Assembly (NCBI RefSeq): GCF_000348725.1
Contig: NC_020813.1
Span: forward strand, 1,836,248 to 1,900,247
Length of the DNA: 64,000 nucleotides
Origin: Pseudobdellovibrio exovorus JSS
GTDB lineage: Bacteria > Bdellovibrionota > Bdellovibrionia > Bdellovibrionales > Bdellovibrionaceae
Reading direction: 5' to 3'
This document shows, piece by piece, positions 1 through 64,000 of this stretch. The notes under the pieces were generated by a model, which had not been told where the DNA came from, did not search any database, and saw nothing but the letters and a program-made list of their open reading frames with translations. The first letter of the stretch is position 1. Each line of letters starts with the position of its first letter. The translations under genes and the position numbers were made by a program.

Positions 1-1786
1 TGCCACCCTCTTTTTCGACATCTTTGACATAGGCCTTCGGATACAGCGATGTCCACAGAAGATTGTCCTCTTTCAAGTCTAACCTTTTACCTGATGGAGG
101 ATTCACTCCGTTTGAAAGAGCTAAAGCGCGGTTATAAAACTCTTTATCTAAATAATAGCGAATCAATGGCTCGGCTTGGATTTTATTTGTCAGAGGACTA
201 CCTGAAAGTGTTTTTTCGACTTCGAACAAATGCCACTTTGCAAGGTCACGATAACCCCACTTAATTAAATCGTCGGCCCATGACATTTCATTTTGTAATT
301 CTTTTGAGGTGTAGACGGTTAAACCTTTTGTCTTTTTATCATCCTCACCTAGATCTTCTTCATTGGCTATTTGAATACTGCCCTCGTCTGTAGAGCCGAG
401 ATCACCAAAGAAGGCATCGTAATCTTGAAGCATCATCCATGATGAGTTTCCATCAGGCAAAACAAAGAACCCACGCCCTGCACGCATATTGCCAATGTGA
501 GCTTGTAATAGCTCTGATGTAGCGAAATCTTTATAGGACTCATAACGAAGCCACGCTAAATAATTGTAATAGCTAAAAAATCGTCCATCACGCACAGGCT
601 GAGCCAACTGTTTAAAGTACTCTACCGCCTGCACGCGATTGTCCATATTCCATTCGGCTTGAGCTAACCAATACAAGTTACGAGCTTTGTCTCGCGCCCA
701 CTTTTGATTGGCTAACAGCGCTTCTTTCGCCTTAGGAGCATCTTTATCTAAGTAATAGCACCACGCTCTTAACCATGTCAGATCATCATATTCGCGTGTT
801 TTATTTTTACGCTTATGCGACGCATGCGTGTTGATCAACGTTGTTAAAATTTTGGAAGCCTCTTTATAGCGACGTGTTTGATAAAACAAAAATGCTTTCT
901 GATAGGTGTACTCGCGGCGGCGACGATCATTTCCAGCAGAAGATATAATGTTATTCACGACTTCTTCTGCTTTTTTCAACTCTCCAGCTCGAATCGCAAT
1001 GTAAAAAAAGTTCGCGTAGTACTCATCGAAGTTTTTCAAATCATCCGCATAAGGGCTTAGAGTTTCAAAAGCCGAAGTGGGATCACCAACATTTGTGTAA
1101 AATACTGCCTGTACGAAAGCTTTTTCCCAGCCGCTCAGTTTTCGTAAGTTGATGAACTCATTAACTTCGCTTTGTGCTTTCCCCTCTTCACCAGCAAAAA
1201 TTAACATGCGTGTTCTGTAAGTAAAGTCTCGAAATGTCATTTCGCAAGTTTCAAGGCCTAAAATCACTTCACTTAAAGCCAATGTTGGCTGCGATAACCA
1301 ACGCTGTCTTTCTGTCTGACAGAGTTCTTTTAAGTTTTTATTTTTTAGAATCCACTTCAAATACAGAAGTTCATATTCAAAGCCTTCGGGCTGAGCTCGC
1401 AAGTTCGCCAACATGGACTTCGCAATACGAGGAAACTCTGGCAATCCCGCTGTCGTATCCGCTTTAGATTCGACGTCAATTTCTAGAATTTTTTTTAAAG
1501 AGTCATGCTGAAGCTTCAGCATCTTTTTACTTTTAGCCAACTCTTGGTAAAGCTGCCAAAACATCGCCGTTGAATTTTCATTCATAGCCATGAAATATTT
1601 TTTATAGGATTGCTCTTCAAAACTTTTAGGATTCCATTTATTCAGGCTGGTGCGCGCACTTACCTTTTTTCCTTCAGATCTATATTTGAAATAGTCTTCA
1701 AGATGATTAGCCAACGCCGTACTGCTAAGCAAGAAAGCCGTGATGCAAGTAAGAACTGTTCTGAAGCGGAGTGTTTTCGTTTTCAT
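1..1786 (-). CDS. Soluble lytic transglycosylase, N-terminal part (runs off the window)
   Basis: The reading frame starts at ATG 1786 and stays open to base 1, giving about 595 residues without a stop. It begins with a signal peptide (MKTKTLRF then a hydrophobic stretch ending STALA), so the protein is periplasmic. The body is a long helical region with repeated aromatic and basic residues (for example LYWLAQAEWNMDNR), like the superhelical U/L domain of Slt70-type murein transglycosylases. The last visible residues (LWTSLYPKAYVKDVEKEGG) match the segment that normally comes just before the catalytic SLT domain, which would lie outside the window. Family enzymes cleave the MurNAc-GlcNAc bond of peptidoglycan. 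The catalytic glutamate is not visible, so the call rests on architecture. Confidence 0.78.
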   Translation of the reverse strand, partial: MKTKTLRFRTVLTCITAFLLSSTALANHLEDYFKYRSEGKKVSARTSLNKWNPKSFEEQSYKKYFMAMNENSTAMFWQLYQELAKSKKMLKLQHDSLKKILEIDVESKADTTAGLPEFPRIAKSMLANLRAQPEGFEYELLYLKWILKNKNLKELCQTERQRWLSQPTLALSEVILGLETCEMTFRDFTYRTRMLIFAGEEGKAQSEVNEFINLRKLSGWEKAFVQAVFYTNVGDPTSAFETLSPYADDLKNFDEYYANFFYIAIRAGELKKAEEVVNNIISSAGNDRRRREYTYQKAFLFYQTRRYKEASKILTTLINTHASHKRKNKTREYDDLTWLRAWCYYLDKDAPKAKEALLANQKWARDKARNLYWLAQAEWNMDNRVQAVEYFKQLAQPVRDGRFFSYYNYLAWLRYESYKDFATSELLQAHIGNMRAGRGFFVLPDGNSSWMMLQDYDAFFGDLGSTDEGSIQIANEEDLGEDDKKTKGLTVYTSKELQNEMSWADDLIKWGYRDLAKWHLFEVEKTLSGSPLTNKIQAEPLIRYYLDKEFYNRALALSNGVNPPSGKRLDLKEDNLLWTSLYPKAYVKDVEKEGG

Positions 1787-2092
1787 CAATTTCAATACCT
1801 TTGCTTTGAACCTCTGTTATGTTAACTCTGATCCTCTAGTAAAATCAAAGAACAAAACTATTTTAGTATGTCAGTCTTGCAGCGCTTACAGATCTTCCTA
1901 AGAAGGAAAATCAGAAGACAAAATTGGTACGTAGTAAGACTGGCCAGTGGTAGTAATCACGTGGAGCAAACACATCACACAGACCAAAGTCTCAGTAAAA
2001 TTATCCGTGTGAATTTTCTAAAACCTGTGCATGATTAAATGTGCATGCTTAAATAAGTTGAGTTTTAAACTTATCTTCAAAAGGAATAATAT
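1787..2092. other. Intergenic region between divergent genes
   Basis: About 300 bases separate the divergent starts of the transglycosylase and the cyclic-nucleotide-binding protein. I see no convincing ORF or RNA gene. It must hold promoters for both directions, and the stretch before 2093 ends in a purine-rich ribosome-binding site (AAAAGGA). Confidence 0.5.
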
Positions 2093-2461
2093 ATGAATAA
2101 GATAAGCAAAGAGACATTCAAAGCCGGAGACTTTATTTTCTTCGAAGGTGATATTGAAACCCATTTTTTTATTATTGAATCTGGAAGTGTCTCTATTTTT
2201 GTAAAAGATAAAACTGGAAAAAAGATAGAAGTCGCACGTCTGTCTGATGGGGAAACTTTTGGAGAGTTCGCGCTGATCAGCCAAGGAGCCCGCACAGCCA
2301 GCGCTCAAGCCCTGACGGATGTGAAAGTGATGAAGGTTTCGGCCGAAGGGTACGAAACCATGCTGAATGACCTCCCCCTTTGGGCCTCGTCTATGTTGCG
2401 TTCGTTCTCTAAACGCCTGAAACAGATGAATAGCAATTTAAAAGACCTTAAATCCCAATAA
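2093..2461 (+). CDS. Small cyclic-nucleotide-binding-domain protein
   Basis: This 122-residue protein is essentially one cNMP-binding (CRP-like) beta-roll. The N-terminal half has the usual FKAGDFIFFEGD and ESGSVSIFV strands. The phosphate-binding cassette reads GEFALISQGARTASAQA at about residues 63-79, including the arginine expected to contact the cyclic nucleotide phosphate. A C-terminal amphipathic helix follows, but there is no DNA-binding HTH, so it is not a complete CRP-type regulator. It more likely acts as a stand-alone cAMP/cGMP or c-di-GMP sensor that binds a partner protein. The ATG has an AAAAGGA site upstream. Partner and ligand cannot be read from the sequence. Confidence 0.8.
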   Translation: MNKISKETFKAGDFIFFEGDIETHFFIIESGSVSIFVKDKTGKKIEVARLSDGETFGEFALISQGARTASAQALTDVKVMKVSAEGYETMLNDLPLWASSMLRSFSKRLKQMNSNLKDLKSQ

Positions 2462-2721
2462 CCTATTATATAGGATCTTCTCAGGGCTCCGATAAGGGGC
2501 CGATTTATTACTAGAGCGACCAATCTAGTCGATACCGGTCAAAGCTTGGTTACGGAATGACTCCACAGACTGACTAATTTATTGATTCTACCTTATCTAT
2601 TTTACATAGTTTGGCCCCAGTGTATCAATGTTGTACACATCAGATTAAATATATCGTATCTACGCAAGGCACGCGAATTGAATACATGTAAATCGAATTC
2701 GTTTATCAAAGAGGGCTTTGC

Positions 2722-3750
2722 ATGAAAAAGAATCTGTGGATTTCGGTTCCATTATTAAGTTTGATCTGTGTTGGCGCACACGCCGCCGGCACCCCAACTG
2801 TCCGTATGGTCAGACCGGCGCAAGCCGCTGCCCCTACAGCACCTCAAAGCACTGTTGCGGCTCCCCAAGCGCAAGCAGCAGCTCCAAGTGCACCGGCAGC
2901 CAAAACAGCGACGGCAGCTCCTACGAGCAGTGCCTCTGTAGCTAAGCCTGCTGCCGCAGCTCAAAAAGCCGCAACCAGCACAACAAAAGCTCCTGCAGCT
3001 AAGGCGGAAGAAAAACCTTCTGTTTCTTTTGGGCTTATGTTCGATACGAACTATACTTTACAAGCAAAACAGCAAGACGATGGATCTCGTTCGCAAGAGC
3101 AAGATTTTACGTTGATGCCTTCAATGAAATACAGCGACTACAGTGCCAATGTGAGTTTCACATACGTACAGGATTTAGCTGATTCAAAAAATAGTGCGGG
3201 TTTCATTGATCCAGCGTTTGGCTTCAGCCGTAAAGCTTGGAAATTAAATGACTACTTCAACTTAGGCCCTTCTATGAGCTTAATCTTACCGATGACAGAT
3301 AACTCAAAAAACAACGTGGGTTTGATGTACAATATCGGTGCGGCTCTTTCATTATCAGTAAATACAAAAACATTGGGCTGGGATAACTGGAGACTAAGCA
3401 CAAGCGTTTCCTACAATCGCAACTTCACTGACTACGATACTCGCCTAGATGGTAATCCGAATACCGCTTACCGTATTCGTCAACGTTACAACATCGGTTA
3501 TAACTTTACGGATCAATTATCACTTTCAACGCGCTTCCAATTTGATTCTAACTACTCAGTTAGCGGCATCGTAAGAAACTCGTTCTTGCACTTTCAAAGT
3601 TTAGGTTACGACATCAATGATGTTGTGGGTGTTAACTTTACTCACACCAACAGTAACTCTATGTACAAAGCACAAACTTATGAAAGTAACTTGAAGTTTT
3701 TTGATGACACATCATCAACTTACTCTGTAGGTCTTACTCTAAGCATTTAA
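2722..3750 (+). CDS. Outer-membrane beta-barrel protein with Ala/Pro-rich linker
   Basis: The 342-residue product has a clear Sec signal peptide (MKKNLWISVPLLSLICVGAHA). A low-complexity Ala/Pro/Lys/Thr linker of roughly 75 residues follows. The rest alternates polar and aromatic residues in short strands (SVSFGLMFDTNYTLQ, YSANVSFTYVQDL, LSLSTRFQFDSNY), typical of an outer-membrane barrel, and ends in an amphipathic strand (YSVGLTLSI). The linker may span the periplasm or contact peptidoglycan. The downstream lipoprotein gene begins 19 bases after the stop, so the two are probably co-transcribed. I do not recognise a specific family or substrate. The Ala-rich region also creates spurious overlapping ORFs. 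Confidence 0.7.
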   Translation: MKKNLWISVPLLSLICVGAHAAGTPTVRMVRPAQAAAPTAPQSTVAAPQAQAAAPSAPAAKTATAAPTSSASVAKPAAAAQKAATSTTKAPAAKAEEKPSVSFGLMFDTNYTLQAKQQDDGSRSQEQDFTLMPSMKYSDYSANVSFTYVQDLADSKNSAGFIDPAFGFSRKAWKLNDYFNLGPSMSLILPMTDNSKNNVGLMYNIGAALSLSVNTKTLGWDNWRLSTSVSYNRNFTDYDTRLDGNPNTAYRIRQRYNIGYNFTDQLSLSTRFQFDSNYSVSGIVRNSFLHFQSLGYDINDVVGVNFTHTNSNSMYKAQTYESNLKFFDDTSSTYSVGLTLSI

Positions 3751-3769
3751 GAATAAAGGATTGAGCGAT

Positions 3770-4492
3770 ATGAAGAAGCACGTATTATTTCTAGTTTTAG
3801 GTTTAAGCACAGTTGCCGTAACTATGACGAGCTGTAACAAACCAACAGAGCGACCTAGCACGATGGACAAAGCCATTGCTGGTAAAGTGATGGAATTAAA
3901 AGAGCTATCCGAGATCACAGGACAAAGTAAAACTGTGTTCTACTCTGGTAGCGAAAAAGATCTAAGCCAATTAAATGCTTCTTTGAAACAAGTTAAATTA
4001 AGCGGAAAAGTAGAAGAAGTAACAAAAAAGATTACAACTGCTTCTAAAGCAGCGGCCTTGTCTGAACAACTGAAAGATGGTGTTATCGCTATCGTCGTTT
4101 TAGAAAGACACATCAAAATCCTTAAAGTCGTAAAAGAAACAACAAATACAAATATGGATGAAGTTGTTTCCTCTATCCAACTTTATGATGCGATGAAATC
4201 TTTAAGTAAAGCATCTCAGCCTCAGGCTCAATCGGCGCTATCTCAAAAAATTGATGAGTTACGCTTTAAGTCTCCTTCGGACTTAGGCGAGACATTCGGT
4301 CTTGTTGAATTGGCTTCCATTAAAGTTGAAAAATATGGTGTCCTAGAAGACTTAAGAACTGATTACGGCGAAAGACGTTCTGTTCTTGGCCTTGTACAAA
4401 AACCTTTTGAGTTTGCAACACATATCATCCTAGGTGGTGAAGAAGGTGCTGCGGACGAAGGCGCTAGCGAAAACGCTGGCACAGAAGAATAA
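3770..4492 (+). CDS. Putative lipoprotein of unknown function
   Basis: The ATG at 3770 is preferred over an in-frame TTG at 3761 because an AAAGGA site lies 9 bases upstream of it. The 240-residue product starts with a lipoprotein signal peptide whose lipobox is about MTSC (cysteine near residue 22). The mature part is charged and mostly helical, with Lys/Glu/Ser-rich segments, and ends in an acidic Gly/Ala/Glu tail (GGEEGAADEGASENAGTEE). No catalytic motif is visible. It follows the barrel gene closely and the pair is closed by a strong hairpin terminator, so a joint envelope role is plausible but not shown. Confidence 0.65.
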   Translation: MKKHVLFLVLGLSTVAVTMTSCNKPTERPSTMDKAIAGKVMELKELSEITGQSKTVFYSGSEKDLSQLNASLKQVKLSGKVEEVTKKITTASKAAALSEQLKDGVIAIVVLERHIKILKVVKETTNTNMDEVVSSIQLYDAMKSLSKASQPQAQSALSQKIDELRFKSPSDLGETFGLVELASIKVEKYGVLEDLRTDYGERRSVLGLVQKPFEFATHIILGGEEGAADEGASENAGTEE

Positions 4493-4537
4493 GCCTACAT
4501 CTGATTTAAATAATTCTTTGGGTCCATTCGACTCAAT

Positions 4538-4566
4538 AAAAAAGGCCAGCAGCACTGGCCTTTTTC
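4538..4566. terminator. Bidirectional rho-independent terminator
   Basis: An 11-base stem (AAAAAGGCCAG / CTGGCCTTTTT) with the loop CAGCA is flanked by an A run on one side and a T run on the other. It lies between the convergent lipoprotein and glycerol kinase genes and can stop transcription from both. Confidence 0.9.
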
Positions 4567-4587
4567 TATTTTAACGCTATTTTAATT

Positions 4588-6090
4588 CTATTTTGTTATC
4601 TGAGACTTTTTAATCGCTTTCGTCCATGAGACTCGTCTTTTCGCCACCATCCGTGCATTCTGTTGCGGACGGAACTCTGAATCCTTTTTCCAGATCTTGC
4701 GGATCTCGTCTAAATTTTTCCAATGCCCAATACCTAACCCCGCTAAGTACGCAGCCCCAATGGCTGTGGTCTCGACTTGTACAGGACGATCAACAGCGGT
4801 TTGGATGTAATCGGACTGAAGCTGCATCAAAAGATTATTCATAGAGGCTCCTCCGTCCACACGTAGGCGCTTCATTTTCTTTTTCAGATCTTTCTGCATA
4901 GCTAGCAAGATATCAGCGTTTTGCAGAGCCATAGCCTCTAAAGTCGCCCTTGCGATGTGAGCGCGCGTGCTTCCGCGCGTAAGACCTGTGATCTCACCAC
5001 GTGCTTCTGCGTTCCAATAAGGCGCACCCAAGCCTGTTAAAGCCGGTACAAATTCGACTCCATCTGCGCTCTCGACCTGCTGTGCGAGCACTTCCACATC
5101 CGAGCTTTTTTCGATTAGGCCTAAACCATCACGCAACCATCCAACGGCAGCACCACAAATAAAGGCGCCACCCTCTAGAGCGTACTGAGTTTTACCATTG
5201 CCTAAACGCCATGCCACCGTCGTCAGACAGCCAGCTTTCGACTTCAGGGCTTTATGGCCTGTATTCATTAAAATAAAACTTCCCGTTCCAAACGTGCATT
5301 TGCTTTCACCTTCAGAAAAACACGTCTGTCCAAAAAGTGCGGCCTGCTGATCGCCAGCAACACCTGTAATCGGTGTCCCCTCTTTGATAAACTTCTGTTT
5401 TGCCGTATAACCAAAAAGCCCCGAAGACGATTTGATCTCGGGTAAGCAATCGACAGAAACTTTAAATAATTTCATCAACTCAGCATCCCAGGATGTCGTT
5501 TTCAAATTCATTAACATCGTACGCGAGGCATTACTGACATCGGTCGCAAAGATTTTTTTGTCTGATAATTTCCACATCAAATACGTGTCGATATTACCAA
5601 AAGCCAAATCCCCTTCTTTTTGGGCCTGTCTTACCGCTGGCACATTTTCAATTAACCAACGCATCTTGGTCGCCGAAAAATAAGGATCTAAAACCAAACC
5701 TGTTTTATTTTTAATTTTTGCAGACCACTTCTTACGGAGCTGATCACACATTTTAGACGTACGACGACACTGCCATACGATAGCATTGTACAGAGGCTCA
5801 CCCGTTGATTTACGAAAGGCCACCACTGTTTCACGTTGGTTGGTAATTCCAATAGTTAGGATTTCATCCGCAGAAGCTTGCGCCTGCTTCATACAAGCAA
5901 AGGCTGCATTTTCAACCGATTGCCAGATATCTTCTGGATTGTGCTCAACCCATCCTGCATGTGGATAAATTTGACGATAATCAATTGTTGCCTTCGCAAC
6001 AAGACTTCCGACTTGATCAACCAGAATAACTGTAGACCCTGTAGTCCCTTGATCTATCGACATAATGAATTTTTTAGAATTTTTAGTCAT
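4588..6090 (-). CDS. glpK: Glycerol kinase
   Basis: The 500-residue protein has the full length of FGGY-family glycerol kinase. It phosphorylates glycerol to glycerol 3-phosphate with ATP in the cytoplasm. The N-terminal ATPase motif SIDQGTTGSTVILVD, the segment NQRETVVAF, the GVAGDQQAALFG motif and the C-terminal FGGY signature around GLGAPYWNAEARGEITGLTRG are all present, followed by the adenosine-binding RVDGGASMNNLLMQ. No glpF or glpD lies next to it, so glycerol uptake and oxidation must be encoded elsewhere. The neighbouring divergent gene is a glycerolipid acyltransferase-like protein, a loose link to phospholipid supply. Confidence 0.96.
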   Translation of the reverse strand: MTKNSKKFIMSIDQGTTGSTVILVDQVGSLVAKATIDYRQIYPHAGWVEHNPEDIWQSVENAAFACMKQAQASADEILTIGITNQRETVVAFRKSTGEPLYNAIVWQCRRTSKMCDQLRKKWSAKIKNKTGLVLDPYFSATKMRWLIENVPAVRQAQKEGDLAFGNIDTYLMWKLSDKKIFATDVSNASRTMLMNLKTTSWDAELMKLFKVSVDCLPEIKSSSGLFGYTAKQKFIKEGTPITGVAGDQQAALFGQTCFSEGESKCTFGTGSFILMNTGHKALKSKAGCLTTVAWRLGNGKTQYALEGGAFICGAAVGWLRDGLGLIEKSSDVEVLAQQVESADGVEFVPALTGLGAPYWNAEARGEITGLTRGSTRAHIARATLEAMALQNADILLAMQKDLKKKMKRLRVDGGASMNNLLMQLQSDYIQTAVDRPVQVETTAIGAAYLAGLGIGHWKNLDEIRKIWKKDSEFRPQQNARMVAKRRVSWTKAIKKSQITK

Positions 6091-6161
6091 ATTTGTTCCA
6101 TTCTCTTTGATGGTCTAGATGATTTAACTCTAAGATTAGTGTTAAGCTTTTAAACAACATC

Positions 6162-6932
6162 ATGATCAACTTTTTAAAAAAACCCAACGAAAAAGTTTTC
6201 AACTTAAAAGAGCTCAGCTCTGATGCACTACTTTACAAAGTATTTCCACGTCTTGTTATGGAAATCATGAAAAAGTACTTTCGTCTTGAAATCGAAGGAC
6301 TAGAAAACATCCCTGAGAAAGGGCCTGTTATCATCGCACCTAATCACTCAGGATTTTCTGGTTTTGATGCCATGGTGCTTTCTTATATCTTACAACAGAA
6401 TACAAAACGTATCCCCCGTGTTTTGACTCATCACCTTTGGTTTTTAACTAAAACTACGGCTCTACCCGCACAGAAAATGGGTTTTATCGAAGCGACGTAT
6501 GAAAATGGAGTTTCACTTTTAAAAAGAAACAATCTTATCGTGCTATTCCCCGAAGGTGAGCACGGAAACTTCAAGCCCACAAGTAAACGCTATCAACTGC
6601 AAGAATTCAAACGCGGCTTTGTCCGTATGGCAATGACGACAAATGCCAAAATAGTTCCCACTATTGTTTTGGGGGCTGAAGAAACACATATCAACTTACA
6701 GCAATTAAAATTCACTAAGTTTTTACGCGGCTTAGTCTTGCCACTACCCCTGAATGTTATCCCTTTGCCTGCTAAGTGGAAGATTGTTTTTTTGAAACCA
6801 GTGCAATTGCCTTTCGATGCCGAAAAAGTCACGGACCGCGAACTCTGTCATGATATCTCAAGTGAAATTCAGGAAGATATGCAGAAGAAGATAAACCGCG
6901 AAATTAAAAATCGTGGCAGCGGCTTCTTTTGA
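6162..6932 (+). CDS. Lysophospholipid acyltransferase (PlsC-like) family protein
   Basis: This 256-residue protein belongs to the LPLAT/PlsC superfamily, which transfers acyl chains to lysophospholipids or similar acceptors at the inner membrane. The first block is NHSGFSGFDA, where the His and Asp of the catalytic pair are six residues apart instead of the usual four. The second conserved block is LFPEGEHG, and a later EFKRGFVRMA resembles the acceptor-binding region. The N-terminus lacks a long membrane anchor. The altered spacing suggests a subfamily distinct from the classical 1-acylglycerol-3-phosphate acyltransferase, such as those acting on other lipids. A second PlsC-like gene at 44499 has the canonical motif. 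Confidence 0.82.
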   Translation: MINFLKKPNEKVFNLKELSSDALLYKVFPRLVMEIMKKYFRLEIEGLENIPEKGPVIIAPNHSGFSGFDAMVLSYILQQNTKRIPRVLTHHLWFLTKTTALPAQKMGFIEATYENGVSLLKRNNLIVLFPEGEHGNFKPTSKRYQLQEFKRGFVRMAMTTNAKIVPTIVLGAEETHINLQQLKFTKFLRGLVLPLPLNVIPLPAKWKIVFLKPVQLPFDAEKVTDRELCHDISSEIQEDMQKKINREIKNRGSGFF

Positions 6933-6962
6933 TTTTATGTGAAAATTTTAAAGTTTATTTAT

Positions 6963-7193
6963 CTATTCAGGACAGTTGGCTGTAGAAAAGCTTTCCTGTT
7001 CTGCGCAGTCAGGAAGGTCATTCGCTAATGACTTTAAAAGACTGTCCCATGCTTTGATAATAATTCCGGGACTTTCTTCACTACGCGAAACCAAAGTTTT
7101 CGTCATGAGTGTTGCACACCCCACTGCTATTGTAAGCAAGAGTAAGTATTCAACTAGAATCTGACCTTTTTTATTTTTATAAAGAGGCTTCAT
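6963..7193 (-). CDS. Small Flp/TadE-type pilin-like protein
   Basis: The likely start is the ATG at 7193, 17 bases inside the end of the upstream gene; an in-frame ATG at 7211 is an alternative. The 76-residue product has a short basic leader ending KNKKG, then QILVEYLLLLTIAVG. A glycine before a hydrophobic helix with Glu at +5 is the processing signal seen in type IV pilin-like and TadE/Flp proteins. The C-terminal part carries two cysteines (DCAEQE, NCPE) that could form a disulfide. No pilus assembly gene is adjacent. It may be a minor pseudopilin for a Tad system encoded elsewhere. Confidence 0.6.
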   Translation of the reverse strand: MKPLYKNKKGQILVEYLLLLTIAVGCATLMTKTLVSRSEESPGIIIKAWDSLLKSLANDLPDCAEQESFSTANCPE

Positions 7194-7590
7194 GTGTTTT
7201 AGCTTTTCCAACCCAAGCCGAAATAGCTTTTACAATGTGATCCATTTGTGCACCAAATTCAGTTTCAGTTTGAGGCTGGCAGAATCCAATCGCCAACCCT
7301 TCTTCCCAATCCTGAGCGTGAATTGAAGCTGCTTTTTCAGAGAAAACCATCTGAAGATCTTTTTTCTCTGGGTACATCATTAAGAAAACATGCTCTTTAG
7401 ATTTTGCTGAAGTTGCTTTGAGTTCATTCCACAAATCTAAATGCTGAGTCTGCATCAAGTGATACACTTTAAGTGCTGCAGATTCATAACTTTGAGAGAA
7501 GTAAATACGAAGAGGGCCATCGAACAGTGCAGTATTGAAAACGGGGCTGTAAAATCTTGTTGTCATAAATGAGGAATACGTTGCTGCCAT
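7177..7590 (-). CDS. Hypothetical protein, translationally coupled to the pilin-like gene
   Basis: The 137-residue protein has no recognised domain. It has no signal peptide and no membrane segment. It shows mixed alpha/beta composition with a central VFLMMYPEKKDLQMVFSEKAAS segment and a C-terminal helix MDHIVKAISAWVGKAK. Its last codons overlap the start of the pilin-like gene, so the two are probably translated together. That makes a role linked to the small pilin possible, but nothing in the protein itself shows it. Confidence 0.6.
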   Translation of the reverse strand: MAATYSSFMTTRFYSPVFNTALFDGPLRIYFSQSYESAALKVYHLMQTQHLDLWNELKATSAKSKEHVFLMMYPEKKDLQMVFSEKAASIHAQDWEEGLAIGFCQPQTETEFGAQMDHIVKAISAWVGKAKTHEASL

Positions 7591-7648
7591 GTTGTGTTAC
7601 ATCCTTGTTGCCCTTAGCCTAGAAAAGCTTTCACCTGTTTCACAAGTA

Positions 7649-7671
7649 AAAATTTAAGAATCTTAAATTTT
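7649..7671. terminator. AT-rich perfect palindrome downstream of hutI
   Basis: Eleven bases (AAAATTTAAGA) and their exact complement (TCTTAAATTTT) flank a single central A. The site lies just past the hutI stop and upstream of the next start on the same strand. It could be a weak terminator or a protein-binding site for the downstream pair. The lack of GC pairs makes termination uncertain. Confidence 0.4.
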
Positions 7672-7702
7672 CCTGCGCATCGCATCAAAACAGTCGTAAC
7701 TA

Positions 7703-8905
7703 TTAGATCTTCAAGCATTTTCCACGAATGAACATCTGATGATCAGGAGTCATCCCCGCCGAGTAAAAGAAATCCGACAAATCAGCCTCAGTGCAAATAA
7801 AGTTAGCATATTTGCCGACTTCTAAACGTCCCTCTTCATGCTCGATACCCAACGCGCAGGCGGCTCCGTGCGTGTAGGCCTGAAACACTTCCGGTAGGCT
7901 CATCTTCATTTCCAGTCGCGCTAACAAACCCACCAAAGCTAAATCCTGCGAAGGACAGCTTCCAGGGTTATAATCCGTGGCTAAAGCGACCTGCGCTCCG
8001 GCCTCAATCAACTTGCGCGCAGGAGGATAGGGACACTTCATGTAAAGATCAGCCATTGGTAAAAGAACCGCCGTCGTCTTAGAAGCAGCAAACTTACGAA
8101 TCAATCGATCATCCAAGTGAATCACATGATCCGCAGAGAGCGCTTGAAAATCTAAAGCCAGATCAGCTCCGGCCGATAATGACAGTTGATTCGCATGAAC
8201 CGTGATTTGAAAACCAAGGTCTTGAGCTTTCTTTAAATAGATCTGTGATTCTTCTTTTTCGAAAAATTTATTCTCTATAAAGATATCCACACGCTGAGCT
8301 AGGTTTTTCTTACGAATTTTCGGCAAAACTTTTTCACAGACATATTCAATGTACTGCAAATTAGTTTCAAACTCTGGTGGACGAGCATGGGCCCCTAAGA
8401 ATGTGCCCACAATACGAGGACCTTTTAGTTTTGGGAGGACCTCTAAAACCTTGATTTCATTTTTCAGATCTAAAGCATAGCCAGACTTTATTTCAAGAGT
8501 AGAAACACCCTGCTTTAGAAAAGTGTCGACTCTTTTTTGAGTGCTTTTCAGCAAATCGGACGCGGTGGATTTGCGCGTCGCTTTCATCGTCGACAGAATC
8601 CCCCCGCCTTTTTGAGCGATCTCGAGGTAGCTCACTCCTTGATTACGCATTTCAAATTCAGCGGCGCGGGAACCAGCAAAAATAGTGTGGGTATGACATT
8701 CAATAAACGACGGAAAAACCAATTGGTTTTTCAAATCGTGTTCCGCTTTCACTGTTGTTTTTTTGCCTAGCTGCCCGCGCAGTTTTCCTTGTGGGCCTAT
8801 CCAGATAATTTTCCCCTGCTGGACCAACATCGCCATCTTGTTCTGCTGATCAGTAAAATCAGAATGAGCTAATCTAAAATTTCTGAAGAGTGTAAGCGCT
8901 GACAT
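7703..8905 (-). CDS. hutI: Imidazolonepropionase
   Basis: The 400-residue protein matches HutI, the third enzyme of histidine degradation, which hydrolyses 4-imidazolone-5-propionate to N-formimino-L-glutamate. The metal-binding HTHTIF motif (ECHTHTIFAGSRAAEFEMR) of the amidohydrolase superfamily is near residue 70. Other signatures are GGGILSTMKATR, THANQLSLSAGADLA-like VHANQLS with a second metal-binding His, and the ATDYNPGSCPSQ block holding the catalytic Asp. HutU and HutH are on the same strand but 8-12 kb away, so the pathway is not a single operon here. It ends 12 bases after gpmA would begin downstream transcription, and probably shares that transcript. Confidence 0.95.
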   Translation of the reverse strand: MSALTLFRNFRLAHSDFTDQQNKMAMLVQQGKIIWIGPQGKLRGQLGKKTTVKAEHDLKNQLVFPSFIECHTHTIFAGSRAAEFEMRNQGVSYLEIAQKGGGILSTMKATRKSTASDLLKSTQKRVDTFLKQGVSTLEIKSGYALDLKNEIKVLEVLPKLKGPRIVGTFLGAHARPPEFETNLQYIEYVCEKVLPKIRKKNLAQRVDIFIENKFFEKEESQIYLKKAQDLGFQITVHANQLSLSAGADLALDFQALSADHVIHLDDRLIRKFAASKTTAVLLPMADLYMKCPYPPARKLIEAGAQVALATDYNPGSCPSQDLALVGLLARLEMKMSLPEVFQAYTHGAACALGIEHEEGRLEVGKYANFICTEADLSDFFYSAGMTPDHQMFIRGKCLKI

Positions 8906-8914
8906 CTGAGCTTT

Positions 8915-9664
8915 TTAATCTTTCTTTTTTCCCTGTGCGGCGACATGAGCCATAGCTGCGGCTACTTCTTCGGCGCTGCCTAAGAACTCTTTTCCTATAA
9001 CTTTGAAGTCTTTATCTAATTGATAAACCAACGGAATCCCTGTTGGCATATTCACTTCCATAATTTCAGCTTGAGACAGCCCTTCTAAGTGCATAACAAG
9101 AGCGCGCAACGAATTGCCGTGGGCCGCAATTAGAATTTTTTTGCCTGACTTGATATCAGCAGAAATTTTATCATTCCACAGAGGTAAAAATCGCGCCACA
9201 GTCTCTTTTAAGGATTCCCCGCTTGGAAGTTCATTGGGTTTTACATCTTGGTAACGAGGATCATGTGAAGGATGTTCAGGATTTGAAACCTCCATCGCTG
9301 GCGGAGGAGTATCAAAACTTCGACGCCAAATTTTAACCTGCTCTTCACCATGTTTTTCAGCAGTCTCGGCTTTATTTAAACCTTGTAGCCCGCCATAATG
9401 ACGTTCATTTAAGCGCCATTCTTTTGAAACCGGAAGCCAGTGCAGTTTCATTTCTTCTAAGATGTAATTCAGAGTTTTGATGGCTCGAGTCAGACGGCTG
9501 GTGTAAGCCATATTAAACTCAAACCCCTTTTCCTTTAAAGCTTTGCCTGCTTTTTGGGCTTCCAAAACACCCTTTTCAGACAAATCCACATCCTTCCATC
9601 CAGTAAAACGATTTTCTTTGTTCCAAACAGACTCGCCATGACGAACAACCACTAGTGTGTACAC
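8915..9664 (-). CDS. gpmA: 2,3-bisphosphoglycerate-dependent phosphoglycerate mutase
   Basis: The 249-residue enzyme has the length and motifs of dPGM. It interconverts 3- and 2-phosphoglycerate in glycolysis and gluconeogenesis. The phosphohistidine motif [18 protein letters not shown] starts at residue 6, the second histidine motif is [16 protein letters not shown], and [18 protein letters not shown] is the typical central block. It is immediately upstream of hutI on the same strand, only nine bases apart. It ends in a Lys/Asp tail (AAQGKKKD). It is convergent with nothing and faces sucA divergently. Confidence 0.96.
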
Positions 9665-9783
9665 TCTAAAACTCCTACGTTAGTGCGGTTTTTCAGAAGA
9701 CTTTCAAAGGCTTCTTTTTGTTTTATCTCGCACCATTTTTATGAGAGAATTATGGGGCTAAAAACATTAGAGGTCAAAGCACA

Positions 9784-12495
9784 ATGAATCACATGAATCT
9801 TGAATATCTAGAGTCACTTTATAACCAATTCAAAACATCTCCAGATTCTGTCGAGCTGGAATGGAAACGTTTTTTTGAAGGCGTTGAATTTGCCAAAGAT
9901 GGTTCTCTTGGGTTCTCGGAAAAAGAACTCAACGTCTATCATCTGATCAGCGCCTATCGCAACTATGGTCACTACGAAGCCGACCTTGATCCTTTAACAA
10001 ACTCGGTGGCTCCAAGTGAACTTTTGAGTTTAAAAACTTTCAACCTAACTGAATCTGATCTTAACACTCAATTTCAAATTGCTTCTATTATTGGAAAACC
10101 AAATGCAACTCTGAAAGAAATCATCGCTCACTTGAAGTCTGTATATTGCGGCAAGCTTACAGTTCAATGCGCAGAAGCTCTTCCAGATGTGCGCGACTGG
10201 TTTATCCGTGAGTTCGAACAAAATCCAACAAACTTCAAGCTGACGAATGAAGAGAAGAAAGAAATCCTTACTTCAGTGACTCAAGCGGAATCTTTAGAAA
10301 AATTTATTCACACTCGCTATGTGGGAACTAAGCGCTTTTCTGTAGAAGGAGCTGACGCTGTCCTGCCTATGTTAGATCGCTTAACATCAAAAGGCGCTGA
10401 ACTTAAAGTTGAAGAAGTTATTTTAGGTATGGCTCACCGTGGACGCGTAAACGTTTTAGCGAACTACATGCAAAAAGATGTGGCGCAGATGTTTGCTGAC
10501 TTCAATGGCCCAACAGAAGTCGAAGCTCCGATCGAAGATTTCGATGGCGACGTAAAATACCATTTAGGCTACAGCAAAGTTAAAAAAACTAAAGCCGGAG
10601 ACGTTGAAGCTCACCTAGCTTTCAATCCTTCACACTTAGAGGCTGTTAACCCAGTTGTTCTAGGTATGGCTCGCGCTTCACAACGCCGTCGCAAAGACAC
10701 TAAAGATCGTAATCGCGTCGTGCCTGTTCTTATTCACGGTGACGCCGCTTTTGCTGGCCAAGGCATCGTGATGGAAGTTTTCCAAATGGCCCATGTCCGT
10801 GGATACAATGTGGGTGGAACTGTTCACATCGTGATCGACAATCAAGTCGGCTTTACCACTAATCCAGAAAATGGTCGTTCAGCTCACTACTCTTCCGACG
10901 TAGCAAAAGTTTTAGCAATTCCGGTTATTCACTGTAATGGTGATGATGTCGAATCTTGTATTCGCGCCGTAGATATTGCCATTCGCTATCGTCAAGAGTG
11001 GAAACGCGACATCGTCATCAACATGATCTGCTACCGCCGCTTTGGTCATAACGAAGGTGACGAGCCAGCTTACACGCAACCATTGATGTACGACATCATC
11101 CGCAAACATCCAACGTTACGCGAGATCTATTCAAAACAGTTGATTCAATCTGGAGCCTGCGACCAAGCTTTTGCCGACAGTCTCCTGAGCAACAGAATGA
11201 ATGAACTTCAACAAATTTACGAAACAGCTAAGGCTAATCCTCCGAAACTTAAAACATTTAAATTTGAAGGAGCATGGAAAGGTCTTAAAAAAGGGAACGC
11301 GGCTGACATGGTTAAACCTGTCGACACATCTGTAGACCTTGCCGCTTTGAAAAAAGTCGGTCAATTGATCGCTTCTGTTCCAGAAAATTTCAACCTACAT
11401 CCAAAACTCAATAAGCTTGTTGAAAACCGCAAAGCGATGGCTAACGGAACTGAAGCTGTAGATTGGGGTATGGCGGAACTTTTAGCTTATGGTTCTTTGA
11501 TCAACGAAGGCACTTCCGTTCGCTTGACGGGACAAGACTGTGTGCGTGGAACGTTCGTTCATCGTCACTCAGGCTTCTATGATACGAAAACAGGCGAAGT
11601 GTACTTCCCACTAAAACAATTGAACTCAGAAAAAACTAACTTCTGCGTTTACGACTCTATTCTTTCTGAATATGCCGTTATGGGTTTTGAATACGGAAAT
11701 TCTATTTGGGACCCAAGCTTCTTAACTATGTGGGAAGCTCAGTTTGGCGACTTCGGCAACGGAGCCCAAATCATGATTGACCAGTTCATTGCCGCTGGTG
11801 AATCTAAATGGCAACAAATGAGCGGTTTAGTTCTGTTATTGCCTCATGGCTACGAAGGACAGGGCCCTGAGCACTCGTCGGCTCGTCTAGAACGCTTCCT
11901 GCAATTGGCAGCGCAAAACAATATCCAAGTGGCTAACTTGACGACTCCAGCGCAGATCTTCCATGCATTACGTCGCCAAACGAAACGTGATTTCAGAAAA
12001 CCACTTATTGTGATGTCTCCGAAATCATTACTTCGCCACCCACGCGCGACAAGTATGATTGATGAAATGGCCAAAGGCTCATTCCAAGAAGTGATCGCCG
12101 ATACTTTTGTATCAGATGCTAAGAAGATCGAAAAAGTCGTTTTTGTTTCAGGTAAGCTCTATTACGAACTTTTAGAAGAGCGCGAAAAGAGTCGTGATCA
12201 GAAAACTGCACTTGTTCGTCTGGAACAAATTGCTCCATTCCCTGCGGACAAAGTAGCTGAAGTTTTGGGTCTATATCCAAATGCTAAGAAATTAGTGTGG
12301 GCACAGGAAGAGCCACGCAACATGGGCTCGTTCCAATTTGTTTACTTCAAATTTGTTGAAGTACTTGAAAAGCTGAACTCTAAATTGAATATCACTTATG
12401 TTGGACGCGGCGAAAGATCGTCTCCGGCTACGGGTTCAATTTATCGTCATAAAGTAGAACAACAACAAATCATCGAAGATGTTTTTAAAGTTTAA
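9784..12495 (+). CDS. sucA: 2-oxoglutarate dehydrogenase E1 component
   Basis: The 903-residue protein is the thiamine-diphosphate-dependent E1 subunit that decarboxylates 2-oxoglutarate and passes the succinyl group to E2. It begins with the short E2-binding N-terminal helix ([19 protein letters not shown]). Conserved blocks include [13 protein letters not shown], the ThDP-binding [15 protein letters not shown] and [25 protein letters not shown], and the C-terminal transketolase-like [24 protein letters not shown]. It is the first gene of sucA-sucB-lpdA with a 23-base gap to sucB. The first ATG is used; a second in-frame ATG lies three codons on. Confidence 0.97.
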
Positions 12496-12518
12496 TTAAT
12501 AAAGAAGGACTGTCGAAA

Positions 12519-13790
12519 ATGAAATTAGAAGTTAAAGTTCCTGCCGTTGGTGAATCTGTTACTGAAGCCGTTATCGGAAGCTGGGAAAAGAAAACTGGTG
12601 AATTTGTAAAAATGAATGATGTCATTTTGCTTTTAGATACGGATAAAGCCTCTGTTGAAGTTGTCGCTGAAAAGGATGGAGTCCTGACGACAACAGCAAA
12701 CGCAGGTGATACCGTACAAATCGGCGCGACAGTTGGTTATATCGATACTGATGCTCAGCCGGCGGCTCAACCTGCTGCGGCCAAAACAGACGCAGCTCCT
12801 GCAGCTAAAACTGAAAGCGCGCAGGCAGCTCCAGCTTCGGACGCTGGTGGCGATCGTAAAACTCATCCCGAATTACAAGCTCATCAATCCCCTGCTGTTC
12901 AAAGAATTGTAAATGAAAAAGGTATTGATCCTTCTTCCGTAACGGGAACAGGTCTTGGCGGACGCTTAACAAAAGCGGATGTGGCTGGCGCAAGTGCAGC
13001 TCCAGCTAAAGCGGAAGCTCCTGCGGCGGCAGCAAAACCAGCAGCGGCAAAAGCTCCGGCAGCTCCGATTCTTCAAGGCCCATCGAAACAAGGTGATATC
13101 AAACGCGTTCCGATGACGAACATCCGTAAACGTATCGCGGAAAGATTAGTTCAAGCTCAACACAACGCTGCTATCTTAACAACTTTCAACGAAATCGACA
13201 TGAGCAAAGTGATCGATCTTCGTGGTAAGTACAAAGATCAATTCAAAGAAAAATATGGTGTTAACTTAGGTTTTAATGGTTTCTTTGTTAAAGCCGTTAT
13301 TGAGGCCTTAAAAGCTTTCCCTGCAGTGAATGCTTGGATTGACGGACAAGAGATCGAATACCACAACTATTACAACATCGGAATCGCGGTATCGACTGAG
13401 CGTGGTCTTATGGTTCCTAACATCAAAGATGCGGATCAATACACTATTTCCGGCATCGAGTTAGCTATTCGTAACTTAGCGACTAAGGGCCGTGATGGCA
13501 AAATCACTCCGGATGATTTAAGCGGTGGAACTTTCTCGATCACTAATGGTGGCGTGTTCGGTTCACTTCTTTCAACACCGATCTTGAATCCTCCACAAAG
13601 TGCGATCTTAGGATTACATAAAATCGAAGACCGCCCTGTTGCGATCAACGGCAAAGTGGAAATTCGTCCAATGATGTACGTCGCTTTATCTTATGACCAT
13701 CGTATTATTGATGGTAAAGAAGCTGTAGGCTTCTTAGTTAAGATCAAAGAAGGCGTTGAAGATCCAGAAAGACTGTTACTAGAAGTTTAA
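12519..13790 (+). CDS. sucB: Dihydrolipoyllysine-residue succinyltransferase (2-OGDH E2)
   Basis: The 423-residue E2 transfers the succinyl group to CoA. Domains in order are one lipoyl domain with the modified lysine in DTDKASVEV (about residue 43), an Ala/Pro/Lys-rich linker, the peripheral-subunit-binding domain ([22 protein letters not shown]), a second Ala-rich linker, and the catalytic acyltransferase domain. The catalytic motif [16 protein letters not shown] with its His and Asp is near the C-terminus. It sits between sucA and lpdA, so the operon encodes a complete 2-oxoglutarate dehydrogenase complex. Confidence 0.97.
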
Positions 13791-13809
13791 TTTTTATATA
13801 TCGAGATAC

Positions 13810-13847
13810 TTTGGCAAATCTGATTTTGGCGAAGTTTGGCAAATCTG
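13810..13847 (+). repeat. 13-bp direct repeat in the sucB-lpdA gap
   Basis: The 13-mer TTTGGCAAATCTG occurs at 13810-13822 and again at 13835-13847, exactly 25 bases apart, with a further partial TTTGGC between them. It lies a few bases before the lpdA ribosome-binding site (GGAGG at 13856-13860). It may be a short tandem duplication or a regulatory target. Confidence 0.8.
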
Positions 13848-13867
13848 GCTAAGTGGAGGCACACAAC

Positions 13868-15283
13868 ATGGGAAACGTAGAAGAAAACTTTGATCTTGTA
13901 ATTATTGGTGCAGGTCCCGGTGGTTACACAGGGGCCATCCGTGCAGCTCAATTAGGACTTAAAACAGCTGTTATCGAAAAAGACGCTACTTATGGTGGAA
14001 CTTGTTTGAACGTCGGCTGTATTCCGTCAAAGGCCCTCTTACAGAGTTCAGAGTTCTATCACGAAGCTCAACACGATTTTTCTAATCACGGGATTGTCAT
14101 TGATTCGGTGAAACTTGATTTAGCTAAAATGATGGCGCGTAAAAACAAAATCGTTGGCGACCTGACGAATGGTATCGAATTTTTGTTCAAAAAGAATAAG
14201 ATCACAGGCATCAAAGGTACCGGTAAGATTTTAAACGCTAACACTATCGAAGTAACCGATAAAGATGGTGGTAAAAAACAAATTCAAACTAAAAACATTA
14301 TGATCGCAACAGGCTCTGTTCCTGTAGAGTTACCATTCCTGAAATTCGACGAAAAAACGATCTTGTCTTCTACTGGCGCTTTAGCTTTGGATTATATTCC
14401 CAAAGAAATGCTTGTGATTGGTGGCGGTGTAATTGGATTAGAAATGGGCTCTGTATGGGCTCGCTTAGGTTCAAAAGTTACTGTTATCGAATACTCAGAA
14501 CAGGTTTGCAGCATGATGGATCAAGATTGCATCACGGTGTTAACTCGTTCACTTAAGAAATTAGGTGTTAACTTTATTACCTCTGCAAAAGTGACAGCAT
14601 CTCGTTCGATTGGTGGACGTGTAGAACTGGATTACGAATCACTAAAGGATAATAGCAAAAGCTCAATTCAAGGCGATGTGGTTCTGGTCTCTACTGGACG
14701 CAAACCTTTCACAGATGGGTTAGGTCTTGAAAGTGTTCAGGTTGAAAAAGACGAACGTGGTCGTGTGAAAATCGATAAGAACTACAGAACAGCAACACCG
14801 AATATCTACGCTGTAGGCGACGTTACATTCGGTCCTATGTTAGCTCACAAAGCAGAAGAAGAAGGTGTAGCTGTAGCCGAAATTATCGCGACTGGACACG
14901 GCCACGTGAACTACAATACAGTTCCTTCAGTTATTTACACTCATCCCGAAGTGGCCTCTGTGGGTATGACAGAAGCAGATGCAAAAAAGGCTGGTATTGA
15001 AGTGAATGTGGGTAAATTCCCATTCGCAGCTAACGGACGTGCAAAAGCTCGTGGTGCTACTGACGGATTCGTTAAAATCGTAGCTGATAAGCGCACAGAC
15101 CGCATTATCGGTGGACATATCGTAGGGGCAGGAGCTTCAGAACTACTTGGCGAAATCGTCGTAGCCATGGAGTTCGGTGGATCGAGTGAAGATCTTGCTC
15201 GCAGCTTCCATTCTCATCCAACGATGACGGAAGTGATTCGCGAAGCGGCTTTAGCCGTAGATAAACGCCAACGCCAAGGCTAA
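13868..15283 (+). CDS. lpdA: Dihydrolipoyl dehydrogenase (E3)
   Basis: The ATG at 13868 is chosen because a GGAGG site sits about 8 bases upstream; the open frame also begins at a GTG at 13853 that overlaps this site. The 471-residue flavoprotein reoxidises the E2 lipoyl group with NAD+. It has the N-terminal FAD-binding GAGPGGYTGAIRAAQLG, the redox-active disulfide GGTCLNVGCIPSKALL, the NAD-binding GGGVIGLEMGSVWARLG, the second FAD motif IYAVGDVT, and the C-terminal catalytic His-Glu in HSHPTMTE. It completes the OGDH operon and may also serve pyruvate dehydrogenase or glycine cleavage. Confidence 0.97.
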   Translation: MGNVEENFDLVIIGAGPGGYTGAIRAAQLGLKTAVIEKDATYGGTCLNVGCIPSKALLQSSEFYHEAQHDFSNHGIVIDSVKLDLAKMMARKNKIVGDLTNGIEFLFKKNKITGIKGTGKILNANTIEVTDKDGGKKQIQTKNIMIATGSVPVELPFLKFDEKTILSSTGALALDYIPKEMLVIGGGVIGLEMGSVWARLGSKVTVIEYSEQVCSMMDQDCITVLTRSLKKLGVNFITSAKVTASRSIGGRVELDYESLKDNSKSSIQGDVVLVSTGRKPFTDGLGLESVQVEKDERGRVKIDKNYRTATPNIYAVGDVTFGPMLAHKAEEEGVAVAEIIATGHGHVNYNTVPSVIYTHPEVASVGMTEADAKKAGIEVNVGKFPFAANGRAKARGATDGFVKIVADKRTDRIIGGHIVGAGASELLGEIVVAMEFGGSSEDLARSFHSHPTMTEVIREAALAVDKRQRQG

Positions 15284-15312
15284 TTAAACGGCCTGATATT
15301 TTAATCTGTCTA

Positions 15313-15344
15313 GGGTACCTGTGAAATTTTTACCTCAGGTACCC
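15313..15344. terminator. Hairpin after lpdA
   Basis: A 9-base stem GGGTACCTG / CAGGTACCC with a 14-base T-rich loop lies just downstream of lpdA. There is no T run after it, so it may be a weak terminator or an mRNA-stabilising hairpin. Confidence 0.55.
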
Positions 15345-15408
15345 CTCTCAAACCCCTGTTTACACATTCAATTAGAGTATTTTTACGGCTCGTTGTACAA
15401 CTGCTGCC

Positions 15409-17079
15409 ATGAAAAGAAGATCATTTATTAAAATGGGTGCGAGCCTATGGGCGGTAGCTCCTTTAACAAGTCTTGGCTTTCCTTTACTTAACCCTTTAAC
15501 TCTAAAAAAATCAGACTTTCAATCTGCAGATCCATTGCAGGTTTTAAGTGGTCTCAGCAGCTTTGATTTTTCAAGTCGCGATTTTAATGGCGATAATATT
15601 GATCGCCCACATGATATTCTGTGGAATATTGATGGTTATATTGCGAAAAAAGGCGGTCTTCCCGCCATATCGGCACACTATCGCAACATCGTTGTTGGCG
15701 GTGGGATGTCGGGTCTATTAAGCCAATACTTTTTAACAAAAGAACAAGAGTCCCTTCTACTTGAACAAGACAACGTTCTGGGCGGTAACTCTCGTGGTGA
15801 GGTTTACCAGAATAAAGCCTATTCTGTCGGAGCCGCCTATGTCGTAGTGCCAGACGAGGGCGATGACATCGAAACTTTCTTTAACGAAACAGGCCTCACT
15901 GAGCAATTCCGCCATGAAGAAGCTTCGGAAGTGGCCGTCTTCTTTAAAAATAAAGTTGTGAATGGCTTCTGGGATTCATCTACTGATCCTGCTGCCAAAG
16001 CACAATTTGAAAAGCTCAATGAAATCTTAACCGATATTCTAGAGAACAAATACCCTGATATTCCAGCGACAGAAGACTCACAGATGACTCGTGATGAGTT
16101 GAATGCTTTAGATAGTATCTCGTTTGAGCAGTGGTTAAATGAAAATCTAGGTCCCCAAGTTCATCCTCATATTAAAGAGTTCTTCCAACTGTATGCATGG
16201 TCGTCGTTCTCTGGCAGTATGGAAGAAATCTCAGCTGCGCAGTTCTTGAATTTCATCGCCAGTGAGTTAACAGGAATCTTGGCTCTACCAGGTGGAAATA
16301 GTAAAATCACATCGACGATTTACAGTAAATTACAAACTAATGCGAACTCACAAATTCAATCTGGCGCATTTGTAATGCGAGTGAAAGTTTTAGATAACGG
16401 CAAAGTTTCCGTGCTTTACGAAAATGCGGAAGGTCAATTGGTGCAAGTGACTTGTGATAAATGTATCCAAGCTTGTCCGAAATACGTATCCAAACGTGTG
16501 ACAGAAGGACTCCCAGAAGATCAATTAAAAGCGATGTCTGATGTTACTCATCGTGGCTATATCGTGGCTAACATCTTATTGAACACGAAAATCTCGTCAC
16601 CAGGTTACGATCTATTTAACTTAAAAGGCACTGTGCCTGAAGCGCCACGCCCACTTCAACCTTGGGATCGCACAGCGATTGATATGATCTTTGCTGACTG
16701 GGCTGCCCATGATGAAGGTGATTCGTCGATTTTGACGATCTATCGCCCGCTTCCATTCGATGGAGCTCGCCAGTTCTTATTTAATCCAGTAGCGCACGAT
16801 AAACATCGCAAGCAAGTTTTAGATGATGTGGCTCACTTGTTACCAAGTCTTGGTTTGAACAATAGCAATGTTGCGGGCATCCGCTTAACTCGCTGGGGAC
16901 ACTCGGTTCCTCTGTCGCAGAAGTCGTGGATCGCACGTGGTTTACCAGAAAGAATCAGTCAACCTGTTGACGATAAAATCTATTTCGTCAATCAGGACAA
17001 CTGGGCAAACCCTGCATTTGAAACATGTTTTGCTGAAGCTAAAACATGGACTGATGCAATTTTAAATTCTCAGTCCTAA
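15409..17079 (+). CDS. Tat-exported FAD-dependent amine-oxidase-like oxidoreductase
   Basis: The 556-residue protein starts with a twin-arginine signal (MKRRSFIKMGASLWAVAP), so it should be exported folded with its cofactor. After about 90 residues comes a Rossmann dinucleotide-binding motif VVGGGMSGLLSQYFL with the acidic strand end LLLEQDNVLGGNSRGE, typical of FAD-containing amine oxidases and phytoene-desaturase-like enzymes. The middle has a Cys pair (CDKCIQACPKYVSKR). A C-terminal segment RITRWGHSVPL-like (GIRLTRWGHSVPLSQKSW) and FVNQDNWANPAFETCF close the flavin site. The substrate is unknown. It stands alone between lpdA and the convergent hutU. Confidence 0.78.
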   Translation: MKRRSFIKMGASLWAVAPLTSLGFPLLNPLTLKKSDFQSADPLQVLSGLSSFDFSSRDFNGDNIDRPHDILWNIDGYIAKKGGLPAISAHYRNIVVGGGMSGLLSQYFLTKEQESLLLEQDNVLGGNSRGEVYQNKAYSVGAAYVVVPDEGDDIETFFNETGLTEQFRHEEASEVAVFFKNKVVNGFWDSSTDPAAKAQFEKLNEILTDILENKYPDIPATEDSQMTRDELNALDSISFEQWLNENLGPQVHPHIKEFFQLYAWSSFSGSMEEISAAQFLNFIASELTGILALPGGNSKITSTIYSKLQTNANSQIQSGAFVMRVKVLDNGKVSVLYENAEGQLVQVTCDKCIQACPKYVSKRVTEGLPEDQLKAMSDVTHRGYIVANILLNTKISSPGYDLFNLKGTVPEAPRPLQPWDRTAIDMIFADWAAHDEGDSSILTIYRPLPFDGARQFLFNPVAHDKHRKQVLDDVAHLLPSLGLNNSNVAGIRLTRWGHSVPLSQKSWIARGLPERISQPVDDKIYFVNQDNWANPAFETCFAEAKTWTDAILNSQS

Positions 17080-17083
17080 TTAA

Positions 17084-18766
17084 TTACAACCAACAGCTTT
17101 TGACTTCACGCGAGTTAGCCACTTCACGGGCTAACTCGTATCCTGCGTCTAGATGACGGAAGACTCCCATTGCCGGATCCGTGGTTAATACACGTTTCAA
17201 ACGAGCTGCGGCGGCGTCAGTTCCATCAGCCACAATCACTTGTCCTGAGTGCTGAGAATATCCCATCCCGACGCCTCCGCCATGATGTAAGGAAACCCAA
17301 GTAGATCCCGAGGCCACTAACGCCATCGCGCTGAGCATCGGCCAGTCACTGACCGCATCAGATCCATCTTTCATCGCTTCGGTTTCACGATTAGGACTCG
17401 CAACAGAACCACAGTCTAAGTGATCACGACCAATAACGATTGGAGCTTTCACTTTCCCCTCTTTCACTAATTGATTTAGTAACAAGCCCGCTTTTTCACG
17501 CTCACCGTATTCTAACCAACAAATACGCGCTGGAAGCCCTTGGAACTGAATACGCTCGGCAGCCATATTCATCCAGCGAATTAAATCTTTTTTGTGTGGG
17601 AATAATTCTTTGATCGCCTCATCCGTGACTTTGATATCATTCGGATCACCAGAAAGCGCTACCCAGCGGAATGGCCCACTGCCTTTACAAAAAAGTGGGC
17701 GAATGTATGCCGGAACAAATCCCGGATAATCAAAAGCATTTTTCACGCCGTAATCAAACGCACGAGCACGCAAATTGTTTCCATAATCAAACGTGATGGC
17801 CCCTTTAGCTTTCATCGCCAACATACCTTCAACGTGTTTTGCCATGGCTTTATAAGCTGCATCCAGATATGCTTTTTGATCGCGCGCTCTAAACTCTGCC
17901 GCCGTTTCTACTGTATAACCTTCTGGAATGTAGCCTACTAATGGATCATGGGCTGAAGTCTGATCTGTTAAAATGTCCGGAGTAAATCCTTTAGCAATCA
18001 ATTCATGAATCACCGTGGCCATGTTACCTAGTAAGGCCACTGATTTCGCCTCTTTATTGTCCGCATACTGTCTAACTTTAGCAATGGCTTCATCAATGCT
18101 CGTTACCGACTCATCGACATATTTTGTTTTTAAACGCTTTTCAATACTGGCAGGATCAACTTCTACCGCTAAAACTGTGGCTCCAGCAAAGACTCCCGCC
18201 AGGGGCTGAGCTCCACCCATTCCGCCCAAACCAGCAGTTAAGATGATTTTTCCTTCTAAGCTACCGCCGAAGTGCTGGCGTCCGATTTCAGCAAACGTTT
18301 CGTAAGTTCCTTGAATGATCCCCTGTGTTCCAATGTAAATCCATGAGCCCGCAGTCATCTGACCATACATCATAAGACCTTTTTGATCGAGTTCGTGAAA
18401 GTGTTCCCACGTCGCCCACTTAGGAACAAGATTCGAGTTGGCTAGCAAAACACGTGGAGCATCAGCATGGGTTTTTAAAACGCCGATAGGTTTTCCTGAT
18501 TGCACCAAAAGAGTTTCATCATTTTCTAATTGTTTTAATGACTCTAAAATCTTGTCATAACATTCCCAGTTACGAGCTGCTTTTCCAATGCCACCATACA
18601 CAACTAATTGATCTGGGTTTTCAGCAACAGCCGGATCAAGGTTATTCTGAATCATACGATAGGCCGCCTCTTGCAACCAGCCTTTGCAATTAAGCTGTGT
18701 GCCTGTAGGAGCTTTAATCACGCGTTTCTGTGATGTAGATGCTGATGGCGATGATGGCTGAGACAT
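17084..18766 (-). CDS. hutU: Urocanate hydratase
   Basis: The start is placed at ATG 18766 because a GAGAGG site precedes it; the longer frame from 18820 lacks one. The 560-residue product is the size of urocanase, which converts urocanate to imidazolonepropionate using tightly bound NAD+. Conserved features are [18 protein letters not shown], the NAD-binding [33 protein letters not shown], and the C-terminal [31 protein letters not shown] with [19 protein letters not shown]. It follows the Tat flavoprotein convergently with only 4 bases between stops. It works between HutH and HutI, which are encoded nearby on the same strand. Confidence 0.97.
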
Positions 18767-18849
18767 AGAACCTCTCTTTTTAAAAAATGAGCATTTTTTG
18801 TAACCCAAAAACCATAGCAAGAAGAGGCGTTTAAGGCTAGAATTAACCT

Positions 18850-19398
18850 ATGACAAATACCCCAATAAAACGACTCTGTGTATTTTGCGGTTCAGCAAAT
18901 GGCAATTCTCCCCGATATCTTCAACAAGCCCAATCTGTGGGACGCTTGATTGCTGAACATGGTGTCGGCCTTGTCTATGGCGGCGCTACAGTGGGTGTTA
19001 TGGGTGAAATTGCCAATGCTGTCCTTGAAAAAAACCAAGAGGTCATTGGTATTATTCCCAATTGCCTACTTGAAAAAGAAAGAGCCCATTACAAAGTCAG
19101 CAAGCTTCACATCGTGGAAACTATGCATGATCGTAAACGCATGATGTATGATTTATCTGATGCTTTTTTAGTTCTACCGGGTGGAATGGGTACTCTGGAC
19201 GAGATGTTCGAAATCCTCACATGGTCACAGCTTAAGTTACACTCGAAACCAATTTATCTTTTAAATGAGTTTGGATTCTACGATCATTTGCTTCAGTATC
19301 TTGAGCATTCTCATAATGAGGGATTTATCCGTGCTGAACACAAAGGCCTCTTGCGCGTTTTAAATACGCAAGAGGATGTTAGAAAAATTCTGGGATAA
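18850..19398 (+). CDS. LOG-family nucleoside 5'-monophosphate phosphoribohydrolase
   Basis: The 182-residue protein matches the LOG family (TIGR00730), which cleaves the N-glycosidic bond of nucleoside monophosphates, including cytokinin ribotides in plants and purine or pyrimidine nucleotides in bacteria. It has the Rossmann-like start RLCVFCGSANG, the GLVYGGATVGVMGEIANAVL block and the signature PGGMGTLDEMFE with the catalytic arginine region MHDRKRMM just before it. It is divergent from hutU and convergent with hutH, with only three bases between its stop and the hutH stop. Confidence 0.9.
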   Translation: MTNTPIKRLCVFCGSANGNSPRYLQQAQSVGRLIAEHGVGLVYGGATVGVMGEIANAVLEKNQEVIGIIPNCLLEKERAHYKVSKLHIVETMHDRKRMMYDLSDAFLVLPGGMGTLDEMFEILTWSQLKLHSKPIYLLNEFGFYDHLLQYLEHSHNEGFIRAEHKGLLRVLNTQEDVRKILG

Positions 19399-19401
19399 TT
19401 T

Positions 19402-20910
19402 TTAGAATTCTAAAGGTCCTACCGCTTTTTCTACTGCTAATAATAGAGTGCGGTTCTGAATCAATTGACGAATTTTTTCGACGTCTTTTGCAAAAATACG
19501 ATCTTCTTTGGCAAATGGAACTTCTTTACGAACACTTTCATAGGCCGCAAAAACTCCTGCAGTCGGCTTTAAAGGAGCTAACATATCTAAAGCCTGTGTC
19601 GCGGATAGAAACTCCATCGCCACAACATTCTGTGCATTTTTAACAATTTGTGAAAATTTACGTGAAGCAATTGTTCCCATTGAAACGTGATCTTCTTTTT
19701 CTGCCGATGTCGGCATAGAGTCCACGCTGGCAGGGTGAGCTAATACTTTATTTTCACTGACCAAGCTGGCACTCGCCACTTGCACAATCATGTGTCCTGA
19801 ATTCAAGCCGCCATTCGGAGCTAAAAATGGAGGAAGCTCACTCATCTGAGTCGAAATAAATTTTGAAATACGCTCATGGGAAATACTAGCTAAGGACGAT
19901 ACCGCAATAGCCGCAAAATCAAGAGCATGGGCTACTGGCATTCCATGGAAATTACCACAGGATAAGATCTTTTTTGCTTCAGAAAAAACCAATGGATTAT
20001 CTGTGCTCGAATTGGCCTCTGTTTCTAAAACTTTAATAGCATAAGATAATGCCATCTTGGTCGCGCCATGAACCGCAGGCATACAACGCAAAGAATAGGC
20101 ATCTTGTACACGTGGATCATTCACCGCGTGGCTTTCTGAAATTTCGCTTTTAACATCCATCACTTTCATTAAATTGCGAGCTGTAGGAGCCTCTCCAGCA
20201 TGGGGACGTGCTGCTGAAATCAATGGATCAAAGGGACCTCTTGAGCCGCGCAGTCCTTCGAGCGATGTAGCTCCGGCGATATCTGCCAACTTCACAAGGT
20301 CACGGGCTTCATACAATGCTAAAAGACCAACCGCTGTCATCACCTGACATCCATTGATCAAAGACAATCCCTCTTTAGCCTTTAACTCTAAAGGTTTAAC
20401 ACCTTTTAAACTCTCGCCCCAGACTTCTCCTTCGCCAATTAAAGCCAAAGCTAAATGAGACAATGGAGCTAAGTCACCACTAGCCCCCACACTGCCCTGT
20501 TGAGGAATAACAGGAATCACATCGTGATTTAAAAATTCTAAAATTTTTTCAATCACGTCGATGCGAACGCCGCTATGACCTCTAGCTAAGGTATTCGCGC
20601 GTAAGATCATCATCGCTTTCGATTGCAATTTTGTGAATGGCTCGCCGATCCCCATAGAGTGAGACCGGATTAAATTACGCTGTAATTGCTCAATTTCAGA
20701 ATCAGAAATGCGAACAGAAGAAAAGGCACCAAAACCAGTGTTCACACCATACATCACATCGCCATTTTGAATGCGGCCTTCGATGTAATCACGGGAAGCC
20801 TTGATGCGAGTTTTCGCATCGCTGGCTAGTTCGAATTTTCCTTCTTCGTAAGTCATTTCATATAAAGAATCGATGGTGATCGAATGTCCGTCTAAGATAA
20901 ATTTTTTCAT
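19402..20910 (-). CDS. hutH: Histidine ammonia-lyase
   Basis: The 502-residue protein is histidase, which deaminates L-histidine to urocanate. The Ala-Ser-Gly triad that forms the MIO electrophile is visible in QGSVGASGDLAPLSHLAL near residue 140. Other hallmarks are YGVNTGFGAFSSVRI near the start, QDAYSLRCMPAVHGA, and NSSTDNPLVFSEAKKILSCGNFHGMPVA. It is the last gene of a same-strand run lptG-def-fmt-rpe-hutH, beginning 13 bases after rpe ends, an unusual place for a catabolic gene. HutU and hutI lie further along on the same strand. Confidence 0.97.
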   Translation of the reverse strand: MKKFILDGHSITIDSLYEMTYEEGKFELASDAKTRIKASRDYIEGRIQNGDVMYGVNTGFGAFSSVRISDSEIEQLQRNLIRSHSMGIGEPFTKLQSKAMMILRANTLARGHSGVRIDVIEKILEFLNHDVIPVIPQQGSVGASGDLAPLSHLALALIGEGEVWGESLKGVKPLELKAKEGLSLINGCQVMTAVGLLALYEARDLVKLADIAGATSLEGLRGSRGPFDPLISAARPHAGEAPTARNLMKVMDVKSEISESHAVNDPRVQDAYSLRCMPAVHGATKMALSYAIKVLETEANSSTDNPLVFSEAKKILSCGNFHGMPVAHALDFAAIAVSSLASISHERISKFISTQMSELPPFLAPNGGLNSGHMIVQVASASLVSENKVLAHPASVDSMPTSAEKEDHVSMGTIASRKFSQIVKNAQNVVAMEFLSATQALDMLAPLKPTAGVFAAYESVRKEVPFAKEDRIFAKDVEKIRQLIQNRTLLLAVEKAVGPLEF

Positions 20911-20923
20911 ATAATGATCACTC

Positions 20924-21604
20924 CTATTTCAACGCTTGAATATTTTGACGATAGTTTTCGACTGTCTTTTCGCCTTTAAAAACAGCGCTACCCGCAACCA
21001 GCACATCGGCTCCAGCAGCAATACATGTTTGCGCTGTTCCTGCAGCTATACCGCCATCGACTTCAATGAGGTAATTTGCCGAATTTTCTTCGCGCCAGTT
21101 TTTAAGGTCTTTAATTTTTTGCACTTGCTCTGACATAAAGCTCTGCCCGCCAAAACCCGGCTCGACTGTCATCACTAAGACAAGATCCACTAAGTGCAAG
21201 TAAGGCTTAATACTTTCTAAAGAGGTTTTAGGTCTTAATGTAATTCCGGCCTTGGCTCCAAGACTTTTGATTTTTTTCAAAGACTCTTCCAAAACATCCG
21301 TAGATTCTACATGTAAAGTCAGATAGTCACTACCAGCCGCAATAAATTGCTCGATGTAACGCTCTGGTTTTTCAATCATCAAATGAACATCCAATGGAAT
21401 TTTCGCATGGGGCTTCATCGCTTTGACAATTGGCATTCCCAACGTCAAGTTAGGCACAAAGTTGCCGTCCATCACATCTACATGTAACCAATCAGCACCG
21501 GCGTGAGTGACCTTTTCAATTTCATTTTTTAAATCGGCAAAGTCAGAAGATAAAAGGCTCGGAGCTATTTTAACATTTGAGCGCACGCTTGTATCGTTAG
21601 ACAA
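20924..21604 (-). CDS. rpe: Ribulose-phosphate 3-epimerase
   Basis: The 226-residue TIM-barrel enzyme interconverts ribulose 5-phosphate and xylulose 5-phosphate in the pentose phosphate pathway. It has KIAPSLLSSDFADLKNEI, the metal-binding LHVDVMDGNFVPNLT, DVHLMIEKPE and VLVMTVEPGFGGQSF, and EVDGGI near the end. The best start is a TTG at 21604 that overlaps the fmt stop by eight bases and has an AAGGGGG site upstream; a GTG six codons later is the alternative. Translational coupling with fmt is likely. Confidence 0.95.
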   Translation of the reverse strand: MSNDTSVRSNVKIAPSLLSSDFADLKNEIEKVTHAGADWLHVDVMDGNFVPNLTLGMPIVKAMKPHAKIPLDVHLMIEKPERYIEQFIAAGSDYLTLHVESTDVLEESLKKIKSLGAKAGITLRPKTSLESIKPYLHLVDLVLVMTVEPGFGGQSFMSEQVQKIKDLKNWREENSANYLIEVDGGIAAGTAQTCIAAGADVLVAGSAVFKGEKTVENYRQNIQALK

Positions 21605-22541
21605 ACATGTCCCCCTTTTTAAGAGTGTTCGCTTTTAAAAAATCCGAAACAGCCAAGCGTGATTTCGATTCCGGCTGTACTTCGAGCAGTGCTAAGACTC
21701 CCGAAGCGGTTTGTATATGGACTTCATGGTCTAATAAATTCACGATATGGCCTGCAACTCCTGTCGTATTCAAATCCACTACACGAGTGCGATGAATTTT
21801 CAGCCTTTTACCTTGAAACATGATATAAGTCCCCGGCCCCATAGTGAAGGCACGGACGCGGTCATGGATTGTCTTTGCCGCTAGATTCCAGCTTAATAAA
21901 CTTTCTTCTTTTTCAATTTTGGCAGCATAAGTCACTTTGGACTCATCTTGTTCCGTCAAGGCAATTTCCCCGCGCACATAGCGAATTAAGTCTTCAGCTA
22001 ATAACTCGCACCCTAAAATGGCTAAGCGGTCATACAACTGTGTCGCGGTGATGGCGTCATCTAGATCGACTTTGCGTTCACCAATGACAGCTCCCGCATC
22101 TAACTTCTTCACCATTTTCTGCAAGCAGACACCTGTTTCTGTATCTCCGGCCTCGATAGATCTTTGAATGGGAGCCGCCCCACGCCATAACGGCAATAAG
22201 CTTCCATGAACATTCACGGCGCCATGGGGGAAACTATCTAAAAACTCCTGTGATAAAATCTGTCCAAAAGCCACAACGACGGCAACATCAGCCTTCCATG
22301 CTTTGATCTGCTCGAAAACCTCAGGCTCTTTACGTAAATTTTCTGGAGTTAATACAGGCAATTGATGCTCTGTCGCCAGCACTTTCACCGCAGATGGTGT
22401 GAGTTGCATTTTTCGTCCAGCAGGACGATCCGGTTGAGTCACCACACCAACAACGTGATAATTTTTATCAGCTAGCAACGCTTTTAAATGTGTCGCCGCA
22501 AAGTCAGGTGTCCCTAAAAAACAGACGCGAACGGGGCTCAT
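21597..22541 (-). CDS. fmt: Methionyl-tRNA formyltransferase
   Basis: The 314-residue protein formylates initiator Met-tRNA using 10-formyl-THF. The N-terminal formyltransferase fold has VCFLGTPDFAATHLKALL and the THF-binding and catalytic block NVHGSLLPLWRGAAPIQRSIEAGDTETG with the conserved Asn, His and Asp. The C-terminal OB-like domain binds tRNA. Its start overlaps the def stop by four bases, the classic def-fmt pair. Confidence 0.97.
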   Translation of the reverse strand: MSPVRVCFLGTPDFAATHLKALLADKNYHVVGVVTQPDRPAGRKMQLTPSAVKVLATEHQLPVLTPENLRKEPEVFEQIKAWKADVAVVVAFGQILSQEFLDSFPHGAVNVHGSLLPLWRGAAPIQRSIEAGDTETGVCLQKMVKKLDAGAVIGERKVDLDDAITATQLYDRLAILGCELLAEDLIRYVRGEIALTEQDESKVTYAAKIEKEESLLSWNLAAKTIHDRVRAFTMGPGTYIMFQGKRLKIHRTRVVDLNTTGVAGHIVNLLDHEVHIQTASGVLALLEVQPESKSRLAVSDFLKANTLKKGDMFV

Positions 22542-23143
22542 GCCTTAACAGGATCTTTCTTTCGCTCAGATCTTTTAGCCGCTAGCTCTTCACGTGTTGG
22601 ATAGCCGCTCTTTTTGATTTGATTTTTAATACGATTACTTTTTGTAAAGCTGATGTGATCAATAAAAAGCGTTCCCGCTAAATGATCCATTTCGTGTTGA
22701 ATACAAATGGCCAATAGACCATCGGTCACCAAGTGAAACTCTTTGCCATCAACATCGTAAGCTTTCACTTCGATTTTTTCGTAGCGTTCTACTGTTTCAT
22801 AAAAACTGGGGACAGAAAGACAGCCTTCATCAAAAGTAGTCTTACCTTCACCTTTGATGATCTCTGGATTAATCAGAATCAAGGGCTGTTTGATTTTCTT
22901 TTCTAGTTCTGTTTGATCGTCATTTTCATAACGTGAACTTTCGGGATCACGCGGACGTGTATCGATGACCAATACCTGAAGTAATTCCCCCACTTGAGGT
23001 GCAGCTAAACCAATACCGCTAGCGTCGTACATTGTTTCCAACATATCTTCCACTAACTTTTTAAGTTTAGGGCCAAATTCAGTAACAGGCTGAGAAACCT
23101 CGCGCAGTATGGGATTGGGGTAGGTCAAAATCTCTAATTTCAT
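22538..23143 (-). CDS. def: Peptide deformylase
   Basis: The 201-residue metalloenzyme removes the formyl group from nascent proteins. All three family motifs are present: GIGLAAPQVG (residues 43-52), EGCLSVPS with the metal-binding cysteine, and QHEMDHLAG with the HExxH metal and catalytic residues. A moderately long insertion (TRPRDPESSRYENDDQTELEKK) and a basic C-terminal tail make it longer than the E. coli enzyme. It is coupled to fmt and follows the lptG-like gene by 17 bases. Confidence 0.97.
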   Translation of the reverse strand: MKLEILTYPNPILREVSQPVTEFGPKLKKLVEDMLETMYDASGIGLAAPQVGELLQVLVIDTRPRDPESSRYENDDQTELEKKIKQPLILINPEIIKGEGKTTFDEGCLSVPSFYETVERYEKIEVKAYDVDGKEFHLVTDGLLAICIQHEMDHLAGTLFIDHISFTKSNRIKNQIKKSGYPTREELAAKRSERKKDPVKA

Positions 23144-23160
23144 AGCTTATTTTTAGACGA

Positions 23161-24246
23161 TTAACGATTTGAGCGCAACAACAAGAATATCCCTAAAGCC
23201 ATCATAGCCACATTGGGCATCCATGCAGCAAGCACAGGAGCTAATTGCCCATGTTGTCCCATCGTCTGCGATGTACTGTAGGTAATCCAATACACCACCA
23301 CAAGGCCAATACTGATACCGACATTCTTCACCATGCCGCCACCACCGCGCGCCTGCCCTACACAGAATGGAAGTGCTAGAAGACTCATCACCAGACCCGC
23401 AAGGGCAAAACTGAACTTGGTATGGAAGTCCACCTCATAACGAATGGTGTCCAAACCCGCTTCCTTATTTTTTGCAATAAAACGTGACAGTTCTGCTTGC
23501 GTGAGTAGATCTGAAGTCTGTCCTGTGCTTCGCAAATCCTGAGCATCTTCCGTCATCACAATCGTTTTTTCGACAAAGCGATCATTTAAAGGGAAGCTCG
23601 AAGACTGATCAAAAACGGTCACTGTTCCATGCTTTAAAATCCATTGGCGTCCATTCATTAAAACCGAATCTGCCGTGAGCATTTGCACTAAATCCCACTT
23701 GTCATTGAAGAAATAAAGCGTCAGACCTTGCGCTTTATTTCCATCTGTATTGAGTGTTTTAATGTTGAAAATAGAGTTCTTTGATCGATACCAAATTTTA
23801 TTCGTCTTAATCGTTTGGAAGCGGCCCGGAGTTCGCTCCATGTCATTGTAATAAATGAAATTTTTCTGACGACTGAACGCCGGCATCAGTTGATCACTTA
23901 AATAATATGAAAAGATGCTCAATACAAAAATTGAAAGAAAGATCACGCGCGAGATACGGAACAAACTCATCCCCGACGCGAATAAGGCCACCAACTCACT
24001 GCCCTTGTTCAGCGATGAAATCGTCATAACCGTGCCTACCACACAGGCAATAGGAAGCATCCTGTAAATGATCTCGGGAGCATAAACAGCGTAGTATTGC
24101 AGAATAACTGCCGTGTTGATCTCTTTGTACTTCACCAGCGTCGTCATCGCATCGGTCGCTAAGAATAAGGTTAAAAAGATCAAAAGGGCCGCCATAAAGG
24201 CTGACCAAAAGATTCCTAGAAGATAACGATCAATTCGAGCAAACAT
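23161..24246 (-). CDS. LptF/LptG (YjgP/YjgQ) family lipopolysaccharide export permease
   Basis: The 361-residue membrane protein has the six-helix arrangement of LptF/LptG: three helices at the N-terminus (FWSAFMAALLIFLTLFLATDAM, YAVYAPEIIYRMLPIACVVGTVM, RVIFLSIFVLSIFSYYL), a periplasmic beta-jellyroll domain of about 170 residues (KIWYRSKNSIFNI, GRQWILKHGTVTVFD), then three C-terminal helices. With LptB it extracts LPS from the inner membrane and passes it to LptC/A. The EltsLLASGMS-like ELVALFASGMSLFRI segment is the cytoplasmic coupling region. LptG is more likely than LptF, but one gene alone does not settle this. Confidence 0.85.
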   Translation of the reverse strand: MFARIDRYLLGIFWSAFMAALLIFLTLFLATDAMTTLVKYKEINTAVILQYYAVYAPEIIYRMLPIACVVGTVMTISSLNKGSELVALFASGMSLFRISRVIFLSIFVLSIFSYYLSDQLMPAFSRQKNFIYYNDMERTPGRFQTIKTNKIWYRSKNSIFNIKTLNTDGNKAQGLTLYFFNDKWDLVQMLTADSVLMNGRQWILKHGTVTVFDQSSSFPLNDRFVEKTIVMTEDAQDLRSTGQTSDLLTQAELSRFIAKNKEAGLDTIRYEVDFHTKFSFALAGLVMSLLALPFCVGQARGGGGMVKNVGISIGLVVVYWITYSTSQTMGQHGQLAPVLAAWMPNVAMMALGIFLLLRSNR

Positions 24247-24300
24247 CGATTTATCATGCCTTGATCTTGACTCATTTGCTATTGTGATATGTACTTAAGT

Positions 24301-25236
24301 ATGGCTTTGCGTGTCTTACTGGCAGATGAAAGCTCGACCATTAAAAAGGCGATCCAAATGGTGTTGTCTGACTATGGCGTCGAGGTGAAATCGGTTCCTA
24401 CTGGAATCGATGTGTTGTCTGTCACCCAGACCTTTCAACCGGACATTATCTTAGCCGACATCCTTTTAAACAAAAAGAATGGTTACGAAGTCTGCGCCGA
24501 AATCAAAAAGCACAATGAGACTAAAGATATCCCTGTGATTTTGATGTGGAGCAGTTTCATGCAACTGGATCCCAATCAATATGCGAAGTCCGAAGCTGAT
24601 GGCTCTATCGAAAAGCCATTCGAAGCCGAAACAATCCGTAACTTGGTTGAGCGATTAGTTCCTAAGCTTCAAACTTTCCCTTTAAAGGGTTTTTTAAATC
24701 ACCCCAATCTTCCTGATTTTGAAGAGTCCGATACTTTTGTACGCCAAAGAACAAGTTTCGCAGAAAGTGCAGAGGTTAGTAAAACTCCCACTTATCAAAT
24801 TGATGGTACCACTACAAATACTGATGTGGACGATGCCGATCAGTTTGCTAAAGTGAATCTAAATCCAGTGAAGCCAGTCCCTGAAACGGATGAGTGGAGT
24901 GCGGCTCCGACAAATCAATTCGTCATCGAGACTGAAAACTTCGGAGACTTTGAAGAAGTTAAAGTGATCAACTCAAAAGGTGATGACTCTACGGATTTAC
25001 AGCAAAAGCTGAATGATCAGGTGCGCACTTATTTACAAGACTCCCCTGTTGCCAGTCATAAAGCCCAAAGTACATTACAGCAAAAAAACCACTCTAGTTT
25101 TGACGAACAATTAATGCGCGAAGAAATTCGCCATATCGCCGAAAGAATCTGCTGGCAGGTTATTCCTGAAATCACGGAAAAAATAGTCCGTGAAGAACTA
25201 GCCAAGCTTATGCAGGGAATTGAAAAGAACACATGA
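24301..25236 (+). CDS. Response regulator with conserved C-terminal helix
   Basis: The ATG at 24301 is preferred to one four codons earlier because the receiver core starts right after it. The 311-residue protein has an N-terminal receiver domain (VLLADESSTIKKAIQMVL, phospho-acceptor Asp in DIILADILL, and the K of SIEKPFE), a long acidic, low-complexity linker, and a C-terminal helix IAERICWQVIPEITEKIVREELAKL. That tail is a familiar feature of receiver proteins in delta-like bacteria and is not a DNA-binding domain. It therefore probably signals by protein contact. It overlaps nadC by four bases and leads an operon nadC-birA-thioredoxin-like-GyrI-like. Confidence 0.82.
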   Translation: MALRVLLADESSTIKKAIQMVLSDYGVEVKSVPTGIDVLSVTQTFQPDIILADILLNKKNGYEVCAEIKKHNETKDIPVILMWSSFMQLDPNQYAKSEADGSIEKPFEAETIRNLVERLVPKLQTFPLKGFLNHPNLPDFEESDTFVRQRTSFAESAEVSKTPTYQIDGTTTNTDVDDADQFAKVNLNPVKPVPETDEWSAAPTNQFVIETENFGDFEEVKVINSKGDDSTDLQQKLNDQVRTYLQDSPVASHKAQSTLQQKNHSSFDEQLMREEIRHIAERICWQVIPEITEKIVREELAKLMQGIEKNT

Positions 25237-26057
25237 CAACTTTAGATCTTATTAAAGCCGCGTTGAAAGAGGACATGCCCTCAGGTGATGTCACGACCGA
25301 ATCTTTAGCAATGAAACCGAAGATGGGGGAAGCCCTTCTTAAAGCCAAGGAAGACCTAGTTCTTTCGGGAGCCAATGCTTTTGAAGAGACCATTCTATTT
25401 ATGGAGCCCCAAGCCCGCGTTAAGTGGCAATTCAATGAGGGTGACCTTGTCTACAAAGGACAAAACATCTGCTCTATCGAAGGTGATCTTTTACAAGTGC
25501 TGAAAGCGGAACGTGTGGCTTTGAACTTCTTGGGCCGCCTATCTGGTATCGCCACTTTGACTCGAAAATTTGTAAAAGAAGTTGAAGGCACACAAACTAA
25601 AATTTTAGATACTCGCAAGACAACTCCGCTACTACGTGAACTAGAAAAACGTGCCGTTCAACATGGTGGTGGTTTAAATCATCGCTTTAATTTGTCCGAT
25701 GCTATTCTAGTCAAAGACAACCACATCACCTTAATGGGCGGAATTTCAAAAGCTGTTGAGCGTATTCGTCAATACAGCAAGCTCCCTTTAGAGGTAGAAG
25801 CGTCTAACCTTGAACAGGTACGTGAATGTGTTTCATTAAATGTCGAGCGTATTTTATTAGACAATATGGACAATGCCACTTTAACTATGGCCTTAGAACT
25901 TATTCCTAAAACAATTCGCACAGAGGCCAGTGGCAATATGTCCTTAACTCGAGTCAAATCTGTGGCGCAATTAGGTGTGGATTTTATCTCGGTTGGCGCA
26001 TTGACTCACTCGGCTCCAACTGCGGATGTCAGCCTGCTCTTTGACTGGGGAACATAA
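25233..26057 (+). CDS. nadC: Nicotinate-nucleotide pyrophosphorylase (carboxylating)
   Basis: The 274-residue enzyme makes nicotinate mononucleotide from quinolinate and PRPP in NAD synthesis. Signatures are EDMPSGDVTTES at the start, AERVALNFLGRLSGIAT, and the catalytic ILDTRKTTPLLRELEKRAVQHGGGLNHRFNLSDAILVKDNH. The barrel ends in ISVGALTHSAPTADVSL. The gene overlaps both neighbours (ATGA with the response regulator, TAATG with birA), so it is translated in a coupled operon. Confidence 0.97.
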   Translation: MTTLDLIKAALKEDMPSGDVTTESLAMKPKMGEALLKAKEDLVLSGANAFEETILFMEPQARVKWQFNEGDLVYKGQNICSIEGDLLQVLKAERVALNFLGRLSGIATLTRKFVKEVEGTQTKILDTRKTTPLLRELEKRAVQHGGGLNHRFNLSDAILVKDNHITLMGGISKAVERIRQYSKLPLEVEASNLEQVRECVSLNVERILLDNMDNATLTMALELIPKTIRTEASGNMSLTRVKSVAQLGVDFISVGALTHSAPTADVSLLFDWGT

Positions 26058-26809
26058 TGCAAGACTCACCTTTAAGTGATATCCGTATCGGTCAAGTTAC
26101 CGCTCAATGGGCTAAAGCTCAAAAAATTTCGTCACAGTACTTTCCTAAAATTGACAGTACGAATTTAAAAGCTAAAACAGAAGCTTTCTCGGAAGAAGCT
26201 TTTAATGAACATTTAATTCTGTATGTAACTGATCACCAAACCGCAGGACGCGGGCGTGGACAGAATACATGGAGTGATGCCGGAAGCGGATCACAACTTC
26301 TTTCCACATGGTCGTTTATGTTAGAGCAAGCTCTACATCCGACAGCGGCTCCAATGATGGGACTGGCTCTGTATCGCGCGGCTGTGGCGACATGGCCCTT
26401 CTTAGAATGGAATTTAAAAGCTCCGAATGATTTATATATCGGCAACAAAAAAGTAGCTGGCTTGCTTTTAGAAAGCCTTTCTCAAGGGTCAGACCACCGA
26501 TTACTTGTGGGACTTGGGCTTAATGTGATTTCTTCACCTGAGAATGTCTCTACTGCAACTTCATTAGTTCACGAGCTGCCAGAATCGGTACCTTTACTCG
26601 CTGAAGACTGGATTGCATTCTTAGAAAGACTTGTTTTCGAGATGTCATTTTCTTTACAGCTGGCACATGAAGCGATGAATAGTACTAGCACGCAAGCGCT
26701 GCTACACGCCCTCAATAAACACCCTCTTTTAAAAGAACAGTACACAGCCTTAGATCAGAATGGAAACTTAAGTACCCCATCAAAACAGATCTCTTGGATG
26801 GAGTTATAA
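26057..26809 (+). CDS. birA: Biotin--protein ligase (catalytic domain only)
   Basis: The 250-residue protein has the biotin ligase core: DSTNLKAKT, the adenylate-binding DHQTAGRGRGQNTWSDAGSG, KAPNDLYIGNKKVAGLLLES and a short C-terminal domain. It activates biotin and attaches it to the acceptor lysine of carboxylases such as acetyl-CoA carboxylase. There is no N-terminal HTH, so it should be the mono-functional type that does not repress biotin synthesis. Its start overlaps the nadC stop (TAATG). Confidence 0.9.
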   Translation: MQDSPLSDIRIGQVTAQWAKAQKISSQYFPKIDSTNLKAKTEAFSEEAFNEHLILYVTDHQTAGRGRGQNTWSDAGSGSQLLSTWSFMLEQALHPTAAPMMGLALYRAAVATWPFLEWNLKAPNDLYIGNKKVAGLLLESLSQGSDHRLLVGLGLNVISSPENVSTATSLVHELPESVPLLAEDWIAFLERLVFEMSFSLQLAHEAMNSTSTQALLHALNKHPLLKEQYTALDQNGNLSTPSKQISWMEL

Positions 26810-26821
26810 TAAGGAGCTTTC

Positions 26822-27373
26822 ATGCCTATCTACACACCGGAAGTAAATGAGTTTGGCCAAGATATTCCTAACTTCTCTTTACCAGCAACGGATGGAAAGA
26901 CTTATTCGCAATCTCAGTTTATAAATGGAAAACCATTGGTGGTGATGTTTATCTGTAACCACTGCCCCTACGTACAAGCTATTGAAGATCGCCTGATTAC
27001 TTTAGGACATGATCTGAAAAAATTAGATATCCATGTTGTCGCGATTTGTGCAAACGATGCGATTAGCTATCCAGATGATAGTTTTGAAAATCTAAAAAAA
27101 CGCGCTGAAGAAAAAGCCTATCCTTTTGTTTATCTACACGATGAAACTCAAGAAGTAGCTAAGACATTTGGAGCGGTTTGCACTCCGGACTACTTTGTTT
27201 ATGATAACAATGCAAAGCTCGCTTATCGCGGACGCCTAGATGACTCATGGAAAGATGCATCGCAAGTTAAAACCCGCGAGCTTTACGAAGCGGTTTTAGA
27301 GCTGGCTCAAGAAAAACCAATCTCTCGCCCACAGACTCCATCTATGGGCTGTTCTATCAAGTGGGTTAAATAG
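26822..27373 (+). CDS. Thioredoxin-fold redoxin (peroxiredoxin-like 1 type)
   Basis: The 183-residue protein has an AhpC/TSA-like thioredoxin fold (DIPNFSLPATDGKTYSQSQF). Its active site is MFICNHCPYVQAIEDR, the CNHCP motif of the PRX_like1 subgroup, a CxxC that could do thiol-disulfide exchange or act as a resolving pair. A cis-proline region (AVCTPDYFVYD) and a C-terminal Cys (MGCSIKW) follow. No signal peptide is seen, so it is cytoplasmic. It lies in the same operon as nadC and birA, with an AAGGAG site before the ATG. Confidence 0.85.
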   Translation: MPIYTPEVNEFGQDIPNFSLPATDGKTYSQSQFINGKPLVVMFICNHCPYVQAIEDRLITLGHDLKKLDIHVVAICANDAISYPDDSFENLKKRAEEKAYPFVYLHDETQEVAKTFGAVCTPDYFVYDNNAKLAYRGRLDDSWKDASQVKTRELYEAVLELAQEKPISRPQTPSMGCSIKWVK

Positions 27374-27376
27374 TCT

Positions 27377-27940
27377 ATGTTAAAACATATCTTCTATGCT
27401 GTCGGATTAGGGGTCGCATTATTTTTACTTTATCTGATGCAATACACAGGTGCTTTTAAGTCAGTCACCATTCAACAAGATGAACGCGGTCCCTACACCA
27501 TTATTTATAAATCCCATGTAGGTCCCTATCATAAAATTGTCGCGAACATTCAAGAAGTTGAAAAATGGGCGCAAGAAAATGGTCTTAAATGTCGCCTGAG
27601 CTTTGGGGAATATTTTGATGATCCCTCTATCGTAGAGGAAGGTCGCTTGAACTCTCGTGGTGGTTGCTTGATTGATCCATTAGTCGAAGAAGAAAACGTA
27701 ACCTTTGAAAAATTAAAAACGAATTTACCAGAAGGCTTTCAAGCCGATGAGATCCCACAGACAAAAGCCGTTGTGGCTATTTTTTCTGGTGCGGCAGGTA
27801 TCGGTCCACTAAAAGTTTATCCAAAAGCTGAAGACTATATAAAAGAACATCGCTTGCAGAAGAAATCTTCGGTGATTGAGATCTACGAAATCTTTGATAA
27901 GAAATCGATGCAGACAACCTACATCTGGCCAGTGCATTAG
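27377..27940 (+). CDS. Membrane-anchored GyrI-like domain protein
   Basis: The 187-residue protein has one N-terminal transmembrane helix (IFYAVGLGVALFLLYLMQYTG). The soluble part follows the GyrI-like/SOUL-type fold with IIYKSHVGPYHKIVANIQEVEKWAQENGL near residue 40 and a C-terminal VIEIYEIFDKKSMQTTYIWPV, which is the ligand-binding domain arrangement seen in the AraC/BmrR effector domain and in TEX264-like proteins. It likely binds a small molecule or peptide at the membrane. There is no DNA-binding domain. It is the last gene of the nadC operon and a hairpin terminator follows. Confidence 0.7.
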   Translation: MLKHIFYAVGLGVALFLLYLMQYTGAFKSVTIQQDERGPYTIIYKSHVGPYHKIVANIQEVEKWAQENGLKCRLSFGEYFDDPSIVEEGRLNSRGGCLIDPLVEEENVTFEKLKTNLPEGFQADEIPQTKAVVAIFSGAAGIGPLKVYPKAEDYIKEHRLQKKSSVIEIYEIFDKKSMQTTYIWPVH

Positions 27941-27945
27941 AAATA

Positions 27946-27980
27946 AAAAGGCTAAATCCACCAGAATAGATTCAGCCTTA
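27946..27980. terminator. Bidirectional hairpin between convergent genes
   Basis: Near-complementary arms AAGGCTAAATC and GATTCAGCCTT enclose a ten-base loop, with an A-rich run before them, between the convergent GyrI-like and OB-fold genes. Confidence 0.6.
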
Positions 27981-27997
27981 GAATGAACATGATCTAA

Positions 27998-28417
27998 TTA
28001 TTTAACAACTTTGATATCAGCCGGAGACGTCAAGCTCATTTGTGGGCGGCTTGGCTTACTTGCATCTTTACTTTTGTACTCAGTCACAGTTCCCGTTAAG
28101 TGAACTTTTTTACCTTTGTAAGCTTTATCTAAATCTGCTTGCTGAGCTGTTGCTTCAGCCGCTTTAGAGAACTTAGCAATATCAGCCGTTTCAATAATAG
28201 CCGATACAGCTTTACGGAAGTCCTCATGAAAATTGATGTAACAACGTTTACCATCGCAAGACGTCGCCACAACAGTTCCTTCGATTGTTACTTTTTGACC
28301 GTAGTGTTTTGCCGCATCTGTATGAGGCACAACCGCTGCGTGAGCAACAACTGCATTCAAAGTGATAGCGGTGATTAATGTTAGTGTTTTTGTAATAACT
28401 GATTTAGTCAGTGACAT
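27998..28417 (-). CDS. Periplasmic OB-fold-like small protein
   Basis: The start at ATG 28417 has an AAAGGA site upstream; a longer frame to 28459 lacks it. The 139-residue product has a Sec signal peptide ending VVAHA. The mature part looks like an OB fold (KVTIEGTVVATSCDGKRCYINFHEDF ... KGKKVHLTGTVTEYKSK) with a possible disulfide between the cysteines of SCDGKRC. Such nucleotide- or ion-binding OB proteins occur in the periplasm; its ligand is not known. The gene is monocistronic and divergent from nothing. Confidence 0.6.
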   Translation of the reverse strand: MSLTKSVITKTLTLITAITLNAVVAHAAVVPHTDAAKHYGQKVTIEGTVVATSCDGKRCYINFHEDFRKAVSAIIETADIAKFSKAAEATAQQADLDKAYKGKKVHLTGTVTEYKSKDASKPSRPQMSLTSPADIKVVK

Positions 28418-28554
28418 GTTTTTTCCTTTGTTATGGGCGAAATGCCCGCTAAAAAACATGCCACTACGTTAGAAAACTGTCTAGAGGAACTCTGGTTAAG
28501 ATTCGGTTAAGCCTTAGTTATGTTAAATGACACAACCTCGACTCAACCTGAAAA

Positions 28555-29265
28555 CTAGATTTCGAACTCCATTTGAACATCGACTCTTACTTTAATTTGA
28601 CCTGACGACAATTCAGTTGAAACCGCTGAATCTGATGCTGCACGCATCATCATGGCCTTTTCAAACATAGGCTGAGGTGTCGGCGGTGCGTAAGACGTAT
28701 GCTGGATTTTATGCACTGCTTTTATTTTGACTCCGGCTGCCTTTGCTAGCTCTTCCGCTTTTGAACGCGCATTTTTTACCGCATCCCCTAACGCTGAACT
28801 TTCAACTTCTGCCTTCTTATCGTAATCCCAAGCCACGCTTTGAATTCCAATACCGCTGCTTTCATTTTTACTCACAACCACTGCATCAAGGAACTGACCC
28901 ACATCATCTGTTTTACGATAGATCACAGAGACATTATGGCTAACACGATATCCTGTAATGCGGTTGGTTTGTGTTTTTTGATCGTAAGTGTACTCAGGAT
29001 TTACAGAGTAACCTTCAGTTTTCACATCTTCTTTTTTGATCTTATAACGATCTAAAGAGTTCTTAAACTGAGTGTACTGAGTTGCCTGCTGATCTTGTGC
29101 TTTCTTCGCTGTACTCGCTTTAGCCCAAGACTCAATACGAACAATCACCATGTTGGGCTCTACAGTTTTTTCTGCAGAACCATTCACCATGATAAGATGA
29201 CGATCGCTATCAGCAAACGTCACCAAACTTGAAAACAAAACCATAAGAGCGATAAAAGATTTCAT
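28555..29265 (-). CDS. SIMPL-domain (DUF541) periplasmic protein
   Basis: The ATG at 29265 has an AAAGGAAAG site and a signal peptide (MKSFIALMVLFSSLVTFA), so it is preferred to the frame opening at 29325. The 236-residue product has the SIMPL/DUF541 pattern: ...LIMVNGSAEKTVEPNMVIVRIESWA, ITGYRVSHNVSVIYRKTDDVGQFLDAVV, AVKNARSKAEELAKAAGVKI, and a final strand QIKVRVDVQMEFEI. E. coli YggE is a member linked to oxidative stress. The function in this organism is open. It begins 14 bases after the aconitase stop and is probably co-transcribed. Confidence 0.85.
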   Translation of the reverse strand: MKSFIALMVLFSSLVTFADSDRHLIMVNGSAEKTVEPNMVIVRIESWAKASTAKKAQDQQATQYTQFKNSLDRYKIKKEDVKTEGYSVNPEYTYDQKTQTNRITGYRVSHNVSVIYRKTDDVGQFLDAVVVSKNESSGIGIQSVAWDYDKKAEVESSALGDAVKNARSKAEELAKAAGVKIKAVHKIQHTSYAPPTPQPMFEKAMMMRAASDSAVSTELSSGQIKVRVDVQMEFEI

Positions 29266-29279
29266 ATCTTTCCTTTTGC

Positions 29280-31538
29280 TTATGCCCCGCGGATCAAATT
29301 CAGAGCTGATCCGGCCTTGAACCATTTGATCTGCTCAGCATTGTAAGTGTGTTTAACCGGAATCTGGTCAACTGTACCATCCGCGTGTTTTGCCTCCAAG
29401 ACCAGATTTTTACCTGGTGCAAGGTCGTTTAATCCACGAATTGTTAAAAGATCTTGTTCTTGGATTTTATCGTAGTCTTTAACGTCTACGAAAGTCAGAG
29501 CCAATACGCCTTGTTTTTTCAAATTCGTTTCATGGATACGCGCAAATGATTTTGTAATCACCGCAGTACAACCTAAGAATCTTGGCGACATAGCAGCATG
29601 CTCACGTGAAGAACCTTCACCATAGTTTTCATCACCGATGATCATCCAAGGTTTACCCGCTTTTTGATATTCACGAGCAACTTGTGCGAATTCTTTTTTC
29701 TCGCCAGTTAATTGATTTACACCTTTACCGATTTCACCTGCGATAAAGGCATTGTCTGCACCCAATAGCATGTTGTTCGAGATATTGTCTAAGTGACCAC
29801 GGTAGTTTAACCATTTACCACCTGGGCTGATATGATCTGTTGTACATTTACCTTTAGCTTTCGCTAAAACTAAATGATCTACAAAGTCACCGCCATCCCA
29901 TTTAGAAAACGGAGACAACAACTGCAAGCGGTCTGATGTTGGATTTACATCCACAACAGCAGAAGCCCCTTCAGGTTTTTGATAACCTTCTGTATCAGGC
30001 ACGAAACCTTTTTCAGGAAGCTCTGGAGCTTGAGGTGCTTTCAATTTGATTTTGCCTTTTGGACCTTCTAACTCGTCAGTGATCGGGTTGAAGTCTAAGC
30101 GACCGGCTAAGCCCAATGCCATCACCATTTCAGGTGAACCAATGAAAGCCAGTGTTTCCATATTTGCATCATTACGACCACGGAAGTTACGATTGAATGA
30201 CGTCACAATCGTGTTCTTTTCACCATGTTTCACGTCATCACGTTTCCATTGTCCAATGCAAGGTCCACAGGCATTCGCTAAAACGGTAGCTCCTACAGCT
30301 TCGAATGTTTTCATCTGGCCATCACGAGTGATCGTGTTTTGGATTTGAGTCGATCCTGGGGAAACTAGGAATGGTTGATTCATTTTCACACCGATTTCCA
30401 TCGCTTGCTCTGCAATCATCGCTGAACGACCAATGTCTTCGTATGATGAATTCGTACATGAACCGATCAAGGCACTTGAAAGATTCAATGTCCAACCATT
30501 AGCTTTTGCCTCTTCTGCAATTTTCGAAATTGGGCGAGCTAAATCCGGAGTATGAGGACCAACTAAGTGTGGTTCTAAAGCTGATAAATCGATTTCGTAA
30601 ACTTCGTCGAAGTATTTTGCTGGATTCGCTACAACATCTGCATCCGCAGTTAAGATATCTGTATTTTGATCTGCGATAGCTGCTAACTCTTTACGTCCTG
30701 TAGACGCCAAGTACGCTGCCATCTTCGCATCATATGGGAATACCGAACACGTCGCACCTAATTCAGCGCCCATATTAGTGATGGTCGCTTTACCAGTACA
30801 TGACAATGAGTTTGCCCCTTCACCGAAGTACTCTACGATTTTATCTGTTCCACCTTTAACCGTTAACATTCCGCAAAGTTTCAAAATCACATCTTTTGCG
30901 GCCGTCCAGCCATTTAATTTACCTTTTAAGTGAACACCGATCAGTTTCGGATTTTTAACTTCCCAAGGTAATCCCACCATAACGTCGCTGGCATCAGAAC
31001 CACCAACACCCACAGCGCACATACCCAAACCACCGGCATTCGGTGTATGAGAATCTGTACCAATCATCAAACCACCTGGGAAAGCGTAGTTTTCTAAGAT
31101 AACTTGGTGAATGATCCCTGCGCCTGGTTTCCAGAAGCCGATATTGTACTTAGATGAAGCTGTCGCTAAGAAGTTAAATACTTCTTTGTTCGACATATTC
31201 GAGGCCGCCATATCTTTTTCTTTACCTTGATAAGCTTGAATCAAGTGATCACAGTGAACAGTTGAAGGAACAGCCGCTTCAGATTTTCCAGCTAACATGA
31301 ACTGCAAAATCGCCATTTGAGCTGTCGCATCCTGCATCGCCACGCGATCTGGTCTTAACAACAAGAAACTTTTTCCACGCTCTAAATCTTGGTTTTGCGG
31401 GTCATCTAAGTGACCATAAATGATTTTTTCCGCTAAAGTTAATGAGCGGCCTAAACGCTTGCGGATCACCTCTGTTTTCGCGCGAGTTGTTTCGTAGACT
31501 TTTTTAACCATTTCTGGACTAGTTTCGATTTTTGCCAT
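29280..31538 (-). CDS. acn: Aconitate hydratase, mitochondrial-type
   Basis: The 752-residue enzyme isomerises citrate and isocitrate. The arrangement resembles eukaryotic mitochondrial aconitase: [15 protein letters not shown], the iron-sulfur ligand cysteines in [15 protein letters not shown] and [13 protein letters not shown], and the C-terminal swivel domain with the [37 protein letters not shown] block. It is neither the long IRP1/AcnA type nor AcnB. It feeds isocitrate to the TCA cycle that the OGDH operon completes. It is divergent from a LysR regulator. Confidence 0.95.
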
Positions 31539-31559
31539 GTGCCTGCTTTCTTATTTAGT

Positions 31560-31655
31560 TTTCAATTACGCAGGTAGAATCGGCTATATTTATTCCAGAA
31601 AAAATTGAATAATAGGAATATAATGTAGTATTATAAGGAATATATTAAAGGACCT
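31560..31655. promoter_or_regulatory. Divergent acn / LysR control region with repeats
   Basis: Between the divergent starts are AT-rich repeats. TTATTCC and GGAATATAA form an inverted pair (around 31591-31622), and AGGAATATA occurs twice, about 22 bases apart. This is what a LysR-type operator near an autoregulated divergent promoter often looks like. The GTG of the LysR gene has AAAGGA 8 bases upstream. Confidence 0.5.
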
Positions 31656-31660
31656 TTGTC

Positions 31661-32506
31661 GTGTTAGATGGAATAGAAGCCCTATTAGCCTTAGAAAGAA
31701 CGGGAACAATCAGCGAAGCTGCAGCCCAACTGCGCTTGACCCAATCTGCTGTCAGTAAGCGCATCCAATCCTTAGAAAATGAGCTGAAGTTTAAACTGAT
31801 TGAACCCCATGGTCGCCGTGTGAAGCTGACCTCCAAAGGACTTTCCTTTTTGAATAAAGCCCGTTGGTTGATGTCAGAACTCAAAAACCTGAAACAGCTC
31901 GAAACAGATAACGAAAGCCGCAAGTTCTCGATTGGGGTTTCGGACTCAGTAGCGGCTTCTTGGGGGCCAAAGCTCATTCGCCTAGCTGCGCGAAAACTCA
32001 AAAATGCCGAATTTGAAATTCACGTTCACCGCAGCACGCTGGTTGAAGAAAACGTCAAGCTTGGAAAATATCATCTGGGTCTTTGTATCACCACCTCTCA
32101 CGATCCTCAGATGGTCTCGACCACTATCCTAGAAGAGCCGCTAGTGCTTCTAACTAGTCCACACGACACAGAATTGGAAAAGCCAAAGCTTATTACTATT
32201 GAAAAAAACTCAGGCTCTTGGCGTGACCTCGAAGAGAAAATCCTAAAGCATCCCAAATTAAAAAACTATGAATTGCTGCATGTAGAATCGTTCGCGGCTA
32301 TCGTGCAAATGGTTAGGGAAGGATTCGGTCATGGACTGGTTCCCTTGGGTATTGCCCAAACAATGCAAATGCCGAAAAAGAATATCTTAATTCTAAGTCC
32401 CAATATTCGTCGTCATATCAAACTGATTTCTAGAAAGAATATTTCTCAGCTACCTGTGATTGAAGAGTTCCAGAAGCAAATGCAGGCACTCGCTTCCGAA
32501 TTGTAG
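31661..32506 (+). CDS. LysR-family transcriptional regulator
   Basis: The start is GTG 31661, supported by an AAAGGA site. The 281-residue protein has an N-terminal winged HTH (GTISEAAAQLRLTQSAVSKRIQSLENELKFKLIEPHGRRVKLTSKG) and a substrate-binding domain of the periplasmic-binding type (KFSIGVSDSVAASW, VEENVKLGKYHLGL, LVLLTSPHD). It is divergent from aconitase across a 120-base gap with dyad and direct repeats, so aconitase or the whole TCA block is a likely target; the inducer is unknown. Confidence 0.85.
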   Translation: MLDGIEALLALERTGTISEAAAQLRLTQSAVSKRIQSLENELKFKLIEPHGRRVKLTSKGLSFLNKARWLMSELKNLKQLETDNESRKFSIGVSDSVAASWGPKLIRLAARKLKNAEFEIHVHRSTLVEENVKLGKYHLGLCITTSHDPQMVSTTILEEPLVLLTSPHDTELEKPKLITIEKNSGSWRDLEEKILKHPKLKNYELLHVESFAAIVQMVREGFGHGLVPLGIAQTMQMPKKNILILSPNIRRHIKLISRKNISQLPVIEEFQKQMQALASEL

Positions 32507-32523
32507 CTAGAGTACATAAAAAA

Positions 32524-32542
32524 TGGGGCTTTTGCAGCCCCA
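32524..32542. terminator. Bidirectional terminator
   Basis: The stem TGGGGCT / AGCCCCA with the loop TTTGC is preceded by AAAAAA and followed by a T-rich stretch. It separates the convergent LysR and topoisomerase VI subunit A genes. Confidence 0.85.
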
Positions 32543-32548
32543 GATCTT

Positions 32549-33709
32549 TTAGACGTAATCGCCTTTTCTGATTTTCTCTAAGATGATCTTTTCTGTTTTG
32601 ATCGGATCTTTTGGGTCAACCGAGAAGTAACTTTGTTGCTCGCAACGGACTTTCTCTTTGATTAACCATTTTAAAATATCCGCCAATTCTCTATTCTTTT
32701 TGTCACGGAAGAACGGATCGTTTTCTAAAGCATCTTTCGCTTTTTTCAAAGCTCGCGCTTCTGCTGGATCAGATTCTTTCACTTTGTAGTGAGGTAAATC
32801 GTATTTCTTCACATCCCCAGGCAATACACCCAAGAAACGTACATTCGGCGCACTGAAATCACTATTACGAATCAATGAAGCGGCAGAGCCGGCTTTTAAT
32901 GTACGGAAGATATTTTGCAATGTGTACGCATCCAGATCGCCGAAAAAGTACATCGGTACATCTAATTGATTTTCAATCAACTTACACCAGCCACGCACAC
33001 CATTAGATGGAACCCCTTGAGCACCCATCAAGATACAATTATTACGTTTTGTGAACCCCATCGCTTGCAAAGTACCCGCCGTACCTTCTGATTCAACCAC
33101 AAGGCAAAAATCAATTTTCTTTTTCGCCTTAAGCTTTAAAGACTGAGGTTTATTTTTCGGCTGGAACGGTGACGTTCCCAATGTCGATAGATCCACAACA
33201 GCTTTATCTCCGTCTGGCAGAGCTTCTGTTACTATAAGTTGTTGCGAGTATGTTTGACCACCACGATCATTGGCGAAACAGTTTAGTTCTTCACGATAAA
33301 CTTCTAACATATCACCGATAAAGTCGATGATGCTGTCTGATTCACCTTGGTCATCAAAGTCCAAAGGCTTGTAACGAGAGTCGCCTTTGATGAGACCTTT
33401 ACAGATATAGTACAATTCACGCTTCGTATTGACTGCGCCAATATCTAAATTGCGCAACAAAATCTCGAGCATGAAAACCACACGGGCTAATTTTTGTACT
33501 GAAGATACATTCAACTCGGTTCGAACAACTTTCTCACCCGGAGTTAAGAACCCCACTTTAGCGTTGTAGTTAGAATTATCTAGCGATGTTTTTACAGCTT
33601 CTAGGTAAGGACGTTTTGAGCTTTCCAAGTCCTTCAACATTTTTTCAGCTAGGTTCTTCGCTTCTTTTGGAATATTTAAATTTAAATCACGTACTTTTAG
33701 TAAAGCCAT
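32549..33709 (-). CDS. DNA topoisomerase VI subunit A (Spo11-like)
   Basis: The 386-residue protein shows the type IIB topoisomerase A-subunit layout. The winged-helix CAP domain contains NTKRELYYICKG, where Tyr100 or Tyr101 is the expected DNA-cleaving tyrosine. The Toprim domain has the acidic Glu in LVVESEG (about Glu206) and the paired aspartates in FFGDLDAYTL (about Asp258 and Asp260). The following FRTLKAGSAASLIRNSDFSAPNVRFLGVLPGD is typical. With the B subunit it would pass one DNA duplex through another, removing supercoils and catenanes. The pair begins six bases after the B gene and is clearly one operon. Confidence 0.9.
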   Translation of the reverse strand: MALLKVRDLNLNIPKEAKNLAEKMLKDLESSKRPYLEAVKTSLDNSNYNAKVGFLTPGEKVVRTELNVSSVQKLARVVFMLEILLRNLDIGAVNTKRELYYICKGLIKGDSRYKPLDFDDQGESDSIIDFIGDMLEVYREELNCFANDRGGQTYSQQLIVTEALPDGDKAVVDLSTLGTSPFQPKNKPQSLKLKAKKKIDFCLVVESEGTAGTLQAMGFTKRNNCILMGAQGVPSNGVRGWCKLIENQLDVPMYFFGDLDAYTLQNIFRTLKAGSAASLIRNSDFSAPNVRFLGVLPGDVKKYDLPHYKVKESDPAEARALKKAKDALENDPFFRDKKNRELADILKWLIKEKVRCEQQSYFSVDPKDPIKTEKIILEKIRKGDYV

Positions 33710-33715
33710 TGCTAC

Positions 33716-35410
33716 CTACTTTTTATTCTTCTTAGTGGATTTTTTCGGTTGAACATCTTCTAAAGCTTCCAAATCTTCTTCTGTTCCCAACTTTTTAGCT
33801 TCTTTACGTTTTTGCTCTTCCAGCTTGCTCTGCGCTTGTTCTAAATCACTCATCGCCGCATCTGAATCACGGCCTAAGATTTTCTTCAAGCCCTCTTCCG
33901 CACGTTTACGACGAGATTCATTAGCTCCCGCAATCGCCACTAACTTTTCAACTAAGATCGGACCAAATTGCTCGATATGAGCTAATTTTCTTTCCAGATC
34001 CGCTTCTTTCATTTCGTGTTTGATGTGACGGGAAAGTTTTTGTCCCGCTTGCATCAACGCACGACGAATTTCTTCTACCAACTCATCCGAAGCATCAATC
34101 GTCTCTTTAGACGCATTCTTAAACTTAATAAACGGAGACACCACCGACACCGCAAATACATACGGACCCAATGGCAATGACTCTTTTGGTTGTGCTAAGC
34201 CGTAAGATTTCCAGTTTACGCTTTCAATAGCCCATGTGATCGCACAGCCAGATTTATCAAACTGTAAGGGAACACGGTTCGCGAAACGCAATAATTGAAC
34301 CGGTTGGTCATCAGAACCACGATTAATAAAGCGAGCTAATGAAACTTCAACAACCACTGGCTTAAAGTCACAGATCGTTGGCTTACGAGTCACCACCGAG
34401 AAAAAGTCCACTTGTCCTAAGCGATTGATAGACTTTGATAGCGCCTCTTCACCCACAGTCAAAACAGATTTAGTTGAAGGAGCCATCAAATTGGTTGCCT
34501 GAACCGCTTGGAAAACCTTCTTAAAGTCTTCTTCACTTAAAGATGTCAGCGGTTTTTCTAATAGAGACTTCGGCATACCCGCTTTGACAAAATCAGTTAA
34601 CGCTTGGTCCGAAATACGAGAAAACCCCGTGCGTAAGAACTTCGATAATGTGATTTTTCCATACAGATGAGAGTGAGTGATAAACTCACCTAGTTTAAAC
34701 GTATGAGGATGTGGCAAGGTGGCCTGTGGAATATCTGGAGTCTGTGTGCTGACTCGCTCTGTCTTAATCCAATCACCATCCCCAAGTTTATATTCTACAG
34801 AAACGTGAGGATTCAATAGGACAGTTCCTTCGATATAAGTCAAAAGACCGCCATCACCATTTAGCTGGATACGTCCATCCATTAAAAACTCAACGCGAGT
34901 TCCGTTGTTTTTCTTCCAGTCTAAAGTTTCTTTATTACGCATGATGCCTGTATTTGTTTTAATATCGACATCGATCTGAGCCGAAATGGCTTTGCGCATA
35001 TTTTTAGTTTTAGAAATAACTTGAACACCTTTAGCATTCGTCATCTGCGCCCATGTTGTTGCTGCAGAAATACCAATACCTTGTTGTCCACGGGAACACT
35101 GTCCACGACCAAATTTAGAAGAAGCTAAGTATTCACCGAATACTTTTGTTAAATCGTCCGCTTCGATACCCGGACCATTATCTTCAACAACGATTCTAAT
35201 AAGATCTGTATTCTTAGTGGAACCCGTTCCCACTTTAGTCACTTCAATTTGTAACTCAGGTAAAATTGCATGTTGTTCACAGGCATCTAAAGAGTTATCT
35301 ACCGCTTCCTTTAAAGTCGTGAGTACCGCCTTCAACGGCGAAGAAAATCCTACTTGTTGCAGGTTTTTTGCAAAATACTCAGCTGTACTACTTTTGGTGA
35401 TTTTGCTCAC
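33716..35410 (-). CDS. DNA topoisomerase VI subunit B (GHKL ATPase)
   Basis: The 564-residue subunit carries the GHKL ATPase fold. Motifs in order are AEYFAKNLQQVGFSSPLKAVLTTLKEAVDNSLDACE (Bergerat N-box with Glu35 and Asn39), VEDNGPGIEADDLTKVFGEYLASSKF, and RGQQGIGISAATTWAQM. The transducer domain with KSINRLGQ-like and RFANRVPLQFDKSGCAITWAI segments follows. The C-terminus ends in a Lys/Glu-rich tail. It binds ATP to close the gate that subunit A cuts. The resemblance is to archaeal topoisomerase VI rather than gyrase or topo IV. Confidence 0.92.
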   Translation of the reverse strand: MSKITKSSTAEYFAKNLQQVGFSSPLKAVLTTLKEAVDNSLDACEQHAILPELQIEVTKVGTGSTKNTDLIRIVVEDNGPGIEADDLTKVFGEYLASSKFGRGQCSRGQQGIGISAATTWAQMTNAKGVQVISKTKNMRKAISAQIDVDIKTNTGIMRNKETLDWKKNNGTRVEFLMDGRIQLNGDGGLLTYIEGTVLLNPHVSVEYKLGDGDWIKTERVSTQTPDIPQATLPHPHTFKLGEFITHSHLYGKITLSKFLRTGFSRISDQALTDFVKAGMPKSLLEKPLTSLSEEDFKKVFQAVQATNLMAPSTKSVLTVGEEALSKSINRLGQVDFFSVVTRKPTICDFKPVVVEVSLARFINRGSDDQPVQLLRFANRVPLQFDKSGCAITWAIESVNWKSYGLAQPKESLPLGPYVFAVSVVSPFIKFKNASKETIDASDELVEEIRRALMQAGQKLSRHIKHEMKEADLERKLAHIEQFGPILVEKLVAIAGANESRRKRAEEGLKKILGRDSDAAMSDLEQAQSKLEEQKRKEAKKLGTEEDLEALEDVQPKKSTKKNKK

Positions 35411-35716
35411 TTGAACCCCTTTTTAGGTCAAAAAGAGCCTCAAAAAACGCTGTTTTTCCCCTGTTTTACAACAAAAGAGCATGGATGTTTTGAGGTCTAA
35501 TTCAGTTAATTACATTTCATTCAAGGGGCAACATCCCCTTAAAATCAAGCCCTCAGGGTATTTGCGCCGCGTTAACCACCTGAAATGCACAGATTTTAAG
35601 AAATATTAAACCAAAGAGTTTTATTTCTAGCCAAAAATATTCGCTTTTTAAAAACTCCACCTTGCAATACAAAACCCCACCAGTACAGTGACAGGCCACT
35701 AACGGAGTTCAGTGCC
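35411..35716. other. Intergenic region upstream of topoisomerase VI and the DMT transporter
   Basis: About 300 bases without a plausible gene. A short hairpin AAAAAC-GCT-GTTTTT lies at 35443-35457. The rest is AT-rich promoter-like sequence for two divergent transcripts. Confidence 0.4.
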
Positions 35717-36625
35717 ATGGGTTTTATCTTTATTATTTTGGGAACATTAATGTGGTCCTTCGACACACTGATTCGCTATCCCCTGCTGGCCTCATTACGA
35801 CCAGACACCATGGTGTTTCTAGAACATGCGCTACTGACCATTATTTTTGTACCTCTGCTTTTTAAAACAAAGTCATTCTTCCGTCAGATGAATGTACGCC
35901 ACTTGACCTCGTTCCTTGTTATCGGTGTCATGGGTTCTGCCGTCAGCACACTGGCTTTTACTCAGGCCTTTGCTCTTATCAACCCTTCGCTCGTTATCCT
36001 TTTACAAAAACTGCAACCTATCGTCGTTATTTTATTGTCGGTGTTTATTTTAAAGGAAAAGTTCAGTCGACGTTTTTTTGCTCTGAGCGCACTGGCCCTT
36101 ATAGGCGTATTCCTTATTTCTTATCCTGATATATCACCGCTGTGGATGACGACAAACTCCCCCATCTTTCAAACGGGCTCGCACGCTCTGCTGGGATACG
36201 GCTTAACTTTGCTGGCTGTTATTGGCTGGGGAGCCTCGACTGTGTTCGGGAAAAAACTTTCAACAGAGGGCTTTAACGAAAATGAAATCATGGCTGGCCG
36301 TTTCAGCTTAGGGTTTCTATTTTTACTAGTGTTCTGCCTCAGCCAATCTAGTCTTCCGACAACAGAGATTTCTTATGATGTTTATCTTAAGGTTGCGGCA
36401 ATGGTTTTACTTTCAGGGCTTTTGGGAATGTCGCTTTACTATCGTGGATTAAGCCGTTTACCAGCTCATATCAGTGCGATTGCGGAAATGTTCTTTCCTT
36501 TAAGTGCTGTGATGATTAACTGGATTTTCTTAGGCAAAGCCCTTTTGCCGATTCAAATTGCTGGAGCCATTGTTTTAACTGCGTCCTCTATTGGGATTCA
36601 GCTTTCACGCCGTCATACAAATTAA
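35717..36625 (+). CDS. EamA/DMT-family transporter
   Basis: The 302-residue protein is almost entirely hydrophobic with about ten transmembrane helices, in two EamA halves. Landmarks are FIIILGTLMWSFDTLIRYPLL at the start, QPIVVILLSVFILKEKFSRRFFALSALALIGVFL in the first half and ISAIAEMFFPLSAVMINWIFLGKALLPIQIAGAIVLTASSIG in the second. Family members export metabolites such as amino acids, but the substrate is unassigned. The next gene is convergent and its stop abuts this one. Confidence 0.88.
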   Translation: MGFIFIILGTLMWSFDTLIRYPLLASLRPDTMVFLEHALLTIIFVPLLFKTKSFFRQMNVRHLTSFLVIGVMGSAVSTLAFTQAFALINPSLVILLQKLQPIVVILLSVFILKEKFSRRFFALSALALIGVFLISYPDISPLWMTTNSPIFQTGSHALLGYGLTLLAVIGWGASTVFGKKLSTEGFNENEIMAGRFSLGFLFLLVFCLSQSSLPTTEISYDVYLKVAAMVLLSGLLGMSLYYRGLSRLPAHISAIAEMFFPLSAVMINWIFLGKALLPIQIAGAIVLTASSIGIQLSRRHTN

Positions 36626-36946
36626 TTAGGATTCAAAATCGTCGTCCGTATTTTGCTGAGAAGCCAACTCTTCCATGGCCATTTCAGCGCGGGTTTTATA
36701 GCCCTTTTTCGTGTTGCAGTCTTTGCAACTAGGAACACAATTTTTTTTATCTGACTTTCCACCACGAGCAATCGGAATCAGGTGATCCATGGTTAGCTCA
36801 TCAGGCTTAAACTTTTGTTCGCAGTGATAGCAGATACCTTTTCCTAAAACCTGCTTCCACCAGCTTCCTTGGCGCAACTCACGCGCCTTGGCCTTTTCTT
36901 TCTTTTTATGTGCTTCACTGGCTGGAGCAAAATAGATATCCGACAT
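36626..36946 (-). CDS. HNH endonuclease-domain protein
   Basis: The 106-residue protein carries an HNH/5-methylcytosine-endonuclease-like zinc module: CYHCEQKFKPDELTMDHLIPIARGGKSDKKNCVPSCKDCNTKKG. The two CxxC pairs would hold zinc, and the DH, the N of KKNC and the following residues form the beta-beta-alpha-metal active site. The N-terminus is Lys/Arg-rich. It lacks a recognition domain, so it is either a small nuclease or a regulator. It begins 15 bases after the LTA-synthase-like gene ends, and is probably in that operon. No mobile-element context is seen. Confidence 0.85.
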   Translation of the reverse strand: MSDIYFAPASEAHKKKEKAKARELRQGSWWKQVLGKGICYHCEQKFKPDELTMDHLIPIARGGKSDKKNCVPSCKDCNTKKGYKTRAEMAMEELASQQNTDDDFES

Positions 36947-36961
36947 AGATGCTATGTAATC

Positions 36962-38692
36962 CTATTTAGCAGGATAGTAAAGTCGATTGTCGTAAAGTCC
37001 CTCGCTGAAGTATTGCTTCACGGCTTTTAGCTGCTGCTCGGAATCTTTTACATCCCCCAACAGTTCATAGTGACCATCCGAGTAGAGAGCAATGAACTTA
37101 GAACCACTCTGCACTAAACTACGAGCCAAATAGTTTTTATTTTTATAAGGGACATTCAGAATCTCTAAAAGGCTTGGCAAAATATCAATGTGTTGAGCCC
37201 ACTGATCTGTGTTTATGGACTTCAAATTCAAATCCGCAGGGCTAAAGAAAACCAATGGCACTGAGTAACGATCTGAAAATGATGGGTTGGATCCTAACTC
37301 TGGCCCCGTATGGTCGGCTGTAAAGACAAAGAGCGTATTTTGATACCATGGCTGCTGAGCCGCACACGCCATAAATTTCTGTAGGGCTGTATCCGTGTAA
37401 CGAATTGTTTTAAGTATCGGATGGCGGTCATCCTGATAAACGCCACGATAAGCCTCTGGCAAGTTATAGGGCTGATGTGATGATAGGGTGAAGATCGTCG
37501 TAAAAAATGGTGCAGAGAACTCAGTTAACTTCCCACAGGTCCATTGCAAAAATGGCTCATCATAAATTCCCCATGTTCCATCATTATCTTGTTGATGAGG
37601 GTACTCGTTCTTACCAAAGTAGTTTTCAATACCGACACTTTTGGAAAACCGATCAAAATGCATACTGCCATTGGCTGCACCATGAAAGAAACTGGTATGA
37701 TATCCCTGCGCGCCTAAAAGAGTGCCCAAACCAATAATTTCATTCGCCGAAAATTCAGAGTTAATAAAGGGCTCTTCCATTAGCGCCGGAATTCCTGACA
37801 GGATTGCAGCCATGCCCTCTATCGAACGACGCCCATTCGCGTAGGCTCTAGGGAAATCCACCGACTGCGAACGGAGCTGATTGAAATACGGCGCCACCTC
37901 TGGATCTTTTAACGCCAGATATTCTTTGGAAAAGCTCTCGAGTATAACTAATACAACATTTAATCGCTCTGTTTTAATCGGGCTTGGCTTTAAGTTTTGA
38001 GGATTTAATAGTGCCAGCATTTCATCCTGTTCATAAAAGCGCTCTTGCACTAACGATTTTTTACCCAAACTTTTCACCACAGTAAAAGTGGAATTCAACA
38101 CCAGATTATTCGCATAGGAACTATTAAAAAGCTTCGCGTCCACAAAGGTCAGTGGCTTGTGCTGAAGTCCTCCGCGTGAAAACAACACCCCGCAAACCAA
38201 CACACCAAAAATTCCTATTCCACGGCGTTTCCAGTCCCATCCATAGGTAAAACGTGAACTGATGCGGTAAGCGAGGTAAATGTAGACGGCAACAATCAAG
38301 ATAGAAAAAGTCGCCAGTGGAATATAAGGGAATATTAAATTTCCCACACTGCCCTCACCCACTAAGAAAAAGGAAGAGGCCGAAAAGCGTTTCGCTGTGA
38401 AATTGAAGAGCTCAGCATCGGCAAGATTCAATAAGTAAAACGTAGCGTTTAAAAGAATAAAGAACCATATCCAGACGGAACGCAAAATACGCGGTAAAAC
38501 CAATAGGCCTAAAAAACAAAGTCCCACGGAAATAGCCAGTACTGACAGGTCAAATCGAATGCCATTTAAAAAGGCCCATAGAATTTCAGATAGGCTTAAA
38601 GTCTTTAAAGACGCCCAATTCCATATCAGGAACTCAAGGCGAACCACGCTATAAACGATTAAATGAAGTATAAAGTACGCTAAAAACCACAT
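36962..38692 (-). CDS. LTA-synthase-like membrane sulfatase-family enzyme
   Basis: The 576-residue protein has about five transmembrane helices in the first 190 residues and a large periplasmic alkaline-phosphatase-superfamily domain. Visible motifs are LNVVLVILESFSKEYL with the metal-binding Glu, YANGRRSIEGMAAILSGIP with a Ser where LtaS has the catalytic Thr, SFFHGAANGSMHFDRFSKSVG and FTADHTGPELG with the metal-binding Asp-His. In Gram-negatives relatives add glycerol-phosphate or phosphoethanolamine-like groups to glycans or lipids. The substrate is not readable. The HNH gene follows it. Confidence 0.83.
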   Translation of the reverse strand: MWFLAYFILHLIVYSVVRLEFLIWNWASLKTLSLSEILWAFLNGIRFDLSVLAISVGLCFLGLLVLPRILRSVWIWFFILLNATFYLLNLADAELFNFTAKRFSASSFFLVGEGSVGNLIFPYIPLATFSILIVAVYIYLAYRISSRFTYGWDWKRRGIGIFGVLVCGVLFSRGGLQHKPLTFVDAKLFNSSYANNLVLNSTFTVVKSLGKKSLVQERFYEQDEMLALLNPQNLKPSPIKTERLNVVLVILESFSKEYLALKDPEVAPYFNQLRSQSVDFPRAYANGRRSIEGMAAILSGIPALMEEPFINSEFSANEIIGLGTLLGAQGYHTSFFHGAANGSMHFDRFSKSVGIENYFGKNEYPHQQDNDGTWGIYDEPFLQWTCGKLTEFSAPFFTTIFTLSSHQPYNLPEAYRGVYQDDRHPILKTIRYTDTALQKFMACAAQQPWYQNTLFVFTADHTGPELGSNPSFSDRYSVPLVFFSPADLNLKSINTDQWAQHIDILPSLLEILNVPYKNKNYLARSLVQSGSKFIALYSDGHYELLGDVKDSEQQLKAVKQYFSEGLYDNRLYYPAK

Positions 38693-38744
38693 AGTTGACC
38701 TTACAAGAGTTGCTCAAAAAGTTAATTTTTGCTACTACATTAGT

Positions 38745-38987
38745 ATGAAAATTGAAGAAATGAAACAACGCCTTATTCAGGCTTACCCCGATGCTGATGC
38801 TAACACTGAAATTGAAGTCATTGATTTGACTGGTACTGCTGACCACTGGGAAGTCAGCGTGAAGAGTTCGGCCTTCCAAGGTCTGACTCGTATCGAACAA
38901 CACCAGCATGTCATGAAAGCTTTCGCCGCTGAATTAAAAACAGGCGAAGTTCATGCGTTATCGATCAGAACCGCAATTAAACAATAA
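38745..38987 (+). CDS. BolA-family protein
   Basis: The 80-residue protein matches BolA: MKIEEMKQRLIQAYPDADANTEIEVIDLTG, HWEVSVKSSAFQGLTRIEQHQHVMKAFAAEL and EVHALSIRT. BolA proteins bind monothiol glutaredoxins through a shared [2Fe-2S] cluster. The next gene is exactly such a glutaredoxin, 36 bases downstream, which supports the assignment. It is divergent from the LTA-synthase-like gene with only 52 bases between starts. Confidence 0.9.
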   Translation: MKIEEMKQRLIQAYPDADANTEIEVIDLTGTADHWEVSVKSSAFQGLTRIEQHQHVMKAFAAELKTGEVHALSIRTAIKQ

Positions 38988-39023
38988 ATTTTAAGTTTTA
39001 AAAAATATTTTAAGGAGTTCTAC

Positions 39024-39332
39024 ATGTCAGATGCTAAAACAAAAATCGAAGCGCTACTTAACAGCAACAAAGTTGTCCTTTTCATGAAAGGCACTCAACA
39101 ATTTCCAATGTGTGGATTCTCTGCACGTGCAACGGCTATCTTACAAGATATGGGCGTTGAGTTTAAAGATGTTAATGTTTTGGATGACGAAGAAATTCGC
39201 CAAGGCATTAAAGACTACGGCAACTGGCCCACAATTCCACAATTGTACATTGATAAAAAACTTATCGGTGGCAGCGACATTATGATGGAAATGTACCAAG
39301 CCGGCGAATTACAAAGCCTTCTTAAAAACTAA
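39024..39332 (+). CDS. grxD: Monothiol glutaredoxin (Grx4 type)
   Basis: The 102-residue protein has the CGFS active site in FPMCGFSARATAIL and the GSH-binding WPTIPQLYI and GGSDIMMEMYQAGEL segments. It is an iron-sulfur cluster carrier and sensor rather than a classical reductase, and works with the upstream BolA. An AAGGAG site precedes the ATG. Confidence 0.95.
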   Translation: MSDAKTKIEALLNSNKVVLFMKGTQQFPMCGFSARATAILQDMGVEFKDVNVLDDEEIRQGIKDYGNWPTIPQLYIDKKLIGGSDIMMEMYQAGELQSLLKN

Positions 39333-39339
39333 TTAAGCC

Positions 39340-39522
39340 ATGCTTTGCAATACAGCCCTATGGGACCGTGCCATTCGATTTCTTCTAGCGGTAGGACTAC
39401 TCAGTTATGCCATCGCTGGTGGACCTATGTGGTTTTGGCCTGTTGGGCTTTACCTCTTGCTGACGTCAGCATGGGGCTTATGTCCTCTGTACGCATTTTT
39501 TAAAATCAGAACTCTGAAGTAA
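39340..39522 (+). CDS. Small DUF2892-like inner-membrane protein
   Basis: The 60-residue protein has two hydrophobic segments (AIRFLLAVGLLSYAIAGG and FWPVGLYLLLTSAWGLCPLYAFF). The WGLCPLY ending of the second helix is typical of DUF2892/YgaP-type membrane proteins. It follows grxD by seven bases, so it is in the bolA-grxD operon. A link to sulfur or iron-sulfur metabolism is possible through the company it keeps. Confidence 0.72.
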   Translation: MLCNTALWDRAIRFLLAVGLLSYAIAGGPMWFWPVGLYLLLTSAWGLCPLYAFFKIRTLK

Positions 39523-39539
39523 TCCGAAAGGACATCCCG

Positions 39540-40913
39540 ATGCAGGAGCTGTCATCGTTACCACTTAAAGCCGAGCAGATCAAAACCGATACCGACTCTT
39601 TGAAGTACTACGGTAAAGACTGGACAACTTACTTTGACATTAAAGCCTCAGCCATCGTCTTTCCTGAATCCACAGAAGATGTCGTCAACATTGTAAAGTG
39701 GGCTCGTGCCAACAAGATCGCCTTAGTTCCCTCTGGTGGACGCACAGGATTAAGTGGAGCCGCTTGCGCTCTTAACGGAGAAGTGGTGGTTTCATTTGAA
39801 AAAATGCATCGCATTTTAAGCTTCAATGAAACGGACTCTACTGTTCAAATTGAACCCGGAGTTATCACAGAAAGTCTGCAAGAGTTTGCTCGCTCTAAAA
39901 ACCTTTACTACCCCGTTGATTTTGCCGCTCGCGGCTCATCACAGCTAGGTGGTAATATCGCCACAAACGCTGGTGGTATTAAGGTTGTTCGCTATGGTCT
40001 AACGCGTGATTGGGTTGTAGGCCTAGAGGTGGTCACTGGCAGCGGAGAAGTTTTAAACTTGAATAATGGTCTTATTAAAAATGCCACGGGCTTAGATCTT
40101 CGCCATCTATTTGTCGGCAGTGAAGGTATCTTAGGTTTTATCACCCAAGCGACAATCAAGTTAGCGCCAAAGCCTCCTGAACTAAAAGTTTTAGTCTTTG
40201 CCTTAGACCAACTTTCAAGTGTTATGAAAGTTTACTCGGAATTTAAAAATCGCTGTGCCCTACAAGCCTACGAAATGTTTTCTGAAAAAGCTTTGAAACA
40301 CGTTTTACACTCGACAGGTTTACCTCGCCCACTTGAGACTGTGGCCGATTTCTACGTTGTTTGCGAAGTGGAATGCGCTTCAGAAAAGGCCGAAGAAAAT
40401 ATCATGTCTGTCTTTGAAGGCTGCCTAGAGAATGGTTGGTTATTGGACGGAGTGATCTCGCAGTCAGAGGTGCAAGCGAAAACTTTCTGGCGCTATCGTG
40501 AAGATATCAGCGAAGCTCTTTCCGTTCACTCCCCTTATAAAAACGACGTAGCTGTTGCTATTTCAAAAGTTCCTGACTTCATCGTCGATTTGGACTTAGT
40601 GCTGTCGCAAGCTTATCCGAACTGGGAAGTGGTTTGGTTCGGACACATTGGTGATGGCAACTTGCATATCAACATTCTGAGACCTGAAGGCATGACGAAA
40701 GAACAATTCGTCGCCGAATGCCGTAAAGTGGATGAAATGGTTTTCAAAGCTGTGCAGAAACAAGCTGGTAGTATTTCAGCAGAACACGGCGTCGGCGTTA
40801 CGAAACGTTCATTCTTAACCTACACGCGTTCACCAGAAGAAATCGAAATTATGAAAGGGATCAAAAAAGTTTTCGATCCTGATAACATCATGAATCCAGG
40901 AAAAGTGATCTAG
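39540..40913 (+). CDS. FAD-linked 2-hydroxyacid dehydrogenase (D-2-hydroxyglutarate dehydrogenase-like)
   Basis: The 457-residue flavoprotein has the VAO/PCMH FAD domain (ALVPSGGRTGLSGAACAL, GGNIATNAGGIKVVRYG, LRHLFVGSEGILGFIT) and the GlcD-like C-terminal domain with the metal-binding HIGDGNLHINI and the ending EHGVGVTKRSFL. Substrates in the family include D-2-hydroxyglutarate, D-lactate and glycolate. It is convergent with serA, and phosphoglycerate dehydrogenases can reduce 2-oxoglutarate to D-2-hydroxyglutarate, so removing that by-product is the best guess. The first 17 bases from the previous stop are short, so it joins the bolA operon. Confidence 0.83.
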   Translation: MQELSSLPLKAEQIKTDTDSLKYYGKDWTTYFDIKASAIVFPESTEDVVNIVKWARANKIALVPSGGRTGLSGAACALNGEVVVSFEKMHRILSFNETDSTVQIEPGVITESLQEFARSKNLYYPVDFAARGSSQLGGNIATNAGGIKVVRYGLTRDWVVGLEVVTGSGEVLNLNNGLIKNATGLDLRHLFVGSEGILGFITQATIKLAPKPPELKVLVFALDQLSSVMKVYSEFKNRCALQAYEMFSEKALKHVLHSTGLPRPLETVADFYVVCEVECASEKAEENIMSVFEGCLENGWLLDGVISQSEVQAKTFWRYREDISEALSVHSPYKNDVAVAISKVPDFIVDLDLVLSQAYPNWEVVWFGHIGDGNLHINILRPEGMTKEQFVAECRKVDEMVFKAVQKQAGSISAEHGVGVTKRSFLTYTRSPEEIEIMKGIKKVFDPDNIMNPGKVI

Positions 40914-40930
40914 GCCGATAATACGGCCTA
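40911..40930. terminator. Hairpin between convergent genes
   Basis: Perfect 7-base arms TAGGCCG / CGGCCTA around ATAATA, starting at the stop codon of the flavoenzyme and lying between it and serA. There is no strong T run. Confidence 0.55.
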
Positions 40931-40934
40931 ACAC

Positions 40935-42143
40935 CTAAAATACAATTCGAGTTTTAATATTACGTTTTGAAGATTCAAATTTAGCAGCCAATTGCTCGGC
41001 TGTTGTCGTCGCCCAATCCAGCTCGAGATCTGTGACTAAGTAACCGATTTTTTGATCTGTAGAAAGATATTGTCCTTGGATATTGGCTTTCGCTTCCGAG
41101 ATAAACCCGTTGAGTTCACCCAAGACACCCGGCTCGTTACGATGCACGTTCATAATACGAGTGACTTTGTCTTTGGCCCCTAAGTCTACGTTCGGAAAAT
41201 TTACAGCCCCCGCTGTCGTTCCATAGCGAATAAATTTACGGAAACTTTCAGCCACTTCAAGACCAATCGCGTACTGCGCTTCTTCCGTACTGCCCCCGAT
41301 ATGAGGAGTCAAAATAACATTCTTCAACCCTTGTAGCGGAGATTTGAATTTTTCTTTATTCGACGCGGGCTCTTGCGGAAACACGTCTAAGGCACAGCCT
41401 GCAATATGATTCGATTTCAGTGCATTCACTAAATCCTCGATCACAATCACTGTACCGCGGGACGCATTGATCACGTAGCTTCCTTTTTTCATCGTCGTTA
41501 GCTCTGCAGAGCTGATCATATTCATCGTCTCGGGAGTTTCAGGTACATGTAAACTGATAAAATCAGCTTCTTTCAAAAGCTCATGTAAATGTGTTGTGGC
41601 ACGCGCATTACCTAAAGGAAGTTTCTTCACGATATCGTAGAAAATAACTTTCATACCAAAAGCTTCCGCCAAAATACTGACCTGACTTCCAATATGTCCG
41701 TAACCCACAATTCCTAAAGTCTTGCCACGCACTTCACGTGAACCTTCAGCCGATTTCACCCACTCACCTTGATGAGCCAATGTGTTTCTATCACCGAGTT
41801 GACGCGATAGCGCGATCATTTCAGCCATGACCAATTCAGCCACAGAGCGTGTGTTACTATGAGGAGCATTAAAGACCGGAATTCCAAAATTATTTGCACA
41901 GGTCAAATCGATTTGATTTGTACCAATACAAAAAGCACCTATCGCCAGCAGATGCTGATTATTTTGTAAAATGCGTTCATTGATATCTGACTTTGAACGA
42001 ATTCCCAGAACATCGTAATTCTGCAAAATTTGATTGTACTCGTCTTCCGATGGAGCATGGGTCAACAGATCAACTTTGAACCCTTCTTCAATCAGTTTTT
42101 CTTTAGCTACACTATGAATATTTTCAGCAAGTAATATGCGCAT
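40935..42143 (-). CDS. serA: D-3-phosphoglycerate dehydrogenase
   Basis: The start is taken at ATG 42143, since the family core MRILLAENIHSVAKEKLIEEG begins there; a longer frame adds six residues. The 402-residue product has the Rossmann NAD motif VGYGHIGSQVSILAEAFGMKV, the catalytic RGTVI-type NASRGTVIVIEDLV with Arg, and HIGGSTEEAQ with the catalytic His. The C-terminal ACT domain (NEPGVLGELNGFISEAKANIQGQYL) is the usual serine-feedback site. It makes 3-phosphohydroxypyruvate, the first step of serine synthesis, and is convergent with the D-2-hydroxyglutarate dehydrogenase-like gene. Confidence 0.95.
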   Translation of the reverse strand: MRILLAENIHSVAKEKLIEEGFKVDLLTHAPSEDEYNQILQNYDVLGIRSKSDINERILQNNQHLLAIGAFCIGTNQIDLTCANNFGIPVFNAPHSNTRSVAELVMAEMIALSRQLGDRNTLAHQGEWVKSAEGSREVRGKTLGIVGYGHIGSQVSILAEAFGMKVIFYDIVKKLPLGNARATTHLHELLKEADFISLHVPETPETMNMISSAELTTMKKGSYVINASRGTVIVIEDLVNALKSNHIAGCALDVFPQEPASNKEKFKSPLQGLKNVILTPHIGGSTEEAQYAIGLEVAESFRKFIRYGTTAGAVNFPNVDLGAKDKVTRIMNVHRNEPGVLGELNGFISEAKANIQGQYLSTDQKIGYLVTDLELDWATTTAEQLAAKFESSKRNIKTRIVF

Positions 42144-42227
42144 CGCAATATATAGTATCAATGTTAGTCCAAAACCGACAAGATATTAAGTGCCTTTTAA
42201 TCCAAAAAATGTTTACGATATTGAATC

Positions 42228-43574
42228 ATGTCAGAACCTCAGAAACTCAACCTTTTGATTGTCGAAGATGATCCTCATTTAGCTAGCTCATTACGCCTTG
42301 TTGCTCCAGATTCCTACAAGGTCTATGTGGCCAAATCTCCGCACCTGATTCCAGACCATGTCTTCTTTCATGCCGCTTTAGTGGATATGCATTTAGAGGT
42401 GGAGCCTCCTACCCCAGCAGATGGACTTAGTGTTGTACAAAAACTGGTGAAGAAAAACCCGCAGGTGGAAGTTGTCGCCATGTCCGGAAACTTGGACCGC
42501 GCCTTGATGGAAAAAGCCATCCAATCTGGAGCCCAACGCTTTTTAGCCAAGCCTCTTTCTGCCGACGAACTCAATGCCGTCCTTGAAAAAATCGAAGCCT
42601 ACTGGTGGCTGCGTTTCGCTACGTACGAAAATAACCTATCACGTGCTCAGTTGATTGGTTCGTCTACGGCGTCTGAAGCTCTTCGCAAAAAAGTAGCTGA
42701 GCTTAAGGGTGAAAAGGCCCATGTGTTGATTGAAGGTGAAACCGGTACAGGTAAAGACGTGGTCTCGCGCCTGTTAAATCAACAAGAGGGATCTCGCCCC
42801 TATATCTCTGTCAATTGTTCAGCTCTGACTGAAAATCTTTTCGAAAGTGAGTTTTTCGGACATCTAAAAGGCTCGTTCACCGGAGCCGACAGTAATAAAA
42901 TTGGTTTCGCCGAAGCTGCTCACGGCGGAGATTTATTTCTAGACGAAATCGAAGCTCTGCCACTTACACAACAGGCGAAGCTTTTGCGGTTCTTAGAATC
43001 AGGTGAGATTCGCAAAGTCGGAGCCAAAGATGTTCAGCACGTCGACGTTCGTGTGATCGCCGCCAGTAATATTCCATTGTCCCAATTACTTGCTGAGAAA
43101 AAATTCCGTGAGGACCTTTATTTTCGTCTTGCTGCCCACAGAATCGAAATCTTACCACTGAATCAACGACCGCAAGACATCCCCGATATTGCTCAGGCAT
43201 TTTTGCAAGCAGAAAGACCTAAGCGAAATAAATCATTTGATGAGTCCGCGCTAAAAGAGCTGCAAAGTTATACATGGCCCGGAAATGTACGTGAGTTAAA
43301 GCGCGTCTGTGAGCAGCTGATTTTGACGTCTCCATTGCCAGTTATCCGTGATAGCGATGTACAAAAACTGTTACTGCGCGATTCTTATTCAGCTTCGACT
43401 ACACGCATGCAATTAGATCAGAGTCTAGATGCCTTTTTAAAGGCCCAAGAAAAGAAGTTCATAGATTATTGCCTATCTCAAACTAAAGATATTGATAAAT
43501 GCTGTGATCTTCTTAAAATATCCAGATCAAGTCTTTACAAAAAGATTAAGGAACTGGATATCAATTATGAATAA
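42228..43574 (+). CDS. NtrC-family sigma-54-dependent response regulator
   Basis: The 448-residue protein has an N-terminal receiver (LLIVEDDPHLASSLRL, phospho-acceptor in AALVDMHLEV), an AAA+ ATPase with Walker A GETGTGKD near residue 170, the sigma-54-contacting loop GSFTGAD (a Ser replaces the usual Ala of GAFTGA), Walker B GGDLFLDEIEALPL and the R-finger region RFREDLYFRLAAHRIE. The C-terminal Fis-type HTH is DKCCDLLKISRSSLYKKIKEL. It activates sigma-54 promoters after phosphorylation. It overlaps the CdsA-like gene by eight bases and leads a five-gene lipid-related operon. Confidence 0.93.
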   Translation: MSEPQKLNLLIVEDDPHLASSLRLVAPDSYKVYVAKSPHLIPDHVFFHAALVDMHLEVEPPTPADGLSVVQKLVKKNPQVEVVAMSGNLDRALMEKAIQSGAQRFLAKPLSADELNAVLEKIEAYWWLRFATYENNLSRAQLIGSSTASEALRKKVAELKGEKAHVLIEGETGTGKDVVSRLLNQQEGSRPYISVNCSALTENLFESEFFGHLKGSFTGADSNKIGFAEAAHGGDLFLDEIEALPLTQQAKLLRFLESGEIRKVGAKDVQHVDVRVIAASNIPLSQLLAEKKFREDLYFRLAAHRIEILPLNQRPQDIPDIAQAFLQAERPKRNKSFDESALKELQSYTWPGNVRELKRVCEQLILTSPLPVIRDSDVQKLLLRDSYSASTTRMQLDQSLDAFLKAQEKKFIDYCLSQTKDIDKCCDLLKISRSSLYKKIKELDINYE

Positions 43575-44499
43575 CTGGATGAACGCCTTTACAAAACCGG
43601 CGGCTTGGGAAAGTCCAATCTACCGCCAAACTGTTCTGATCGTGCTACTGACAATTTTCGTTGGAGCCGCTATCAGTTTTTTACTTAAAAAAAGAACTTC
43701 TTACTTCACGATGGCATGGGCATCAGTCAAAAGCTGGCTGATCTGGGCGCCATTGATGTTTGGGATGTTGGGATTGAATGCTCCTATTCCTATTCTATTT
43801 CTGACGTTGCTCGCCATCTATGGTGCAAAAGTTTACTTTCAAATCTTAGGGATGTTTCACCAAAGCTATTTCGTTTACATCTGTTATGCTGGGATTTTTG
43901 GTTTAGGAATTTTCAGTCAGTTCAACAATCTCGCTGTCTACAATGCGCTGCCAATGGGCGTATTGGGTTTATCGTGTCTTGTTCCACTAGCGAAACGCGA
44001 TTACCGCAATATGATTCAGTATATTTCACTAACACTACTTGGGTTTATCTTCCTAGGTTGGTCGTTTATGCATCTAGGACTGATCTTAAATTTTGAAAAC
44101 GGAATCTATCAGGTCATGTACTTAGTTATTCTGACTGAGTTCTGCGACAATACCAATTTAGCTATCGGTCGTTACTTCAAAGGCCCTAAAATCATCAGTG
44201 CTATCAGTGCGAAAAGAACATGGCTCAGTACGATTGTTTCCATCATGCTAACGATCCTACTTGCCTATGGTATGCGCCATCTTCTTCCGAACAGCAGTGA
44301 TAAGTATTGGCTGGCGGCTGGTCTGATCGCCTCTTTCGGTGGTGTGATTGGCGACATGGTCATGAATGTGGTTCGCCGTGATGCCGGAGTTAAAATCGTC
44401 AGTGGTTTCATCCTTGGCCGTGGAGACTTCTTACAGCGTATGGATCGCCTGATCTTCGTTGCTCCAATCTACTACTTCATTATGTTAGGACTTAACTAA
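43567..44499 (+). CDS. CDP-diglyceride synthetase-like protein (CdsA family)
   Basis: The ATG at 43567 lies inside the end of the upstream gene. The 310-residue protein has about eight transmembrane helices. It retains the CdsA core: LTEFCDNTNLAIGRYFKGPKII-like D/N-rich loop, ISAKRTWLSTIVSIML, and the C-terminal GGVIGDMVMNVVRRDAGVKIVSGFILGRGDFLQRMDRLIFVAP, a divergent form of the CDP-DAG synthase signature. Family enzymes make CDP-diacylglycerol from phosphatidic acid and CTP. The downstream acyltransferase would supply phosphatidic acid. The main signature deviates, so it may act on a related lipid. Confidence 0.8.
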   Translation: MNNWMNAFTKPAAWESPIYRQTVLIVLLTIFVGAAISFLLKKRTSYFTMAWASVKSWLIWAPLMFGMLGLNAPIPILFLTLLAIYGAKVYFQILGMFHQSYFVYICYAGIFGLGIFSQFNNLAVYNALPMGVLGLSCLVPLAKRDYRNMIQYISLTLLGFIFLGWSFMHLGLILNFENGIYQVMYLVILTEFCDNTNLAIGRYFKGPKIISAISAKRTWLSTIVSIMLTILLAYGMRHLLPNSSDKYWLAAGLIASFGGVIGDMVMNVVRRDAGVKIVSGFILGRGDFLQRMDRLIFVAPIYYFIMLGLN

Positions 44500-45299
44500 T
44501 GCGAGAGTGGAATTACCAAAACGAACAGTGGACTAAGCTTCCCGGTTACCTGAAGCATTTACCTCTGTTCACACACCACTATGACCTCAGTAGCCGCGTT
44601 ATCCGCTTCTTGTGGTCTTTGGTTCTTAAAAATTGGTTCTATACTTTTTATATTCGCTTAGATGTAAAAGGTGGAGACTTCCAAGAGCTTTACCAAAAGC
44701 ACAAAAAGTTAATCATTATCTCGAACCACGCGTCCCACTTAGATGCCACATCCATTGCAGCTTCGATTCCACGTAATCGCTGGATGGACCTCTATATGGC
44801 TGCGGCGAAGGATTACTTTTTTTCAAATGCGCTTTTTACTTTTTTCTCGCAGCACTGTTTGGGAGCCATTCCCATAGATCGCAAAGATAGAAAAGGCGAA
44901 GCCGTTCAGTTGATTCTAACATTGCTAACACAACTCGAGCGTATGTGGTTAATTATCTTTCCTGAAGGGACGCGCACCAAAGATGGAAAGCTACAAGAAT
45001 TCAAACGCGGTATCAGTATTTTCGCCGAAAAAACGAATACGCCAATTTTGTTTTTATTCATCGAAGGAAATTCTCGGTTGTGGCCTAAAGGGGCGATCTT
45101 TGCAAAACCGGGTAAGTTGACCATTCATATCGGCCCCGTTCATCAGCCGGGACCGATTGAGCAAATTTACAAAAGTTATATCTCGTGGGTTCGCACCATT
45201 GACCCGTCTGTTTTACCAGACGATATGACGGAAGAAAATGAAGTGGCCGAAGCGCCAGTAACCTTACAGGATCTGGAAGGTGAAGATGAAAACAACTGA
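44499..45299 (+). CDS. 1-acyl-sn-glycerol-3-phosphate acyltransferase-like (PlsC)
   Basis: The 266-residue protein has canonical PlsC motifs: SNHASHLDATSIA (NHxxxxD), GAIPIDRKDR, FPEGTRTKDGKLQEFKRGI and a following IEGNSRLWPKG segment. It acylates lysophosphatidic acid or a related lysolipid at the inner membrane. Its start overlaps the previous stop (TAATG), and the MBL-fold gene begins inside its end, so translation is coupled to the CdsA-like enzyme that would use its product. Confidence 0.87.
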   Translation: MREWNYQNEQWTKLPGYLKHLPLFTHHYDLSSRVIRFLWSLVLKNWFYTFYIRLDVKGGDFQELYQKHKKLIIISNHASHLDATSIAASIPRNRWMDLYMAAAKDYFFSNALFTFFSQHCLGAIPIDRKDRKGEAVQLILTLLTQLERMWLIIFPEGTRTKDGKLQEFKRGISIFAEKTNTPILFLFIEGNSRLWPKGAIFAKPGKLTIHIGPVHQPGPIEQIYKSYISWVRTIDPSVLPDDMTEENEVAEAPVTLQDLEGEDENN

Positions 45300-46206
45300 A
45301 GCCTTAACGAAATTGAAACTTCAAATTGGTCCCTATGCTGTGGGAGCCGTTCCTACAGGCCTGTTCGCCTTAGATGGAGGCGCTATGTTCGGGACTGTCC
45401 CTAAAGTTTTGTGGCAAAAAACAAATCCTGCCGATAGTGAAAATCGTATTGCGATGGAAGCGCGCGCGCTGCTGTTAAAATCTAATGGTCGCAATATTCT
45501 CATTGATACGGGCAATGGCTCTGATTTTATTGCTAAGTACGGCGAAAAAATGGGAACTAAATTCGGTGAAATGTACGGAGTGCAAGGCGATGGAGTTTCT
45601 TTACTCTCTTCACTGAACGCTTTGGGATTAACACCGGATGATATCACGGATGTCATCCTCACCCATTTACACTTTGATCACGCGGGCGGAGCCACCTGTG
45701 CCAAAGACGGAAAAACTGATGGCAAAATCGTCCCGACCTTTCCCAAAGCCACTTATCACGTACAAAAAAGTAATTATGAAAATGCGCTGAAACCCAATGT
45801 TCGTGAAAAAGCCAGCTACCTTAAACCTAACTTCGTCCCACTAATGGAAGCTGGAGTTCTTAGGCTGGTTGAAGGCTCGCAAAAAAACTATCTTCCGAAT
45901 ATTTCATTGGTTGTGTCAGATGGCCACACTGTTGGACAACAAGTTGTCGTAATAGAAGATGAGCAAACACAACTGATCTACTGTGGTGATGTCATTCCAA
46001 CGAGCACACACGTGCGCTCTGCATGGATTATGGGGTACGACATCAACCCTCTTGTTCTGATAGAAGAAAAAGCCAAAGTCTTGCAAATGACGGATACGAA
46101 AACTAGTTATTTGTACTTCGAACACGACCCTTACTGTGATCTAGCCAGTGTTGAAAAGAAAGCGGACAGCCCTGAATACCAAGTGAAGGAAAGGTTTATT
46201 CTTTGA
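45286..46206 (+). CDS. MBL-fold metallo-hydrolase
   Basis: The ATG at 45286 has a GGAAGG site six bases upstream. The 306-residue protein is a metallo-beta-lactamase-fold hydrolase with the metal motif LTHLHFDHAGG (HxHxDH), the early metal-site strand ILIDTGNGSDF, and later DGHTVGQQVVV and YCGDVIPTSTH. The fold also covers lactonases, glyoxalases and phosphodiesterases, so the substrate cannot be read. It lies in the phospholipid operon, overlapping the PlsC-like gene by 14 bases. Confidence 0.88.
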   Translation: MKTTEALTKLKLQIGPYAVGAVPTGLFALDGGAMFGTVPKVLWQKTNPADSENRIAMEARALLLKSNGRNILIDTGNGSDFIAKYGEKMGTKFGEMYGVQGDGVSLLSSLNALGLTPDDITDVILTHLHFDHAGGATCAKDGKTDGKIVPTFPKATYHVQKSNYENALKPNVREKASYLKPNFVPLMEAGVLRLVEGSQKNYLPNISLVVSDGHTVGQQVVVIEDEQTQLIYCGDVIPTSTHVRSAWIMGYDINPLVLIEEKAKVLQMTDTKTSYLYFEHDPYCDLASVEKKADSPEYQVKERFIL

Positions 46207-46979
46207 TCTTCAAGTTTTTAGCTCGCTTGCATGACGAAATGAATGATATCCGTTTTGCGGCTTCGAGCTTGGCCTTTTCTACCCTGCTATCGATCATCCC
46301 CTTTATGGTCATCGTGCTTGCGGTCTTTCAATATGTGGGTGGTTTAGATCAGCTTTATCCTAAGATGGAAGGTGTGCTTCTGAATTATATGAAAGAAGCA
46401 ACAGGCCCAACTGTCACTCGCTTTATCAGAAAATCTCTACAAAATGTGAAGCCTTCAACGCTGGGGATTTCTGGGGGATTGTTTTTAATGTTCGCCTCTT
46501 TAGGGCTCATCCGTAATATGGACTTTGCCTTCAACAAGCTTTGGAAACTGAAAATTAATAAACCTGTTTACAAGCGCATGTGGCTTCATTGGATGGTCCT
46601 TCTGGCGGCTCCACTGACACTGGCGATTTTTACTGGTTTAAAATCCACTAGTTTCTTTAGCCAAGCTCCTCAGAACTGGGATCATCAGTTTTTGTTTTTA
46701 TTTTGGATCTGCCTTCTGCTGTTTGCTCTGTATAAAATTATGCCCGACACCAAAGTTCACACGTGGCCGGCCTTAATTTCGGCCGCCCTAGCTGGTATTA
46801 TGCTGGCCTTGGTGCAAAGCTCGTTTCTTTGGATTTCTGTCAAAGTCTTCAAGAACAATACGATCTACGGCTCCTTGGCCTCGTTCCCCATCTTCCTGAT
46901 CTGGCTCCTGACAGTCTGGTATGTAGTCCTGACCGGAGTTGCTTTCTGCGCCTTTTTGCAGCAAAAGGTCTTCCGTTAG
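46203..46979 (+). CDS. YihY/BrkB-family inner-membrane protein
   Basis: The 258-residue protein has six hydrophobic segments, including FSTLLSIIPFMVIVLAVFQYVGG at the start and FPIFLIWLLTVWYVVLTGVAFCAFLQQK at the end, and the YihY-type conserved blocks STLGISGGLFLMFASLGLIRNMDFAFNKLW and ALYKIMPDTKVHTWPAL. The start codon is a TTG overlapping the stop of the MBL gene. It is the last gene of the regulator-lipid operon; the function of the family is not well fixed, and a role in envelope or lipid handling is a guess from context. Confidence 0.85.
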   Translation: MIFKFLARLHDEMNDIRFAASSLAFSTLLSIIPFMVIVLAVFQYVGGLDQLYPKMEGVLLNYMKEATGPTVTRFIRKSLQNVKPSTLGISGGLFLMFASLGLIRNMDFAFNKLWKLKINKPVYKRMWLHWMVLLAAPLTLAIFTGLKSTSFFSQAPQNWDHQFLFLFWICLLLFALYKIMPDTKVHTWPALISAALAGIMLALVQSSFLWISVKVFKNNTIYGSLASFPIFLIWLLTVWYVVLTGVAFCAFLQQKVFR

Positions 46980-47070
46980 GGTGCCAGGCCCTGTTTACGG
47001 ATACAGTGCACAAAAAAGTTCTTAACTGTCAGGCCGAGTTTTGTTAGTTTAAGTTTTGATTTCAATCCGT

Positions 47071-47110
47071 GGTACCGTAGCTCAGTTGGATAGAGCAATT
47101 GCCTTCTAAG
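47071..47110 (+). pseudogene. 5' half of a split tRNA-Arg(UCU) gene
   Basis: These 40 bases hold the acceptor 5' strand GGTACCG, the D arm (GCTC-AGTTGGATA-GAGC), the 5' anticodon strand ATTGC and the loop CTTCTAA plus one G. After position 47110 the sequence changes to element DNA (TCTGAATTTT...), so the T arm and the acceptor 3' strand are missing. With the fragment at 56208-56244 it forms a perfect 77-nt tRNA with anticodon TCT. Confidence 0.92.
47102..47110 (+). repeat. attL core
   Basis: CCTTCTAAG, identical to the right-end core at 56199-56207 and to the anticodon loop of the element's own tRNA (48581-48589). It is the recombination overlap in the tRNA anticodon loop. Confidence 0.88.
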
Positions 47111-47195
47111 TCTGAATTTTCCCGACTTTAGTCCTGTCAATCCATCATAAAATCAAATAGTTAGCTCTTTTGGCTGGATAAAACCAAAGGCCAAA

Positions 47196-47216
47196 GTTGG
47201 ATAACAAATATCCAAC
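47196..47216. promoter_or_regulatory. Inverted repeat at the integrase start / left-end arm site
   Basis: GTTGGATA and TATCCAAC flank ACAAA as a perfect 8-base dyad. TGGATAA also occurs nearby at 47175 and inside the right end at 56184. These could be recombinase arm sites or an autoregulatory operator. The dyad overlaps the first candidate start codon of the integrase. Confidence 0.5.
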
Positions 47217-48408
47217 TGGCCTCCATCTTCCGTCTGAGGGCTTTTACGATGGAAGGATGGGAGAATTGAAACTCGTCAAACCCGCACCAGTGGCGGAACC
47301 GCAAAAAGTCAGCGAATGGTCACGATGGTATCTTGTTCAGGAAGGTGGTCATCCATCTATCAAAAGAAGCCGCAAGGTGAACGGCAAAACCACATGGAAC
47401 CGCTACCCCGCAAAACATTATAAACACATGAGTCCCGAAGAATTGACGGCACTCCTGCGACGACTGAATGCGACTTTTGAAACTGAGAAAAAACTGGCGG
47501 AAGAACGCTACAACTTTGACCATGCTTATGTGAATGTTAGGTCTCTTACTGCCTTTGAAAAATACCTTAAAAAACAAACGACCGTAGATTCTTCGGTCAG
47601 CAATCCGATGTCGATGCTCCAACGTTATTCACTGGAATATTTCATTATCAAGCAAGGTATTCCCGACCCCGCAAAATGGCATATCAAAGAGGATGACTGG
47701 GGTGAATGGCTTCTCGAACAAGATTTGTCGGTGGCTCTTCTCAAGCGTATTGTCTCAACAACAAATCGCTTTACGAAATTTTTGAATCAAAAAATTTATC
47801 CGGAAATGCCGAACGCCCGAAAATTGGAACCCATCGGACGAGCGAAATACGCAGAAATAAATTATCTCCGAAAGAAAAAAGGCGAAGACGACGAGTCCAA
47901 ATATATTCAACCCGAGACTTACAAAAAAATCGTAAAAGCCTTTGAAGAAGAGGAACCCGAAGTCCTCCCAAACGTGAAACTCTGCAAGGCTTTTGGACTT
48001 CGTATCAGTGAATCTCTGGGTTTTGATAAACCAAAATTTTTGAAGGATGCGGTCTTGGTCGATGAACAGGGCAAAGGCGTCAAGGGCGGTCAAATCGTGC
48101 GCAAGAAAGTGAAGACGAACGAACGCATGGTCCCTTACTGGAATATGACCGCCGTTGATGCGTGGACGCTGGTCAAACAGATTATTCCCATGCACCCAAA
48201 CACGCTAACCAAGAAGGTCAACAAAGTGCTGGCGAAGTTTGGCCATTCCTCCCATGACTTCCGTAGAACTTTCATCACTGAGGCTCACCGCAGTCACCAC
48301 TGGAAGGATGTCCAACGGGCGGCTGGTCACACCACGCACCAAATGACGATGAAATACGACCAAGACGACCGCAACCTGTCGCCATTGTTGGCCGACTTGG
48401 ATGACTAA
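47197..48408 (+). CDS. Tyrosine recombinase (integrase) of the element
   Basis: The 403-residue frame opens at TTG 47197; ATG 47257 is the alternative. The N-terminal part resembles an arm-binding and SAM-like core-binding domain. The C-terminal catalytic domain shows the recombinase set: KAFGLRISESLGF with Arg, a basic RKKVKTNERMVPY strand that may hold the catalytic Lys, SSHDFRRTFITEAH with His and Arg, AGHTTHQMTMKYDQ with His and the nucleophilic Tyr. It sits at the left end, next to attL, as expected for a tRNA-targeting integrase. It should cut within the shared CCTTCTAAG loop. Confidence 0.92.
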   Translation: MDNKYPTGLHLPSEGFYDGRMGELKLVKPAPVAEPQKVSEWSRWYLVQEGGHPSIKRSRKVNGKTTWNRYPAKHYKHMSPEELTALLRRLNATFETEKKLAEERYNFDHAYVNVRSLTAFEKYLKKQTTVDSSVSNPMSMLQRYSLEYFIIKQGIPDPAKWHIKEDDWGEWLLEQDLSVALLKRIVSTTNRFTKFLNQKIYPEMPNARKLEPIGRAKYAEINYLRKKKGEDDESKYIQPETYKKIVKAFEEEEPEVLPNVKLCKAFGLRISESLGFDKPKFLKDAVLVDEQGKGVKGGQIVRKKVKTNERMVPYWNMTAVDAWTLVKQIIPMHPNTLTKKVNKVLAKFGHSSHDFRRTFITEAHRSHHWKDVQRAAGHTTHQMTMKYDQDDRNLSPLLADLDD

Positions 48409-48548
48409 GGAGCGTCATCAATCTGCTTTGATTTCATTTTTTTGAGTGGTCACGCCAATTTAGCGTGACTTCTGAGGCGTCCAGATGCTACTCTTGCCGA
48501 GGCAGTTCTATCGCTTGCCATTTCAGGTTATATTATTGCTCTTTTTGT

Positions 48549-48626
48549 GGCCCCGTAGCTCAGTTGGATTAGAGCATGGTCCTTCTAAGACCAGGGTCCC
48601 AGGTTCGAGCCCTGGCGGGGTCACCA
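48549..48626 (+). tRNA. Complete tRNA-Arg(UCU) carried by the element
   Basis: All arms pair: acceptor GGCCCCG / CGGGGTC with discriminator A and encoded CCA, D arm GCTC / GAGC, anticodon stem TGGTC / GACCA around the loop CTTCTAA (anticodon TCT), and T stem CCAGG / CCTGG around TTCGAGC. It is 78 nt and differs in most stems from the split host gene, but the anticodon loop is the same, so it reads the same codons (AGA and AGG). It lies between the integrase and the MNT gene. Confidence 0.96.
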
Positions 48627-48630
48627 GTTT

Positions 48631-48657
48631 TTTTCTTACAGACCGTCTGTAAGAAAA
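48631..48657. repeat. 27-bp perfect palindrome after the tRNA, containing the shared 19-mer
   Basis: Thirteen-base arms (TTTTCTTACAGAC / GTCTGTAAGAAAA) flank a central C. The inner 19 bases CTTACAGACCGTCTGTAAG occur again, on the other strand, inside the rep gene. The T run and the position just after CCA suggest termination of the tRNA transcript, but the second copy argues for a binding site as well. Confidence 0.75.
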
Positions 48658-48673
48658 GGAAAAGGTGGACAAA

Positions 48674-49015
48674 ATGGGTTTACTAAAAATGCTCCACGAC
48701 CCAGAGATGAACAAGTGGGCTCAACAAAAAGCCGTGGAAGTTTTGAACTCCATCCCTTCTCAAGATTTGATTTTAGAGGCTTATCTGTTCGGCTCCGCTG
48801 TTTACGGCAATTTCACCGCCGATTCTGATTTGGATTTTATTATCGTCACCAAAGACCAAGCCTCTATCAAACAACTTCAAAAGGAAGTCTACACCGCTCG
48901 CTTCACCGACATTGCGATTGATTGGATTTTTAAAACCAAAGAGTCGTTCGATGAACGAAAAAACTTTGGCGGTGTTTGCTTCGTTGCTTTTCATAATGGA
49001 ATGAAATTGCGATGA
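48674..49015 (+). CDS. MNT-type nucleotidyltransferase (antitoxin-like)
   Basis: The start is put at ATG 48674 with GGTGG upstream; a GTG nine bases earlier is possible. The 113-residue protein has the minimal nucleotidyltransferase motif YLFGSAVYGNFTADSDLDFIIV (GS, then DxD) and a third acidic residue in the strand IAIDWIFK. It overlaps the HEPN gene by four bases. In MNT-HEPN pairs the nucleotidyltransferase inactivates the HEPN RNase by attaching nucleotides, so the pair probably acts as a toxin-antitoxin module that stabilises the element. Confidence 0.87.
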   Translation: MGLLKMLHDPEMNKWAQQKAVEVLNSIPSQDLILEAYLFGSAVYGNFTADSDLDFIIVTKDQASIKQLQKEVYTARFTDIAIDWIFKTKESFDERKNFGGVCFVAFHNGMKLR

Positions 49016-49419
49016 CGAAAAATCTAAAAAAACAACTTTTCCCCAAAGAATACGCCCAAGAACTTTTGAGAATTGCCGAAGGGGATTTGGCTTCAGCGTT
49101 GGCACTTTCTAAGGTCACCACGGGACGGCCTGAAAACATTGTTTTCATCGCTCAACAGGCCGTCGAAAAATACATCAAGTCGGTGTTGGTTCATCTTCAA
49201 ATTGCGTTCCCTCTCCTTCACGACTTAGGCGTTTTAGTCGCCCTTTTGCCAGACGATAAGATGCCCGCAGAAGGCTTTGAACTCATGGAATTAAATCCGT
49301 TCGCCACGGTTCGCCGTTATCAAGAAGGGGACATTCCGCTCACGAAAGAAGAGATCGAAGCCTCTTTGAAAGTGGCTCGAAACATCGCTCATTGGGCAAA
49401 AGAACTTACGAAGTTATAA
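49012..49419 (+). CDS. HEPN-domain protein (toxin-like)
   Basis: The 135-residue protein has the four-helix HEPN pattern: LLRIAEGDLASALALSKVTTGRPENIVFIAQQAVEKYIKSVLVHLQIAFPLLHDLGVLVALLPD, then ATVRRYQEGDIPLTKEEIEASLKVARNIAHWAKEL. The QQAVEKYIK and HDL segments are diagnostic of PF05168-type HEPN. The typical RxxxxH nuclease motif is not clear here; RNIAH is close but has a shorter spacing, so catalysis is uncertain. The pairing and overlap with the MNT gene support the toxin role. Confidence 0.84.
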   Translation: MTKNLKKQLFPKEYAQELLRIAEGDLASALALSKVTTGRPENIVFIAQQAVEKYIKSVLVHLQIAFPLLHDLGVLVALLPDDKMPAEGFELMELNPFATVRRYQEGDIPLTKEEIEASLKVARNIAHWAKELTKL

Positions 49420-49457
49420 TTGGCGTGAACGAATGTCAGCGGTCTGCAAACGACGTA

Positions 49458-50009
49458 TTACACATGGGGCTTTGAAGATTCAAAGCTCTGAGGTTGTAAT
49501 AAATCTTCGAGAAAAAATGCGGCAAGTTCAGACCTACCAGCCAGACCCGATTTAGAATAAATTGAAGCCGCCTGAACTCTTGCGGTCTTTTCAGACGTAT
49601 GCCTCACCTCTGCAATTTCTTTCAGCGAAAGACCTTTCAATAAAAGAAGTGCGACTTCCTTTTCCGCTTCCGATAAGGCCCATTTTGTAAGTTGCAGGTC
49701 AATGGACTTAGATAGTCCTTCAATGTATTTTTCACTTTCTCTTTTCCAATCCTCGGACTCTTTTTTGAGTTTGATATTTTCGCTGATTGAGTCTGAAAGT
49801 TTGTGCCGAAGATCGTAAGACCCTTTGAGAAAATAGAAGATTCCAAATAAAGCCGCAAGGCCAGTCCCGCCTTCAACTAAGACATGCCAAATTGCGACCC
49901 CTTCTTTGGTGTCCGTAATTATATCCGCAGCGACCATCAAAGCCACCAGGGCCAGAATCACAATGATAACTGAACGCTCTTTTCTACTCACGTTTCGAGA
50001 ATACACCAC
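49458..50009 (-). CDS. Membrane-anchored LuxR-type HTH regulator
   Basis: The 183-residue protein has two transmembrane helices near the start (VIIVILALVALMVAADI and ALFGIFYFLKG), a charged coiled-coil-like linker (DSISENIKLKKESEDWKRESEKYIEG) and a C-terminal LuxR HTH (ALSEAEKEVALLLLKGLSLKEIAEVRHTSEKTARVQAASIYSKSG). The start is a GTG. There is no receiver domain, so it may sense a membrane signal directly. It follows the cytochrome b561 gene by six bases on the same strand, suggesting it controls that gene or the redox cargo. Confidence 0.8.
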   Translation of the reverse strand: MVYSRNVSRKERSVIIVILALVALMVAADIITDTKEGVAIWHVLVEGGTGLAALFGIFYFLKGSYDLRHKLSDSISENIKLKKESEDWKRESEKYIEGLSKSIDLQLTKWALSEAEKEVALLLLKGLSLKEIAEVRHTSEKTARVQAASIYSKSGLAGRSELAAFFLEDLLQPQSFESSKPHV

Positions 50010-50015
50010 ATAAAA

Positions 50016-50786
50016 TTAATCGTCATCATCGTCATCGTGCTTCATCTCGATTAATTTTCCACTTTGGCTATGGAGGCCGAAGTCATTTCCTTCGCTTCTC
50101 CCTTTTTCGCTCTCACCAAGCTGGAGTTTTTGACCGAACAACAGAAGAGTCCTGCTTTGCGTATCAAAACGATTATAGAGAAACAATGTTACTGACAATA
50201 CGAGTATAGCTGAAACCAAACCCGCCAAGCGGCGAGAAGAGGTTATGGTTTCCATGCCTTCAAGAGTTAACTTCCTTCCGTTCACCATGCTGAGCGCAAT
50301 CCAATCATGATGCCGAACAGAATGAAGAACGACCCCAGCGACATGGAGAATAGCCACAACCAAAAAAGCATTGGCCAAAAATTCATGCAGGTCCTCATAG
50401 GTCTCTTTGTGTCCTGTTGTCATTAAATATCCAGTTACAGCCAAACCCAATCCCAGTGCAAACATGAATAATGCGGCCCAACTTGAGGCCGGGTTATGAC
50501 CCGTCCAACGTTTTTTTGAATTCGACAAAATCCCAAGAAAGTAATCTTTAAGTTCCGATGGCCTAAGACTGAAGTTTGAAAACCGTGCGTATTTTGACCC
50601 GATGATTCCCCACAATATGCGCCATAACACGATGAATCCCAATAATAGTCCCGAGAGCATGTGATAGGTGAAGATCAACGATTCGTCGTCCACCGTTTTT
50701 GCAACGACAAAAGAAAATAGGAACAGTCCGGCGAAGAGCCAGTGAAAAAGTCTTGTAGGTACGTCATAAACTAAACTCGATTTCAT
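50016..50786 (-). CDS. Cytochrome b561-type diheme membrane protein
   Basis: The 256-residue protein matches the Ni,Fe-hydrogenase/cytochrome b561 family. Candidate heme histidines are in RLFHWLFAGLF, TYHMLSGLLL, YEDLHEFLANAFLVVAILHVAGVVLHSVRHHDW. It has about five transmembrane helices. The C-terminus ends in HDDDDDD after a basic-polar tail, an unusual acidic cap. It would move electrons between the quinone pool and a periplasmic partner. The divergent gene encodes a small PepSY protein, a common partner type. Confidence 0.82.
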   Translation of the reverse strand: MKSSLVYDVPTRLFHWLFAGLFLFSFVVAKTVDDESLIFTYHMLSGLLLGFIVLWRILWGIIGSKYARFSNFSLRPSELKDYFLGILSNSKKRWTGHNPASSWAALFMFALGLGLAVTGYLMTTGHKETYEDLHEFLANAFLVVAILHVAGVVLHSVRHHDWIALSMVNGRKLTLEGMETITSSRRLAGLVSAILVLSVTLFLYNRFDTQSRTLLLFGQKLQLGESEKGRSEGNDFGLHSQSGKLIEMKHDDDDDD

Positions 50787-50961
50787 TTCAGCCTCCCATA
50801 TACTTTAAAGTTCACTCGGATTGAGGGTTTCGTCCATTGGACAAACAGTCTATCCGGAGCAAATTCAAATATTTAGGGCATTTGGCCTATTTCCAAAATG
50901 AAGAGAAATGAAGATACTGGGGTCAGTCAATGGGAATGACCCCACTGAAAAGGAGAACGAA

Positions 50962-51219
50962 ATGAAACAACTCGTAATTGGACTGGCTCTCTTGGGCGTA
51001 GCGTCTTCGGCCTACGCTAAAAAAGACTGCACAAACGAACCTAAAGAAAAGTGGATGCAGGAGGCCGAATTTAAGAAAAAGGTGGAGGCTGAAGGATACA
51101 AAATTACAAAATTCAAACAACCTGGCACCTGTTACGAAATCTACGGGACAAACAAAGACGGCAAAAAAGTTGAGATTTACTTTAATCCTGTCGATGGCTC
51201 GATTGTTAAAGAAAAGTAA
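50962..51219 (+). CDS. Small periplasmic PepSY-like protein
   Basis: The ATG at 50962 has AGGAG upstream (AAAAGGAGAACGAA). The 85-residue product has a Sec signal peptide ending SSAYA. The mature domain (CTNEPKEKWMQEAEFKKKVEAEGYKITKFKQPGTCYEIYGTNKDGKKVEIYFNPVDGSIVKEK) has the PepSY pattern with two cysteines that may form a disulfide. Related proteins accompany cytochrome b561 proteins, as here on the facing strand. Confidence 0.8.
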   Translation: MKQLVIGLALLGVASSAYAKKDCTNEPKEKWMQEAEFKKKVEAEGYKITKFKQPGTCYEIYGTNKDGKKVEIYFNPVDGSIVKEK

Positions 51220-51301
51220 ACATCTTCTATTTAAAACACCAAAGCCCATGAATGTCTTTACGACAAACATGGGCCATTGGCTTCAACCTCGGCTGATAAA
51301 G

Positions 51302-51703
51302 TTAAACGACTACAAATCCTAAACTCTCGGCGTGCCGACGCAGGATTCGGTGTTTGAATTCATAGCGGGATTCTGTTTTTTCTTTTTCGTAATATCCCCG
51401 ACCGTAAATCGGGTCTTCCCAAATTCCCGTGTTGGCTTTGAGAAAATCCATCGCTCGCTTACAGAGTTCAGCCATACGGGGCCAGTATTCATAACAGCGT
51501 GGGTCTCGCTCGTGAAGAACCACGAAGTCCACACAATCAAGGGCCTCTCTAATTGAAAGAGGCCAACGTCTTTCAATCACGACCTTTTCGTAGTAATTGA
51601 CCTGATATTCGGTCATGTATCTGATTTCTTGAACATCAGCGGCTGGGATTTCTTTTAAGAAAATCCCCTCCAACTTTTTGAACATTGGACGAAGGCGTTT
51701 CAT
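51302..51703 (-). CDS. Hypothetical protein in the replication block
   Basis: The 133-residue protein has no recognised domain. It is rich in charged and aromatic residues (KANTGIWEDPIYGRGYYEKEKTESRYEFKHRILRRHAESLG) and lacks a signal peptide or transmembrane helix. It begins one base after the end of the preceding small gene on the same strand, downstream of rep, and so probably belongs to its transcript. No function can be claimed. Confidence 0.55.
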   Translation of the reverse strand: MKRLRPMFKKLEGIFLKEIPAADVQEIRYMTEYQVNYYEKVVIERRWPLSIREALDCVDFVVLHERDPRCYEYWPRMAELCKRAMDFLKANTGIWEDPIYGRGYYEKEKTESRYEFKHRILRRHAESLGFVVV

Positions 51704-51994
51704 TTATTCCCCCTCGCTCAATGCTTGAATGATTTTTGAATCTTTGATTTCTTTAAGACCCGTGTAGAACACTTGTCCCTGATAGGTTGAAATCTTCACC
51801 ATCAACAAGTGCCACCCTTTTGACAAGGGATGGTCGAACTTCACCTTGCCTGTGTCGGGCAAAAATCCTTCCTTCCCATCTTCACCCATCACTTTTTTAG
51901 CGTTGTTAAAAAAGGATTGGTAAACAACCTTTCCGCTCTCTGGGTTCACTGATTTTTTAGAGAGAATCACCTCAACTAACATGAACATTTTCAT
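51704..51994 (-). CDS. Small protein downstream of rep, possible ssDNA-binding protein
   Basis: The ATG at 51994 is preceded by AAAGGAGG, so the longer frame from 52012 is rejected. The 96-residue product is beta-rich (MKMFMLVEVILSKKSVNPESGKVVYQSFF, LLMVKISTYQGQVFYTGLKEIKDS). Its position directly after a Rep_trans gene recalls filamentous-phage-like and RCR elements, where a small single-stranded-DNA-binding protein follows the initiator. That is only a suggestion from order and size; no family motif is visible. Confidence 0.55.
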   Translation of the reverse strand: MKMFMLVEVILSKKSVNPESGKVVYQSFFNNAKKVMGEDGKEGFLPDTGKVKFDHPLSKGWHLLMVKISTYQGQVFYTGLKEIKDSKIIQALSEGE

Positions 51995-52094
51995 AACTGC
52001 CTCCTTTGGCATTTTTTTGGACTCACCATTGAGTCACAAAAATAAATGGGAGACGGGTTATTGAAAAAAAAGATGAGCCCCCCGTGCTACGCAC

Positions 52095-52173
52095 TCGCAC
52101 CTGATAGAACAGGTGCGACCACCGCCAGAAGCCCTGCGGCCTTGCCCTTACGGGCCGGCCTTGGGCTTCTGGC
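52095..52173. repeat. Two strong hairpins at the 3' end of rep
   Basis: TCGCACCTG / CAGGTGCGA (loop ATAGAA) at 52095-52118 is followed by GCCAGAAGCCC / GGGCTTCTGGC at 52124-52173 enclosing a nested GCCC-TTAC-GGGC. The second hairpin overlaps the last codons of rep. This is much more GC-rich than its surroundings. It may be a terminator, a single-strand origin or a nick-site structure. Confidence 0.7.
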
Positions 52174-53191
52174 TTGGGGGCAGGGTTTGGCTTTCGGGGA
52201 TTTCCCCGTTTTCTTTCAACCATTCCATTTGTTCTTGGAATATCTGAGCAATGCCGTCGGCGGTTTTGTTTTCATTGATTCCGTATCTGATAAAATCACG
52301 AACCATGTCCCTGATTTTGACTTCCTTGAAATCGTCGTAAAGACGCTCAATTTTTTCTTTCTTCACTCGGTCAAAGGTCTGGGGGTCAAAATCACGGAAC
52401 AGCCTCTTGAAACGGGACTCGTCTTGACCGCTCTTGGTCTTTATACGGTGATAATCGCCCCAGTGCTTGAGAATGGCCTCGCAGAACTCGGATTCCTTAC
52501 AGACGGTCTGTAAGGCTCCTTGAACGGCAACCAGGGCTTCGGCACTCTTCACCCGAAGCTCAACCCGTGTGATGGGTTCGGCATCGTTTGCCAGCGTTTC
52601 AAAATAAGATTGCTTAATGGGGTGGGGATTGCCGTCCGTGATTTCCACCCGTTTGTCGTAGACCGTCAGGCTCCACCGTTGGCGGTGGATCGTGTAGCCC
52701 GTGAAAAGCATTTCACCGTTGCGGTCTTTCGTTTGGTGTTCGTGGTAATTGAAGGCAAAACCCCATTTATAGCGTTTTGATTTCGGATTCGGGAAGGCGT
52801 CAGATAATCCAAGGCCGAAAATATCAACCGCCACATCAACCCGTGTGAGCTTCCAACTCATGCCCTCAATCGTCCTGATTTTTTCCGCTATTCTTAAAAA
52901 TTCATCAAAAGGCTTTGCCACCGCTCCCGTCCAGTAAAGCCCTTGCAGTTCAACCTTTGCCGACCCCTCGTCGTTCGTTGAAAGCCTGAATCCTCGGTCA
53001 ATGAATTGTTCAAAGAACCAACCACCACCAAAACCAGCGTAGGTCTTTTCGTTTTGCTTCACTCCGATTTTATCTCTGAGAATTTTTAAAAGTTCCGCAC
53101 CCCGTTTTTCCGAACCCGAACCATAGACGGTAATCCAATCAGCGTGAGTCATTTCCATTCGGGCCTTTGATTTTGTGTTCTTCTTTTTCAT
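52148..53191 (-). CDS. Rep_trans-like replication initiation protein
   Basis: The 347-residue protein matches the pattern of the Rep_trans/replication initiation factor family, which nicks DNA for rolling-circle replication. Hallmarks are SWKLTRVDVAVDIFGLGLSD, a central HRQRWSLTVYDKRVEI segment where the Tyr/Asp/Lys region sits, and a later ITRVELRVKSAEALVAVQG. A basic N-terminal tail (MKKKNTKSKARMEMTHADW) and a Pro/Lys C-terminus flank it. It is not the P-loop relaxase of large conjugative elements. A 21-bp palindrome lies inside its coding region (52495-52515), like the double-strand origin in pT181-type rep genes. Confidence 0.78.
   Translation of the reverse strand: MKKKNTKSKARMEMTHADWITVYGSGSEKRGAELLKILRDKIGVKQNEKTYAGFGGGWFFEQFIDRGFRLSTNDEGSAKVELQGLYWTGAVAKPFDEFLRIAEKIRTIEGMSWKLTRVDVAVDIFGLGLSDAFPNPKSKRYKWGFAFNYHEHQTKDRNGEMLFTGYTIHRQRWSLTVYDKRVEITDGNPHPIKQSYFETLANDAEPITRVELRVKSAEALVAVQGALQTVCKESEFCEAILKHWGDYHRIKTKSGQDESRFKRLFRDFDPQTFDRVKKEKIERLYDDFKEVKIRDMVRDFIRYGINENKTADGIAQIFQEQMEWLKENGEIPESQTLPPSQKPKAGP
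52495..52515. repeat. 21-bp palindrome inside rep; second copy of the 19-mer
   Basis: CCTTACAGAC / GTCTGTAAGG around a central G. Its inner 19 bases are the exact reverse complement of those at 48635-48653. It is inside the rep coding frame, so it is not a terminator, and could be the replication nick site or a Rep-binding site. Confidence 0.8.
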
Positions 53192-53376
53192 GCCTCCTTA
53201 AATGGGGACCGCCTTCTTATTTTTAAAAATCCTCCTGAATACCCCTTCTGTTCTTGAAATATTTTGTTCTTCCGGCTCTACGAAAACTCATGACCAAAAA
53301 TTTTTTGGCATGGTTTTGTCCACCGTCGTTCGTTTGATTTTTTTTATTTCCAGACATCAGGGCGTTTTAATTATCG

Positions 53377-53407
53377 CCACTACACAAGGGGCTTGTGAAC
53401 GTAGTGG
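53377..53407. promoter_or_regulatory. Hairpin upstream of the small plus-strand genes
   Basis: CCACTAC and GTAGTGG flank a smaller ACAAG / CTTGT stem. It lies between rep and the first small plus-strand gene, in about 245 bases that otherwise hold no gene. It may be a replication or transcription signal. Confidence 0.45.
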
Positions 53408-53437
53408 CTCAACAAACGAAAACCAGAGGAGGTTTTT

Positions 53438-53632
53438 ATGAAAAAGAAGGCAACTCAACCCCAAGCGGGTCAATACAAAGACGAACTTATCATCATTGAA
53501 CCGATGAAAGTGCGTCTCTCGAAGAAAGGGAATACCGTCATGGTTTTCCTGAATCAAAAAACGGTGATGATGTTCTCGAAAAAATTCTTGGACGCCGTCA
53601 TCAGTCGTAAATACCAAAAGCGGGGAGCCTAA
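53438..53632 (+). CDS. Small basic protein of the element
   Basis: The 64-residue frame is preceded by AGAGGAGG, one of the best ribosome sites in the element. The product is basic and beta-rich (YKDELIIIEPMKVRLSKKGNTVMVFLNQKTVMMFSKKFLDAVISRKYQKRG). No family is recognised; it could bind DNA or act as a small regulator. It starts a run of three small genes. Confidence 0.6.
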   Translation: MKKKATQPQAGQYKDELIIIEPMKVRLSKKGNTVMVFLNQKTVMMFSKKFLDAVISRKYQKRGA

Positions 53633-53663
53633 AAGGGCCCCCGCCCTTTTTTTGGAGGTGGTT

Positions 53664-53777
53664 ATGAAACGAACAATCAAATCGCAGTATTTCTTTTACT
53701 CGAAGGTTAGACGGCAAACAAAACTTCATGTGCTCACCATTTTCACGAATGGCGAATACACATGGGAAGGAGCTTAA
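53664..53777 (+). CDS. 37-residue mini-protein
   Basis: A short frame beginning ATG 53664 with a GGAGG site (53654-53658) and ending TAA 53777. The protein starts MKRTIKSQYFFYSKVRRQ and ends NGEYTWEGA, basic then neutral. The strong ribosome site and the 5-base gap to the next start support translation. Its role is unknown. Confidence 0.55.
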   Translation: MKRTIKSQYFFYSKVRRQTKLHVLTIFTNGEYTWEGA

Positions 53778-53781
53778 AGTT

Positions 53782-54045
53782 ATGGACTATCAATTTATTG
53801 TCGGAAAATTGTCCGACGTCATCTGGCACTCAGCCATTTTGATTTCGGTCGTTGGAGTTCTAAAAATCTTTTTGACTCAGTATTTTCTCTACAAAATCAC
53901 TGTGGCCAAAAAGAGTGAAATCAAGTTCACCCGTGAAGGGAAATCGGCTTCGTATTCCAACTACGAAGACCAACCCGAAAAGGTCATCAACATTTACAAA
54001 AATCTTGATGATGTGGACGAGGACTTTTTCAAAAAGTCGTCATAA
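53782..54045 (+). CDS. Small single-pass membrane protein of the element
   Basis: ATG 53782 has a GAAGGAG site. The 87-residue product has one long hydrophobic helix (VIWHSAILISVVGVLKIFLTQYFLYKI) and a charged cytoplasmic or periplasmic tail (EIKFTREGKSASYSNYEDQPEKVINIYKNLDDVDEDFF). It is the last of the three small plus-strand genes. A longer frame from 53728 lacks a site. No coat-protein or holin motif is clear, so no function is claimed. Confidence 0.6.
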   Translation: MDYQFIVGKLSDVIWHSAILISVVGVLKIFLTQYFLYKITVAKKSEIKFTREGKSASYSNYEDQPEKVINIYKNLDDVDEDFFKKSS

Positions 54046-54056
54046 GAAAAAATAAA

Positions 54057-54078
54057 CCCCCTGAGATGACTCAGGGGG
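54057..54078. terminator. Terminator between converging element genes
   Basis: CCCCCTGAG / CTCAGGGGG with the loop ATGA. On the minus strand a T-rich run follows, so it can stop the unknown gene at 54096-54815. Confidence 0.8.
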
Positions 54079-54095
54079 CTCAAAAGGGCCAAAGA

Positions 54096-54815
54096 TTAGG
54101 CCACTTTTTTATCTAAATACCATTTGGATATTTCACCAAGGACCGAATCAAGGCTCTTGTCCAAGGACGAATCACCGTCAAACTCAACCCGAACTTTATC
54201 AAAGTTGGATTTAATTTTTTCGGCAATCACCTTAACATTCACTGTTGAATCACTTGAATCTGACTTGGAAATCTTAACCCGCTTATTCGGGTTGTCTGCC
54301 CGAACAAGTTTCTTGATTTCCTTGAACGGCAACTTTTTAAGTGCCGCCGTTGGGTGCTTGGTCATGAACTTTTTCAAGCTCACGGCATCCAAACGGGACA
54401 ACTCAATCAGCACCGTAGTAGGCAAGCCCAAACGATGCAGGTCTTGCCGTTCCGCAAGTCTAATCAATTCATTGGTGTAGGTTTCCCCGCACTTGAACCG
54501 GACTTGAACGAATTGGCGGAAAGCCGTTTTCGCTTGATAAGAACTTGCCTGACCTGAAACCGTCAGATGAGAAATTATCTCACCTTGCAGTTTCGCAAGT
54601 AAGCCCCCAAGGTTCACGGCAATCCGTCTTTCATTGAGGAACGCCCTATCAATAGCGGAGACGGTTTTTGAGACCGCCTTTAACACCGCCGTGGTGATGA
54701 GGGGTGAATAAGCGGTTTTGGAAAGGACCACTTTTAACTTTGCAGAGTTCGTTCCACTGACGGCTTTTAGCGTCTTTTTGCTGACGGGGCGTTTGCCCTT
54801 GGCTGATAATTTCAT
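54096..54815 (-). CDS. Unknown protein of the element, basic N-terminus
   Basis: The 239-residue protein starts with a Lys-rich segment (KLSAKGKRPVSKKTLKAVSG), followed by helices and a region FRQFVQVRFKCGETYTNELIRLAERQDLHRLGLPTTVLIELSRLDAVSLKKFMTKHP that looks like a helical DNA-binding or replication-accessory domain. No catalytic motif and no signal peptide are visible. The C-terminal third is Ser/Lys/Asp-rich. It could be a partition or copy-control protein, but I cannot show that. Confidence 0.5.
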   Translation of the reverse strand: MKLSAKGKRPVSKKTLKAVSGTNSAKLKVVLSKTAYSPLITTAVLKAVSKTVSAIDRAFLNERRIAVNLGGLLAKLQGEIISHLTVSGQASSYQAKTAFRQFVQVRFKCGETYTNELIRLAERQDLHRLGLPTTVLIELSRLDAVSLKKFMTKHPTAALKKLPFKEIKKLVRADNPNKRVKISKSDSSDSTVNVKVIAEKIKSNFDKVRVEFDGDSSLDKSLDSVLGEISKWYLDKKVA

Positions 54816-54867
54816 ATCGCCTCCTTGATTTTGAGACTAAATCAGGAGGGCACCAGTCTAAAAAACG

Positions 54868-54901
54868 CCAACAGTTGGGGGGCTTCCCCAACTGTCCGAG
54901 T
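54868..54901 (+). repeat. Left copy of a ~35-bp imperfect inverted repeat
   Basis: Starts CCAACAGTTGGG and ends TGTCCGAGT. The matching inverted copy lies at 56040-56074. They enclose the 54955-56019 gene. The left copy also has an internal stem (ACAGTTGGGG / CCCCAACTGT). Confidence 0.75.
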
Positions 54902-54954
54902 TCTTACTTAAATCGCTGAATTGTTTACGAGAAATAAAAGAAAGACGGACCGTT

Positions 54955-56019
54955 TTAAGCCGTCGTTTTTCTTTTAGAAGGACCTAAAAGATAAAAAGGC
55001 AGTTCTCCCGCCGAAATCATTTCGCTATTGCGTTCCACTATATAGTCCATCAAAGCGTCGTCCATAAATCCTTTATCAAGAGGAATGGACTCCATCATCG
55101 CTCGGTCGTCGTTGGCTCTGCGTTCACGTCCGTCAAGAAAGCCCGACGTGATTGGAAAATCAAAATGTCTTTTAGATTCAAAGTTCAATTTCTTTTCGGC
55201 CAGTTGATAAATCCGTGTTCCTCGTCCCCGAAAATTTCGTTGGATATACTCGCCGTAAGTTCCCATGAAAGCCAAAATATAAATCTTAAAATACAAAAAG
55301 CCCCTGTGATTCATCACCAGTTGCCCGTTTTGAAACGAAAGAAATTTCCAGTTCTGCTCTTCGCCCAAAATACTTTTCATCGCCCATGACTCTAAATCCT
55401 TCGCCGTCTTTTCTAACGCCGTTTTCAACTGGTGAAGTGAAATCTCGCCGTTGATGCCGCTCAGTTGCTCCCGTATCGACTGGATTTGTGAGACTTGGGC
55501 GGTGAGTTTTTTGTTTATCTCATTCACCCGGTCCAATTTTGTCGGCCTGATGTCTTCAAGTCCGAAGAAGGATTTTTTCGAAAACTGTCGGGTCAATTCC
55601 AAAATCTCTGCGTATCTGCTTTGCGGAGTTCCTTTTACTTTCTTTAAGGCGTCGGCGTAATTCTTATCGCCGTAATCAAAAAGGTTTCGTTCATGGCTTT
55701 GAAGTGAAGCCCTGAAAATAAACTCCATCACCTGATACGTCTCAAAACTCATTTCCCATTTGTCGGTGAGATACACAAGGAAGCGGTCAAGCGCCGTGTA
55801 TTTCTTCCGCCGAGCCATCATCAAAACATCGCTCTCGCCACTGCGGGCGTTTTTGATTTCGCCCCTTACATTTTCCTTCGTCTGTTTTTGAAAACCCCGA
55901 AGCCCTCGGCGTTTTTGCGTCAGTTCTTTTTCTCGAAGAACAAGGTCATAGATTTCCGTCCACCGCTTCAAGGTGGTTTCTTTGGGTTCGTTTGGGGTGA
56001 CGACTAAGGTGCACGACAT
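54955..56019 (-). CDS. Unknown protein near the right end of the element
   Basis: The 354-residue protein has no recognised domain. It is highly charged and helical, with a stretch of likely coiled coil (EINKKLTAQVSQIQSIREQLSGINGEISLHQLKTALEKTAKDLESWAMK) and a C-terminal NDDRAMMESIPLDKGFMDDALMDYIVERNSEMI. No nucleotide-binding or nuclease motif is visible. It begins about 180 bases inside attR and its ends are flanked by a 35-bp inverted repeat. Confidence 0.55.
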   Translation of the reverse strand: MSCTLVVTPNEPKETTLKRWTEIYDLVLREKELTQKRRGLRGFQKQTKENVRGEIKNARSGESDVLMMARRKKYTALDRFLVYLTDKWEMSFETYQVMEFIFRASLQSHERNLFDYGDKNYADALKKVKGTPQSRYAEILELTRQFSKKSFFGLEDIRPTKLDRVNEINKKLTAQVSQIQSIREQLSGINGEISLHQLKTALEKTAKDLESWAMKSILGEEQNWKFLSFQNGQLVMNHRGFLYFKIYILAFMGTYGEYIQRNFRGRGTRIYQLAEKKLNFESKRHFDFPITSGFLDGRERRANDDRAMMESIPLDKGFMDDALMDYIVERNSEMISAGELPFYLLGPSKRKTTA

Positions 56020-56039
56020 ACCCCTCTAATTCTCCACTG

Positions 56040-56074
56040 ACTCGGACAATTCGGCCACTCCTCCCAACTGTTGG
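56040..56074 (-). repeat. Right copy of the ~35-bp imperfect inverted repeat
   Basis: Read on the minus strand it starts CCAACAGTTGGG and ends TGTCCGAGT, as the left copy does, with a divergent middle. It lies between the unknown gene and attR. Confidence 0.75.
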
Positions 56075-56198
56075 ACTTTCAAAAATAGCCCAAAGCCTCA
56101 GCCACAATTTTCTATGCGGTCCCTTCGTCTGGACCATTTCCGCATTGACAATCCATCGAAATTACACTAGAAATTGGTTCGGGTGGATAACGCAGAGA

Positions 56199-56207
56199 CC
56201 TTCTAAG
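56199..56207 (+). repeat. attR core
   Basis: CCTTCTAAG, identical to attL. Element DNA ending in CGCAGAGA precedes it and host tRNA (CAATAGGTC...) follows it. Confidence 0.88.
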
Positions 56208-56244
56208 CAATAGGTCGAAGGTTCGAATCCTTCCGGTATCACCA
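56199..56244 (+). pseudogene. 3' half of the split tRNA-Arg(UCU) gene
   Basis: From 56208 the sequence has the anticodon 3' strand GCAAT (its G being the end of the core), variable loop AGGTC, T stem GAAGG / CCTTC around TTCGAAT, acceptor 3' strand CGGTATC, discriminator A and CCA. It completes the 5' half at 47071-47110. There is no acceptor 5' strand near it, so it cannot fold as a tRNA alone. Confidence 0.9.
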
Positions 56245-56391
56245 TTTCTTTTTCTAAGAACCCTTTCAAATAACCACCTATCAGCAAAATGTCATTTCTG
56301 TGGAGTTTGTGCTATCTTTTGGGACCTTTAGCTCTGTCTTCATTTGCTCTTTTTGATATACTAGATTTAGAAGCTAGATTCAGGAGGCCGC

Positions 56392-56568
56392 ATGGAAAAT
56401 ATGGAAGTCATCGTCGCGTTTCTAGTGGGTGGACTCATGTTCTTTTCCACTATCGCCTATATTGTTTTAATGATTTTCTTTCCGGAATGGGTTGGCATCA
56501 CAGGAGACGTTGCCAAAACTGTAGAGCGTGCCCATAGTAGTAATCCTAATGGCACAGAAAACTCATAA
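56392..56568 (+). CDS. Small membrane protein upstream of the AraC regulator
   Basis: A 58-residue frame starting at ATG 56392 with an AGGAGG site. It has one long hydrophobic segment (VIVAFLVGGLMFFSTIAYIVLMIFFPEW) and a short polar tail. It overlaps the start of the AraC-type regulator by 20 bases and so may be co-translated with it. Function is unknown. Confidence 0.65.
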   Translation: MENMEVIVAFLVGGLMFFSTIAYIVLMIFFPEWVGITGDVAKTVERAHSSNPNGTENS

Positions 56569-57430
56569 TAAGCCAAAATCATCTGACATTCGCTATCCTA
56601 TGCAGGCCTTTGGCAATCTGCTGGGACATATTGAAAAAATTCGTGTGAATCAGCTTGAACATCGCCTCACACCGAAAGTTCCTTTTCCGCATAAACATGA
56701 CTTCTATCACATTCTCATTATCACTAAAGGCAAAGGATCACACGAAGTCGACTTTACAAAATATCCTGTTTTACCCCACACCATTTTTATTCTAAAACCA
56801 GGGCAAATCCATTCGTGGACTTTAGACCCCAATACGACAGGTTATGTTGTCGAGTTTGAACTTCCAGCCATTCAGAACTCTTTACAACAGTTCAATGTTT
56901 TAGAAAATATTTTGCTCACCCTGCCTGATCATCTTCGCTATCGTTACGACGATTGGAAAGAACTACTCACTCTCGTAGAAAGTGCTCGTCTAGAGCTTCA
57001 CAAACAGGAAGAAGGCTACGAAGCTCTGGCTTGTTTTAAAGTCGCTGAGTTGCTTTTTTTGATTTATCGTAGAATTCCAAAAACTATTCGACAACGTTTC
57101 AAACAAGATGACTACGCTCAACAGTTTTTAAGACTTGTAGAAGACAACTTCACTTCACATCATCAGATTGAGTTTTATGCTCAAAAACTGGGAGTCACGG
57201 CGAAAGCATTATCTATGCGTCTAAGTCGCTCGTTAAATTTACCAGCCAGAACCATTATTCAAAACCGCTGTCTTTTAGAGGCCAAAAGACTTCTTGGATA
57301 TTCCAATAAGTCCATCAATCAGATCAGCTATGCACTGGGCTTTGAAGATCCAAATTATTTTTCTAGATTTTTTAAGAAGGCCACAGGACAAACCCCTGTG
57401 TCCTTTCGCCAAAAGATAAAAAAGAGCTAA
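56549..57430 (+). CDS. AraC-family transcriptional regulator
   Basis: The ATG at 56549 is used; a GTG at 56528 would add seven residues. The 293-residue protein has a cupin-type N-terminal sensor (FPHKHDFYHILIITKGKGSHEVDF, ILKPGQIHSWTL) and two C-terminal HTH motifs (IEFYAQKLGVTAKALSMRLSRSL and SINQISYALGFEDPNYFSRFFKKATGQTPVSFR). It should bind a small ligand in the cupin. It is convergent with the CPBP-like gene. Confidence 0.87.
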   Translation: MAQKTHNKPKSSDIRYPMQAFGNLLGHIEKIRVNQLEHRLTPKVPFPHKHDFYHILIITKGKGSHEVDFTKYPVLPHTIFILKPGQIHSWTLDPNTTGYVVEFELPAIQNSLQQFNVLENILLTLPDHLRYRYDDWKELLTLVESARLELHKQEEGYEALACFKVAELLFLIYRRIPKTIRQRFKQDDYAQQFLRLVEDNFTSHHQIEFYAQKLGVTAKALSMRLSRSLNLPARTIIQNRCLLEAKRLLGYSNKSINQISYALGFEDPNYFSRFFKKATGQTPVSFRQKIKKS

Positions 57431-57435
57431 TTCAC

Positions 57436-58113
57436 CTATACAGTCCACGCTTCTCGGATCCACATTCCTAGAATCAAATAGAATGAGATATGCACGGCGT
57501 AAGAGTAAAATAGTCCACGCTTCATATACAAAATGAAATATGTAAAAATAAATCCTGCAAATATACTGGGAATAATAAAATAAAATCCTTTCCAACCGAA
57601 CAACATCAAAAGTGGAAAATGTAAGAGCGCGAATCCAATGCTGGTCAACCAAACCATCTCTTTTTTTGAAATTTCAAGACTGCTAAGACGATACAAAATG
57701 ACCAACAACATCACCTGTTGATAGGCCACATCTGACCATTTCACAGCCCATGTGTTGAGCTTAAATAAAGGAAAAGAAAATAACTCACTTTTAATATAGT
57801 TAGCCTGCTCAATACTAATCGGTCTCAGTTCGTTCGCTATATGCCCCAAAAAAATAACCACGGCCGTGAATAACCCCATATAAACTAATTGGCGCAATCC
57901 ATCTTCATGGTGAGGCAGCAAAGACTTCACGCGATATAGGCAAAGAACTAATGCCGCACTCAGTATGTAGTACAATGTCGTCAGATAGTTTGTACCATCC
58001 AACCCCCACAAGGGTTTCAAAAGATAGCTATGGATGGCTCCTAAAAATAGCCATAGCAAAACCCATTGGGTCACAAGTGCTATTGGCTGCTTGTTTTTTA
58101 GAATCGAGTTCAT
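57436..58113 (-). CDS. CPBP/CAAX-protease-like membrane protein, possibly inactive
   Basis: The 225-residue protein has about seven transmembrane helices. The C-terminal region GFALLHFPLLMLFGWKGFYFIIPSIFAGFIFTYFILYMKRGLFYSYAVHISFY resembles motifs 2 and 3 of the CPBP family, with candidate metal-binding histidines. Motif 1, normally EExxxR, appears as VAYQQVMLLVILYRL, so the glutamate pair is missing. It may be a non-proteolytic relative such as some bacteriocin-immunity or scaffold proteins. The assignment is tentative. Confidence 0.55.
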   Translation of the reverse strand: MNSILKNKQPIALVTQWVLLWLFLGAIHSYLLKPLWGLDGTNYLTTLYYILSAALVLCLYRVKSLLPHHEDGLRQLVYMGLFTAVVIFLGHIANELRPISIEQANYIKSELFSFPLFKLNTWAVKWSDVAYQQVMLLVILYRLSSLEISKKEMVWLTSIGFALLHFPLLMLFGWKGFYFIIPSIFAGFIFTYFILYMKRGLFYSYAVHISFYLILGMWIREAWTV

Positions 58114-58366
58114 ATTATCGAAACACCTATTAATACTAATTGTCTTACGCCTTTCACTTTACATTTTAAATCGATTATTTTCTATATACTCACACAAAAC
58201 TAACAAACATTTGAAATTTTGATATTCATCAGACCTCAGATAGTGACTTATTGCAGCCCTCTGTTTAACTCTTTGTCAGTTTCTTGGATATGAGCCTCCC
58301 CTTAAATAGAGCTGCTTTTGGCACGACTTCTGATACATGAGCCAGCGTAGATAAAGAGGTACGTTC

Positions 58367-59506
58367 ATGAATATAAAGAGCAAACACAGTAAAAAACACA
58401 ACAATAAACACAGTGTCGTTGTGACCTATGGTTTAAAAATAGGTTTGATGTCCGCCTTACTTCTAGGGCTTGTCGGCTGCGGTAATAACAAAGTCAGCCA
58501 AGACCTTAAGAACTCTGTTAAAGCCAATCAGATGGCCAGCAACTTAATGGCGTGGGAAACATCAGAAGCCCACCCTGAAAATGTCTTTAGTAACTGGAGA
58601 GCCGAGGCCGCTGAAGGCGCTGCCCAAAAAGAAAAAATAGCTGATGAGATCTGTGAACATTTACCTCAGCTAGATGGGCAATCTTTAACGGTTTTCGAGC
58701 ATGAAATTGCCAACCCCGAAAATCGGGACCTTTTAGCTGAGTGTCAGGAGCTTCTACAAAATAATCTAGAGAACTACTACACTAGCCAACGTTCAGGAGC
58801 TGGTACAAATAACTTCCGCTTTGAACCCACAGTTCTAAAGCGAGATCTTTCTAACGGCTACTATGCAGTAACTGCGGATGTCGGTCCGAAAGAAGTTATT
58901 TTGACTTTTGATGACGGTCCATCTGGAGCTTATACTGAGACTATTTTAAGTGCTTTGCGCGAAGTTGAAGCGAAAGCTATTTTCTTCGCATTGGGAAAAG
59001 CGGTTCGAGCTAATCCCAACATCCTTAAAAAAGTAGCCGCCGATGGTCACGCTATTGGATCACACAGTGTGAATCACCCGTGCATGGGCTGTGGTAAAGT
59101 GAGCCACGAAAGTGCCCTTGCCGAGATCAGAGGAGGCCATCAAGCCATTTATGATACTTTAGGTTGGGTTGATCCTTTCTTCCGCTTTCCTTATGGCTCA
59201 GCGACTCCGGCTTTGAAAAGCTTTTTACGTCAGAATCAAGTTGCTGAATTTTTCTGGGCTGTAGACACTGAAGACTGGAAAGCTCAAAGCAACGAAACTC
59301 TGGTGCGTAATACAATGCAAAGATTGAACGCTCGTGGGCGCGGTGTTCTTTTATTCCACGATATTCAAAGAAAAACTGCGGAAGTTATGCCACAGCTTCT
59401 ACGTGAGCTTTATAGAAACGGCTATAAAATCGTGTTGTTAGAATCTTCGAATCCGAACGCTCGCTATAATAGCTCGTTAGTTCGCCAAAACCGCCCGCTT
59501 CCATAA
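58367..59506 (+). CDS. Lipoprotein polysaccharide (peptidoglycan) deacetylase
   Basis: The 379-residue protein has a lipobox (GLVGC near residue 40) after a hydrophobic signal and a NodB homology domain. Motif 1 is VILTFDDGPSG (near residue 180), motif 2 IGSHSVNHPCMG, motif 3 FFRFPYGSATP, and motif 5 LLFHDIQ, giving the Asp, His-His and catalytic-base pattern. These zinc enzymes N-deacetylate GlcNAc in peptidoglycan or chitin. In Bdellovibrio, deacetylases mark prey wall so that lysozyme-like enzymes can be used; a similar role is possible. The first ~120 mature residues are unassigned. Confidence 0.85.
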   Translation: MNIKSKHSKKHNNKHSVVVTYGLKIGLMSALLLGLVGCGNNKVSQDLKNSVKANQMASNLMAWETSEAHPENVFSNWRAEAAEGAAQKEKIADEICEHLPQLDGQSLTVFEHEIANPENRDLLAECQELLQNNLENYYTSQRSGAGTNNFRFEPTVLKRDLSNGYYAVTADVGPKEVILTFDDGPSGAYTETILSALREVEAKAIFFALGKAVRANPNILKKVAADGHAIGSHSVNHPCMGCGKVSHESALAEIRGGHQAIYDTLGWVDPFFRFPYGSATPALKSFLRQNQVAEFFWAVDTEDWKAQSNETLVRNTMQRLNARGRGVLLFHDIQRKTAEVMPQLLRELYRNGYKIVLLESSNPNARYNSSLVRQNRPLP

Positions 59507-59532
59507 TACGTTCTATTTCATACCATCTCCCT

Positions 59533-59562
59533 CCTATCACACCCTATGTAAGGTGTGATAGG
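59533..59562. terminator. Hairpin after the deacetylase gene
   Basis: Perfect 11-base arms CCTATCACACC / GGTGTGATAGG around an 8-base loop. No T run follows, so it may stop transcription weakly or serve as an operator for the next gene. Confidence 0.6.
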
Positions 59563-59574
59563 ACCTCAGGGGTC

Positions 59575-59612
59575 TTGCATATACGCTCTACCACTATTAA
59601 AATAGAGGTAGA
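59575..59612 (+). promoter_or_regulatory. Promoter with dyad operator for the Zn/Cd ATPase
   Basis: TTGCAT (-35) and TAAAAT (-10) are separated by 17 bases. A near-perfect dyad, TCTACCACTATT and AATAGAGGTAGA with AA between, spans 59587-59612 over the -10. This is the usual layout for repression by a metal-sensing repressor. Confidence 0.65.
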
Positions 59613-59626
59613 CATTTGGAGACCCC

Positions 59627-61945
59627 ATGAAACACGACGACGACAACAATTGCTGCTCTTCCCACAAAAAGTCTTCACCTACATCCGATCAACACAGCCA
59701 TCAACATGGTCATGATCACAGCCACGATCAGAGTCACCACGACCATGACCACACTGATTCCCCAAAAACGGAAAGCTCCTTCCAATATGATCGCAATTTG
59801 ACAAGTTCACAGACCAGTAAATTTTCTGTCAGTGGAATGGATTGTGCCGATGAAATTTCCGCAATTCAAAAATCATTAAATCATCCGCTGGTATCAGGTG
59901 TCAGTGCGAACTTGATGACGTCAGAAGTCAGCATCACTCATTCACCTGAAATGAATACCGCTGATCTTAAGGGATTAATTGAAAAAGCCGGTGTACGCGT
60001 TGTCAGCAGCTCTCAACTAACTCGCAGTTTCTTTCAAGAAAATAAAATGCGCCTTACTTTAGTCACTGTCTCTGGATTATTTGTCAGCATAGGGCTTATC
60101 GCGAATTTGATCTTAAATTTGAGCGAGCCCATTGTCTTTACCTTATTTTTATTAGCCACACTCAGCGGTGGTGCTTTGGTATTCCCAAAAGCATGGCGGT
60201 CCTTAAGAAATAAAAACTTCGATATGAATGTGCTGATGACCATTGCCACTGTAGGTGCATTCTTAATTCAAGAGTACTCCGAAGGAGCCACTGTCGTATT
60301 CTTATTTTCTTTAGCAGAAATGCTCGAAGCTTTCAGCGTATCGCGTGCGCGCAAAGCCATTCGTGAAGTATTATCAATTACTCCGAAAACTGCGTTGGTG
60401 AAAAACGGCGAACAGACCTCTGCCGTACCTATCGAACAAGTTAAAGTGGGCAGTTTGATTTTAGTCCGTGCCGGAGACAACATTCCTCTGGATGGACGAG
60501 TTGTTGAAGGAGAATCCTATGTGAATCAGGCTCCTTTAACCGGAGAATCTCAGCCTATCGTTCGCAAAAAAGGAGACCTTGTTTTAGCAGGGACGATCAA
60601 TGAGTCAGGTTCATTAGTGATAGAGGTTTCCCACGAGTTTCAAGATACTAAAATTGCTCAGGTCATTCGCCTTATCGAAGAGGCTCAAGCGCAAAAAGCT
60701 CCTTCACAGGTTTTCGTCGATCGCTTTTCTCGTATTTACACTCCGGTGGTCACAGTCGTCGCCCTGTTGGTTTTTTTAGTCCCACCACTGCTATTTTCCA
60801 GTGATTGGGCAACATGGGCTTATCGCTCTTTAGTTTTCTTAGTGATCGCCTGCCCATGTGCGCTGGTTATTGCCACTCCTGTTTCGATTGTCTCTTCTTT
60901 AACAGCACTGGCCCGCAAAGGAGTACTGGTTAAAGGAGGCCGCTTCTTAGAAGAACTGGGTCGATTAAAAGCTTTAGCCGTAGATAAAACTGGAACCATT
61001 ACCGAAGGAAAACCTCGCGTGGTTTCGGTGAAACGATTTGGACACCTTTCTGACTCTGAATTTTACAATGTGGTTTTATCTCTTGAGTCTCAATCTAGCC
61101 ATCCTTTAGCAAAAGCCGCCGTTGAATTCGCTTTAGAGAAACAAGCGACATCACTGACTGCAGATCAATATCAGGTCATTGCAGGCAAAGGTGTTGAGGC
61201 CACAATTAATAATCACAATTACTTTGCTGGTAATCACAATATGGCCCATGCTCTTGGCGTCTGCACACCAGAGTTAGAAAACTACTTACAAGAGCTTGAA
61301 CACAATGCCCAATCAGTTGTGATTTTCGGGCATCGTCCCCACGCTCAGTGTGATGGTGAAGTTATGGGGGTCTTAGCCTTAGCCGATTCCCCACGACCAC
61401 AAGTTCATAAAGCTATTCAGAATCTGCATGCGGTGGGAATCGAAAAAATCTCAATGCTCAGTGGTGATAACCAACGCACCGCTGAAGCCATTGCAAAATC
61501 TGTCGGTATTGATGAAGTGGCTGGCGATCTTCTGCCCGCAGATAAAGTGGCTGAAGTCACTTCGTTACTACAGCGATTTGATCACGTGGCCATGATCGGT
61601 GATGGCATTAATGATGCGCCAGCATTAGCAAAAGCATCAGTGGGAATTGCTATGGGTGCCGCCGGAACAGATGCCGCTATCGAAACAGCTGATATAGCCC
61701 TAATGACAGACGATTTGAATCAGCTCCCTGCCGCCATTCAACATGGTCGCTTTACGCTTTCCGTTATCCGTTTTAATATCGGATTTGCCTTAGCTGTAAA
61801 AGCTGTGTTCCTCGTGTTAGGAGCAGCGGGAATATCGAATCTTTGGCTAGCCGTAGCTGCCGATATGGGAGCTTCTCTTTTAGTGATTGCCAATTCAATG
61901 CGATTACTTAAAGTTCAAGACATCAGTAGCAGACTCAATGTATAG
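59627..61945 (+). CDS. P1B-type heavy-metal (Zn/Cd/Pb) transporting ATPase
   Basis: The 772-residue protein starts with a His/Asp/Cys-rich segment (HHDHDHTDS and nearby CC), then an HMA-like domain KFSVSGMDCADEISAIQKSL. The membrane part carries the CPC ion-binding motif (VIACPCALVIATPV, near residue 408), followed by the phosphorylation motif DKTGTITEGKPRV (near residue 452), and HP in SQSSHPLAK and GDGINDAPALAKASVGIAMG. CPC with a His-rich tail points to zinc or cadmium export. It is preceded by a likely metal-controlled promoter. Confidence 0.93.
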   Translation: MKHDDDNNCCSSHKKSSPTSDQHSHQHGHDHSHDQSHHDHDHTDSPKTESSFQYDRNLTSSQTSKFSVSGMDCADEISAIQKSLNHPLVSGVSANLMTSEVSITHSPEMNTADLKGLIEKAGVRVVSSSQLTRSFFQENKMRLTLVTVSGLFVSIGLIANLILNLSEPIVFTLFLLATLSGGALVFPKAWRSLRNKNFDMNVLMTIATVGAFLIQEYSEGATVVFLFSLAEMLEAFSVSRARKAIREVLSITPKTALVKNGEQTSAVPIEQVKVGSLILVRAGDNIPLDGRVVEGESYVNQAPLTGESQPIVRKKGDLVLAGTINESGSLVIEVSHEFQDTKIAQVIRLIEEAQAQKAPSQVFVDRFSRIYTPVVTVVALLVFLVPPLLFSSDWATWAYRSLVFLVIACPCALVIATPVSIVSSLTALARKGVLVKGGRFLEELGRLKALAVDKTGTITEGKPRVVSVKRFGHLSDSEFYNVVLSLESQSSHPLAKAAVEFALEKQATSLTADQYQVIAGKGVEATINNHNYFAGNHNMAHALGVCTPELENYLQELEHNAQSVVIFGHRPHAQCDGEVMGVLALADSPRPQVHKAIQNLHAVGIEKISMLSGDNQRTAEAIAKSVGIDEVAGDLLPADKVAEVTSLLQRFDHVAMIGDGINDAPALAKASVGIAMGAAGTDAAIETADIALMTDDLNQLPAAIQHGRFTLSVIRFNIGFALAVKAVFLVLGAAGISNLWLAVAADMGASLLVIANSMRLLKVQDISSRLNV

Positions 61946-62209
61946 ACCTTTGAGATTTAAATCTGGATACGAAATCGCGTAGACAGTGCTCACATGAGCA
62001 CTCGATTGATCTTCAAACCTGAATACATCCTCAAAGATGATATCATGTGGATAAACCTTGATGTTTCCCGCACGACACGTCAGATGATCTGAACCAGCAC
62101 TAAATTTTTCGGTGTACCCTTGATTCTGTAACTCTCGAACTTTAGCGTGAAGTCCACCCTTATGTTCTTTTTTAACTGGCAATGTACGATTTATTGATAT
62201 TATTTCCAT
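61904..62209 (-). CDS. Hypothetical protein convergent with the metal ATPase
   Basis: The 101-residue frame starts at ATG 62209 with an AAGGAAG site. Its 3' end overlaps the end of the ATPase gene by 42 bases in the opposite sense. The sequence ends in a beta-rich region (SAGSDHLTCRAGNIKVYPHDIIFEDVFRFEDQSSAHVSTVYAISYPDLNLKGLYIESATDVL). No family is recognised. It may be a small regulatory or metal-related protein, but this is a guess from position. Confidence 0.55.
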   Translation of the reverse strand: MEIISINRTLPVKKEHKGGLHAKVRELQNQGYTEKFSAGSDHLTCRAGNIKVYPHDIIFEDVFRFEDQSSAHVSTVYAISYPDLNLKGLYIESATDVLNFK

Positions 62210-62411
62210 ATAACTTCCTTAAGAACTCTCCTTTAAAGTTCTTCTTAGAATTTTGTGATGCAATTTCTATCCCTATTTTTTATTCACGATATTCTGGACG
62301 CTTATGATTCTTTTGTTCCATTTTTGCTACTGGCACGGGGCACTTTTTACCATTTTGAAACATCCCAGAAACAAGTTACAGTCTACCCATTTAAGACCCG
62401 ATAAGCTCCTT

Positions 62412-63320
62412 ATGCTTTGGCTTTATACCATTCTTATTATCGGCAGTATGACGTATGCACCATCTGCATTTGCTAACGACCGCTGTCCCTCATCGACAGA
62501 ATGGCATGCCCTAAAAACTCGAGCCTTCTTCAATAAACTTTTCGTTGCCGCAACTACGTGTCGTTATCATAAAGACGATATGCAAAGCCGTTATGACCAA
62601 GTACGTGAAAAACTCACAACGACCTATCGTCCTTACTACACAGAACAAATCCGTCTGGCCAATGCCTACTATGATCGTATTGACCGCGATGGTTCTACGA
62701 CTCGTAAAGCCCGCGGTCAGAGTTCCGAAGACTTTGGACAAAACAAAGAATGGGATCGAAGTGAAACGCGCAATCTTAATTTGTACTCTTTGCAAAGCGC
62801 ACAGCTCAGCACACAAAACAGATCCGCTTTCCAAAGCTACTGTCAGCAAGCCGATCAGGTGTTAACACAATTACTCTCAACCCGCACAGCAGAAGCGGTT
62901 GATCAGATCGCGATCAATCACGCCTACGCTCGTGAACACAATCTGACGGAGTGTGATCCAGAAGGTCGTATTGTCACAGAGATTTCAGCAGAGCCTTTAA
63001 CAGAGCCTGAGCCTGCAGTGGAAACTACACCCGAAGAAGTCGTGACTCGTGAAGAACCGGCCTCTGTGGAACCAGTCCGTAATTCTGAGCCTTCTTCCAC
63101 TCGATCTGCAATATCGACTCGTACCAATAGACGCTCGAACACTCCGCTTGTATCTGCAACAGATACTCCATTACTTTATCGGCTTATGTCATCTGGTACG
63201 ACGACGACAAGGCCACAACCATCCGTCACTACCTGTGACGGAGAAATCGTCGTCATTAATAATATACGCTATTGTAAGATTGATGAAGACACGTATGAGT
63301 CGATTGAAGACAATGACTAA
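62412..63320 (+). CDS. Secreted protein with Glu/Thr/Pro-rich tail
   Basis: The ATG at 62412 begins a Sec signal peptide (MLWLYTILIIGSMTYAPSAFA); an ATG at 62304 is possible. The 302-residue product has four cysteines in an early charged, helical region (RCPSSTEWH, TTCRYH, SYCQQ, ECDPEG) and then a long Glu/Thr/Ser/Pro-rich region, ending with CDGEIVVINNIRYCKIDED. It is exported and perhaps cell-wall or surface associated. I recognise no family. Confidence 0.6.
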   Translation: MLWLYTILIIGSMTYAPSAFANDRCPSSTEWHALKTRAFFNKLFVAATTCRYHKDDMQSRYDQVREKLTTTYRPYYTEQIRLANAYYDRIDRDGSTTRKARGQSSEDFGQNKEWDRSETRNLNLYSLQSAQLSTQNRSAFQSYCQQADQVLTQLLSTRTAEAVDQIAINHAYAREHNLTECDPEGRIVTEISAEPLTEPEPAVETTPEEVVTREEPASVEPVRNSEPSSTRSAISTRTNRRSNTPLVSATDTPLLYRLMSSGTTTTRPQPSVTTCDGEIVVINNIRYCKIDEDTYESIEDND

Positions 63321-63390
63321 ATGACTGACGAAATAGATCAGTGATCTAGCAGTGGGCTATTTATTCGGTCTATGTTAGTTATTAGTTAGT

Positions 63391-64000
63391 CTATGCCATA
63401 TTCGCGATCAATTGATAGACCACAATAAAGTGAACGACTGCGGCTGCGACTACGCACAGATGAAAAATCTCGTGATAACCAAAGACTTTCGGAAATGGGT
63501 TCGGTTTTTTAAAAGCGTAAATCAGCGCCCCAGCCGTGTATATCACCCCACCAATCACGAGGAGCCACGAACCTAAAACCCCAACGCCACGACTGATATC
63601 TTTAATATAAGGTAAAGCCATCCACCCCGCAGCAATATAAATTAAAGCCGCTAACCACTTCGGAGCTTTAATCCAAAATAGCACCTGAACGATACCCACC
63701 AATGTGATACCCCAAATAAGCAGTAATGGAGTCACACTTTTCTCTGGAGGCAACGCTAACATAAAAACAGCCGTCGACGTTCCCGCGATTAATCCAAATA
63801 TTGCGGCGTGATCTAAGCGGCGCATGATCTGTCGGGCTTGCGGTTTCCACTGAATACGATGATAAAGGCCACTGATGGCAAACATCAAAACTAAACTGAT
63901 AGAGTAGACGATAGCAGCCAAAGTGGTTCGGGCATCTGAACACTTTGCAATTAACATCAAACAGGCACCTAAACTGACAAATCCAGCAGCCTCATGAAAT
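63391..64000 (-). CDS. Hemolysin III / YqfA-family membrane protein (partial, runs off the window)
   Basis: The frame continues past the edge, with FHEAAGFVSLGACLM before the first internal ATG. Visible family motifs are LYHRIQWKPQARQIMRRLDHAAIFGLIAGTSTAVF and, near the end, PKVFGYHEIFHLCVVAAAVVHFIV, which together hold the conserved histidines of the hemolysin III (PAQR-like) superfamily. At least six transmembrane helices remain. The N-terminus lies outside. The family is linked to membrane stress, but the function is not defined here. Confidence 0.85.
   Translation of the reverse strand, partial: FHEAAGFVSLGACLMLIAKCSDARTTLAAIVYSISLVLMFAISGLYHRIQWKPQARQIMRRLDHAAIFGLIAGTSTAVFMLALPPEKSVTPLLLIWGITLVGIVQVLFWIKAPKWLAALIYIAAGWMALPYIKDISRGVGVLGSWLLVIGGVIYTAGALIYAFKKPNPFPKVFGYHEIFHLCVVAAAVVHFIVVYQLIANMA

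Follow-up and report, generated by a model that had tools for sequence, protein, structure and literature searches.

Topoisomerase VI (topo VI), familiar chiefly from archaea and plants, has been reported in 17 bacterial families, with Bdellovibrio bacteriovorus named among its carriers (Allen and Maxwell, 2024; PMC11302465), and a 2023 review also lists the enzyme in this species (PMC11318664). According to the 2024 study, B. bacteriovorus has gyrase without topo IV, certain other bacteria have topo IV and topo VI together, and at least two transfers from archaea were inferred for the bacterial enzymes (PMC11302465). The topo VI of Methanosarcina mazei prefers decatenation over relaxation (PMC8837201) and complements an E. 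coli parE mutant (Allen and Maxwell, unpublished data, in PMC11302465). In the 2023 review, Bd0005 and Bd2865 of B. bacteriovorus appear under the names Top IV and Top II, respectively (PMC11318664). In relatives, represented here by a complete chromosome (G031; locus L265, 6.0-9.4 kb), only one type IIA pair is found, located near the origin and with a GyrA box, and both labels are therefore probably erroneous; judged by position, Bd0005 is probably GyrA and Bd2865 probably topo VI-B.

Since a 2024 publication already covers topo VI in bacteria, its occurrence in Bdellovibrio and the lack of topo IV in that genus (PMC11302465), the novelty of the enzyme described here is low; topo VI is ordinary for a Bdellovibrio-like lineage and is already known in close relatives. 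What the present analysis adds is a phylum-wide count of complementarity, a second topo VI lineage, archaeal-like and confined to family f16 in this sample, evidence that the A and B subunits were inherited concordantly within the phylum, and an HNH-nuclease neighbour.

The window, the whole 64-kb stretch of DNA that was analysed, carries topVIB (33716..35410, minus strand), encoding a subunit B of 564 aa, followed on the same strand by topVIA (32549..33709), encoding a subunit A of 386 aa. The two genes are separated by 6 bp, and both open reading frames lie where the earlier note had put them. A purine-rich stretch is found directly 5' of both start codons, the GTG of topVIB being preceded by AGGGG, while topVIA starts with ATG. 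The 306-bp intergenic region 5' of topVIB (35411..35716, minus strand) is presumed to contain the promoter; no sigma-70-like site was found within it. Just 3' of topVIA, between this gene and a convergent gene for a LysR-type regulator, lies an intrinsic-terminator-like hairpin (32524..32542, minus strand; TGGGGCTGCAAAAGCCCCA) followed by TTTTTT. The genes are probably transcribed as a B-A operon. The GC content of the topo VI region (41-42%) is like that of the remainder of the window.

Family assignment was examined with curated family models. TopVIB scored 521 bits against NF003218 (cut-off 274) and 383 bits against TIGR01052 (cut-off 380.7), and TopVIA scored 443 bits against NF003335, ‘DNA topoisomerase VI subunit A’ (cut-off 424). 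The Pfam domains HATPase_c and Topo-VIb_trans were found in TopVIB, and TP6A_N and the TOP6A/Spo11 Toprim domain in TopVIA. Among proteins of solved structure, the closest in sequence are M. mazei topo VI-B for TopVIB (E 7.7e-84) and Methanocaldococcus jannaschii topo VI-A for TopVIA (E 6.1e-39). An A subunit of the Spo11 kind, lacking a true topo VI-B partner, was rejected, as a full B subunit is encoded 6 bp upstream of topVIA.

The catalytic residues were audited by alignment with archaeal sequences, and then over the sequences used in the two subunit trees. In TopVIA (protein numbering), R97 and Y101 are present, the latter being the second Y of the YY pair and the catalytic residue of the winged-helix domain, as are E206, D258 and D260 of the Toprim domain. 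TopVIB has E35, N39, D77-x-G79-x-G81, the lid glycines G108, G111 and G113, and the switch lysine K435. The TopVIA sites are invariant in 38/38 main-clade sequences; those of TopVIB show no variation in any readable column (37/38, with a gap or X in one sequence), K435 being present in all 38. As judged by sequence, the residue conservation taken together with the family matches is far beyond chance. Hence the complete two-subunit topo VI described in the earlier note is upheld, with the YY tyrosine, the Toprim acids and the GHKL motifs all kept and the curated models passed.

AlphaFold models of TopVIB and TopVIA were built from related loci, with mean pLDDT values of 84.6 and 81.3, respectively. 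The best structural match of the TopVIB model was topo VI-B (E 1.9e-48); the top matches were exclusively topo VI-B chains, and gyrase matched far less well. The model shows the order GHKL domain, H2TH-like helices (about 240-305) and transducer, and predicts long helices at the C-terminal end (442-540) with no Ig-like domain. For the TopVIA model the best match was topo VI-A (E 4.4e-21), and the ten matches at E <=0.001 were topo VI-A and Spo11. Agreement over the whole length of TopVIA was poor (pTM 0.61, TM-scores near 0.5), probably reflecting a badly set hinge between the domains in the model; the sequence evidence for TopVIA is independent of this model.

The genome, a single contig of 2,657,893 bp, was screened for its complement of topoisomerases, as the earlier note had proposed for gyrase and topo IV. 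One GyrA/ParC-type gene (PF00521) and one GyrB/ParE-type gene (PF00204) were found, adjoining each other at 4.7-7.9 kb, together with one type IA topoisomerase gene. The 823-aa GyrA-type protein has a beta-propeller of six repeats as well as a QKRGGKG box, which identify it as gyrase. A second type IIA pair, and hence topo IV, is absent: throughout the one-contig genome the single PF00521 and PF00204 matches both belong to gyrase.

Because topo IV is missing from the genome, topo VI is the only candidate for a dedicated decatenase. We are fairly confident that the locus encodes an intact type IIB topo VI (A2B2), probably expressed from a B-A operon, whose most likely role is that of a chromosomal decatenase replacing topo IV; this activity and cellular role are inferred. 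The two-gate mechanism is that of the known family, which is characterized by ATP-dependent strand passage and by cleavage with 2-nt overhangs. By homology, ATP binding would close the B dimer around a captured duplex, the A dimer would cut the gate duplex through Y101, aided by Mg2+ held on E206, D258 and D260, and the captured duplex would be passed through the break. Topo VI would thus decatenate the replicated chromosomes, gyrase would provide negative supercoiling and the type IA enzyme would relax any excess.

The distribution of topo VI was surveyed in 241 genomes of the phylum, each 90% complete or better. TP6A_N was found in 155 of the 241, and two further genomes carry the B subunit. 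Within the window's class, topo VI is present in 105/106 sampled genomes, some of them as small as 1.2-1.5 Mb. The one genome without it (G203) is also devoid of the HNH gene, which adjoins topo VI in its sister G162, and an assembly gap may thus account for the missing locus as a whole. In the 155 genomes with topo VI-A, PF00521 gave one match in 148, one gene in pieces in four (G176, G185, G001 and G038), none in two, and a real second gene in one. Four of the five apparent exceptions to exclusion were therefore dismissed, the matches in each being fragments of one gene that a frameshift had interrupted or that was spread over contigs; the fifth genome (G017) has 5% contamination, and its second PF00521 gene itself carries a GyrA-like box. 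In family f15, topo VI is absent from 77/77 genomes, at least two PF00521 matches are present in 73/77 and at least two GyrB/ParE matches in 74/77. In the phylum, topo VI thus almost never coexists with a second type IIA enzyme, and the two are nearly mutually exclusive. On the GyrA tree the topo IV pattern needs one change and the topo VI pattern four, and with that single topo IV change the complementarity amounts, in statistical terms, to little more than one event. The topo IV of f15 (L273:1884-5488; L275:3473-7000) has a ParC of only ~480 aa, which lacks the C-terminal domain and adjoins parE.

An alternative is that gyrase performs decatenation and that topo VI has an auxiliary task, such as the removal of positive supercoils or knots. 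In seven sampled genomes (three of f12 and one each of f18, f1, f11 and f14) both topo VI and a second type IIA enzyme are missing, and gyrase appears to be the sole type II enzyme, indicating that gyrase alone can suffice where the assemblies are complete. However, topo VI is kept in almost every genome of the class, with its catalytic residues invariant where checked, and is almost never found alongside topo IV. We consider an auxiliary role unlikely. Four of the seven genomes, G002, G009 and G022 (f12) and G015 (f18), are of 1.7-2.0 Mb, with gyrase the only type II topoisomerase found.

The earlier note had also proposed a special role in a filamentous predatory cell, with topo VI separating the many chromosome copies of a filament growing within prey. 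The genome does belong to a Bdellovibrio-like lineage, and the nearest loci are those of Pseudobdellovibrio and Bdellovibrio. Halobacteriovorax, however, is described as a prey-invading predator of intraperiplasmic habit whose division yields multiple progeny (PMC5760749), and G006 (family f15), which matches Halobacteriovorax marinus SJ, lacks topo VI and has a parE of 716 codons followed by a short parC of 481 codons. Predation of this kind therefore needs no topo VI, topo IV filling the slot. Moreover, topo VI occurs throughout the class, small genomes of 1.2-1.5 Mb included. The predator-specific role was rejected on the Halobacteriovorax evidence, and we regard it as very improbable.

Phylogenies of both subunits were used to examine the relationship of the window's topo VI to topo VIII and to the archaeal enzymes. 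In the A and B trees alike, the window's topo VI grouped with its genus, then its family and then its order, inside one Bdellovibrionota clade, and the topo VIII sequences (L220-L225, fused or split B-A open reading frames on viral contigs) fell outside topo VI; in these trees topo VIII and some archaeal sequences form long branches and the archaeal sample is small. That the window encodes a mobile-element enzyme of the topo VIII type is extremely improbable: topo VIII-like open reading frames do occur in viral contigs and in one cyanobacterial plasmid, but those included in the trees were placed apart from topo VI (at 100/99 or better), with fusions in several cases, whereas the window's genes are separate and chromosomal. 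A topo VIII origin is accordingly rejected within the sampling used, and the identification as topo VI rather than topo VIII stands in the phylogeny of both subunits. Besides the open reading frames of L220-L225, a partial one was noticed in a Synechococcus elongatus plasmid (L216), where it is missing from the gene table.

As to the transfer suggested in the earlier note, this holds only deep in time. A recent acquisition by this genome was rejected, as the gene follows the family groupings through the class and has the GC content of the window; throughout the class, and in most of the phylum, inheritance has been vertical. An archaeal origin of topo VI is taken from published trees (PMC11302465). 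The topo VI of family f16 (L174, L175 and L176) grouped with archaeal sequences in both trees, so the phylum holds at least two topo VI lineages; its A subunit is ~30% identical to that of the window, and it replaces the usual topo VI of the phylum. In family f21, the topo VI of L182 (G056) was placed beside or inside the window's family, though its GyrA lies elsewhere; this points to either a foreign contig or a transfer between members of the phylum. Phage records gave no match to topVIB. A contig of 482 kb filed as viral (L218, IMGVR_UViG_3300028558_000016) carries a complete Bdellovibrionota-type topo VI pair and is probably misfiled chromosomal DNA; alternatively, it may be a phage of very large size.

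Of the neighbours of topo VI, a small HNH-endonuclease gene is the most conserved; in the window it lies at 36626..36946 on the minus strand, encodes 106 aa and is co-oriented with topVIB, with which it is syntenic throughout the order. It was found upstream and co-oriented in 84/121 topo VI loci, many of which are truncated, and near topo VI in 17/18 representatives of families f1-f9. In most other families of the order, it is separated from topVIB by tens to a few hundred bp, while in the window's genus other genes intervene. The two were not seen together outside the order. In 34 genomes, HNH homologues (E <= about 1e-23) were present in 16/21 with main-lineage topo VI, in 0/2 of f16 and in 0/11 without topo VI, a co-occurrence that common ancestry may explain. 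That Bdellovibrionales topo VI and the upstream HNH nuclease form a three-gene module is unlikely; if true, a bacterial type IIB topoisomerase would have acquired a nuclease partner. A monothiol-glutaredoxin-like gene, identified by sequence at 39024-39329 on the plus strand and divergent from the HNH gene, is syntenic in 54/121 topo VI loci.

The almost perfect substitution of topo VI and topo IV for each other within one phylum provides a test case for decatenase swapping. Furthermore, the genetically tractable B. bacteriovorus could reveal the function of bacterial topo VI, a question posed previously (PMC11302465).

Compared with known systems, the window's topo VI is equivalent to that of B. 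bacteriovorus (Bd2864 and its neighbour): the two come from one bacterial family, both occur with gyrase and without topo IV, and they belong to different species, no mechanistic difference having been found. The M. mazei enzyme (PDB 2Q2E, 9O0G) likewise has separate A and B subunits, a GHKL domain, an H2TH-like insert, a transducer and the catalytic residues, and its B subunit is ~32% identical to TopVIB; it carries a C-terminal Ig-like domain, however, where long C-terminal helices are predicted in TopVIB. The topo VI of Saccharolobus shibatae (PDB 2ZBK, 1MU5) has the fold in common, its switch lysine K427 aligning with K435, at about 26-27% identity between the B subunits. Topo VIII, the type IIB enzyme of plasmids and viruses, shares the cleavage tyrosine, the Toprim acids and the GHKL motifs with the window's topo VI, but lies apart from it in both trees, is often a B-A fusion and resides on mobile elements.
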